Assembly (NCBI RefSeq): GCF_017355185.1
Contig: NZ_JADILJ010000031.1
Coordinates: 1 to 42,248, forward strand
Source of the DNA: Rathayibacter sp. SD072
Lineage (GTDB): Bacteria; Actinomycetota; Actinomycetes; Actinomycetales; Microbacteriaceae
Direction of reading: 5' to 3'
Length of the DNA: 42,248 nt
In this document: in pieces, positions 1 through 42,248 of the stretch
Numbering within the stretch: the first letter of the stretch is position 1
How the letters are laid out: every line of letters begins with the position of its first letter
The notes under the pieces: model-generated
What the model was told of the DNA's origin: nothing
The model's input: the letters and a program-made list of their open reading frames with translations, nothing else
The model's database searches: none
Made by a program: the position numbers and the translations under genes

Positions 1-71
1 GATCCGTCGGCCTCCGAGAAGATGCAGCGCGCTCGACGACGAGTGCGCGGGATGCTCGGGGTCGCCCGTTC

Positions 72-77
72 TAGGGT
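72..77 (+). promoter_or_regulatory. Putative -10 element of the tlyA-nadK-recN operon
   Basis: The hexamer TAGGGT fits the actinobacterial TANNNT -10 consensus. It ends 7 bases before the ATG at 85, so the transcript would be leaderless or nearly so, although GGTGGAGG at 75-82 could also serve as a ribosome binding site. No clear -35 is visible. Bases 1-71 show no gene I can identify; they may hold the tail of an upstream gene. Confidence 0.4.
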
Positions 78-84
78 GGAGGAC

Positions 85-255
85 ATGACGGGAGACCCGA
101 TGCAGGACGACGATCACGGCAGCGCCCCTCTGGATGGCCTCGTCGACCGACTCGAGGTCATCGAGGATCAGCCTCTCGCCACGAGGGCGGCGTCCTACAG
201 CGAGCTGCAGCAGCGACTCCGGATGCGGCTCGAGGGCGCGGACGCGCGGCGATGA
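85..255 (+). CDS. Small conserved-context hypothetical protein (56 aa)
   Basis: This is a short acidic protein of about 56 residues, beginning MTGDPMQDDD and ending in a charged helix-forming stretch (SELQQRLRMRLEG). I recognise no catalytic motif or membrane segment. The ATG at 85 is chosen because a GGAGG-like sequence and a TANNNT promoter sit directly upstream; an in-frame ATG at 100 is an alternative. Its stop overlaps the tlyA start in an ATGA arrangement, which is good evidence for translation and for operon membership. Small proteins of this kind occur just upstream of tlyA in related actinobacteria. Function unknown. Confidence 0.6.
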   Translation: MTGDPMQDDDHGSAPLDGLVDRLEVIEDQPLATRAASYSELQQRLRMRLEGADARR

Positions 256-1082
256 GCGACTCCGCTTCCGAGGACGCACCCGGGGACAGCCGGCTCGACG
301 CGGCGCTGGCCGATCGTGGGATCGCGCGCTCGCGCACCCACGCGTCGAGGCTGGTCGCCGACGCGCTCGTCAGTGTCGACGGAGTGCCGGCGCTCAAGCC
401 CTCTCTCCGGGTACGCCCGGATCAGGACATCACGGTGGCGGGGCTCGATCACTACGTGAGTCGGGCAGCGCACAAGCTCCTGGGGGCTCTCGACAGCTTC
501 CCGACGGTGCGCGTCCGGGGTGCTCACGCTCTCGATGTCGGAGCATCGACCGGCGGCTTCTCGCAGGTGCTGCTCGAACGAGGAGCAGCATCCGTCATCG
601 CTCTGGATGTGGGGCATGCGCAGCTCGCGCCGCGCATCCGTTCGGACGAAAGGGTCCACGTCGTCGAGGGGTTCAACGCTCGCGACATGACGGCGGCGTC
701 CCTCGCGGCTGCCGCACGGACGGCGGTGGTCCCCGACCTGGTCGTGTCGGACGTCTCGTTCATCTCGCTGACGATGGTGCTGCCGGCGGTGGCCGCGTGC
801 GTGGATCCGCTGGCCGACTTCGTCGTGCTCGTGAAGCCGCAGTTCGAGGTCGGCCGGACGGGTGTGAAGGAGGGCATCGTGCGGGATCCGGAACTGCGGC
901 GCGAAGCGCTCTCGGACGTGCTCTGGGCCGCCTGGGACCTGGGTCTCGGCGTGGTCGGCCTAGTGTCCTCCCCATTACCCGGAAGCGCTGGGAATCACGA
1001 GTATCTCGCGCACCTCCACCGCGACCGCGGAACGATTCCGACAGAATGGAGGGACGCGGTCACCGCGCTCACCATCGGGTGA
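252..1082 (+). CDS. tlyA: TlyA family rRNA (cytidine-2'-O)-methyltransferase
   Basis: TlyA proteins methylate ribosomal RNA at cytidine 2'-O positions using S-adenosylmethionine; in mycobacteria loss gives capreomycin resistance. The 276-residue length is normal. An N-terminal S4 RNA-binding domain covers roughly residues 14-63. The FtsJ-like Rossmann methyltransferase follows, with SAM motif DVGASTGGF at 95-103. A likely K-D-K-E catalytic tetrad is visible: K75 in SRAAHK, D167 in VSDVSF, K195 in LVKPQFE and E250 in NHEY. The ATG overlaps the stop of the small upstream gene. It heads the conserved tlyA-nadK-recN cluster. A haemolysin label sometimes given to this family is misleading. Confidence 0.93.
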   Translation: MSDSASEDAPGDSRLDAALADRGIARSRTHASRLVADALVSVDGVPALKPSLRVRPDQDITVAGLDHYVSRAAHKLLGALDSFPTVRVRGAHALDVGASTGGFSQVLLERGAASVIALDVGHAQLAPRIRSDERVHVVEGFNARDMTAASLAAAARTAVVPDLVVSDVSFISLTMVLPAVAACVDPLADFVVLVKPQFEVGRTGVKEGIVRDPELRREALSDVLWAAWDLGLGVVGLVSSPLPGSAGNHEYLAHLHRDRGTIPTEWRDAVTALTIG

Positions 1083-1128
1083 TGCGGGCGGTCGGCCGAC
1101 GTCGACCTACCTGGAGGACACCCTCTCG

Positions 1129-2052
1129 ATGCAGTCCCCTCCGCAGGAGCGCAACATCCTCGTCGTCGCCCACACGGGCCGGAAGGACTCCCTCGAAGCG
1201 GCGATCCTCGTGATCCACCGTCTGCGCGGGTCCGGTGCCCGGCCGGTGCTCTGCGGGGATGACAAGGGCGATATCGTCGCCGCGTCCCCGTCGCTGTCGG
1301 ACGTCGCCGTGCTCGGCTCCGATGTCGCCCTGTCCGATGTCGAGCTCGTCTTCGTCCTCGGCGGGGACGGCACCATCCTCCGCGCCGCCGAGATCGCGCG
1401 CACCGGGACGGCTCCGCTGCTCGGCGTGAACCTCGGTCACGTGGGCTTCCTCGCCGAGAGCGAGCGCGACGACCTCGACGACGCGGTCGCGCGCGCGCTC
1501 GACGGCGACTACGGGGTGGAGGAGCGGATGACGCTCCAGGTCCGCGTGAAGATCGACGAGCGCGTCGTCTACGAGACGTGGGCGCTCAACGAGGCCACCG
1601 TCGAGAAGGGCAGCCGCGAGCGGATGCTCGAGGTCATGGTGGGCGTCGACGGGCGACCGCTCTCGAGCTTCGGCTGCGACGGCATCGTCGTCTCCACTCC
1701 TACCGGCTCGACCGCCTACGCGTTCTCCGGCGGCGGCCCCGTCGTGTGGCCGACCCTCGAGGCGATGCTGCTGGTGCCGCTCAGCGCTCACGCCCTGTTC
1801 GCGCGTCCGCTCGTGGTGGGGCCGGAGTCGAGCCTCGCCGTCGAGGTGAAGGAGCGCACCGACGGGGTCGGCGTGCTGTGGGCCGACGGCCGCAGGACCT
1901 ACGAGCTGCCGCCGGGAGCGCGCGTCGTGTTCCGGCGCTCGCCCCTCCCGGTGCGACTCGCGCGGCTCCACGACGCCCCCTTCACCGACCGCCTGGTGCA
2001 CAAGTTCGGTCTCCCCATCCGCGGATGGCGGGGGTCGACGGAGACGGAGTGA
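1129..2052 (+). CDS. nadK: NAD kinase
   Basis: NAD kinase phosphorylates NAD to NADP in the cytoplasm, in actinobacteria often using polyphosphate as well as ATP. The 307-residue protein carries the family hallmarks: the GGDGT motif at 78-82 within FVLGGDGTILRAAE, the NLGHVGFL segment near 101-108, a WALNEATVEKG stretch, and the nucleotide-binding STPTGSTAY motif. A GGAGG lies upstream of the ATG. It follows tlyA after 46 bases and its stop overlaps a possible GTG start of recN, so all are probably cotranscribed. Length and motif order are standard and nothing looks broken. Confidence 0.95.
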   Translation: MQSPPQERNILVVAHTGRKDSLEAAILVIHRLRGSGARPVLCGDDKGDIVAASPSLSDVAVLGSDVALSDVELVFVLGGDGTILRAAEIARTGTAPLLGVNLGHVGFLAESERDDLDDAVARALDGDYGVEERMTLQVRVKIDERVVYETWALNEATVEKGSRERMLEVMVGVDGRPLSSFGCDGIVVSTPTGSTAYAFSGGGPVVWPTLEAMLLVPLSAHALFARPLVVGPESSLAVEVKERTDGVGVLWADGRRTYELPPGARVVFRRSPLPVRLARLHDAPFTDRLVHKFGLPIRGWRGSTETE

Positions 2053-2060
2053 TCACCACG

Positions 2061-3749
2061 ATGCTCGAAGAGCTGCAGATCCGCGACCTCGGCGTCATCG
2101 CCGAGGCGACCCTCCCGCTCGGTCCCGGTTTCACCGCCGTGACCGGTGAGACCGGAGCGGGTAAGACGATGGTCGTGACCGCACTCGGGCTGGTGCTCGG
2201 TGCGCGCTCCGACGCGTCCGCCGTCCGTTCGGGGAGCAGGCAGGCCTGGGTGTCCGGGCGCTGGGTCGTGCAGGAGGACGGCGCTGTGGCCGACCGGGTC
2301 CGGGATGCCGGCGGGGATCTCGACGGTCCCGAGCTGCTCCTCGCGCGCTCGGTGTCGGCGGAGGGGCGCGGTCGCGCGGTCGTCGGCGGCCGCGGCGCAC
2401 CCGTCAGCGTGCTCTCGGAGCTGGCCGACCAGCTCGTCGTGGTGCACGGGCAGTCCGATCAGATCCGCCTCCGCTCGGCGGCCGCGCAGCGGGACGCGCT
2501 CGACCGGTTCGGCGGGGCGGAGCTCGCCGAGGCGCTCCGCGACTACGGCAGCGCGTTCGAGCGCTGGCGGGCCAATCGGGAGGAGCTGGACGAGCTGACC
2601 ACGGCTCGCGAGGCGCGCGCCCACGAGGCCGAGCGCCTCCGCACCGCCCTCGCCGAGATCGAGGTCGTCGCTCCGCAGCGCGGGGAGGACGTCGAGCTCG
2701 CGGCCCAGTCCGAGCGGCTCGGGAGCATCGAGCAGCTGCGACTGGCGGCGGGCGAGGCGCGCGAGTCGATCTCGTCCGAGGAGCTCGACGGCCGGGACGC
2801 CCTGGGGCTGCTCGACCTCGCCCGCCGGGTGCTCGAGCGCGCGGCCGAACACGACGCCGCCCTCCAGCCGACGGTGCAGACGCTGAGCGAGGCGTCCGTC
2901 CTGCTCGTCGACGTCGCCGGCAGCCTCTCGTCCTACCTCGCGGAACTCGATCTCGACGGGGCGCACGACCTCGAGTTGATCGAGAACCGGCGCGCCGAGC
3001 TGTCGCAACTCGCGCGCACCTACGGGCCGACGCTCGACGACGTGCTCGATCTCGTCGACTCCTCCGGACTGCGGCTGCTCGAGCTCGACGGCGACGACGA
3101 GCGCATCGCGGCACTCGACGCGGACACCGCGGCCGACGCGGACCTGGTCGACCGGCTGGCGACGCGGCTCACCGAGCTGCGCACCGCCGCGGCGGAGGAG
3201 CTGGGCGAGCGGGTCAGCGACGAGCTGACCGCCCTCGCGATGGGCGACGCCCGGCTGCACGTCCGGGTCAGCACGGCGGGGGAGGCGACCGCGCACGGTC
3301 GCGACTCCGTCGAGATGCTCCTGGCGCCGCACGTCGGGGCGACTCCCCGTCCGCTGGCCAAGGGCGCGTCCGGAGGCGAGCTCTCGCGGGTCATGCTGGC
3401 GATCGAGGTCGTCGTCGCGGCCAACGACCCCGTGCCCACCTTCGTCTTCGACGAGGTCGACGCGGGAGTGGGAGGCGCCGCGGCGATCGAGATCGGCCGA
3501 CGACTCGCTCGTCTCGCCGAGACGTCGCAGGTGATCGTGGTGACCCACCTCGCGCAGGTGGCCGCCTTCGCGAACAACCACCTGCGGGTCGAGAAGGGAT
3601 CGGACGGCTCCGTCACCTCGAGCGCGGTCACGCAGCTGGACCCGGAGGCGCGCGTGTCGGAGATGGCGCGCCTGCTGTCCGGTCTGACCGACTCGGAGAA
3701 CGCACTGGCTCACGCGCGCGAGCTGCTCGAGACCGGTCGTCGGAGCTGA
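2061..3749 (+). CDS. recN: DNA repair protein RecN
   Basis: RecN is an SMC-like ATPase that acts early at DNA double-strand breaks. The product is 562 residues from the ATG. Walker A (GETGAGKT) is at 29-36, a long coiled-coil middle rich in E, R, A and L follows, then the ABC signature ([10 protein letters not shown]) and Walker B ([12 protein letters not shown]) in the C-terminal head. The family usually begins MLEEL, which favours the ATG at 2061; a GTG at 2049 overlapping the nadK stop as GTGA is in frame and would add four residues. The position after nadK is conserved in Actinobacteria and Firmicutes. In many bacteria recN is an SOS gene, but I saw no LexA box here. Confidence 0.95.
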
Positions 3750-3785
3750 TCCGGCCCGACCGGAGTGGTCGGCGGCAACTGCTGT

Positions 3786-3791
3786 TAGGGT
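3786..3791 (+). promoter_or_regulatory. Putative -10 of pyrG, leaderless type
   Basis: TAGGGT lies 8 bases before the GTG start of pyrG and no purine-rich ribosome binding site fits between them. This spacing places the transcription start at or next to the start codon, as in other probable leaderless promoters in this window. Confidence 0.4.
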
Positions 3792-3799
3792 GGAAGCCC

Positions 3800-5542
3800 G
3801 TGGTGGACATTTCGAACTCGGGCTCTTCAGACTCCTCTAACGACTCCTCGACGGCCGGGCACTCCGCCCCCTCGAAGATCACGAAGCACATCTTCGTCAC
3901 GGGTGGAGTCGTCTCCTCCCTGGGCAAGGGCCTCACGGCCGCGAGCCTGGGCAACCTGCTGACCGCGCGCGGGCTCCGGGTCGTGATGCAGAAGCTCGAC
4001 CCGTATCTCAACGTGGATCCCGGCACGATGAACCCGTTCCAGCACGGCGAGGTCTTCGTGACGGACGACGGCGCCGAGACCGACCTCGACATCGGTCACT
4101 ACGAGCGCTTCCTCGACATCAACCTCAACCAGGCCGCGAACGTCACGACCGGCCAGATCTACTCGCGCGTGATCGCCCGGGAGCGAGCGGGGGAGTACCT
4201 CGGCGACACGGTGCAGGTCATCCCGCACATCACCGATGAGATCAAGCGCCGCATGCGTCTGCAGGCCGAGGACGACCCGCAGCCCGACGTGATCATCACC
4301 GAGATCGGCGGAACGGTCGGCGACATCGAGAGCCAGCCGTTCATCGAGTCGGCACGCCAGGTGCGCCACGAGCTCGGGCGGCGGAACGTCTTCTTCGTGC
4401 ACGTCTCGCTGGTGCCGTTCATGGGCGCCTCCGGAGAGCAGAAGACCAAGCCCACGCAGCACTCCGTCGCCGCACTGCGCTCCATCGGCATCCAGCCGGA
4501 CGCGCTCGTGCTGCGCAGCGACCGCCCGGTCTCGGAGTCGAACAAGCGCAAGATCGCGCTGATGTGCGACGTCGACGAGCAGGCCGTCGTGAACGCCAAG
4601 GACGTCGCGTCGATCTACGAGATCCCGGAGATGCTCAACGAGCAGGGCCTGGACTCCTACATCATCGACCAGCTCGGCCTCGAGGCCGGCGAGGTCGTCT
4701 GGGACGGCTGGTCCAAGCTCCTCGAGGCGGTCCACGAGCCCAAGCACGAGGTCACGATCGGCCTGGTGGGCAAGTACATCGACCTGCCCGACGCCTACCT
4801 CTCGGTGACCGAGGCCCTGCGCGCGGGCGGTTTCGCCCAGCAGACGAAGGTCGCGATCCGCTGGATCGCCTCGGACGGACTCGAGGACCCGGAGGCGGCG
4901 TCCAAGGCGCTGTCCGAGCTCGACGGCATCTGCGTGCCCGGCGGTTTCGGCATCCGCGGCATCGAGGGCAAGCTCGGCGCGCTCCGCTTCGCCCGCGAGA
5001 ACGGGATCCCGACGCTGGGACTGTGCCTCGGCCTGCAGTGCATGGTGATCGAGTACGCGCGCAACGAGGCGGGTCTCGAGGGGGCGTCGTCCTCGGAGTT
5101 CGACCCCGGCACCGAGTTCCCCGTCATCGCCACCATGGCCGAGCAGGTCGAGATCCTGGCCGCCGGCGACATGGGCGGGACGATGCGCCTCGGCCTCTAC
5201 ACCGCCGAGCTCGCCGAGGGCTCGATCGTGGCCGAGGTCTACGGCGCGCCCGAGGCCGCCGAGCGCCACCGCCACCGCTACGAGGTCAACAACGCGTACC
5301 GGGACCGCATCGCCGAGGCCGGGCTGTGGTTCTCGGGCACCTCGCCGGACGGCCGGCTGGTGGAGTACGTCGAGCTGCCGCGCGAGAAGCACCCCTTCTA
5401 CGTCGGCACGCAGGCGCACCCCGAGCTGCGATCGCGCCCGAACAACGCGCACCCGCTCTTCCGCGGGCTCGTGACGGCCGCGCTCGAGCGCCAGGAGGCC
5501 TCGCGCCTGTTCCCCGCGTCGGAGGCGGGCGCCGATGCGTGA
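3800..5542 (+). CDS. pyrG: CTP synthase
   Basis: CTP synthase aminates UTP to CTP with ATP and glutamine-derived ammonia. The 580-residue product has a short serine-rich N-terminal extension, then the synthetase domain opening with [15 protein letters not shown] near residues 30-44. [14 protein letters not shown], the Mg/UTP-site motif, follows. The class I glutamine amidotransferase domain carries PGGFGIRG, the nucleophile Cys in LGLCLGLQ, and the HPE triad end near the C-terminus. The GTG start sits just after a TANNNT element. The downstream NUDIX gene overlaps its stop by 8 bases, so the two are translationally coupled. Confidence 0.96.
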
Positions 5543-6173
5543 CTCCGGCCTCTCGGACGAGCTCGTCGAGCCCGAGATCCTGACGAGCGAGAGCGTCTTC
5601 GACGGCATGGTCTGGGGCGTCCGCGCCGAGACCTTCCGCTACGGCGACGGCGAGCTGCGCCGCGAGTTCCTCGACCACACGGGTGCCGTCGCGGTGCTCG
5701 CTCTGGACGACGAGGACCGCGTCGCGCTGATCAAGCAGTACCGGCACCCGGTCCGCACCCGAGAGTGGGAGATCCCGGCGGGTCTCCTCGACATCGAGGG
5801 CGAGGACGCGCTCGTCGCCGCTCAGCGCGAGCTCGCCGAGGAGACCGACCTGCAGGCCGGCCGGTGGGATCTGCTCTCGGAGTTCGCCACCTCGCCCGGT
5901 GGCAGCGACGAGGTCATCCGCATCTACCTCGCCCGCGACCTCTCGAGCACCGGCTCGGTCTTCGACCGGGAGGCGGAGGAGGCCGACATGGAGCTGCGCT
6001 GGGTCGCGCTCGATGACCTCGTCGAGGCGGTCCTCGCGCGGCGCGTGCAGAACCCGTCGCTCACGATCGCAGCACTCGCCGCGCACACCTTCCGCTCGCG
6101 CGGCTGGGCGGGCCTCGGCGACGCGTCGTCGCCGTGGACGCGCCACCCGCGGGTCCGCCACCCCCGGGGGTGA
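5535..6173 (+). CDS. NUDIX hydrolase, ADP-ribose pyrophosphatase type
   Basis: This 212-residue NUDIX hydrolase probably cleaves ADP-ribose or a related nucleoside diphosphate sugar. The Nudix box runs from about G83 to L106, with the diagnostic RELAEETDL segment at 99-107 supplying the metal-binding glutamates. The preceding [21 protein letters not shown] is typical of ADP-ribose pyrophosphatases. The ATG overlaps the pyrG stop, and its own stop overlaps a GTG start for xerD. The substrate is inferred from family resemblance only. The extreme C-terminus ([12 protein letters not shown]) is basic and not part of the fold. Confidence 0.9.
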
Positions 6174-7078
6174 CCCCCCGGGCGAGCGTCGAGGCGTTCC
6201 TCCGGCAGGCGAGTGTCGAGCGGGGACTCTCGGCGCACACGATCGCGGCCTACCGTCGTGATCTGGAGCTCTACCTCGGCCGTCTCGAGGAGCTCGGGGT
6301 CCAGGATCTCGCGGCTCTGCGGCGCTCGGACGTGGGGGACTTCGCCGCCTGGCTCGCCGCACGTCCCGGGCGCCCCCTGGCGGCGTCCTCCCGCGCGCGG
6401 ATCCTGTCGAGCGTGCGGGGACTGCACCGCTTCGCCCTCGAGGAGGGCCTGGTCGAGGACGATGTGGCGCACGACGTCGTCCCACCGAAGCTCCCGATGA
6501 CGCTGCCCAAGGCGATCACGGTCGAGCAGATGGGCGCCCTGCTCGAGGCGTCCCGCGGCGAGGAGCTCGCGCAGATGCGCGACCGCGCTCTGCTCGAGCT
6601 GCTCTACGCGACCGGCGCCCGCATCTCCGAGGCGGTCGACCTCACCGTCGACGACGTGCTCGACGCGGAGGTCGTGCGGCTGACGGGCAAGGGATCGAAG
6701 CAGCGGATGGTCCCGCTCGGGCGGTACGCGAGGGAGGCGGTCGACGACTACCTGGTGCGCGCTCGGCCGGAGCTCTCGAGGCGCGGACGCGCGACTCCCG
6801 CGCTGTTCCTGGGGGTGCGGGGCGGCCGGCTGTCCCGGCAGAGCGCCTGGCTCGTCATCCGCGCGGTCGCCGAGAAGGCGGGGCTCGACCAGGAGATCTC
6901 ACCGCACACCTTCCGCCACTCCTTCGCCACGCACCTGCTCGCCGGAGGAGCGGACGTGCGCGTCGTGCAGGAGCTGCTCGGACACGCCTCCGTCGCCACG
7001 ACGCAGATCTACACGCTGGTGACGGCCGACACGCTGCGCGACGTGTACACGACGGCGCACCCTCGGGCGCGGCGCTGA
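6170..7078 (+). CDS. xerD: Site-specific tyrosine recombinase XerD
   Basis: XerD, with XerC, resolves chromosome dimers at dif near the terminus. From the GTG at 6170, which overlaps the NUDIX stop as GTGA, the product is 302 residues, the usual size. The N-terminal SAM-like core-binding domain covers about 3-95. The catalytic domain shows R151 (ATGARISE), K174 (LTGKGSKQ), H246 and R249 (HTFRHSFATH), H272 (LGHAS) and the nucleophile Y281 (TQIYT). An in-frame GTG at 6134 would add 12 proline-rich residues and overlap the NUDIX gene by 40 bases, so I prefer 6170. Position next to parA-scpA-scpB points to housekeeping XerD, not a phage integrase. Confidence 0.93.
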   Translation: MTPRASVEAFLRQASVERGLSAHTIAAYRRDLELYLGRLEELGVQDLAALRRSDVGDFAAWLAARPGRPLAASSRARILSSVRGLHRFALEEGLVEDDVAHDVVPPKLPMTLPKAITVEQMGALLEASRGEELAQMRDRALLELLYATGARISEAVDLTVDDVLDAEVVRLTGKGSKQRMVPLGRYAREAVDDYLVRARPELSRRGRATPALFLGVRGGRLSRQSAWLVIRAVAEKAGLDQEISPHTFRHSFATHLLAGGADVRVVQELLGHASVATTQIYTLVTADTLRDVYTTAHPRARR

Positions 7079-7188
7079 GGGGGAGCGCGGATCCGCGACG
7101 TCGGCGGCGGTGGGTCTCGAGACGTCCCTGCGGGACTGCTCGACCGGCACGGGCGGCGGGGCGCGGCGCCGGGGACGGAGGGGGTCGG

Positions 7189-7194
7189 TAGACT
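7189..7194 (+). promoter_or_regulatory. Putative -10 of the parA-scpA-scpB-rluB operon
   Basis: TAGACT within GGTAGACTCGACGC fits the TANNNT consensus. It lies in the 166-base gap between xerD and parA, about 50 bases before the parA GTG, and GGAAGCGAGG at 7226-7235 could be the ribosome binding site. The -35 is not obvious in this very GC-rich stretch. Confidence 0.4.
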
Positions 7195-7244
7195 CGACGC
7201 AGGCCGCGCGGGAGCGCACGCCCCAGGAAGCGAGGACGACGCAG

Positions 7245-8115
<871 letters not shown>

Positions 8116-8132
<17 letters not shown>

Positions 8133-8949
8133 GGCCGTTCTCACTCCGGAGTCGGCCGCCGGGTCGTCAGGCGGCTTCCGGGTCGCGCTCACGAACTTCG
8201 AGGGCCCGTTCGACCTCCTCCTGAGCCTGATCGCGAAGCAGCAGGTCGACATCACCGAGATCGCGCTCAGCGCCGTCACGGACGAGTTCCTGTCGTACCT
8301 GCACGGCATCGACACGCTCGAGGGGCTCGACCGCGCGTCGGAGTTCCTGGTCGTCGCCGCGACGCTCCTCGACCTCAAGATCGCCGGCCTCCTCCCGCAG
8401 GGCGAGCTCGTCGACGCCGAGGACGCCGCTCTGCTGGAGGCTCGCGATCTGCTGTTCGCGCGACTCCTGCAGTACCGCGCCTTCAAGCAGGTGTCGAGCT
8501 GGTTCGCGGAGCGGATCGGGATCGAGACGTCTCGGCACGTGCGCGACGTGCCCCTCGAGGAGGAGTTCCGCGCGAAGAAGCCGGAGCTGGTCTGGACCCT
8601 CTCGGCCGAGGACTTCGCCGCGCTGGCGGCGTTCGCGCTCGCGCCGAAGGAGATCCCGACCGTCGGTCTCGACCACCTGCACGCGCCGCTCATCAGCATC
8701 CGCGAGCAGGCGGCGTACGTCGTGGGCGTGCTGCGCGCTCGGACGACGGCGACGTTCCGCGAGCTGATCGCCACCGCCGATGAGAAGGGCGTGATCGTGG
8801 CGCGCTTCATCGCCGTGCTCGAGCTGTACCGCCACGCCGCGATCACGTTCGAGCAGCCGGAGCCGCTGGGCGAGCTCACTCTGCAGTGGGTCGCCGAGTC
8901 GTGGTCGGACGCGAACCTCGCCCACCTGGGGGCCGACTATGACGGCTGA
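8116..8949 (+). CDS. scpA: Segregation and condensation protein A
   Basis: ScpA is the kleisin subunit that bridges the SMC heads in bacterial condensin. The 277-residue protein begins, after a variable 20-residue lead, with FRVALTNFEGPFDLLLSLI, the hallmark N-terminal ScpA segment, followed by QVDITEIALSAVTDEFL. A winged-helix C-terminus (FRELIATADEKGVIVARFIAVLELYR) binds the SMC cap. The GTG start overlaps the end of parA and its stop overlaps scpB by 11 bases. This tight coupling fits a stoichiometric SMC-ScpA-ScpB complex; smc itself is not in the window. Confidence 0.94.
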
Positions 8950-9529
8950 GACCGAGGAGGCGGCCCCCGGCACGGTCGCCTTCGAGATCGACCGCGCGCT
9001 CGAAGCGATCCTGATGGTCGCGGACGAGCCGCAGTCGCTCGTGTCCCTCGCCACCGCGCTCTCGCGGCCGGTCGCGATCGTGCGCCAGTCGATCGAGCGC
9101 CTCGTCGCCGACTTCGACGGAGTCGACGGGGGAGTGCGCCGCGGCTTCGAGCTGCGCGAGGTCGGCTCGGGCTGGCGGATCTACGTCCGCCGCGAGTACG
9201 ACCCGGTCGTGTCGGACTTCGTGCTGACGCAGAACCCCACCAAGCTCTCGCAGGCGGCGCTGGAGACCCTCGCCGTCATCGCCTACAAGCAGCCGATCTC
9301 GCGCGGACAGGTCGCGCAGATCCGCGCCGTCAACGTCGACTCGGTCGCCCGCACACTCCTGGGCCGCGGTCTGATCGCGGAGGTCGGCAACGACCCCGAG
9401 ACCGGCGCGATCCTCTACGGCACGACGGAGCAGCTGCTCGTGCACCTCGGCCTCGCCTCGCTCGACGAGCTGCCGAAGATCTCACCACTTCTGAGCGACG
9501 GACGGGACGGATTCGATGAGCACGCCTGA
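8939..9529 (+). CDS. scpB: Segregation and condensation protein B
   Basis: ScpB dimers bind ScpA and support the SMC condensin complex. The 196-residue protein has two predicted winged-helix domains. LEAILMVADEPQSLVSLATAL opens the first; the conserved QAALETLAVIAYKQPISRGQ and VNVDSVARTLLGRGLIAE segments, diagnostic for ScpB, mark the second. The ATG lies within the scpA 3' end and its stop overlaps the rluB start by 14 bases. Length and motif order match the family and I see no defects. Confidence 0.95.
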   Translation: MTAETEEAAPGTVAFEIDRALEAILMVADEPQSLVSLATALSRPVAIVRQSIERLVADFDGVDGGVRRGFELREVGSGWRIYVRREYDPVVSDFVLTQNPTKLSQAALETLAVIAYKQPISRGQVAQIRAVNVDSVARTLLGRGLIAEVGNDPETGAILYGTTEQLLVHLGLASLDELPKISPLLSDGRDGFDEHA

Positions 9530-10901
9530 CAGCGGGCCCGAGGGCGAACGACTGCAGAAGGTCCTCGCCGCGGCGGGAGTGGCCTCCCGACGGGTGGTCG
9601 AGGAGATGATCGTCGCCCGGCGGATCCGGGTGAACGGGGAGGTGGCCGACGAGCTCGGGCGCCGGATCGATCCGGCGACGGACGCGATCGAGGTCGACGG
9701 AGTGGCGGTCCAGCTGGACACCACCCGCCGGTACGTGATGCTGAACAAGCCGGTCGGGGTCGTCAGCTCCCTCGCCGACGAGAACGGCCGGGCCGATCTC
9801 AGCACCTACACCCAGAACTTCGAGGAGCGGCTGTTCAACGTGGGCCGCCTCGACGCCGAGACGTCGGGACTGCTCGTGCTGACCAACGACGGAGAGCTCG
9901 CTCACGTGCTCGCGCACCCGTCGTTCGGCGTGACCAAGACCTACATCGCGAAGGTGCAGGGGCACGTGCTGCCCCAGACCATCGCCGCGCTGACCGCCGG
10001 TGTCGAGCTCGACGACGGACCGGTCTCGGCCGACAAGGCGCGACTGCTCGGCCGACCGGAGGGCAAGGCGAACGCCTCTCTCGTCGAGATCACACTCCAC
10101 TCCGGACGCAACCGCGTGGTGCGGCGCATGCTCGCCGCCGTCGGCCACCCGGTGCTCGAGCTCGTGCGGCGTCAGTTCGGGCCGCTCCACCTCGGAGCGC
10201 TCCGGTCGGGCGACCTGCGCGACCTCACCCGCGACGAGCTCGGCGCTCTGCTGACCATCTCGCGCCAGGGTCACGAGAAGGTGGCCGCGGAGAAGCCGGA
10301 GCCGACGCGGAAGGCGAGCGCGGGAGCGCGGCGTCCGCGTCCGCGAGTCGAGGAGCAGGGCCGGTCGGAGGAGCGCTCGCGGTCCGAGGAGCGGCCGCGG
10401 TGGCAGGATCGCCGGGAGGACGGCGCGCCCGCGCGGGAGCGGCGCGACAGCGCGGAGCGGCGATCCTCCGAGGAGCGTCGTCCTACTCCCGAGCGGCGCG
10501 ACTCCGGTGAGCGGCGTCCGTCGGCGGCGCGGCGCGACTCCGGCGAGCGGCGTCCTGCTCCCGAGCGTCGTGACTCGGGGGAGCGGCGTCCTGCTCCCGA
10601 GCGTCGTGACTCGGGGGAGCGGCGTCCTGCTCCCGAGCGTCGTGACTCGGGGGAGCGGCGTCCTGCTCCGGAGCGTCGTGACTCGGGGGAGCGTCGTCCT
10701 GCTCCCGATCGTCGTGATTCGGGTGAGCGGCGTTCTTCGGACGACCGACGCGATTCCGCCGACCGGCGTCCTCCTGCTGACCGGCGCGACTCCGGTGAGC
10801 GTCGGTCCGCCGACGACCGGCGCTCCTCCCCGGCTGCGGATCGGCGCCCTGCGGCCGGACGCCGCAGCGGCCCGGACAAGCTGCGACGACCGGATCGGTA
10901 G
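9516..10901 (+). CDS. rluB: 23S rRNA pseudouridine synthase (RsuA/RluB family) with long repeat tail
   Basis: The first 250 residues form a complete RsuA/RluB pseudouridine synthase: an S4 RNA-binding domain (about 10-65), then the catalytic domain with the nucleophilic Asp113 in GRLDAETSGLLVLTNDG and the family segment SGRNRVVRRML. It probably isomerises uridine in 23S rRNA helix 89. The remaining 210 residues are an unusual low-complexity tail of R, E, D, S and P, including a run of 12-residue repeats (consensus GERRPAPERRDS) at about 343-402 with degenerate copies either side. The tail is highly charged and surely disordered; RNA binding is an inference. Basic tails exist in actinobacterial homologues, but this one nearly doubles the protein. 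The ATG overlaps the scpB stop. Confidence 0.9.
   Translation: MSTPDSGPEGERLQKVLAAAGVASRRVVEEMIVARRIRVNGEVADELGRRIDPATDAIEVDGVAVQLDTTRRYVMLNKPVGVVSSLADENGRADLSTYTQNFEERLFNVGRLDAETSGLLVLTNDGELAHVLAHPSFGVTKTYIAKVQGHVLPQTIAALTAGVELDDGPVSADKARLLGRPEGKANASLVEITLHSGRNRVVRRMLAAVGHPVLELVRRQFGPLHLGALRSGDLRDLTRDELGALLTISRQGHEKVAAEKPEPTRKASAGARRPRPRVEEQGRSEERSRSEERPRWQDRREDGAPARERRDSAERRSSEERRPTPERRDSGERRPSAARRDSGERRPAPERRDSGERRPAPERRDSGERRPAPERRDSGERRPAPERRDSGERRPAPDRRDSGERRSSDDRRDSADRRPPADRRDSGERRSADDRRSSPAADRRPAAGRRSGPDKLRRPDR
10542..10721 (+). repeat. Five tandem 36-bp repeats inside rluB
   Basis: Five in-frame 36-bp units start at 10542, 10578, 10614, 10650 and 10686, each encoding GERRPAPERRDS or a close variant. 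The second and third units appear identical at DNA level, while the fifth has several changes. More diverged copies flank the array (about 10470-10541 and 10722-10835). Near-identity of neighbouring units suggests recent slippage or unequal recombination, and since the unit is a multiple of three, copy-number changes keep the frame. Confidence 0.9.
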
Positions 10902-10904
10902 GCT
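10899..10904 (+). promoter_or_regulatory. Putative -10 of tyrA-cmk-der, leaderless type
   Basis: TAGGCT lies 6 bases before the GTG start of tyrA, with no ribosome binding site between. It overlaps the last codons of rluB. A transcript starting at the GTG would be leaderless. Confidence 0.4.
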
Positions 10905-10910
10905 GTCGGG

Positions 10911-12017
10911 GTGAACGAGCTCCTGCACCCCGCCCCGCCCGCGATGCGGACGACCGGCACGGTGCGGGTGGTCGGCTCCGGGCTCCTGGGCGCGAGTATC
11001 GGCCTCGGCCTCGCCTCGCGCGGGGTCGACGTCGTCCTCGACGACGCGTCCCCGGCCAGCCTCTCGCTCGCCATCGACTACGGGGCCGGCCGGGCCGCCT
11101 CCGCTGACGACCGCCCGGCGCTCGTCGTCGTCTGCGTGCCGCCCGACGTGGTCTCGAGCGTCGTCGAGCGCGAACTCGCCGCCCACCCCGACGCCGTCGT
11201 GACCGATGTCGCGAGCGTCAAGACCCAGCCCCTGCGGGAGCTCCGCGAGCGCGGCATCGACCTCGCGCGCTACATCGGCTCGCACCCCATGGCCGGCCGC
11301 GAGCGGGGCGGGCCCGTGGCGGCCCGAGGCGACCTGTTCGTCGGGCGTCCCTGGGTGATCTGCCGCGACGGGGAGACGACCGCCGACGCCCTCGCCCTCG
11401 TCGAGGCGCTGGCGCTGGATCTCGGCGCGGCGATCGTCGAGATGGACCCGGAGGAGCACGACCTCGCCGTCGGCCTCGTCTCGCACGTCCCGCAGGTGGT
11501 CTCCTCGCTCCTCGGAGCGCGGCTGCTCGAGGCGCCGCACGCGTCGCTCCGACTCGCCGGCCAGGGCGTCCGCGACGTCACGCGGCTGGCCGCCTCGGCG
11601 CCGGAGCTCTGGGTGCAGATCCTCGCGGCGAACAGCGCCAACGTGGTCGAGGTCCTCGACGCGCTGCGCGAGGATCTGGCCGACTTCACGGACGCCCTGC
11701 GCGGACTCGACGCCGTCGGGGCGCGCCGCGTTCTGGCCGAGCACTTCGCCGCGGGCAACGCGGGCGTCGCCCGACTGCCCGGCAAGCACGGCCAGGACCA
11801 GCGCTTCGCGACCCTGATCGTGCTGATCGACGACGTCCCCGGAACGCTGGGTCGGCTCCTCGTCGAGATCGGCGAGGCCGGGGTCAACATGGAGGACGTG
11901 CGCCTCGAGCACGCGGAGGGGCGCCGCGTGGGCCTCGCCGAGATCTCGGTGGTGCCCGAGGCGGTCGGCCCACTGACAGAAGAACTGACCGCACGCGGCT
12001 GGAGGATCGCCGGATGA
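10911..12017 (+). CDS. tyrA: Prephenate dehydrogenase
   Basis: TyrA oxidatively decarboxylates prephenate to 4-hydroxyphenylpyruvate in tyrosine synthesis, usually with NAD. The 368-residue protein opens with a Rossmann motif ([19 protein letters not shown]) near residues 20-38. The conserved GSHPMAGRE substrate-site segment lies near 123-131. A C-terminal ACT-like regulatory domain is recognisable ([20 protein letters not shown] ... [10 protein letters not shown]), so feedback control by tyrosine is likely. The GTG start follows a TANNNT element directly. The stop overlaps the cmk ATG in an ATGA arrangement; tyrA-cmk-der is a common actinobacterial order. Confidence 0.93.
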
Positions 12018-12853
12018 GCACCGAGCAGAACAGGCAGGAGGGCGGCCTGAACAGGATGACGCCCGCCCGCCGTGCCCAGCAGAGCATGCCGGAGGACGGC
12101 GGAGCCTCTCCGTCGACGGACCGCGGCACCCGGACGGACGAGTCCACCGACTTCGGCGACGCGATCGTCGTGGCCGTCGACGGGCCCGCGGGCAGCGGCA
12201 AGTCGAGCGTCTCGCGCGAGGCGGCCCGCCGTCTCGACTTCGAGTTCCTCGACACCGGCGCCGCCTACCGCGCCCTCGCGTGGCACGGGCTCGACGTGGG
12301 CCTCGACTTCGAGGACGAGAACGCGATCGTCGACGCCCTCGACGGCTTCGACTACTCCATCGGCACCGACCCCGAGTCGTACTCGGTCTGGGTCGGGCGC
12401 ACCGAGGTGACCGCAGCGATCCGCGAGCCCCGCGTCACGGGTCGCGTCTCGGCGGTCGCTAAGGTCCCGGAGGTGCGCCGCCGGGTCACCCTGCTCTTCC
12501 GCCGCATCATCGGCGAGACCCGCAAGGCGGGCATCATCGTCGAGGGACGCGACATCACGACGGTCGTCGCACCGACCGCGGAGGTCCGGATCCTGCTCAC
12601 GGCGAGCGAAGAGGCTAGAATGGCCAGGCGTTCGCGCGAGGTCACCACGGAATCCGCGGAAGCGACGGGTCAGGCACTGCGGTCGAGGGACCGCGCCGAC
12701 TCCCAGGTCGTCGACTTCATGAACGCCGCAGAAGGAGTCACTCTTCTCGACTCCACTCATCTCGACTTCGAGCAGACCGTCGACGCGGTCATCGCCGAGG
12801 TCAATACCTCGAGAGCAAGGGCCGGTCATGGCACAGGACACGCACGTCGGTGA
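12014..12853 (+). CDS. cmk: Cytidylate kinase
   Basis: Cytidylate kinase phosphorylates CMP and dCMP. The P-loop GPAGSGKS is at 57-64, followed by [19 protein letters not shown]-like [17 protein letters not shown], and [14 protein letters not shown], all typical of the family. The 279-residue length includes about 50 extra N-terminal residues rich in Q, R, T and D. The true start may therefore be internal (for example the ATG at codon 15), but the ATGA overlap with tyrA supports 12014. The 3' end overlaps der by 26 bases, so CMP kinase and the GTPase Der are coupled. Confidence 0.93.
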
Positions 12854-14348
12854 CGACGAGCTGAACTTCGGAGACGACGACCTCGTCGAGCGCCTCGGCG
12901 ATCTCGACGAGCAGCTCGTCTCCTCACGCGCGAATGCGCTCCGCAGCGGACTCGAGGACTACGACCTCGACGACGAGGACCTCACCCTCCTGGAGTACTC
13001 GGGCGGCGACTCCGACGAGGTGCGCTACCTGCCGGCACTGCCGGTGGTCGCGATCGTCGGCCGTCCGAACGTCGGCAAGTCGGCGCTCGTGAACCGCATC
13101 CTCGGCCGCCGAGAGGCCGTCGTCGAGGACACCCCGGGCGTCACGCGCGACCGCGTCTCGTACAAGGCCGAGTGGATCGACCGCTCCTTCACGATCGTCG
13201 ACACCGGCGGCTGGGAGCCCGACGCCCGCGGCATCGACGCGTCCGTCGCCGCTCAGGCCGAGATCGCGATCGACCTCGCCGACGCCGTGATCTTCGTGGT
13301 CGACGCGAACGTCGGAGCCACCGCGACCGACGAGCACGTCGTGAAGCTGCTCCGCAAGACGAAGAAGCCGGTGTTCCTCGCGGCCAACAAGGTCGACGAT
13401 GCGCGCCAGGAGCCCAACGCCGCCTCGCTGTGGTCGCTCGGGCTCGGCGAGCCCTACCCGGTCTCGGCCGTCCACGGCCGCGGAGTCGCCGATCTGCTCG
13501 ACACGGTCCTCAAGACCCTGCCCCTCGAGTCGGCCGTCGCCAAGCGCGAGGTCGGCGGGCCGCGCCGCGTCGCGATCCTCGGCCGCCCGAACGTCGGCAA
13601 GTCGAGCCTGCTCAACAAGGCCGCGGGGGAGGAGCGGGTCGTCGTCAACGAGCTGGCCGGCACCACCCGCGACCCGGTCGACGAGCAGGTCGAGATCGCC
13701 GGCAAGGTGTGGCGCTTCGTCGACACCGCCGGCATCCGCCGCCGCGTGCACCTGCAGCAGGGCGCGGACTTCTACGCGTCGCTCCGCACCTCGACCGCGC
13801 TCGAGAAGGCCGAGGTCGCGGTCGTCGTGATCGACGTCTCCGAGCCGATCTCGGAGCAGGACGTCCGCATCATCGACCTCGTCCTCGAGTCGGGTCGCGC
13901 TCTGGTCCTCGCCTTCAACAAGTGGGACCTCCTGGACGACGAGCGGCGCCGCTACCTCGAGCGCGAGATCGAGACGGATCTCGCCCACGTCGCGTGGGCG
14001 CCCCGCGTCAACATCTCGGCCCGCACCGGCCGCCACCTCGAGAAGCTCGTCCCCGCCCTCGAGCTCGCACTCGAGTCGTGGGACACGCGCATCCCGACGG
14101 GCAAGTTCAACGCGTTCCTCGCCGAGCTCACGGCGGCGCACCCGCACCCGCTGCGCGGCGGCAAGCAGCCCCGCGTGCTGTTCGGCACGCAGGCGTCCTC
14201 GCGCCCGCCGACATTCGTGCTCTTCACCACCGGCTTCCTCGACCCCGGCTACCGCCGCTACATCCAGCGCCGGCTGCGCGAGATCTACGGCTTCCAGGGG
14301 TCGCCGGTCAACGTCAACATGCGTGTCCGCGAGAAGCGGGCCCGCTAG
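12828..14348 (+). CDS. der: Ribosome biogenesis GTPase Der (EngA)
   Basis: Der is the tandem-GTPase that assists 50S ribosome maturation. Two G domains are clear: GRPNVGKS at 78-85 with [14 protein letters not shown] and NKVD, and GRPNVGKS at 252-259 with [12 protein letters not shown] and NKWD. A C-terminal KH-like domain ends in [14 protein letters not shown]. At 506 residues it is longer than E. coli Der because of an acidic N-terminal extension of about 70 residues (rich in D, E and L), a feature of actinobacterial versions. It ends the housekeeping block and is followed by a strong hairpin. Confidence 0.96.
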
Positions 14349-14362
14349 ACCCGTCCCCTCAC

Positions 14363-14409
14363 ACGCCTCCGGCCCGCCGGGATCCTCGGATCCTGCGGGC
14401 CGGAGGCGT
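14363..14409. terminator. Strong hairpin between der and a convergent TetR gene
   Basis: A 15-bp perfect stem pairs 14363-14377 with 14395-14409, and a second GGATCC/GGATCC pairing (14380-14385 with 14388-14393) extends it inside a bulge. It lies between two convergent genes and can act in both directions. There is no long U-tract, as is common in high-GC actinobacteria. Confidence 0.8.
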
Positions 14410-14429
14410 TCGTGCATGCTCGCGGGTGC

Positions 14430-15029
14430 TCAGGCGTCAGCGACGGCGGAGGCGCTCGACGACAGCGGCCACCAGGGCGGCAGGACCTGCGCGAACGCGT
14501 CCAGGTAGAGGTCGGGGTCGCGAGGGTCCGGCAGGCGCAGCCACTCCTCCATCAGCGCGGCGGAACCGGCCGAGATGTAGGCGGCGGCACCGCCGGGGAG
14601 GAAGCCCTCCTGAGGGACGGTGACCGCACCGCTCGCGACCGCGTCGTTGACGGATCGGCGGAAGTGGCCCGCCAGCATGACGCGCAGGCCCGAGTCTCCT
14701 CCGGCGTCGTCGAAGGCGCCGAGGTAGAGGGAGCGGTGCCGCTCGAGGTGGTCCAGGATCCGCACTGTCGCCTCGCTGTTGGACGCATCCGCGGGATCGC
14801 CCTCGCCCAGGCGCGCCAGGTAGTCCACCCGGATCACGTCGAGCTCGATCGAGAGCGCCGCGGTGAGGAGCTCGGCGGCGGAGGCCGCGTGCGCGTAGAA
14901 GGTGGAGCGGTTCACTCCGGCGCGGTCGGTGATGTCCGAGACCGTGAGGCCCGAGACCGCGCGCTCGGTGGCGAGATCGATGATCGCCCTGTGCAGCGAC
15001 TCCTGCGATCGTCTCTGCCGCGCGTCCAT
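14430..15029 (-). CDS. TetR/AcrR family transcriptional regulator
   Basis: This 199-residue protein has a TetR helix-turn-helix at the N-terminus: RAIIDLATERAVSGLTVSDI then RAGVNRSTFYAHAASAAELL at roughly residues 11-57. The C-terminal ligand domain is all-helical with ALMEEWLRLPDP near the end. The ATG at 15029 is preceded by GGGAGG at good spacing. A long upstream in-frame extension is possible but would run into the tRNA promoter. Its nearest neighbour upstream is tRNA-Pro and downstream der, neither an obvious target, so the regulon is unknown. Confidence 0.85.
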   Translation of the reverse strand: MDARQRRSQESLHRAIIDLATERAVSGLTVSDITDRAGVNRSTFYAHAASAAELLTAALSIELDVIRVDYLARLGEGDPADASNSEATVRILDHLERHRSLYLGAFDDAGGDSGLRVMLAGHFRRSVNDAVASGAVTVPQEGFLPGGAAAYISAGSAALMEEWLRLPDPRDPDLYLDAFAQVLPPWWPLSSSASAVADA

Positions 15030-15140
15030 GCCGCCTCCCGTGCTGTCCGCCCCGCCGCCGGTGATTCCGGGGCGCGGGCGCTCAGCGATTCTACGCAGGC
15101 GCGGACGTGGCTCGTTTTCACTTCCGGGGCTGCGACCCGC

Positions 15141-15146
15141 TAAGAT
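15141..15146 (+). promoter_or_regulatory. Putative -10 of tRNA-Pro
   Basis: TAAGAT in CGCTAAGATAGTCGAG is a good -10 hexamer 35 bases upstream of the mature tRNA 5' end. TTTTCA at 15115-15120 is the nearest AT-rich element, but at 20 bases its spacing is long for a -35. Confidence 0.5.
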
Positions 15147-15181
15147 AGTCGAGTTGCCCGGGCCACGAACCCGGACTGCCA

Positions 15182-15255
<74 letters not shown>

Positions 15256-15260
15256 CATCA

Positions 15261-15291
15261 CAGCCCGAGCGAGAAGATCTCGCTCGGGCTG
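15261..15291 (+). terminator. Terminator hairpin after tRNA-Pro
   Basis: A perfect 14-bp stem pairs CAGCCCGAGCGAGA (15261-15274) with 15278-15291 around a 3-base loop. It begins 6 bases after the tRNA end, the expected place for a tRNA transcript terminator. Confidence 0.8.
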
Positions 15292-15919
15292 CGCCTCGAT
15301 GCAAGACTCCTCGTTCGAGTCGCGAGGGGTTCGTCCTTCTGCCGCTGCGGTGCTTTCTCGGGCTCCGACGATGCTGGTGCCACGGGAGCAGGATCCCGAT
15401 TCCTCGTGTTCCGCGACTGGTCGCTCGGTGATGGCGCAGCCGCTCGAGAGCAGATCTTCGTCCGTTCCCGCGCACTGCCCGGGTCGCGGGGACACTGCTC
15501 GCTGGGGAGACGGCGCCCGGCCCCCGATCGCAGGTGCTCCGGCGAGACGGATCACGTCGATGCTCCTGACCGAGGCCCGTACCGCGTTCCGTCACGAGCC
15601 CGGACGAGTGCACCGGATGTCTGCGGGGCACTCGCTCCGACGGAGGGGCGCCACTCGCTCCGACCGGGACGGCCGTCGTCCACAGAAGGAGGGGCCGCCC
15701 GGATCGACAGGACTCCTTTCCTCCTGACGGTGAGAGGAGGTCACGGGGCGACGTGGGCGGGGCCCGGCCCGATCGTGGAGCCTCCGAGCCTGCCCGCGTC
15801 GATCCGTTCCGCGGGTTCTTCACCCGACCCGGTGCGGTCGCATCGAGCCTTCACCCCCGATGACCCGTGCCGCCGACCTCGAAGCCGACCGCCGACTTCC
15901 GGGAGCGCACGGCTCCGGA
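15292..15919. other. About 630 bp without a recognisable gene
   Basis: Open frames exist on both strands, as expected at this GC content, but none resembles a known family, shows good third-position bias or has a convincing ribosome binding site. Bases 15629-15641 and 15652-15664 repeat CACTCGCTCCGAC. The stretch lies between a tRNA terminator and the 3' end of an oxidoreductase gene. A decayed gene or a small RNA cannot be excluded. I see no integrase, att-like duplication of the tRNA 3' end, or insertion sequence. Confidence 0.5.
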
Positions 15920-16969
15920 TCAGAGCTTGACGACCATCTTGCCGGTGTTCTCTCCGCGCATCATCGCGAAGTAGGCCTCGAGGGTGTTCTCGAATCCGTC
16001 GGCGACGGTCTCGTGGAAGCGGAGGGCTCCCGTGGCGAGCCAGCCGGCGGCCTCCTGGAAGAACTGGGTCTGGAGGTCCATCTCCTCGGTGACCATGAAG
16101 GTGAGCAGCTTGGAGCGGGTGACCGCGAGGTTCCAGATGTTGCCGGGGCCGACGACGGGCTCGTCGTTGTACTGGGAGACCATGCCGCTGAGGACGACGC
16201 GGGCGTGGGTGTTGAGGGCGCCGATCGCGGCCTCGAGCGCCTCGCCGCCGACGTTGTCGAAGAAGACGTCGATCCCTTCCGGAGCGATCTCCGCGAGCTG
16301 CTCCGCGATGGCGCGGGACTTGTAGTTGAAGGCGGCATCGAATCCGAACTGCTCGACGAGCTGGACGACCTTCTCGTCGGAGCCGGCGCTGCCGATGATG
16401 CGGGCTGCGCCCTTCAGCTTGGCGATCTGACCGACGGTGCTCCCGACCGCGCCGGCCGCGCCGGAGACGTAGACGGTCTCCCCGCCCGTGATCTGAGCGA
16501 AGCGTTCGATCCCGACGTAGGCGGTCATACCGGGCACGCCCAGTACACCCAGGTAGGCCGAGAGCGGCGCGAGGTCCGGGTCCACCTTGTACACGGTCGC
16601 AGCGTCGAGGACGGCGTGCTCGCGCCAGCCCTGACCGTGGAAGACGTGGTCGCCGACGTCGAACCCCTCGGCGCGGGAGGACAGCACTCGCCCGATCGCC
16701 GGCCCGTCCATCGGGGCTCCCACCTCGTACGGCTCGATGTAGGACTTCTTCGCGCTCATCCGGCCGCGCATGTAGGGGTCGACGGAGAGGAACTCGTTCA
16801 CGACGAGCATCTGACCGACTCCGGTCGCTGCGAGCGGAGCGCTCTTGATGGCGAAGTCGGCCGCGGTCGGCGTGCCGACGGGGCGCTGCTCCAGGTACCA
16901 GGCGCGGGTGGTCGACGGAGAGTCGCCGTCGATGATCGCGGCAGAGTCGGCGGAAGGTGTGGTGGTCAT
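15920..16969 (-). CDS. NADP-dependent medium-chain oxidoreductase (CurA/PTGR-like)
   Basis: This 349-residue enzyme belongs to the zinc-free medium-chain dehydrogenase/reductase group of prostaglandin reductase, curcumin reductase CurA and YncB, which reduce activated double bonds with NADPH. Visible hallmarks are EFLSVDPYMRGRM near the N-terminus, GVPGMTAYVG, the nucleotide-binding YVSGAAGAVGSTVGQIAKL, IGSAGSDEK and FDNVGGE. The start at 16969 has GAGGAG upstream. It is divergent from a TetR gene across a region with two strong palindromes, so control by that TetR is likely. A paralogue lies at 38280-39290. The physiological substrate is unknown. Confidence 0.9.
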   Translation of the reverse strand: MTTTPSADSAAIIDGDSPSTTRAWYLEQRPVGTPTAADFAIKSAPLAATGVGQMLVVNEFLSVDPYMRGRMSAKKSYIEPYEVGAPMDGPAIGRVLSSRAEGFDVGDHVFHGQGWREHAVLDAATVYKVDPDLAPLSAYLGVLGVPGMTAYVGIERFAQITGGETVYVSGAAGAVGSTVGQIAKLKGAARIIGSAGSDEKVVQLVEQFGFDAAFNYKSRAIAEQLAEIAPEGIDVFFDNVGGEALEAAIGALNTHARVVLSGMVSQYNDEPVVGPGNIWNLAVTRSKLLTFMVTEEMDLQTQFFQEAAGWLATGALRFHETVADGFENTLEAYFAMMRGENTGKMVVKL

Positions 16970-16987
16970 GTCTGCTTCTCCTCGGAT

Positions 16988-17034
16988 GTGGGTGGAAACC
17001 GATCGGTTTCCACCCACTGTAAACCGATCGGTTT
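16988..17034. promoter_or_regulatory. Twin TetR operators: a 30-bp perfect palindrome and a 14-bp palindrome
   Basis: Bases 16988-17017 form a perfect 30-bp inverted repeat, each arm GTGGGTGGAAACCGA. Bases 17021-17034 repeat the core AAACCGATCGGTTT. They fill the space between the divergent oxidoreductase and tetR genes. A plausible minus-strand promoter has -10 TACAGT (complement of 17016-17021) and -35 TTGTGG (complement of 17040-17045), so both operators would overlap it. A near copy occurs at 17834-17853. Confidence 0.85.
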
Positions 17035-17054
17035 CGTCTCCACAAGATCAGCGG

Positions 17055-17060
17055 TACGAT
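17055..17060 (+). promoter_or_regulatory. Putative -10 of the tetR gene, leaderless type
   Basis: TACGAT lies 6 bases before the ATG at 17067, and no Shine-Dalgarno sequence fits between. The palindrome at 17021-17034 lies just upstream, in the -35 area, which suggests autoregulation. Confidence 0.45.
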
Positions 17061-17066
17061 CCGTCC

Positions 17067-17651
17067 ATGACCTCTGGTGCCACTGGATCACCGGCGACCC
17101 GCACGCGACTGCTGGACGCCGCGGCCGAGTTGTTCTACAGCCAGGGCGTGCATGTGGGCGTCGATGCCCTGTGCCGCGCGGCGGGAGTCTCGAAGCGGTC
17201 CATGTACCAGCTGTTCGACAGCAAGGAAGAACTCCTCGCTGCCAGCCTCGCCCGCTCCGTACCGGGCTATCTCGCCGCCCTTCTGCCGGCACCGGAACTC
17301 GAGTTGCCGCCTCGCGAGCGTGTCATGCACGTGTTCGAGCGACTGGAGGCCGTCGTCGCGGATCCGGCGTTCCGCGGATGCCCGTACGTGTCTGCTGCGA
17401 TGGAGATCAAGGAGCCCGAGCATCCGGCGCGGGTCGTGGCCCGCGGCTTCCACGACACCCTGACCGAGTACTTCCGGACCGCGGTCGTCCGGGCGGGAGT
17501 CGTCGACTCGGAGGTGCTGGCGAAGCAGCTGACCATGGTGCACGACGGGGTGACGGCCCGTGCTGTCGTCCAGGCCGCTCCGACGCCGGGGCTCGCCGCG
17601 GCGACCGCGTCGGTGCTCCTCGATCACGCCGGAGTCGGTGCCCGCGACTGA
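17067..17651 (+). CDS. TetR/AcrR family regulator, probable repressor of the flanking oxidoreductase
   Basis: The 194-residue protein has an N-terminal HTH (RTRLLDAAAELFYSQGVHVG, then CRAAGVSKRSMYQLFDSKEE) at about 11-57 and a helical C-terminal domain with RGCPYVSAAMEIKEPEHP, a segment seen in TetR proteins with a C-terminal effector domain. The ATG is directly downstream of a TACGAT element. It is divergent from the 15920-16969 oxidoreductase; AAACCG(A/G)TCGGTTT palindromes lie between them and also before the metallo-beta-lactamase gene at 17913. Such TetR proteins often sense electrophilic or aromatic compounds; the ligand here is unknown. Confidence 0.88.
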   Translation: MTSGATGSPATRTRLLDAAAELFYSQGVHVGVDALCRAAGVSKRSMYQLFDSKEELLAASLARSVPGYLAALLPAPELELPPRERVMHVFERLEAVVADPAFRGCPYVSAAMEIKEPEHPARVVARGFHDTLTEYFRTAVVRAGVVDSEVLAKQLTMVHDGVTARAVVQAAPTPGLAAATASVLLDHAGVGARD

Positions 17652-17827
17652 GGTCGGCACCGGCAGGGCCGTGTGCGCTCGTCCGTGCGATCTTCGTCGG
17701 CACGGTCGCCTCGCTGATGGCCGACTCGGGGACGGCCGGTGCTTCGACGGCTCCTGGCCGTCGGCGGCGAACGTCCCCGATCCGCGGATCACTTCCTCTG
17801 TGCCACTACCTGATGCGACGGATCCCC

Positions 17828-17856
17828 TTGCGAGTGGAAACCGGTCGGTTTACTCT
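17828..17856 (+). promoter_or_regulatory. Promoter with embedded TetR operator before the metallo-beta-lactamase gene
   Basis: TTGCGA (17828-17833) and TACTCT (17851-17856) are 17 bases apart, a standard -35/-10 pair. The spacer is occupied by GTGGAAACCGGTCGGTTTAC (17834-17853), which matches the palindromes at 16988-17034 with one core base changed. A repressor bound here would block RNA polymerase. Confidence 0.75.
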
Positions 17857-17912
17857 GAGCGCCGTCGGTACCCCTTCGGTTCCGACCTGGCATCCCGAGA
17901 GAAGAGGCCACC

Positions 17913-18697
17913 GTGCGCGGCACAATGACGGTCACGGACACGGGCGGCGTGCGCGTGCACGGCTACACCGCGCCGGATTCGAGCATCAACGTGACGACAC
18001 ACGTCATCGAGACGCCGAATCTGCTCGTCGGAGTGGACGGCCAGCTCACCGTCGTGGATGCGGATGATGTCGTGGAGTACGCAGCCCGGCTCGGTAAGCC
18101 GTGGGAGAAACTCATCACCTCGCATGAGCATCCCGACCACTTCCAGGGAGCAGCGAGGTTCGGTGCGCCGATCCACGCACTTCCGATCGTGCGAGACCAA
18201 TGGCGGCGCGCGGGGATCTGCGGGACCTGAAGAGGGTGCCGATCCTCGCCGCGGACGTCGCTCCGACGCAGAGGATCCTTCCGGGTACCGAGGTGATCGA
18301 CGGCGTGCCCTTCGTCTTCGACGCCGTCTCCGGTGCGGAGACCGCGGACCAGTTGGTGATCCGTCTCCCGGAGCAGGGGATCCTCGTCGCCCAGGACCTC
18401 GTCTACCACGGCACCCATGTGTTCGTCGGGCACAACGACATCGCCCGCTGGCAGGAGATCCTCCTCTCGTGCGCTGATCCGTCCTACGAGACGATCCTGC
18501 CCGGCCATGGGCTGCCCGCCGGACAGGAGGTGCTGAAGCAGATGCAGGCGTACCTCGCCGTCGCCTCGGATGTGCTCGGCACCGACGGCGAGGCCTACAA
18601 GCGCACGATGCTCGAACGGTTTCCCGAGCTCGGGGCACCCTTCGTGATCGACATCGGCAACTGCTACCTGTTCGGCGCTCGGCCCATCCTGGAGTGA
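17913..18697 (+). pseudogene. Metallo-beta-lactamase-fold hydrolase, frameshifted
   Basis: Two adjacent reading frames together make one MBL-fold protein of about 261 residues. The first part (GTG 17913, or ATG 17925) contains the metal-binding TSHEHPDHFQGA and stops at 18230 after a nonsense tail. The second frame continues from about 18200 with AARGDLRDLKRVPILA, GILVAQDLVYHGTHVFVGH and ILPGHGLP, ending at 18697. A single missing base near 18197-18202 (around GACCAATGGC) explains the break. It could be a real disabling mutation or a sequencing error; the intact remainder and regulated promoter make either plausible. The family hydrolyses varied thioesters, lactones or esters; the substrate is unknown. 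Confidence 0.85.
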
Positions 18698-18796
18698 CCG
18701 CCCGGCCGCTGGGCGGCTCGCCCTGCAGGCCCGGCGCGGTGAACCGAGCGCGGCCGACGCTCCGTGGCCGCTCGTGGCCGGCAGTCCGACCGCGGC

Positions 18797-19813
18797 CTAC
18801 TCGGCGGCGACGCGGATGAGGATCTTGCCGGTGGTGCCGGCCTCGACGGCGTCGTGGGCGGCGGCGGTCTCCTCGAGCGGGAACCACGTCAGGGGGAGTC
18901 CTGCGGCGTCGCCCACCGGGAGAGCTCCGTCGCGGAGGGCCGCGGTGATGTCCTCGGCGGCCGCCTGCAGGGGCTCCGGACCGACGGTGTAGAGCAGGAG
19001 GCCCTGCCAGCGGGCGTTCTTGGCGAAGCTGGCGACGATCGGGATGGTGAACTCGTCGCCGTTGATGTTCGCGTAGTAGCCGATGCTGCCGTGGTTGGCG
19101 AGCACCTCCACGTCGAGCGCGGCGTTCTGCGCGGGAGCGACCTCGACGATGTGCTGCACACCGTCGGGAGCCAGCTCGCGGATGCGGTCGGCGAGCGCGT
19201 CGTCGGGGTACTGCAGCACGTGCTGCGCGCCGGCGGCGGAGGCGAGCTCGGCCTTCGCGTCGCTGCTCACCGTGGCGATGACGGTGGCGCCGGCCCAGAC
19301 CGCGAGCTGGATCGCGGCGTGGCCGACCGCTCCCGCGCCGCCCTGGACGAGGACGGTGCGGCCGGCGAGAGCGCCGGGGGAGAGGCGGGACGGACCCTGC
19401 TCGTGGACGGTGAGGGCGCGGTGCGCGGTCATCGCCGGGACGCCGAGGCTGGCGGCGATGTCGAAGCCGATGCCCTCGGGCAGGCGGACGACGCGCTCGG
19501 CGGGGAGGACCGTGTACTCCTGCGCGCTGCCCGTGGGGCGCTGGTGGGCGGCGAGGAAGAACCAGACGCGGTCGCCTGCAGCGAGACCGCTCACTCCGGG
19601 GCCGACGGCGTCGACGACGCCCGCGCCGTCCTGGTTGGGGACGACCTCGTCGAAGGCGAGATCGCCCTGGGCGCGGGCCTTCCAGTCGGTGGGATTCACT
19701 CCGGAGGCGACGACGCGAACGCGGACCTCGCCCTCCGCGGGCGCAACGGGCTCGCGGTCGACGAGGGACAGGACGGAGGAGGCGCCGGTGGCGCTGTAGA
19801 CGATCGCTCTCAT
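18797..19813 (-). CDS. NADPH:quinone reductase-like zinc-free MDR oxidoreductase
   Basis: This 338-residue protein belongs to the quinone oxidoreductase (QOR/zeta-crystallin) branch of the medium-chain dehydrogenase/reductase superfamily. It starts MRAIVYSATG, has the GroES-like ASGVNPTDWKARAQG, then VPAMTAHRAL, the nucleotide site VLVQGGAGAVGHAAIQLAVW and a C-terminal AAHDAVEAGTTGKILIRV that matches the family end. No structural or catalytic zinc cysteines are seen. The reaction is probably NADPH-dependent reduction of quinones or enones. It is divergent from a DUF2200 gene and not obviously part of the adjacent TetR regulon, since no AAACCGATCGGTTT copy lies at its 5' end. Confidence 0.88.
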   Translation of the reverse strand: MRAIVYSATGASSVLSLVDREPVAPAEGEVRVRVVASGVNPTDWKARAQGDLAFDEVVPNQDGAGVVDAVGPGVSGLAAGDRVWFFLAAHQRPTGSAQEYTVLPAERVVRLPEGIGFDIAASLGVPAMTAHRALTVHEQGPSRLSPGALAGRTVLVQGGAGAVGHAAIQLAVWAGATVIATVSSDAKAELASAAGAQHVLQYPDDALADRIRELAPDGVQHIVEVAPAQNAALDVEVLANHGSIGYYANINGDEFTIPIVASFAKNARWQGLLLYTVGPEPLQAAAEDITAALRDGALPVGDAAGLPLTWFPLEETAAAHDAVEAGTTGKILIRVAAE

Positions 19814-19887
19814 ACCGAGTGCAAGGGCTCTAGGGAGCGCGGCATTCCCGCCGGTCGCGGGGCCTGTGCGATCGGGTCCTCCGGGGC

Positions 19888-19893
19888 TACCCT
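19888..19893 (+). promoter_or_regulatory. Putative -10 of the DUF2200 gene, leaderless type
   Basis: TACCCT lies 6 bases before the ATG at 19900 with TCCGCC between, so no ribosome binding site is present and a leaderless mRNA is likely. Confidence 0.4.
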
Positions 19894-19899
19894 TCCGCC

Positions 19900-20259
19900 A
19901 TGAGCAGGATCTTCCGCACAGCCGTCGCCGACGTCCATCCGCACTACGTGGCCAAGGTGGAGAAGAAGGGGCGCAGCGTCGAGGAGCTGCACGAGGTGAT
20001 CCGCTGGCTCACCGGGTTCGAGGAGGCCGAGCTGCAGCGGCATCTGGCCGAGCGCACGACGTTCGAGGACTTCTTCGCGGCCGCACGCCTCCACCCGAAC
20101 GCTCCGCTGATCACCGGGGTGATCTGCGGGATCCGGGTGGAGGACGTCGAGGACCCGCTGATGCAGAGGATCCGCTACCTCGACAAGCTCGTGGACGAGC
20201 TGGCCAGAGGGAAGGCGATGGAGAAGGTGCTCCGACCGACCCCGGTGCCCGCGTCCTGA
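19900..20259 (+). CDS. DUF2200 family protein
   Basis: The 119-residue protein starts MSRIFRTAVADVHPHYVAKV and contains KGRSVEELHEVIRWLTGFEE and VICGIRVEDVEDPLMQRIRYLDKLVDELA, which I recognise as the DUF2200 family. It is a compact soluble protein with a predicted mixed helix content and no membrane segment. The function of DUF2200 is unknown to me; members are scattered in bacteria and often monocistronic. It converges on the APC permease gene with only 3 bases between the two stops. Confidence 0.85.
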   Translation: MSRIFRTAVADVHPHYVAKVEKKGRSVEELHEVIRWLTGFEEAELQRHLAERTTFEDFFAAARLHPNAPLITGVICGIRVEDVEDPLMQRIRYLDKLVDELARGKAMEKVLRPTPVPAS

Positions 20260-20262
20260 GGC

Positions 20263-21711
20263 CTACTTCGCGATCTTCGCGCGGCTGCGCGAGTAGGCGA
20301 AGTAGATGGCGAAGCCGATCGCGAGCCAGACCAGGAAGCGCAGCCACGTCTCGATCGAGAGGTTGAGCATCAGGTAGGTGCAGATGAGCGCCGACAGGCC
20401 GGGCAGCCAGGGGTTCAGCGGCACACGGAAGCCGCGCTTGAGATCCGGCCGGGTGCGGCGCAGGACGATCACGCCGACGGAGACGAGGACGAACGCCGAC
20501 AGCGTGCCGATGTTCACCATCTCCTCAAGGACGCCGATGGGCGTCAGCCCGGCGAGCAGGGCGACGACGACGGTGACGACGAGCGAGGTGACCCAGGGGG
20601 TGCGCAGGCGCGGGTGCACCGTCGCGAGGCGCTGGGGCAGCAGGCCGTCGCGGGACATCGCGAAGATGATCCGCGTGGCGCCGATCAGCAGGGTGAGCAC
20701 GACGGTGGTGAGCCCCGCGACGGCACCGGCCGAGATGACCGTCGCCATCCAGGTCTGGCCGTGGTAGGCGAAGGCGTTCGCAAGCGCCGCCGAGGGGTCG
20801 AGCTCGCGGTAGGGGACCATCCCCGTCACGACGAGGGCGACCGCGCAGTACAGGACGGTGCAGATCGCGAGCGAGGCGATGATGCCGATGGGCATGTCGC
20901 GCTGCGGGTTCTTCGTCTCCTCGGCGGTCGTCGCGACGACGTCGAAGCCGATGTAGGCGAAGAAGACGAGGGAGGCGCCGGCGATGATGCCGCCGACTCC
21001 GAACGTGGCGGGCTCGATGCCGGAGAGGAACTGCAGTAGCGGCTGGGTGAGGCCCGAGGCCGACTCGGTGGGCGCGGCCGGCGGGATGAAGGGGGAGTAG
21101 TTGGCCGTGTTGATGAACTGGATGCCCGCGATGATGACGAACAGGACGATGAAGAGCTTCACCGCGACGAGCACCATGTTGACGCGGAGGGACTCCTTGA
21201 TGCCGAAGGTCATCAGTCCGCCGAGCACGAGCACCAGGAGGATCGCGGGAACGTCGACGACTCCGCCGTACGAGATCGCCGGGGGCAGGACGATGCCGAG
21301 CTGTGCGAGGAAGGAGCCGAGGTAGGCGCTCCAGCCCTGGGCGACCACGCTCGCCCCGAGGAACAGCTCGAGGATCAGGTCCCAGCCGATGATCCAGGCG
21401 AAGAGCTCGCCGAGGGACGCGTAGGAGAACGTGTAGGCGGAGCCGGACACCGGCACCGTGGAGGCGAACTCGGCGTAGCACATGGCCGCGAGGGCGCAGG
21501 CGAACGCGGCGACGACGAAGCTCAGCACGATCGCCGGGCCCGCGATGTCGTGCGCGGCGCGGCCGGTGAGGGTGAAGATGCCGGCGCCGATCACGACGCC
21601 GACGCCGAAGACGGTGAGGTCGAGGGCCGACAGCGACTTCTTGAGGCGGAACTCGGGCTCGTCGGTGTCGGAGATCGACTGCTCGACGGATTTGGTGCGG
21701 AGGATGCTCAC
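20263..21711 (-). CDS. APC family amino acid permease
   Basis: A 482-residue integral membrane transporter of the amino acid-polyamine-organocation superfamily, probably in the cationic amino acid transporter (CAT/YfnA) group. After a 30-residue cytoplasmic start, TM1 carries the substrate-binding GAGIF at 42-46. About 12 hydrophobic segments follow, with FFAYIGFDVVATTAEETKNP, the conserved APC motif after TM5. The GTG start at 21711 is chosen because the family begins near SILRTKSVEQ. The last helix ends with a basic tail (YSRSRAKIAK). The substrate is probably an amino acid imported with protons; no regulator lies beside it. Confidence 0.92.
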   Translation of the reverse strand: MSILRTKSVEQSISDTDEPEFRLKKSLSALDLTVFGVGVVIGAGIFTLTGRAAHDIAGPAIVLSFVVAAFACALAAMCYAEFASTVPVSGSAYTFSYASLGELFAWIIGWDLILELFLGASVVAQGWSAYLGSFLAQLGIVLPPAISYGGVVDVPAILLVLVLGGLMTFGIKESLRVNMVLVAVKLFIVLFVIIAGIQFINTANYSPFIPPAAPTESASGLTQPLLQFLSGIEPATFGVGGIIAGASLVFFAYIGFDVVATTAEETKNPQRDMPIGIIASLAICTVLYCAVALVVTGMVPYRELDPSAALANAFAYHGQTWMATVISAGAVAGLTTVVLTLLIGATRIIFAMSRDGLLPQRLATVHPRLRTPWVTSLVVTVVVALLAGLTPIGVLEEMVNIGTLSAFVLVSVGVIVLRRTRPDLKRGFRVPLNPWLPGLSALICTYLMLNLSIETWLRFLVWLAIGFAIYFAYSRSRAKIAK

Positions 21712-21844
21712 GGTGGTTCTCTCTGGTGGGGCGGGAGGCGCGGAGGCCACCCTGGAGGATAGTCCCGCGTCTCGCCCCGCCGCAGCCGAGCGGCCGGGAG
21801 GCGAGGACGACCGCGGTGCACCCTCCGCGACTCGCACGCCCCGG

Positions 21845-22963
21845 TCAGCCGAGCTCGTCCGGCGCTCCTGGTCGTGGCGTCGCCCTCCGGCGCCGGATCA
21901 CCAGGACCACCGCTGCGACGAGCGCGGCGACGACGAGCCACGGCAGCAGGAATCCGATCCCGATGAGTGCGGCGTTGCCGGCCGCGACGAGCCCGCTCCA
22001 GCCCGTGGCGAGGCCGTCGAGGAAGCCTGCAGGATTCGCGGACGTGACGGCCTCCTCGGGGAGGACGGTGACGGTCAGGGAGGCGAGCGCCACCCGGCTC
22101 TCGAGAGCGGTGAGCTGCTGCTGGATCGACTCGAGCTCGCCCTGCCGCTCGGTGAGCGCGGATTCGGCGGCCAGCAGATCGGCGAGGCTGCCCGCCTGCG
22201 CGATGAGCTGGGTGAGGCGGTCGACCGAGGCGCTCGCCGCCTCCGAGCGGGCGCGGAGATCGACGGCCTCGAGCGTGACGTCCTGCTGGTCGAGGGTCGA
22301 TGCCGTGACGGCGCCCAGCGAGTCGAGGGAGTCGCGCGCCTCGGCGAGGCGATCGGAGGGGACGCGGATCGTGATCGAGCCGGCGCCGTCGGGCAGCGGC
22401 GTCGGGTAGGCGAGGCCGCCGGATCCGTCGTCTCCCGCGAAGCCCTCCGGCTCCGTCGCCCCCAGGTCGATCCGCTCGGATCTACTCGAGCGTTCGACGT
22501 ACCCTCCGAGCGCCGAGGCGCTCGCGGAGAGCGTGCGGATCGCCTCGTCGACGGAACCCGCTCGCAGAGTGGCCGCGGCGGTCGACACGATCTCACGTGA
22601 GGTCGCCTCCGCCGCACCGTCCGCGGGAGGGCCGTCCGCCGCGCCCGGGACGAAGGGTGCCGACTGCTCGCGCCCTCCTGCGCCGGAGTCGCCGTTCGCG
22701 CCGCCTGAGCCGTCCCCGGCGGGTTGCGGAGCGATCGCGGCGGAGTCGGACGCGCCGCTGGTGATGCCGTTCAGGCTGACGAGGGGGCCGACCACCACGG
22801 CGAGCGCCAGGAGGCCCGCGGCGACTCCTGTGAGGGCGACAGCCCTGCGTCGGCGGAGTGCACGGGCCTGCCGCTGCGCGGCGAGGGCGCGGAACAGGCG
22901 GGTCTCGATCGCGGAGACGCGCTCGTCGTCGAGGGTCGGGAGGAGGACGGGGGACTCGGTCAT
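21845..22963 (-). CDS. DUF4349 membrane protein, coupled to an ECF sigma factor
   Basis: The 372-residue protein has a cytoplasmic N-terminus (about 1-40, very basic at 31-40), a transmembrane helix at about 41-63, a Ser/Gly/Pro-rich linker, a DUF4349 domain (GGYVERSSRSERI ... ITIRVPSDRLAEARDSLDSL, then a coiled-coil-like region rich in A, E, L and Q) and a C-terminal transmembrane helix near 330-355 followed by basic residues. The ATG overlaps the sigma factor stop by four bases. This arrangement resembles a sigma/anti-sigma pair, but no zinc-binding anti-sigma motif is present, so a role as anti-sigma or as a surface-stress sensor is only a suggestion. Confidence 0.85.
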   Translation of the reverse strand: MTESPVLLPTLDDERVSAIETRLFRALAAQRQARALRRRRAVALTGVAAGLLALAVVVGPLVSLNGITSGASDSAAIAPQPAGDGSGGANGDSGAGGREQSAPFVPGAADGPPADGAAEATSREIVSTAAATLRAGSVDEAIRTLSASASALGGYVERSSRSERIDLGATEPEGFAGDDGSGGLAYPTPLPDGAGSITIRVPSDRLAEARDSLDSLGAVTASTLDQQDVTLEAVDLRARSEAASASVDRLTQLIAQAGSLADLLAAESALTERQGELESIQQQLTALESRVALASLTVTVLPEEAVTSANPAGFLDGLATGWSGLVAAGNAALIGIGFLLPWLVVAALVAAVVLVIRRRRATPRPGAPDELG

Positions 22964-23526
22964 GGCTGCTCTGCTCCTCGGAAATCGTCGACCACGAGGC
23001 GGAGCCTGCGGCGGACCCTCGACAGGCGGTTGCGGACGGTGGCGTGGGTGACGCCCAGTTCACGGGCCGCCTCCTCGTAGCCGCGGCCCTCGGTGGCGCA
23101 CAGGCGGAAGACAGCGCGATCGAGCTCGGAGAGCCCCTCCGTCTCGCGGAGGACCGCCTCGGTCAGGGCGGCGGTGACGATCTGCTGCTCGAGATCGTGC
23201 GGGGAGGCGACGTCCTCATCGGTCTGGACCGTGCGCTCGCGCTCGCGCCGGACGGCCCTCATCCGGTTCGCCGCCTGGTACCGGCAGATGGTGACGAGCC
23301 ACGGGAGGAGCGAGTCGCTGGCCAGCTCGAGACCCTCGAGCTTGCTCCAGGCGAGGACGAACGTCTCCTGCACGACCTCCTCGGCGTGGCCCGGGTCGCG
23401 CAGGATGCCGTGGGCGATCCAGTAGACCGGGCGGACGTACGCCCGGTAGAGCGTGCGGAAGGCGGCCTCACTGCCCGCCGCCGCCCGGCGGACGAGCTCG
23501 GCGTCCGTCGCCTCCTCGGTGATCAT
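22960..23526 (-). CDS. ECF-type RNA polymerase sigma factor
   Basis: The 188-residue protein has sigma region 2 at about 21-90 (AAFRTLYRAYVRPVYWIAHG, DPGHAEEVVQETFVLAW) and region 4 at about 130-180 (LSELDRAVFRLCATEGRGYE, ELGVTHATVRNRLSRVRRRLR), with no region 1 or 3: a classic extracytoplasmic-function sigma factor. It would direct polymerase to a small stress or envelope regulon. The gene is followed with a four-base overlap by a DUF4349 membrane protein. I could not identify a self-recognising promoter upstream of 23526. Confidence 0.93.
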   Translation of the reverse strand: MITEEATDAELVRRAAAGSEAAFRTLYRAYVRPVYWIAHGILRDPGHAEEVVQETFVLAWSKLEGLELASDSLLPWLVTICRYQAANRMRAVRRERERTVQTDEDVASPHDLEQQIVTAALTEAVLRETEGLSELDRAVFRLCATEGRGYEEAARELGVTHATVRNRLSRVRRRLRLVVDDFRGAEQP

Positions 23527-23627
23527 CGCGCCTCCCCTCGTCCGCTCTCACTGTGACAGTGTCGGCAGGAGGCGGATCGTCTCGGTTCCGCGTCGATCCC
23601 GTGACCGGAGGAGACCGGACGGCCGAT

Positions 23628-24002
23628 TCAGCCGGGGACGACGATCTGCTGCAGGGACCAGGTGTTGCCGTCCGGGTCGGCGAAGTGCACGAACTCGCCC
23701 CACGGCTGCGAGTCGATCTCCGATACGTCGGCTCCTCGGGAGAGGAGCTCCTCGCGGGCGGCGACCGCATCGGCGACGACCATCTGGAGTCCCTTCTGGG
23801 AGCCCGGCACCATGTCGGTGATTCCGAGGCCGAGGACGACGGAGCAGGCCGAGCCCGGCGGAGTGAGCTGCACGAATCGCAGACCGTCGTGGACGACGAC
23901 GTCGTGATCGGCGACGAAGCCGATGACGCGGGTGTAGAAGTCCTTCGCGCGATCGACGTCCGTGACCGGCACGGGGACGAGCTCGAGCTTCATCTCGACC
24001 AT
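23628..24002 (-). CDS. VOC family protein (glyoxalase/bleomycin-resistance fold)
   Basis: A 124-residue protein of the vicinal-oxygen-chelate superfamily. The family pattern is clear: MKLELVPVPVTDVDRAKDFY at the start, then FVADHDVVVHDGLRFVQLTPPG, and the second repeat ending WGEFVHFADPDGNTWSLQQI with the conserved glutamate/aspartate region. A GGGAG precedes the ATG at 24002; a second ATG at 23993 is possible. Members are lyases, dioxygenases or drug-binding proteins; nothing here allows a specific reaction. The 218 bases to the divergent DUF4192 gene hold no feature I can define. Confidence 0.88.
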   Translation of the reverse strand: MVEMKLELVPVPVTDVDRAKDFYTRVIGFVADHDVVVHDGLRFVQLTPPGSACSVVLGLGITDMVPGSQKGLQMVVADAVAAREELLSRGADVSEIDSQPWGEFVHFADPDGNTWSLQQIVVPG

Positions 24003-24220
24003 CCGACTCCCTCTCTCTGTGCTCCGACGGGGCGACGGAGCTGCGGATGAGGGCAGGCTACGGCGCGGACGGGAGAGTGCACCAGTGCGCAGAGGCAGCG
24101 AGCCGCGCGGTGGTCCCGGCTCGCAGCAGTGCTCCTCCACAGGCGAGCGGGCGCGGCAGGTCTCCACCGGATCCCACCTCACGCGTCCGCGCCCGTCGCG
24201 GACCGACGACGCTGTCCGCC

Positions 24221-25423
24221 ATGCCTCCTCTCGATCGCACCTCCGACCGTTCCCGTCCCTCCGACCCCGACCTCCTGCGCGAGGTCGAGCTCGTCCGTGC
24301 GAAGGGCTTCGCCGACCTGCTCTCGGTCGTCCCGTCGCTCCTGGGCGTCCTCCCGCAGGAGTCCCTGGTGGTCGTCCCGTTCCTCGGGCGCCGCACCGTC
24401 GGCGGCTTCCGCCTCCCGCTCGCCGCGGAGCTGCGTCCGTCGGACGTCGACGCCCTCGCAGAGGGTGCGGTCGCCTCGCTGGCGGCGGTCCCCGAGGCGG
24501 ACGGAGTCCTCGCCGTCGTCTACACCGATCGGAGCTTCGACGCGGAGGCGGGCATCCCGCGCCCGCAGCTGGGCCGGGCCCTCGTCGAGCGTCTCGAGCG
24601 CACCGACCTCGGGATCGTGGGGGTGGCGTGCGTGGCGTCCGACGGCTGGGGCAGGTACACGATCCCCTCGGAGCGGCGGACTCCGCGTCCTCTCGCCGGG
24701 ATCGAGGACAGCGAGTCCGGCCTCTTCTCGCGAGCGGTGGCGGACGAGCCGCTGGACGTGTCGGCGCTCGCCGTGCTCCCGGTGGTCGAGGAGGACGACC
24801 GCCGCGTCGTCGAGGCGGTGCTCGCGACGCCGCCGGGAGGGATGCTCGAGGACCCGACCGCTGTCGTCGAGCGATGGCTGCAGGGGCCCTCGGTCGCGCG
24901 GAGGGAGGGGCGGGTCCTCCAGCTCCTGCAGTCCCCGCCACTGCGCGACCAGCTGACGCTGCAGATCGCGCTCGGCCCTCACCGTGCGCGGTCGTCGTTC
25001 CTCCGCATGGTCCGCCAGCAGGCGGAGCAGGAGTTCACCGGCGAGACGATGGACGAGATCATCGCGAGGGAGGCGGCGATCGGGCGCACCGATGCGAGGG
25101 ACGTCGCCGACGCCGAGCTGCTGATGGGAGAGGGGCCCGGGCCGGATCGCGGACGACTCGAGCGGGCGACGACCGCGCTGGCGCGGACGGCCGCGCTCGC
25201 TCCTCCCGGGGTGCGCGTGCCGGTCCTGACCGTGCTGGCCTGGTGCTGGTGGGCGCGCGGCGTCGGCTCCCTCGCGGCACTGCATCTCGGCGAGGCGCGG
25301 AGGCTCGATCCCGCGTACTCGATGGCGCAGCTCTACGAGTCGCTGTTCGCCGCCCGGCGCGTGCCCGGCTGGGTCCTCGACGGCACCTCGCGGAGGCTGC
25401 TGGCGGCCGCGGAGCGCCGCTGA
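24221..25423 (+). CDS. DUF4192 domain-containing protein
   Basis: The 400-residue soluble protein matches the actinobacterial DUF4192 family. Diagnostic parts are LLSVVPSLLGVLPQESLVVV near residues 30-49, LAVVYTDRS-like EADGVLAVVYTD, and the C-terminal helical repeat section GVRVPVLTVLAWCWWARGVG ... EARRLDPAYSMAQLYESL. No catalytic motif, signal peptide or membrane helix is apparent. The start is chosen at MPPLDRTSD; an upstream in-frame extension is arginine/proline-rich and unlike the family. DUF4192 function is unknown to me. It stands alone between a divergent VOC gene and an ArsR gene. Confidence 0.85.
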   Translation: MPPLDRTSDRSRPSDPDLLREVELVRAKGFADLLSVVPSLLGVLPQESLVVVPFLGRRTVGGFRLPLAAELRPSDVDALAEGAVASLAAVPEADGVLAVVYTDRSFDAEAGIPRPQLGRALVERLERTDLGIVGVACVASDGWGRYTIPSERRTPRPLAGIEDSESGLFSRAVADEPLDVSALAVLPVVEEDDRRVVEAVLATPPGGMLEDPTAVVERWLQGPSVARREGRVLQLLQSPPLRDQLTLQIALGPHRARSSFLRMVRQQAEQEFTGETMDEIIAREAAIGRTDARDVADAELLMGEGPGPDRGRLERATTALARTAALAPPGVRVPVLTVLAWCWWARGVGSLAALHLGEARRLDPAYSMAQLYESLFAARRVPGWVLDGTSRRLLAAAERR

Positions 25424-25543
25424 TGTCCGGGGTGGCGGGACGATTCAGGGGGAGAGGGGAGCGCGCGACCCGGGCCGCGAGGTCCGGCTCGTCGGTTCCG
25501 GGCCGGCAGGTCTTCCCTTCCCGCTGACCCGAGGAGTAACGTG

Positions 25544-25557
25544 CAACCAAATGGTTG
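25544..25557. promoter_or_regulatory. Palindrome over the ArsR start codon, with upstream -10
   Basis: CAACCA-AA-TGGTTG is an inverted repeat that spans the ATG at 25551. TAACGT at 25537-25542 fits a -10 placed 8 bases before the ATG, so the operator would lie on the transcription start of a leaderless mRNA. This is a plausible autoregulatory site for the ArsR protein. Confidence 0.6.
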
Positions 25558-25925
25558 TAGATGTGGAAGACGACGAGCGGATCGACCGGGTGTTCCGAGC
25601 GCTCGCCGACGCCACCCGGCGCGACATCGTCGCCCGGGTGCTGCAGAGCGAGCAGTCGGTCTCGGTGCTGGCGTCGGAGTACGCGATGTCGTTCGCCGCG
25701 GTGCAGAAGCACGTCGCGGTGCTCGAGCGCGCGTCGCTCGTGCGCAAGCGACGCAGCGGACGGGAGCAGCTCGTGAGCGGAGAGGTCGAGGCGCTGCAGC
25801 GGGCAGCGCGACTCCTCGACGCCTACGAGGAGCTCTGGCGCGGACGCGTCGACCGCATCACCGGCCTCCTCGCCGAGGAGGGGCGGCAGCCGACCGCAGA
25901 ACCGAGGAGAGGGAGCGCACGATGA
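25551..25925 (+). CDS. ArsR family winged-helix regulator
   Basis: A 124-residue ArsR/SmtB-type regulator: RVFRALADATRRDIVARVLQ begins the fold, SVSVLASEYAMSFAAVQKHV is the recognition helix-turn-helix, and LVRKRRSGREQLVSGEVEAL is the wing. No metal-binding ELCVCDL-type cysteines are present, so it belongs to the metal-independent group that is usually paired with an SRPBCC protein. The next gene, which overlaps by four bases, is exactly such a protein. A palindrome over its start suggests autoregulation. Confidence 0.92.
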   Translation: MVVDVEDDERIDRVFRALADATRRDIVARVLQSEQSVSVLASEYAMSFAAVQKHVAVLERASLVRKRRSGREQLVSGEVEALQRAARLLDAYEELWRGRVDRITGLLAEEGRQPTAEPRRGSAR

Positions 25926-26407
25926 CCGTGCTGGAGTCCGTCAAGGACGTCGAGAACCTGACCATGACCATCACCGCGGAGTTCGACGCGGGGATCGACC
26001 GCGTCTGGCGCATCTGGGTCGAGCCGCGACTGCTCGAGCGGTGGTGGGGGCCGCCGAGCTGGCCGGCGACCTTCGAGCGGCACGAGGCTGTTCCGGGGAG
26101 CCGCAGCAGCTACTACATGACCGGCCCCGGTGGGGAGAAGGCCCGGGGATGGTGGCTCGTGACCGCGGTGGAGGAGCCCGTGCGCTTCGAGTTCGACGAC
26201 GGCTTCGCCGACGACGACGGGAACCCGGTGGACGAGTACGGCACGACTCACGCCGTCGTCGCCCTCGAGGAGGCTGCCGGGCGTACCCGGATGGTCGTCC
26301 GCTCGGCCTTCGAGTCGGTGGAGCAGCTCGAGCAGATGGTCCAGATGGGCATGGAGGAGGGGATGCGCCAGGCGATGGGCCAGATCGACGCGCTCCTGAC
26401 GGAGTGA
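25922..26407 (+). CDS. SRPBCC (AHSA1-like) domain protein
   Basis: The 161-residue protein has the START/Bet v 1-like helix-grip fold of the AHSA1 group: ITAEFDAGIDRVWRIWVEPR with the signature RWWGPPSWPATF, then GWWLVTAVEEPVRFEFDDGF and a long C-terminal helix (EQLEQMVQMGMEEGMRQAM). These proteins bind hydrophobic ligands in a cavity. The ATG overlaps the stop of the ArsR gene, and the ArsR-SRPBCC pair is a very common bacterial cassette whose ligand is rarely known. It converges on the TPR gene with a four-base gap. Confidence 0.92.
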   Translation: MTVLESVKDVENLTMTITAEFDAGIDRVWRIWVEPRLLERWWGPPSWPATFERHEAVPGSRSSYYMTGPGGEKARGWWLVTAVEEPVRFEFDDGFADDDGNPVDEYGTTHAVVALEEAAGRTRMVVRSAFESVEQLEQMVQMGMEEGMRQAMGQIDALLTE

Positions 26408-26411
26408 GGGC

Positions 26412-26924
26412 TCAGTCGGTCAGGGCGGCGGCGTACGCGGCGACGGACCGTCGATAGCGGGGCAGGGTGGGGGCGAGGGCCTCGAGAGCGGTGCGCAGCG
26501 CCTCGGCCGGGCGTCCCGCGCTGTGCAGCGCGAGAGCCAGGAAGACCTCGCGAGCCGCTCCGACGGAGGGGTGCGGGTCCGCCGCACGCAGCAGGGCGAC
26601 GGCCTCCTCGTGCCGACCGAGGTTCCGGAGGGTCGAGGCGTACTGGATGCTCAGCTGCGCCCGGCGCTCCTCGTCGAGACCGAGCTCCAGCGCCCGCTCG
26701 TACTCGGCGGCGGCCTCTGTCTCGTGACCGGCGCTGTCGAGGGCGCCGCCCAGCTCGAAGTGGCCTCGACCGTCTTCGCTCGGGTAGCGCGCGGCGAGCA
26801 CGCGCATCCGCTCGACGACGTCGTCGCCCTCCTCGTGCAGACGGTCCGCCGCCCGCTGCCAGGCGTCGAGGTCCTCGGCGGCGGGACGGGGCGGATGGTC
26901 GGCGGGGCGAGGCGAGTCGGTCAC
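26412..26924 (-). CDS. Tetratricopeptide-repeat protein
   Basis: A 170-residue, all-helical protein of TPR type. Repeat-like helices include GHFELGGALDSAGHETEAAA, EYERALELGLDEERRAQLSI, QYASTLRNLGRHEEAVALL and REVFLALALHSAGRPAEALR, each with the spaced small-residue/hydrophobic pattern of TPRs. It resembles small cytoplasmic TPR proteins found next to variable genes. There is no signal peptide or membrane helix. The GTG start at 26924 is not certain. TPRs mediate protein binding; the partner is unknown. Confidence 0.82.
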   Translation of the reverse strand: MTDSPRPADHPPRPAAEDLDAWQRAADRLHEEGDDVVERMRVLAARYPSEDGRGHFELGGALDSAGHETEAAAEYERALELGLDEERRAQLSIQYASTLRNLGRHEEAVALLRAADPHPSVGAAREVFLALALHSAGRPAEALRTALEALAPTLPRYRRSVAAYAAALTD

Positions 26925-27035
26925 GAGGCGAGGCTAGCGGGCGAGGCCGACGGGCGAGGGCCGACGTGGTCCCGGAGGCTCGAGCACGCCGTTCACGACG
27001 CGGGGATCGAGCCTCCGGAACCCGGAGCGACGGTG

Positions 27036-27611
27036 TCAGGCGGTGCCGTCGGCGGCGGAGATGGGGGAGTCGGGGCTGGTCGACGCGGAGGAGTCGGCCG
27101 TGGTGGACGCGGACGCACCGGCGCTTGCCGAGCGGCGACCCGCCTCGACGGCGGCGGTCGAGGCGGCGGCGCCGGCGACGAGAGCGAGCAGCGCCCATCC
27201 GGCGCCCCACTTCGACTTGCCGACCAGGGCGTCGAGCGAGAGCGGACCGGGACCGTCGGCGACGACCGCGGCGGTCGCCGCGACGAGCAGTCCGTTGAAC
27301 TCCCAGCCTCCGCCCGCGTTCCAGAGGCCGTTGCTCCAGTGCACCTTCCGCACCGCGGTGACCATCGTGGCCACCAGGCCCGCGGCGGCGAGCGGAGTGA
27401 CCGCTCCGAGGGCCAATGCGGCACCGCCGGCGGTCTCGGTGACCGCGGCTGCGAGGGCGTTGCGGCGCGGCGGGTGCATCTCGAGGCTCTCCATCATCTG
27501 CGAGGTGCCCTCCAGACCCGGACCGCCGAACGAGCCGCGGAGCTTCTGCAGTCCGTGTCCGACGAACAGTCCGCCGACGGCGAGACGGAGAACGAGCGAG
27601 CCGACCTTCAT
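27036..27611 (-). CDS. DoxX family membrane protein
   Basis: A 191-residue membrane protein with four hydrophobic segments, starting MKVGSLVLRLAVGGLFVGHG and including LQKLRGSFGGPG, a DoxX hallmark, and GAALALGAVTPLAAAGLVAT. The ATG at 27611 has AGGAGG at ideal distance. A 40-residue C-terminal tail is rich in A, S, T and D and is probably disordered. DoxX proteins have been tied to redox/thiol stress systems in mycobacteria, but the role here is open. The 205-base gap upstream leads to the divergent SDR gene and its operator. Confidence 0.88.
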   Translation of the reverse strand: MKVGSLVLRLAVGGLFVGHGLQKLRGSFGGPGLEGTSQMMESLEMHPPRRNALAAAVTETAGGAALALGAVTPLAAAGLVATMVTAVRKVHWSNGLWNAGGGWEFNGLLVAATAAVVADGPGPLSLDALVGKSKWGAGWALLALVAGAAASTAAVEAGRRSASAGASASTTADSSASTSPDSPISAADGTA

Positions 27612-27761
27612 GGGTGACCTCCTGATGCGAGTGGGAGCGTGCGTGCTAGCGAGAGTCGCCGCTCCCAGCTCCTGGGTCAAGGGGTCGCGGAGGCGCGTCG
27701 GGACGCTCCCGGAGACGCCGGAGGGCGGAATCGAGCGGACGCACGGAAGAGAAGGGAATGC

Positions 27762-27786
27762 GGTCAACCGGTTCGCCTCCTATGAT
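27762..27786 (+). promoter_or_regulatory. GntR-type operator and -10 before the SDR-apnL operon
   Basis: GGTCAACCGGTTCGCC (27762-27777) shares GTCAACCGGTTCG with the inverted copy at 31895-31908 and GGTCAACCGGT with the copy at 31939-31949. Three bases later TATGAT (27781-27786) is a near-perfect -10, so the operator occupies the spacer of this promoter. AAGGAGA at 27804-27810 is the ribosome binding site of the SDR gene. A protein bound here would repress the promoter. Confidence 0.8.
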
Positions 27787-27816
27787 CGAGCTGGATCGAC
27801 TCGAAGGAGAGCACGC

Positions 27817-28569
27817 ATGACCGGACGCCTCATCGGCAAGAACGCCCTCGTCACCGGAGCCGGCTCCGGCATCGGCCGGGCCGTCGCGGAGCGGTTCGCC
27901 CGCGAAGGGGCCCGCGTGGCCTTCACGGACCGGGACCTCGACGCGGCGCGCGACGCGGCCGGCGCCTACCCGGATGCTGTCGCCGTCGCGCTCGACATCT
28001 CGGACGAGGCGAGCGTCGAGGCCGCCTTCGCACAGCTCGACGCGGACGGCCGCGCTCCCGACGTCGTCGTCGCGAACGCGGGCGTGCAGCTCTTCGGCCA
28101 GGACGCGAAGATCGCCGACCTGAGCCTCGAGGCGTGGCGCAGGACGATCGACATCAACCTCACCGGCACCTTCCTGACCGTGAAGCACGCGGTCAGGGCG
28201 ATGCGGGGCCGCGGCGGCTCGATCGTCCTCACCGGCAGCCCCACGGGACTGAACGGCGAGGGCCAGGATTTCACCGCCTACAGCAGCTCCAAGGCCGGCA
28301 TCCACGGCCTCGGCCGCACGGTCGCCGCCGCCTACGCCGGCGAGGGCATCCGCGTGAACACCGTGGTGCCCGGCTACACCGAGACCCCGCTGGTGACCGC
28401 GATCTCGGGGGACGCCGAGGCGCGCGCCGCGATCGTCTCGCGGATCCCGATCGGGCGACCCGGCTCGGCCGAGGACGTCGAGGGCATCATGGTCTACCTC
28501 GCGAGCGACGAGTCCTCGTACGCCACCGGCGCGCTCTTCCGCGTCGACGGCGGCATGACGACCCTGTGA
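27817..28569 (+). CDS. SDR family oxidoreductase, candidate D-apiose dehydrogenase
   Basis: A 250-residue classical short-chain dehydrogenase. The cofactor site TGAGSGIG is at 13-20, D40 at the end of the second strand (FTDRD) favours NAD, NAG is at 87-89, and the catalytic S141, Y155 and K159 (TGSPTG, YSSSKAG) are all present, so it should be active. The stop is 2 bases before apnL and a GntR-type operator precedes it, which links it to D-apionate breakdown. The best-placed role is oxidation of D-apiose to D-apionolactone, the substrate of ApnL. The described apiose dehydrogenase is, to my knowledge, a Gfo/Idh/MocA protein, so this role is inference from context. Confidence 0.9.
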   Translation: MTGRLIGKNALVTGAGSGIGRAVAERFAREGARVAFTDRDLDAARDAAGAYPDAVAVALDISDEASVEAAFAQLDADGRAPDVVVANAGVQLFGQDAKIADLSLEAWRRTIDINLTGTFLTVKHAVRAMRGRGGSIVLTGSPTGLNGEGQDFTAYSSSKAGIHGLGRTVAAAYAGEGIRVNTVVPGYTETPLVTAISGDAEARAAIVSRIPIGRPGSAEDVEGIMVYLASDESSYATGALFRVDGGMTTL

Positions 28570-28571
28570 CC

Positions 28572-30374
28572 ATGGGGCCGATCGGAATAAGCCCCGCCGC
28601 CCCGACGATCCCGGCCGCGCTGCTGCTCCCGGCCGAGCGCGACGAGCGGGAGGTGCGCTGCGGCCCGTGGGCGCTGCGCAGCGCCGAGGGGCGGCTGGAC
28701 GAGATCCGCTTCGAGGGCGCGCGGATCCTCCGAGGAGTGCGGTTCGTCGTGCGCGACCGCGACTGGGGGACGTTCGCGACCACGCGCGCCGACCTGAGGG
28801 CGGAGGAGGACGAGCTCGTGATCGAGGGCATGAGCGAGGGCGGTGGCGCCCGCGTCGAGTGGATCCTGCGCGCGCGGTTCGAGGAGTCGACCCTGATGCT
28901 CGCGCTCGAGGCGCGCGCCGCCACCGCGCTGCTGCGCAACAGACTCGGTCTCGTCGTGCTGCACCCGGCGGACGCGGCAGGCGCGCCGCTCGAGGTCCTC
29001 CGCACCGACGGTTCCCTCGAGCAGACGCGGTTCCCGGCGCGCATCGCCCCGCATCAGCCGGCCCGCGACATCGCCGGTCTCGCGTGGACGGCGAGCGGAG
29101 TGGCGGTGACGGCGGCGTTCGACGGCGACGTCTTCGAGATGGAGGACCAGCGCAACTGGACGGACGCGTCGTTCAAGACGTACTCCACTCCGCTGGACCG
29201 GCCGTTCCCGGTCGCGGTGGCCGAGGGGGAGGTCGTCCGGCAGAGCGTCCGGATCGAGTGCTCCGGGACGCCGACCCCGGCGAAGGCCGAACCGGACGGG
29301 CTGCGCCTCGCGCTAGCCGGGCACGCGTTCCCCGAGATCCTCACGGGGGCGTCGAGCGCACCGTCGGCGGCTCGACCGGCAGAGAGCTGGATCGGCCGCG
29401 TCGGCCTGCTCGTGGAGTGCGACCCGCGCTGGGCGGGTTGGCGGCGGGCACTCGCCCGCGCCCTCGAGGACGCGCAGGAGCGGAGCATCGACCTCCGGAT
29501 CGTCGCGGCGGAACCGGACGATGTCGCGCGGGTCCTCGGCGCCGTCGGGGACGCTCCGCTCGCCCGCCTCGGCGTCTACGCCGCGCACGGGCACCGCAGC
29601 ACCCCCGAGCTGCTTGACGCGGCCCGGCGCGCGGTGGGCGGGACGGGGGCCGAGGTGCTCGGCGGCGTCCGCTCGCACTTCACCGAGCTCAACCGGGGAG
29701 CGCAGGAGCTCGCCGTCGTCGACGCTCCGCTCGCCTTGAGCCTGACCGCCTTCATGCACGACACCTCGGGGCACCAGCTCGTGGAGTCGCTCGGGACCCA
29801 GCGCGCGGTCGTGCGGGACGCCCTGGCGATCGCCGACGGCCGTCGACTGCGCATCGGCCCGGTCACACTCGGGGCGCGGATGAACGCGGTCTCGACGTCG
29901 CCGTTCGACCCGGGGGACGCCGACATCGACGCCCACGGCTACGGACCGCAGCACCTGCCCGGCGCGACCGACCCGCGGCAGTCCTCGCCGGCGCTCGCCG
30001 CGTGGGTCGTGGGGAGCGTCGCCGCGCTGGCGCAGCCCGGCGTCGACTCGCTCGCCTACTTCGAGGAGTGGGGACCCCGCGGGGCATCCGGCACACCGGC
30101 GGGCCGGGTGCTGGAGTGGGCCGCCGAGATCGGCGGCGGCGAGGTCGTGACCGTCGACGCGGCTCCGCTCCCGCTGGTGGCGATCGGCGTGCAGCGGGAG
30201 GGGGAGCAGCTGCTCCTCGTCGGCAACCTCGGCGCCACCGGGATCGAGCCGTCGTGGGACGGCGTGCACGAGTGGCGGCGGTCGCTCGACGGCTCCCTCG
30301 GCGTCGGCCCGCTCCGACTGGCTCCCGGCGAGGCCGCCCGCGTCGTGCGGAGGGCTCAGCCCAGCGGCGTGTAG
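28572..30374 (+). CDS. apnL: D-apionate lactonase
   Basis: The 600-residue protein resembles the D-apionate lactonase family, which hydrolyses D-apionolactone to D-apionate. An N-terminal beta-rich region (about 1-265, with GPWALRSAEGRLDEIRFEGA) is followed by a TIM-barrel-like middle (GRVGLLVECDPRWAGWRRAL near 275-295, GGVRSHFTELNRG near 364-376, FMHDTSGHQLVESLGTQRA near 393-411) and a small C-terminal beta domain ending near the stop. DPRQSSPALAAWVVGSVAAL and SLAYFEEWG are further family-like segments. It starts 2 bases after the SDR stop, so the two are coupled. The 3' end overlaps the convergent DUF4232 gene by 19 bases. I know no signal peptide here; it is cytoplasmic. Confidence 0.82.
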   Translation: MGPIGISPAAPTIPAALLLPAERDEREVRCGPWALRSAEGRLDEIRFEGARILRGVRFVVRDRDWGTFATTRADLRAEEDELVIEGMSEGGGARVEWILRARFEESTLMLALEARAATALLRNRLGLVVLHPADAAGAPLEVLRTDGSLEQTRFPARIAPHQPARDIAGLAWTASGVAVTAAFDGDVFEMEDQRNWTDASFKTYSTPLDRPFPVAVAEGEVVRQSVRIECSGTPTPAKAEPDGLRLALAGHAFPEILTGASSAPSAARPAESWIGRVGLLVECDPRWAGWRRALARALEDAQERSIDLRIVAAEPDDVARVLGAVGDAPLARLGVYAAHGHRSTPELLDAARRAVGGTGAEVLGGVRSHFTELNRGAQELAVVDAPLALSLTAFMHDTSGHQLVESLGTQRAVVRDALAIADGRRLRIGPVTLGARMNAVSTSPFDPGDADIDAHGYGPQHLPGATDPRQSSPALAAWVVGSVAALAQPGVDSLAYFEEWGPRGASGTPAGRVLEWAAEIGGGEVVTVDAAPLPLVAIGVQREGEQLLLVGNLGATGIEPSWDGVHEWRRSLDGSLGVGPLRLAPGEAARVVRRAQPSGV

Positions 30375-31081
30375 GTCGACGCCTCGAGCACGACCGTGCC
30401 GTCGGTGCACACCTCGAGGGCGGCCGGAGCGCTGACCGCGGGATCGAGGTCGTCGACGACCTCGGCGACGATCCGGGCGGAGACGGCGGAGGGGCAGCCG
30501 TAGGCGCCGGGGGAGTGGCGGACGACGCGGACCTCGGCCCGGCCGGCGGGCTGCAGGGTGAGCAGGCCGCCCGGGTTCGGACCGACCGCGGCGGCGACCG
30601 CGCCGATGCGCACGCCGTCGGCGTCCGTCGGGTAGACGCCCGGGATGCCGGCGAGGGTGCACGGCAGCGACGACACGTTGGTGAAGACGAGGTCGAACGC
30701 GCTGGAGCCGGCGCCGGAGGCCTCGGGATCGGGGAGGTACTCGAGCGAGAGGTCGCCCCCGTGGCAGCGCGCGACGGGAGCGGGAGCGGGCGCGGCCGGA
30801 GCCGGTGCCTCCGGGACCGATGCCTCAGGAGCAGGCGCTGCGGGGGAGGGCGCGATCGGGGAGGCGGTGGGCTCCTCCGGAGTCGGCGTCGCATCGGGCG
30901 TCGCCGTCGATGCCGGAGTCGGCGTCGCGCTCGGTGTCGCCGTCGGCGACGCGCTCACCGGCGTGGGGAGCGGCGTCCGGGGGGAGGCGACCTCGGCGCG
31001 ACCCGCGCAGCCGGCGACCAGGAGGAGGGAGGCGGCGACCGCGAGCACCGCAGCGCTCGACCGGCCCAGGAGGGACGACAT
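30356..31081 (-). CDS. DUF4232 lipoprotein
   Basis: A 241-residue secreted lipoprotein. The N-terminus has a basic start, a hydrophobic stretch and the lipobox LVAGC with the modified Cys25. Residues 30-105 form a linker rich in P, T, A and S, suited to crossing the cell wall. The C-terminal domain (CHGGDLSLEYLPDPEASGAG, LVFTNVSSLPCTLAGIPGVY) is DUF4232, a family of extracytoplasmic actinobacterial proteins of unknown role with conserved cysteines. It lies between apnL and gntR but points opposite to apnL; no link to apionate metabolism is evident. Confidence 0.88.
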   Translation of the reverse strand: MSSLLGRSSAAVLAVAASLLLVAGCAGRAEVASPRTPLPTPVSASPTATPSATPTPASTATPDATPTPEEPTASPIAPSPAAPAPEASVPEAPAPAAPAPAPVARCHGGDLSLEYLPDPEASGAGSSAFDLVFTNVSSLPCTLAGIPGVYPTDADGVRIGAVAAAVGPNPGGLLTLQPAGRAEVRVVRHSPGAYGCPSAVSARIVAEVVDDLDPAVSAPAALEVCTDGTVVLEASTYTPLG

Positions 31082-31109
31082 GCGCCGAGTCTGCCACCGT
31101 CCGCGCGGG

Positions 31110-31844
31110 TCAGCTCCCCGAGTCCGCCAGTCGGCGCGAGGCGGTGCTCATGTGCGACTCCATCGCCCGCGCGGCCGCGGCCGGATCGCGCGCCTCGAGT
31201 GCCTCCAGCACGGCGCGGTGCTCGGCGAAGGCGTCGCGCGCCTGCTGCGGGTCGCTGAGCGCGCGCTCGACCCACAGCCGCAGCAGCGAGCGGATGGTCT
31301 GCAGCAGGTCGCGGAGCACCACGTTGCCGCAGCTGACCGCGATCTGCAGGTGGAAGCGGACGTCGGCCTCGACGAAGGCCGCGAGGTCGTCCAGGTGCGA
31401 CTCCATCGCGTCCAGGTGCGCGCGCAGCTTCGCCAGATCGGCGTCCTCGATGCGGAGTGCCGCGAGCATCGCCGCCTGGATCTCGAGCCCGCTCCGCACC
31501 TCGATCAGCTCGGCCGTGCGGCCGGCGGAGAGCATCAGCCCCCAGCTCAGCGTCGTCGGCAGGAGCTCCGACGTGCTGTCGCGGAGGTAGGTGCCGGAGC
31601 CCGGGCGCACCGTGACGATGCCGAGGATCTCGAGCGCCGCGAGGGCCTCGCGCACGGCCGAGCGGCCCACTCCGAGGCTCTCGGCGAGCTGGCGCTCGGG
31701 GGGCAGGCGCGATCCGGGTGCCAGATCACCCGTGGTGAGGAGGGAGGTCAGCTGCTTCGCCACTTCGGCGACCGCGGTGCCGCGGGGGAGCACCTGGAGC
31801 TCCAGGCGCACGAGGGACGGGTCGTCTTCGGGATACGCCGGCAT
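31110..31844 (-). CDS. FadR-subfamily GntR regulator, probable regulator of the apionate genes
   Basis: A 244-residue GntR protein of the FadR group. The winged helix is at about 25-88 (LAPGSRLPPERQLAESLGVG, RSAVREALAALEILGIVTVR, PGSGTYL). The FCD effector domain follows, with the metal-binding-type pattern D..H (EADVRFHLQIAVSCGN) and late histidines (EHRAVLEALEARD, AMESHMSTASRR). The ATG at 31844 follows a TACGGT element by 6 bases. It is divergent from the MFS gene, with GTCAACCGGT sites between, and another copy stands before the SDR-apnL operon. FCD regulators usually sense small acids; D-apionate or an intermediate is a reasonable ligand by inference. Confidence 0.9.
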   Translation of the reverse strand: MPAYPEDDPSLVRLELQVLPRGTAVAEVAKQLTSLLTTGDLAPGSRLPPERQLAESLGVGRSAVREALAALEILGIVTVRPGSGTYLRDSTSELLPTTLSWGLMLSAGRTAELIEVRSGLEIQAAMLAALRIEDADLAKLRAHLDAMESHLDDLAAFVEADVRFHLQIAVSCGNVVLRDLLQTIRSLLRLWVERALSDPQQARDAFAEHRAVLEALEARDPAAAARAMESHMSTASRRLADSGS

Positions 31845-31894
31845 GCGACGACCGTAGCAACGGCTCGCGTGGGGCAGGAGACGCCACGCGACAG

Positions 31895-31908
31895 CCGAAC
31901 CGGTTGAC
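31895..31908. promoter_or_regulatory. GntR-type operator O1 between gntR and the MFS gene
   Basis: CCGAACCGGTTGAC is the inverse of GTCAACCGGTTCGG, identical over 13 bases to the site before the SDR gene. It overlaps the -35 hexamer TTGACA of the MFS promoter. Confidence 0.78.
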
Positions 31909-31932
31909 ACTTGCGGCGGAACGGAGCATCAT
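31904..31932 (+). promoter_or_regulatory. Promoter of the MFS-lerK-derI-lerI-oiaC-apnO operon
   Basis: TTGACA (31904-31909) is a consensus -35, and CATCAT (31927-31932) 17 bases later is an acceptable -10. Transcription would begin near 31939, at the edge of operator O2, and run through a leader of about 65 bases to the GTG at 32006. Confidence 0.65.
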
Positions 31933-31936
31933 CGAA

Positions 31937-31956
31937 TTGGTCAACCGGTCAGCCAA
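31937..31956. promoter_or_regulatory. GntR-type operator O2
   Basis: TTGGTCAACCGGTCAGCCAA is an inverted repeat with 14 of 20 positions symmetric and ACCGGT at its centre. It covers the predicted transcription start of the MFS operon. With O1 about 45 bases away, cooperative binding is possible. Confidence 0.78.
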
Positions 31957-32005
31957 TTTGGCCCGGTACCCCAACACAGTCGTTGACAAGGATCTGGAGA
32001 TCGAC

Positions 32006-33385
32006 GTGGACCTTCCCTCTCAGACCACCGCCGGTGGTCCGGCCGCGGCCGACGCCGCCGTCGAGAAGAGCGCGATCAGGAAGATCTCGGTGCGCCTCGT
32101 GCCGTTCGTCGCCCTGATGTTCTTCATCAACTACCTCGACCGCACGGCGATCGGCTTCGCCGCTCCCAACGGCATGGAGGCCGATCTCGCCCTCTCGGCG
32201 GCCCAGTTCGGCTTCGCCTCCGGCGTCTTCTTCATCGGCTACATCCTCCTCGAAGTGCCCAGCAACCTGGCGCTGCACCGCTTCGGCGCGCGCCGCTGGC
32301 TCGCCCGCATCATGGTGAGCTGGGGCGTCGTGGCGCTGCTGTTCACGTGGGTGCAGAACTTCGAGCAGCTGGTGGTGCTCCGCTTCCTGCTCGGAGTCGC
32401 GGAGGCAGGCTTCTTCCCCGGCGCGATCCTGTTCCTCAGCCTCTGGGTGCCGGCGAAGCACCGCTCCAAGATCCTCGCGCTCTTCTACCTGGCGCAGCCG
32501 CTCACCACGGTCATCGGCGCTCCGCTCGCGGGTCTCCTGATCGAGCAGGACGGCATCTTCGGCCTCGAGGGCTGGCGCTTCATGTTCCTCGGCGTCTCGC
32601 TCCCCGCGATCGTCGTCGGACTCATCGCCTGGTTCTACCTCAAGGACAAGCCTTCGGACGCCAAGTGGCTCACCCGTGAGGAGCAGGTCTGGCTCACGAC
32701 GGCGCTGCAGCGCGAGGAGGACGTCAAGACCAAGGGCGTCACGACCCACCCGAAGATGTCCTCCGCCTTCAGGAGCGGCCGCGTCTGGATGCTGAGCTTC
32801 GTGTACTTCGGCTTCATCTACGGCCTCTACGCGCTGGCGTTCTTCCTCCCCACGATCATCGAGGGCTTCCAGGAGCAGTACGGCACCACGTTCGGCATCT
32901 TCGAGAAGGGCCTGATCACCGCGATCCCCTACGTGCCCGCGGCTATCGCGCTCTACCTCTGGTCGCGCGATGCGACGCGTCGCGGGGTGCGCACCTGGCA
33001 CATCGTCATCCCGGCGATCGCCGGTGGACTGAGCATCCCGCTCGCGCTGTTCGCCGGCTCGCCGGCCGCGACGATCGCCGTGATCACGGTCACCGCGATG
33101 GCGATCTTCTCGGCCCTGCCCAACTTCTGGACGTTCCCGACCCGCTTCCTCACGGGAGCGGCCGCGGCGGCCGGCATCGCCCTGATCAACACGGTCGGCA
33201 ACCTCGCCGGCTTCTCGGCGCCGTACATCACCGGAGCCCTGAGCGACGCGACCGGCGGCTACGAGATCCCGATGTTCGTCGTCGGCTTCTTCCTGCTGCT
33301 CTCGGCCGTGCTGATGGCACTGCTCGCGCGGCGCTACAAGGACGCTCCGCTGGACGCTCCGAGCGTCGACGTGATCGCCCACTGA
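32006..33385 (+). CDS. MFS transporter, anion:cation symporter (ACS)-like
   Basis: A 459-residue, 12-helix major facilitator. After a short cytoplasmic start the first helix carries NYLDRTAIGFAAPNG (about 42-56), the mark of the ACS group that imports hexuronates, glucarate, tartrate and similar acids. LLEVPSNLALHRFGARRWLA is the loop 2-3 motif. The GTG at 32006 has GGAG six bases upstream and removes an unlikely N-terminus. It is the first gene of the operon leading to apnO and is divergent from gntR. The cargo is inferred to be D-apionate, D-apiose or a related compound. Confidence 0.88.
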   Translation: MDLPSQTTAGGPAAADAAVEKSAIRKISVRLVPFVALMFFINYLDRTAIGFAAPNGMEADLALSAAQFGFASGVFFIGYILLEVPSNLALHRFGARRWLARIMVSWGVVALLFTWVQNFEQLVVLRFLLGVAEAGFFPGAILFLSLWVPAKHRSKILALFYLAQPLTTVIGAPLAGLLIEQDGIFGLEGWRFMFLGVSLPAIVVGLIAWFYLKDKPSDAKWLTREEQVWLTTALQREEDVKTKGVTTHPKMSSAFRSGRVWMLSFVYFGFIYGLYALAFFLPTIIEGFQEQYGTTFGIFEKGLITAIPYVPAAIALYLWSRDATRRGVRTWHIVIPAIAGGLSIPLALFAGSPAATIAVITVTAMAIFSALPNFWTFPTRFLTGAAAAAGIALINTVGNLAGFSAPYITGALSDATGGYEIPMFVVGFFLLLSAVLMALLARRYKDAPLDAPSVDVIAH

Positions 33386-33419
33386 CGCCCACCGCCGCCA
33401 CCACGAGAAGGACCCCGAG

Positions 33420-35168
33420 ATGACCCGGCTCTACAACGACCCCTCCGATTTCGCCGATGAGATGATCGACGGATTCGCCGCCGCGAACCGCCGCTTCGTG
33501 CGGCGCGTGCCCGGAGGAGTGGTGCGCTCGACCGAGGTCGCCCCCGGAACGGTCGCGCTCGTGGTCGGCGGCGGCTCCGGCCACTACCCGGCCTTCGGCG
33601 GGCTGGTCGGCCAGGGCCTCGCGCACGGCGCGGCGATGGGGAACCTCTTCGCCTCTCCGTCCGCGCAGCAGGTCCACTCGGTCGCCACGGCCGCCGAGCA
33701 CGGGGGCGGCGTGCTGCTGAGCTACGGCAACTACGCGGGAGACGTGCTGAACTTCGACGCGGCGCAGCGGCGCCTGCGCGACGAGGGGATCGACGTCCGC
33801 ACCGTCACGGTCACCGACGACATCTCGAGCGCCGACGTCTCCGAGAAGCAGAAGCGCCGCGGCATCGCAGGCGATCTGACGGTCTTCAAGGTCGCCGGAG
33901 CCGCCGCGGAGGAGGGCGCGTCCCTGGACGACGTCGAGCGCCTCGCGATCCGCGCCAACGAGCGCACGCGCTCCTTCGGCGTCGCGTTCTCGGGCTGCTC
34001 GCTGCCCGGGGCGTCGGAGCCGCTGTTCACCGTCCCCGAGGGGCGGATGGCCGTCGGCATGGGCATCCACGGCGAGCCCGGCATCCGCGAGGACGACGTG
34101 CCCTCGGCCGACGGACTCGCCGAGCTGCTGGTCGAGTCGCTCCTCGCCGAGCGCCCGGACGACGTCGCCGAGCTCGAGGGGGCGCGACTCGTCGTGATCC
34201 TCAACGGCCTGGGCTCGGTGAAGTACGAGGAGCTGTTCGTCGTCTACTCGGGCGTCGAGCGCCGCCTGCGCGAGCGCGGCGTCGAGATCGTCGAGCCGGA
34301 GGTCGGCGAGCTGGTGACCAGCTTCGACATGGCCGGCGTCTCGCTCACCTTCTTCTGGGTCGACGAGGAGCTCGAGCGGCTCTGGGCGGCTCCCGTCGAG
34401 ACGCCCGCCTACCGCAAGGGCGCCGTCCGCGCCGCCGCCCAGGTGGCGGAGCAGGCGGTCGTCGAGAGCGCCCGAGCAGAGATCGGAGCCTCCAGCGAGG
34501 AGTCCCGCGCCGCGGCCGGCACCGTGCTCGCGGCCCTCGAGGCGACGCAGCGCGTGATCGACGAGAACGCCGACGAGCTCGGTCGGATCGACGCGGTCGC
34601 CGGTGACGGCGACCACGGCATCGGGATGCAGCGCGGGGTGCACGCGGCCGTCGCAGCCGCCCGGGCCGCCCACGAGGAGCGAGCGGGAGCCGGCACCGTG
34701 CTCGACGCCGCCGGCGACGCCTGGTCGGACCGCGCGGGCGGCACCTCCGGAGCCCTCTGGGGGGCGGCACTCGGCGCGGTGGGCGCGGCTCTCGGAGACG
34801 AGGGCCGGCCCGATGCGGCCGCGGTGCTGACCGGAGTCATCGGTGCCCGGACCGCGATCCTCGCCTTCGGCGCGAGCGTCGGGGACAAGACGATGGTCGA
34901 CTCCCTCGTGCCGTTCGCCGACGTGCTCGGCGAGCGGATCGGCGCGGGCGTCTCCCTCGCCGACGCCTGGACCCGTGCAGCCGAGGCCTGCACCGACGCC
35001 GCTGCCGCCACCGCGCAGCTGCTGCCCCGGATGGGCCGCGCCCGCCCGCACGCCGAGAAGAGCCTCGGCACCCCCGACGCGGGCGCGCACTCGCTCGCCC
35101 TGATCGTCACCGCCGTCGGCGCCGTGCTCCGCGAGAGCGCAGCCATCCCGTCCAGCACCGACGCGTAA
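33420..35168 (+). CDS. lerK: Dihydroxyacetone-kinase-family kinase, probable L-erythrulose kinase
   Basis: A 582-residue single-chain DhaK-DhaL protein. The DhaK half has [15 protein letters not shown] at 50-64 and [10 protein letters not shown] with His217, the residue that binds the carbonyl substrate covalently. The ATP-binding DhaL half begins near 370, with [11 protein letters not shown] supplying metal-binding aspartates and GGTSGALWG after it. By context the substrate is L-erythrulose from OiaC, giving L-erythrulose-1-phosphate, as for LerK in described D-apionate and tetritol pathways; dihydroxyacetone is the alternative. It starts 34 bases after the MFS stop with GAGAAGGA as ribosome binding site. 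Confidence 0.85.
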
Positions 35169-35206
35169 CGTCGCACACCGTCACCCGCCAGCAAGGAGAG
35201 AGCACC

Positions 35207-35710
35207 ATGAGCGCACCGTTCCGCATCGTCGTCGGATCCGACGACGCCGGTTTCACCTACAAGGAGATCATCAAGGCCGATCTCGAGAAGGACGCGCGCG
35301 TCGCGACCCTCATCGACGTGGGGGTCGACGCCGACTCCCACACCCCGTACCCCAGCGTCGCCATCGCCGCCGCCGAGATGATCGCCCGCGGCGAGGCCGA
35401 CCGAGCCGTGCTGATCTGCGGCACGGGACTCGGCGTCGCCATCGCGGCGAACAAGGTCGCGGGAGTCCGCGCCGTCACCGCGCACGACTCCTTCTCGGTC
35501 GAGCGCTCGATACTCTCCAACGACGCGCAGGTGCTCTGCATGGGCCAGCGCGTCGTCGGCATCGAGCTCGCCCGCCGCCTCGCGAAGGAGTGGCTCGGCT
35601 ACGAGTTCGACACCTCCTCCGCCTCGGCCGAGAAGGTGCAGATCATCGAGGCGTACGAGGAGGGCCGCGCCGACGAGGCTCCGGTCTCGTCCTCGCCCGC
35701 GTCGTGCTGA
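35207..35710 (+). CDS. derI: RpiB/LacA-B family isomerase, probable D-erythrulose-4-phosphate isomerase
   Basis: The 167-residue protein belongs to the RpiB family of sugar-phosphate isomerases. [16 protein letters not shown] at 8-23 (where RpiB has D-H-A-G), Cys71 in [15 protein letters not shown], and [26 protein letters not shown] form the active site. In this operon the likely reaction is D-erythrulose-4-phosphate to D-erythrose-4-phosphate, as reported for DerI and EryI homologues; ribose-5-phosphate isomerase activity is the alternative. AAGGAGAGAG precedes the ATG, and the 3' end overlaps the next gene by 7 bases. Confidence 0.87.
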
Positions 35711-36498
35711 CCCCGGACGCCTCGCCCGCCTTCACCGTGGGCGTGAGCCTGAAGATGTACTTCGGTCACGAGCGCACCCTGGAGTGGAGCCGCCGCGTCG
35801 TCGAGATCGCGCGGGTCCACGAAGCGGTGACGTCGGGAGTGGTCGAGCTGTTCGTCGTGCCGACGTTCCCCGCGCTCGTGCCGGTCGGCGCGGTCGTCGA
35901 CGGCTCCGGAGTCGCCCTCGGCGCCCAGGACCTGTTCTGGGAGGACGCGGGTGCGTTCACCGGCGAGGTGAGCGGCTCCGAGCTCCGCGAGATCGGCTGC
36001 CGCCTGGTCGAGATCGGCCATGCCGAGCGCCGCGCGCTCTTCGGCGACGACGACGAGCGGATCCGGCTGAAGGTCGCCGCCGCGTTCCGCAACGACCTCG
36101 TGCCGCTGCTCTGCGTCGGCGAGACCGAGCGCGGCAGCGTCGACGACGCCGTCTCCCTCGTACTCGCCCAGATCTCGTCGGCGCTCGAGGCGGCCGACGC
36201 CGCGGGCTCGACCGGCCCGGTGCTCGCGGCCTACGAGCCCGTGTGGGCGATCGGTGCTCCCGAGCCGGCCGAGCCCTCTTTCATCGCCGGAGTCGTCACC
36301 GCCCTCGAGGAGGCGCTCGCCGCGCTCCCTGGTCGCGCAGGCAGCCGCGTGATCTACGGCGGGAGCGCCGGGCCGGGTCTGCTGACCGCGCTCGGCGGCC
36401 GCGTCCCCGGACTCTTCCTCGGCCGCTTCGCGCACGACCCAGAGGCCGTGCGGACGATCCTCGACGAGGCGCTCGCGCTCGCGGAGGCCCGCCCGTGA
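35704..36498 (+). CDS. lerI: Triose-phosphate-isomerase-like protein, probable L-erythrulose-1-phosphate isomerase
   Basis: A 264-residue TIM homologue with the catalytic triad intact: K17 in GVSLKMYF, H106 in IGHAERR and E178 in [17 protein letters not shown] forms the phosphate site. The lysine motif reads S-L-K where genuine TPI has N-x-K, a change known in the L-erythrulose-phosphate isomerase branch. The role by context is L-erythrulose-1-phosphate to D-erythrulose-4-phosphate. The GTG at 35704 overlaps the derI stop; its own stop overlaps the oiaC start as GTGA. A housekeeping tpiA should exist elsewhere in the genome. Confidence 0.86.
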
Positions 36499-37313
36499 CG
36501 ATCGGACTCAGCAGCTACGCCTTCTTCTGGCGCTCCTGCGACCGGGTGCCGGAGCCGATGAGCGTCGAGGACATGGTGCGCGAGACGGCCGATCTCGGCG
36601 TGGGCCTCCTGCAGCTGTGCGATGTGCCCGGCCTCGAGGAGTTCCCGGCCGAGCGGCTCGCCGCGCTGCGCGAGCTCGCGGCGGGCAGCGGCGTCGCCCT
36701 CGAGCTCGGCACGCGCGGCACGGATCCCGAGCACCTGCGCCGCTGGCTCGGGATCGCCCGCGCGCTGGACGTCGTGCTGCTGCGCAGCATGTGGACCTCG
36801 GGGGAGGACCGTCCCGGCCGCGAGGAGACGCTGCGCCGGCTCCGGAGCATCTCGCCCGAGCTCGAGGCGGCGGGCGTCACGCTCGCGCTCGAGACGTACG
36901 AGCAGGTGAGCACCGCCGACCTCGTCGACGTCGTCGCGACGCTGGACGATCCGCGGATCCGGATCTGCCTCGATCCCGCCAACACGGTCGCGAACCTCGA
37001 GCTGCCGGCCGACGTGGTCGCGCGCTGCGCCCCGTACGTCGCCAACTGGCACGTCAAGGACTTCGACTTCTGCCGCAACCCGGGCTGGGTCGGCTTCGTC
37101 TACACCGGCACCGCCCTCGGCGACGGCCGCCTCGACTACGACGGCTTCCGCGCGCTGCTGGATCCGGACGCGCGCGGCATCACCCAGATCATCGAGTTCT
37201 GGCTCCCCTGGCAGGACACCGTCCCCGCCGCGGAGCAGGCGCTCGTCACCACCCGGCTCGAAGCCGAGTGGACCCGCACCACCCTCGACCAGCTCAGGAG
37301 AAGGAACCCATGA
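36495..37313 (+). CDS. oiaC: Sugar-isomerase-like TIM-barrel protein, probable 3-oxo-isoapionate decarboxylase
   Basis: A 272-residue protein of the xylose-isomerase-like (AP endonuclease 2) TIM-barrel family. The divalent-metal ligands are visible: E133 (LALETYEQ), D160 (ICLDPAN), H186 (NWHVKDF) and E234 (QIIEFWLPW). FFWRSCDRVPEPMS at 10-23 and NPGWVGFVYTGTALGDG resemble the OiaC group. Within this operon the expected reaction is decarboxylation of 3-oxo-isoapionate to L-erythrulose, which the next upstream genes then use. GTG overlaps the lerI stop; the 3' end overlaps apnO as ATGA. An epimerase on another sugar is the main alternative. Confidence 0.82.
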   Translation: MTIGLSSYAFFWRSCDRVPEPMSVEDMVRETADLGVGLLQLCDVPGLEEFPAERLAALRELAAGSGVALELGTRGTDPEHLRRWLGIARALDVVLLRSMWTSGEDRPGREETLRRLRSISPELEAAGVTLALETYEQVSTADLVDVVATLDDPRIRICLDPANTVANLELPADVVARCAPYVANWHVKDFDFCRNPGWVGFVYTGTALGDGRLDYDGFRALLDPDARGITQIIEFWLPWQDTVPAAEQALVTTRLEAEWTRTTLDQLRRRNP

Positions 37314-38200
37314 CCGACACCACCGCCACCACCGCCCCGGGCACCGCCGCCCCCGCCCTCACCGTCGCCGTCATCGGCGCCGGCGGCAAGATGGGCATGC
37401 GGGTCTCGAACAACCTGCAGAAGTCCGACTACAACGCCCTCTACAGCGAGGCCTCGCCCGCCGGGCAGGAGCGCACCCGCGAGGCCGGCCGCGAGATCAC
37501 CGCGACGCCCGACGCCGTCGCGGACGCCGACGTCGTGATCCTCGCCGTCCCGGACGTCGTGCTCGGCGCGGTGTCGGAGGACGTGATCCCGCAGATGAAG
37601 TCGGGCGCGATCATCCTGACCCTCGACCCGGCCGCGGCCTACGCGGGGCTCCTCGCGAAGCGCGAGGACATCCACTACGCCGTGGCGCACCCGTGCCACC
37701 CGTCGGTGTTCCTCGAGCGCACCACCCCGGAGGAGTGGGCCGACACGTTCGGCGGCATCGCCGCTCCGCAGGAGGTCGTCGCGGCCCTCGAGGACCCGGA
37801 CGACGACGTGCGGGCGATCGCCGAGAAGGTCATCTCGACCATCTACGCGCCCGTCATCGCGGTGCACTGGGTGACCGTCAAGCAGCTCGCCGTGCTCGAG
37901 CCGACCCTGGTCGAGACCATCGCCTGCATGGTGGGCGAGTTCCTCAAGGAGGCGCTCGACGAGACCGTCAACGGCGTCGGCGTGCCCTACGAGGCGGCCC
38001 GCGCCATGCTCTACGGCCACACCTGGATCGCGCTGACCAACGGGCTGCGCGGATCGAACCCGTTCTCGGAGGCCTGCCACATCGCCATGGGCTACGGCCG
38101 CGAGGCGCTCATCAAGGACGACTGGAAGAAGATCTTCGACGACTCCGAGCTCGACTCGGTCATCGCCAAGATGCTGAAGATCGACGCCGTGAAGCGCTGA
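37310..38200 (+). CDS. apnO: D-apionate oxidoisomerase
   Basis: A 296-residue NAD-binding protein. The Rossmann motif GAGGKMG is at 23-29 (VAVIGAGGKMGMRVSNNL), VVILAVPDVVLGAVSEDVIP follows, and HYAVAHPCHPSVFLERTT is a segment characteristic of this phosphogluconate-dehydrogenase-like group; the C-terminal helical domain has EGFLKE-like GEFLKEALDETVNGVGVPYE. ApnO couples oxidation with a 1,2 rearrangement, turning D-apionate into 3-oxo-isoapionate. It follows oiaC with an ATGA overlap and ends the operon at a strong hairpin. A 6-phosphogluconate-dehydrogenase label from automated tools would be misleading. Confidence 0.85.
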   Translation: MTDTTATTAPGTAAPALTVAVIGAGGKMGMRVSNNLQKSDYNALYSEASPAGQERTREAGREITATPDAVADADVVILAVPDVVLGAVSEDVIPQMKSGAIILTLDPAAAYAGLLAKREDIHYAVAHPCHPSVFLERTTPEEWADTFGGIAAPQEVVAALEDPDDDVRAIAEKVISTIYAPVIAVHWVTVKQLAVLEPTLVETIACMVGEFLKEALDETVNGVGVPYEAARAMLYGHTWIALTNGLRGSNPFSEACHIAMGYGREALIKDDWKKIFDDSELDSVIAKMLKIDAVKR

Positions 38201-38212
38201 CGATCGACCGGG

Positions 38213-38272
38213 GGAACCCCGGACGGTCGAGGGAACCCGCACTTGCAGGCTCCCTCGAGCGTCCGGGGTTCC
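38213..38272. terminator. Long hairpin at the end of the apnO operon
   Basis: Bases 38213-38234 pair with 38251-38272 in a 22-bp stem with one mismatch, around a 16-base loop. It sits between convergent genes 13 bases after the apnO stop and can terminate both. Confidence 0.85.
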
Positions 38273-38279
38273 TTCGCGC

Positions 38280-39290
38280 TCAGATGCGGACGACCATCTT
38301 CCCGGTGTTGCCGCCGCGCATCATCGAGAGGAACGCCTCGACGGTGTTCTCGATCCCGTCGACGATCGTCTCGTCGTAGGCGATGCTCCCCTCCTCGAAC
38401 CAGCCGGCCATGAGCCGGTCGAACTCGGGAGCCCGGTCGAGGTAGCCGGAGAGGGTGAAGCCGCGGAGGGTGAGGCCGCGGGTGATGATGTTCGCCATGT
38501 TGTCGGGGCCGACCGGCTTCTCGGTGCTGTTGTAGCCGGCGATCGCTCCGCACAGGGCGGCGCGGCCGCCGTCCCTGAAGGCGTCCAGCGCGGCCTCGAG
38601 GTGGTCGCCGCCGACGTTGTCGAAGTAGACGTCGATGCCGTCCGGAGCGGCCTGCGCCAGCTGCTCGCGCACGGGTGCCGCGTGGTAGTCGAAGGCGGCG
38701 TCGTAGCCGTACTTCCCGGTGAGCAGCTCGACCTTCTCGGCCGAGCCCGCGGAGCCGATGACGCGCCCCGCGCCCAGGAGGCGGGCGATCTGCCCGGCGG
38801 CCGAGCCGACCGCTCCGGCGGCGCCCGAGACGAAGACGGTGTCGCCCTCCTCCATCCCGGCGATCGTCGTCAGGCCGACGAACGCGGTGAGACCGGTCAT
38901 GCCGAGGATCCCGAGGCGGAGCGAGAGGGGTGCCCCCGGCAGCTCGGGGACGACGCGGAAGGCCGAGGCGGGGGCCTGCACGACGTCGCGCCAGCCGAGC
39001 TGGTGCAGCACCGCCGCGCCGACCGGGAACTCCGGGTCGTCCGACACGCTCACGCGTCCGATCGCGCCTCCGGTCATGGTCTCGCCGAGGGCGTACGGCG
39101 GGGTGTAGCTCTTGACGTCGTTCATCCGACCGCGCATGTAGGGGTCGACCGAGACGAAGGCGTTCTCGACGCGGATCTCTCCCGCGGCGGGCGCGTCGTA
39201 GGTCACCTGGACGGCGCGGAAGTCGTCGGCGACCGGCCAGCCCGCGGGGCGGCGGACGAGCTGGATCTGGGTGCTGGTGGCGGTGGTCAT
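38280..39290 (-). CDS. NADP-dependent medium-chain oxidoreductase (CurA/PTGR-like), second copy
   Basis: A 336-residue zinc-free MDR enzyme of the same group as the gene at 15920-16969. It shares NAFVSVDPYMRGRMNDVKSY, LGMTGLTAFVGLTTIAGME, VFVSGAAGAVGSAAGQIARL, IGSAGSAEKVELL and FDNVGGDHLEAALDAF. Enone or 15-oxoprostaglandin-like reduction with NADPH is the family activity. GGAAGG precedes the ATG at 39290. It is followed upstream, with a 51-base gap, by a DUF1304 gene in the same direction, so both may belong to the regulon of the divergent TetR at 39811. The substrate is unknown. Confidence 0.9.
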   Translation of the reverse strand: MTTATSTQIQLVRRPAGWPVADDFRAVQVTYDAPAAGEIRVENAFVSVDPYMRGRMNDVKSYTPPYALGETMTGGAIGRVSVSDDPEFPVGAAVLHQLGWRDVVQAPASAFRVVPELPGAPLSLRLGILGMTGLTAFVGLTTIAGMEEGDTVFVSGAAGAVGSAAGQIARLLGAGRVIGSAGSAEKVELLTGKYGYDAAFDYHAAPVREQLAQAAPDGIDVYFDNVGGDHLEAALDAFRDGGRAALCGAIAGYNSTEKPVGPDNMANIITRGLTLRGFTLSGYLDRAPEFDRLMAGWFEEGSIAYDETIVDGIENTVEAFLSMMRGGNTGKMVVRI

Positions 39291-39341
39291 GGAGCCTTCC
39301 GGAGAGGGGCGGAGCGGAGCCGGAGCGGACGCGGAGCCGGT

Positions 39342-39728
39342 TCAGGCGGCGAGGCCGATCGCGAGCGCGAGGATCGCGAGCAGGCCGGGCGCCATCTGGG
39401 TGAGGGCCGCGCGGCGCTTGGCGGGGGAGGAGAGCAGGAGGACGAGGGCCGCGGCGACCATCGAACCGGTTCCGGCGAACACGAGGGCGGCGCCGACGGC
39501 AGTCGCTCCGGACGTGAGGGCGAGGACGCCGACGATCGTCACGATCGCGAGGAACAGGTTGTAGAAGCCCTGGTTGAAGGCGAGCTCCTTCGTGGCCCGG
39601 GCCTCGTCCTCGGAGGTGCCGAAGGTCGAGCGGGCCCGCGGAGTCGTCCAGAGGAGCGATTCCAGCACGAAGATGTAGACGTGCAGCACAGCGGCGAGGG
39701 CCGCGAGCACGAGTCCTGTGACGATCAC
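39342..39728 (-). CDS. DUF1304 family membrane protein
   Basis: A 128-residue protein with four transmembrane segments: VTGLVLAALAAVLHVYIFVL, LAIVTIVGVLAL, GAALVFAGTGSMVAAALVLL and GLLAILALAIGLAA. RSTFGTSEDEARATKELAFNQG in the loop is a DUF1304 hallmark. The GTG at 39728 is chosen because AGGAGG stands at ideal spacing. It is divergent from a TetR gene. DUF1304 has no established function that I know. Confidence 0.88.
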   Translation of the reverse strand: MIVTGLVLAALAAVLHVYIFVLESLLWTTPRARSTFGTSEDEARATKELAFNQGFYNLFLAIVTIVGVLALTSGATAVGAALVFAGTGSMVAAALVLLLSSPAKRRAALTQMAPGLLAILALAIGLAA

Positions 39729-39740
39729 GGCGGGACCTCC

Positions 39741-39767
39741 TGATTGTGTAACGTTCGATCCACTATA
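39741..39767 (-). promoter_or_regulatory. Promoter and possible TetR operator of the DUF1304 gene
   Basis: On the minus strand TATAGT (complement of 39762-39767) is a good -10. The adjacent TAACGTTCGATC at 39749-39760 includes the palindrome AACGTT and lies at the predicted transcription start, a likely binding place for the divergent TetR protein. Confidence 0.5.
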
Positions 39768-39810
39768 GGCCTGGACGCGGCATGATGGAACAGTCGAGAA
39801 GGAGGCCCCG

Positions 39811-40398
39811 ATGGGACGCACGCAGATGTTCGAGACCGCCGAGGTCGTCCGATCGGCGCGCTCCGTGTTCTGGGAGCGCGGCTTCGAGGAGGCGTCCGTT
39901 CCCGAGCTGGAGGCGGCGACCGGAGTGCGCCGGTCGAGCCTGTACCACGCGTTCGGCAGCAAGCGCGGACTGTTCGACGCGGCCGTGCAGAGCTACCTCG
40001 ACGAGGTGGTGCGGCCCCGGCTCGCGCCGCTCACGCGCGACGACGTGGCTCCGGACGCCCTGGAGGTCTACTTCGGGGGTCTGCGCGCCGCGCTCTCGGA
40101 CGCCGCGAGCCTCTCCTCCCGCAGCGGCTGCCTGCTGCTCAATGCCGCGGGCGCGCCGATCGCGCGCGACGACGCCGTGCGCGAGGTGATCGCCGAGTAC
40201 CGGGCGGAGCTGCTGCGCGCGATGCGCGCGGGGGCCTCTGCGCGCTGGCCCGGGGCGGAGCCGTCGCGGCGGGCGCTGCAGGCCGATCTGCTGGTGTCGC
40301 TGCTGGTGGCCGCGCTGGTGCTGGCGCGGGTGGATCCGGAGCAGTCGGTCGCGACCGTGGACGCCGCGCTCGCCCTCGTGCGGGACGCGCAGGTGTGA
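39811..40398 (+). CDS. TetR/AcrR family regulator
   Basis: A 195-residue TetR protein with the HTH at about 12-55 (ARSVFWERGFEEASVPELEA, ATGVRRSSLYHAFGSKRGLFD). RSGCLLLNAAGAPIARDDAV in the middle recalls the TetR_C group with an early cysteine that regulates oxidoreductases. GAGAAGGAGG precedes the ATG. It is divergent from DUF1304 and the MDR oxidoreductase beyond it, which are its probable targets. A bidirectional hairpin follows its stop. Confidence 0.88.
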   Translation: MGRTQMFETAEVVRSARSVFWERGFEEASVPELEAATGVRRSSLYHAFGSKRGLFDAAVQSYLDEVVRPRLAPLTRDDVAPDALEVYFGGLRAALSDAASLSSRSGCLLLNAAGAPIARDDAVREVIAEYRAELLRAMRAGASARWPGAEPSRRALQADLLVSLLVAALVLARVDPEQSVATVDAALALVRDAQV

Positions 40399-40406
40399 AG
40401 GACGGA

Positions 40407-40449
40407 AGCCCCCGGGCACGCCGCCTCGGGAGGCGGGTGCGCGGGGGCT
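40407..40449. terminator. Bidirectional hairpin between tetR and argG
   Basis: AGCCCCCG (from 40407) pairs with the complement near 40442-40449, and the GC-rich arms continue inward with small bulges to a CGG loop. The two flanking genes converge here. Confidence 0.7.
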
Positions 40450-40466
40450 CCTGGAGAGCGGAGGCG

Positions 40467-42248
<1,782 letters not shown>

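Follow-up and report, generated by a model that had tools for sequence, protein, structure and literature searches.

A predicted two-module D-apiose regulon with a putative SDR-type first enzyme in Rathayibacter sp. SD072

The locus described here probably represents a two-module D-apiose regulon, which would lead from D-apiose or D-apionate to D-erythrose-4-phosphate, a known pathway in a new host. It is located in a window of 42,248 nucleotides, i.e. the whole stretch of DNA that was analysed, which corresponds to one entire contig (G000:C43; GC content of 72%) of a 3.88-Mb assembly in 117 contigs. The first-pass annotation had proposed an apionate pathway involving OiaC and then LerK, LerI and DerI, and this reading is still the best one, as synteny and co-occurrence speak for it and the units share an operator. 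The eight proteins that it named are all encoded in the interval, with profile matches to the families stated, but its list left out an SDR dehydrogenase, here proposed to act first in the pathway (Table 1).

Table 1. Features of the putative D-apiose locus, with positions in the window and supporting evidence
Feature	Position	Strand	Evidence
Operator core GGTCAACCGGTT before SDR-ApnL unit	27762..27773	.	Only exact match in window, 0 in 100 shuffles
SDR dehydrogenase, proposed D-apiose 1-dehydrogenase	27817..28569	+	adh_short_C2; ApnL adjacency; co-occurrence; N114/S141/Y155/K159 conserved
ApnL-like, proposed D-apionolactone hydrolase	28572..30374	+	NF049900 204 bits, under 750 cut-off
Small ORF between both units	30356..31081	-	Lipoprotein-like by first residues
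GntR/FCD regulator, proposed apiose-regulon regulator; start uncertain	31110..31910	-	GntR and FCD domains over cut-off
Operator AATTGGTCAACCGGTCAGCCAATT between regulator and MFS	31935..31958	.	24-mer consensus; PWM; 20-mer search
MFS transporter, ACS/galactonate type, proposed D-apionate importer	32006..33385	+	MFS_1; TIGR00893 under cut-off
DhaK-DhaL kinase, proposed LerK (L-erythrulose kinase)	33420..35168	+	Dak1, Dak2; NF011049 over cut-off
RpiB-type isomerase, proposed DerI	35207..35710	+	LacAB_rpiB; RPI_actino over cut-off; DerI model under cut-off
TIM-type isomerase with S-L-K, proposed LerI	35704..36498	+	TIM; K17/H106/E178 conserved
AP2-type TIM barrel, proposed OiaC (3-oxo-isoapionate decarboxylase)	36495..37313	+	AP_endonuc_2; E133/D160/H186/E234 conserved
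ApnO-like, proposed D-apionate oxidoisomerase	37310..38200	+	PGDH_C; PDB 5t57 E 1.3e-66

Two adjoining units are present in the window, namely, SDR-ApnL-like (27817-30374) and MFS-DhaKL-RpiB-TIM-AP2-ApnO (about 32006-38200), the gene of the GntR/FCD regulator being divergent from the latter. The start of the MFS gene is uncertain, the longest ORF beginning at 31904. The last four genes overlap by 4 to 7 nt, and the overlapping starts and stops reported earlier from derI to apnO could be read directly: the RpiB stop at 35710 lies beyond the TIM GTG at 35704, the TIM stop at 36498 beyond the AP2 GTG at 36495, and the AP2 stop at 37313 beyond the ApnO ATG at 37310. The OiaC-type AP2 TIM barrel therefore sits in the same operon as ApnO, as indicated by its AP_endonuc_2 match, the 4-nt overlap and synteny. 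The small minus-strand ORF between the two units has no NCBIfam match. This gene arrangement is not due to chance, since the same order is found on two Erwiniaceae plasmids and recurs in many actinobacterial loci.

The genes with their order and conserved residues, their co-occurrence and the shared sites were observed, and we infer the following reactions, substrates and mode of regulation. In the upper module, the SDR would oxidise D-apiose at C1 to a lactone, which would be opened by ApnL to yield D-apionate. In the lower module, the MFS protein would take up D-apionate, ApnO would oxidise and rearrange it into 3-oxo-isoapionate, OiaC would decarboxylate the latter to L-erythrulose, and LerK would phosphorylate this product, the last steps to D-erythrose-4-phosphate being ascribed to enzymes of the LerI and DerI types, roles proposed for the TIM and RpiB proteins. 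The GntR/FCD protein would bind sites located upstream of each module and of the genes of an ABC sugar importer that lie on a different contig, and would most likely act as a repressor, relieved by an intermediate of the pathway.

When profile models were used to name each enzyme, a check suggested in the first-pass annotation, the only enzyme-specific matches were those for ApnL and DerI, both under their cut-offs, and none of the NCBIfam matches of the window proteins named ApnO or OiaC. NF049900 (D-apionate lactonase) is the only NCBIfam match of the ApnL-like protein (204 bits, E 3.7e-60), below a curated cut-off of 750 bits that is also missed by the Paracoccus ApnL relative (672 bits); the model matched each of the 20 relatives of ApnL that make up alignment A1. 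For the ApnL-like protein of the window (28572-30374), Pfam gave nothing at E 0.001, and no PDB sequence matched below E 0.7. The RpiB protein passed RPI_actino (204 bits for a cut-off of 168) and scored 138 bits with the DerI model (cut-off of 240), and the best subfamily of the MFS protein, TIGR00893, reached 275 bits for a cut-off of 395. The kinase, in which DhaK and DhaL are fused in one protein of 582 aa, and the TIM protein matched general families; genes of the LerK, LerI and DerI types are therefore present at the family level only. The family models matched by the SDR are generic, and it stayed below the cut-off of every one of them. The ApnO-like protein matched PGDH_C (E 1.6e-57) as well as PDB 5t57, which we take to be an ApnO. 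The conserved residues of Table 1, whose roles are presumed from the respective families, were retained in at least 97% of the aligned hits for TIM (59), AP2 (78) and SDR (96), each set including duplicates.

A second TIM encoded elsewhere in the genome outscores the operon copy (290 vs 165 bits), which is consistent with a specialisation of the latter. The genome also harbours a second DhaKL-RpiB pair (L163 8724-11747, G000:C13), 65% and 74% identical to that of the window, which adjoins a regulator-like ORF and where nothing matched the type of TIM found in the window; kinase and isomerase identity alone therefore says little. As profile models alone do not prove enzyme names, the proposed names would designate families rather than final functions, and synteny and co-occurrence were used in addition.

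D-apiose dehydrogenase (ApsD) is a Gfo/Idh/MocA protein, whose gene adjoins that of ApnL in Proteobacteria, and no close relative of it was found in the window. The SDR looks like a non-orthologous replacement of this enzyme, and we think that it is the sugar dehydrogenase of the pathway. To examine distribution, 199 genomes of the host's family, sampled evenly out of a larger set, were searched with thresholds of E 1e-20 for ApnO and E 1e-75 for the SDR clade. ApnL is present in 40 genomes and the SDR in 38, and the two ApnL genomes without SDR are G056 and G057, the latter having an SDR fragment. This co-occurrence has a Fisher p of 7.9e-39, relatedness being ignored; counted per genus, SDR and ApnL are found in 24 and 25 out of 85, respectively. 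ApnO was detected in 47 genomes, including 39 of the 40 with ApnL, and OiaC likewise in 47. Eight genomes possess ApnO with neither ApnL nor SDR, and in L061 and L065 the place of a full OiaC branch beside ApnL is taken by OiaK/OiaX-like genes, L061 having an AP2 match in addition. We read the lower apionate module as one that can stand alone, and to which the upper apiose module (SDR and ApnL) is added.

Such solitary lower modules, found in eight family genomes and on two plasmids, would also suit an organism that uses D-apionate only, the SDR doing something else and D-apiose being oxidised by a dehydrogenase encoded elsewhere. We regard this as improbable: all 38 SDR genomes have ApnL, the SDR gene ends 2 nt before the ApnL-like gene in the window, and the host genome has no close Gfo/Idh relative, the best match reaching E 2.4e-21 at 30% identity.

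The neighbourhood of ApnL agrees with a D-apiose module starting with the SDR. Of the 40 loci of the family search (39 genomes besides that of the window), 34 have the SDR gene at no more than 600 bp from ApnL; two of these 34 pairs are divergent, and one SDR is a 55-residue fragment. The 80 best of the 578 named and confirmed ApnL loci form a set that overlaps with the former; in 61 of them a member of the SDR clade occurs within 3 kb of ApnL, and in three a Gfo/Idh protein does (from Latescibacterota, Gemmatimonadetes and Flavobacteriaceae), with both in none and neither in 16. The closest of these listed named loci are from Rathayibacter, so that a link with plants fits. In 72,556 plasmid records, the SDR had no match at 1e-50, with Gfo/Idh matched in 241 (1e-60) and ApnL in 236 (1e-5). 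The putative SDR-type first enzyme is probably new, as far as the literature searched goes; neither an SDR-type apiose dehydrogenase nor an apiose operator was found in the available portions of the openly licensed literature, which does not imply their absence from print.

Other neighbours of ApnL were noticed. In L081 (8879-11893) and L139 (9054-11473), an SMP-30/gluconolactonase gene adjoins ApnL, with operator sites close by and no SDR beside ApnL. In L148 (8562-11656), a nearly perfect operator palindrome stands before an aldo-keto reductase gene, which precedes ApnL, and a rhamnosidase-type gene lies on the other side; this reductase may represent yet another type of enzyme for the first step, the third. 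Four Arthrobacter loci (L115, L142, L145 and L146) carry ApnL-like genes beside other genes, the SDR and lower module being absent from the fetched stretch, and L115 displays an operator site 45 nt before ApnL.

With regard to regulation, generic GntR half-site patterns gave little, and the operator came from a k-mer count. A 24-mer within seven mismatches of the consensus AATTGGTCAACCGGTTGACCAATT is present in 58 of 71 regulator upstream regions, a number that includes duplicates between two fetches. The site at 31935 was recovered as a 20-mer with three mismatches (0 in 100 shuffles), and this search returned no other site in the host genome. The sites at 27762 and C86:5038 are half-conserved and were found by core searches. 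The former has TATGAT after it, a hexamer that by eye resembles a -10 element, and keeps the same position in each of the four further loci from this genus that were compared. Over distinct loci, with 13 duplicates and one cut locus left out, the 10-mer core occurs within 250 nt before the SDR in 28 of 44 separate units, for a background of 0.019 per 250 nt, in 3 of 36 loci with the SDR after ApnO, and in one of five in the small classes; eight of the 16 separate units without it have the SDR downstream of ApnL. The PWM gave 236 hits on both strands of 2.36 Mb vs 2 in 1.09 Mb of shuffled sequence that kept base composition only. As it was trained on regulator-side sites, hits there are circular, whereas those before the SDR and ABC genes are not.

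The ABC sugar importer (L186, G000:C86, 578-5038) is the orthologue of that of a Paracoccus apiose locus (59%, 48% and 55% identity), and its binding protein is 59% identical to the Paracoccus one, the next best match being at E 1.1e-16. The operator core at C86:5038, just before the first importer gene, is the only one in the 12 kb read. Since the core stands ahead of three units (regulator/MFS, SDR-ApnL and this importer), import, oxidation and catabolism are predicted to form one regulon on two contigs, which may be new; from their position, we infer that the sites are bound by the neighbouring GntR protein.

The sugar itself cannot be fixed by sequence, the ApnL-like protein is divergent, and the SDR resembles only generic families, so the upper module could act on another sugar, the acid entering the same lower route, or have a broad sugar specificity. 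This is somewhat less probable still than the use of D-apionate alone, as the product of the upper module has to feed ApnO, and the importer under the same operator is orthologous to one found beside Gfo/Idh and ApnL in Paracoccus.

The OiaC branch of the oxidative D-apiose pathway was reportedly described by Carter et al. in 2018. Genes of the ApnL, ApnO, OiaC, LerK, LerI and DerI types occur together in that system as in the window, which differs by having an SDR where the Gfo/Idh/MocA D-apiose dehydrogenase stands, and by its GntR/FCD regulator and operator. The plasmids of Erwinia E602 and Pantoea At-9b carry MFS-DhaKL-TIM-AP2-ApnO in the same order with 46-71% identity (63% to both copies for the kinase, 46% to both for AP2, 67% and 65% for the ApnO-like protein). 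In contrast to the window, rpiB is located nearby on the other strand (47-48% identity) and the regulator is of another type; no SDR or ApnL match was found in the plasmid stretches fetched. The Paracoccus TOH plasmid groups ApnL-like, Gfo/Idh, ApnO and annotated OiaX genes with the ABC importer, its OiaK match reaching 441 bits (under a cut-off of 700). This OiaK/OiaX variant shares ApnL, ApnO and, on another contig of the host genome, the importer orthologue, but its first enzyme is a Gfo/Idh protein, and OiaK/OiaX have no match within the window. The marine isolate LCG007, which grows on D-apiose, is reported to have a gene set of the Paracoccus TOH kind (PMC11747546), and the oxidative pathway of Carter et al. 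2018 is cited in PMC6302742. A non-oxidative route for the same sugar exists in Pectobacterium and some E. coli, and involves an isomerase or putative oxidoreductases, a kinase and transketolases in place of apionate chemistry (PMC13001218).

The conversion of L-erythrulose-1-phosphate to erythrose-4-phosphate by LerI and DerI is described in PMC10733421. LerK, LerI and DerI are known there from tetritol catabolism and the kinase, TIM and RpiB match general families, but a lower operon devoted to tetritols or tetroses (erythritol, threitol, erythrulose), with ApnO- and AP2-like proteins using other substrates, is the least probable reading of all, given that the proteins of the interval that were scanned included no recognisable tetritol dehydrogenase, that ApnO and OiaC belong to the same transcription unit and nearly always occur together (46/47 genomes), and that ApnL neighbours ApnO/OiaC in many loci.

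The host genome has two matches to Apiosidase PF13204, on C98 and C76, both outside the window (52 and 45 bits, cut-off of 26.5), and on C76 (L171, 1997-4731) a nucleoside-hydrolase-like gene overlaps the end of the Apiosidase-like gene. The nucleoside-hydrolase-like protein is present in 21 of the 199 genomes, 17 of which have ApnL (p 1.9e-10, relatedness ignored). Among 20 loci fetched, three adjoin SDR-ApnL (L166, L167 and L177), four, all of the window's genus and including that on C76, adjoin a relative of the C76 Apiosidase-like protein, and most have neither neighbour; the core stands just before the gene in one (L167). In some relatives, the operator was seen to precede a nucleoside-hydrolase-like gene or an alpha-L-rhamnosidase-type gene. 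The nucleoside-hydrolase-like protein is a speculative candidate apiofuranosidase that would free apiose. A broader proposal, namely that Actinobacteria possess an unnamed SDR-type D-apiose 1-dehydrogenase replacing Gfo/Idh, a GntR/FCD regulator with this consensus operator, and a nucleoside-hydrolase-like regulon member as a new kind of apiofuranosidase, is put forward tentatively and seems rather doubtful.

In the pectin rhamnogalacturonan II, borate forms its cross-links through the branched sugar apiose (PMC8820409). The locus, read as above, places the oxidative route for this sugar in many actinobacteria of leaves and soil, and the enzyme type predicted to start the route would be a second one, unrelated to Gfo/Idh. 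The regulator site could be used to find apiose importers and glycosidases.
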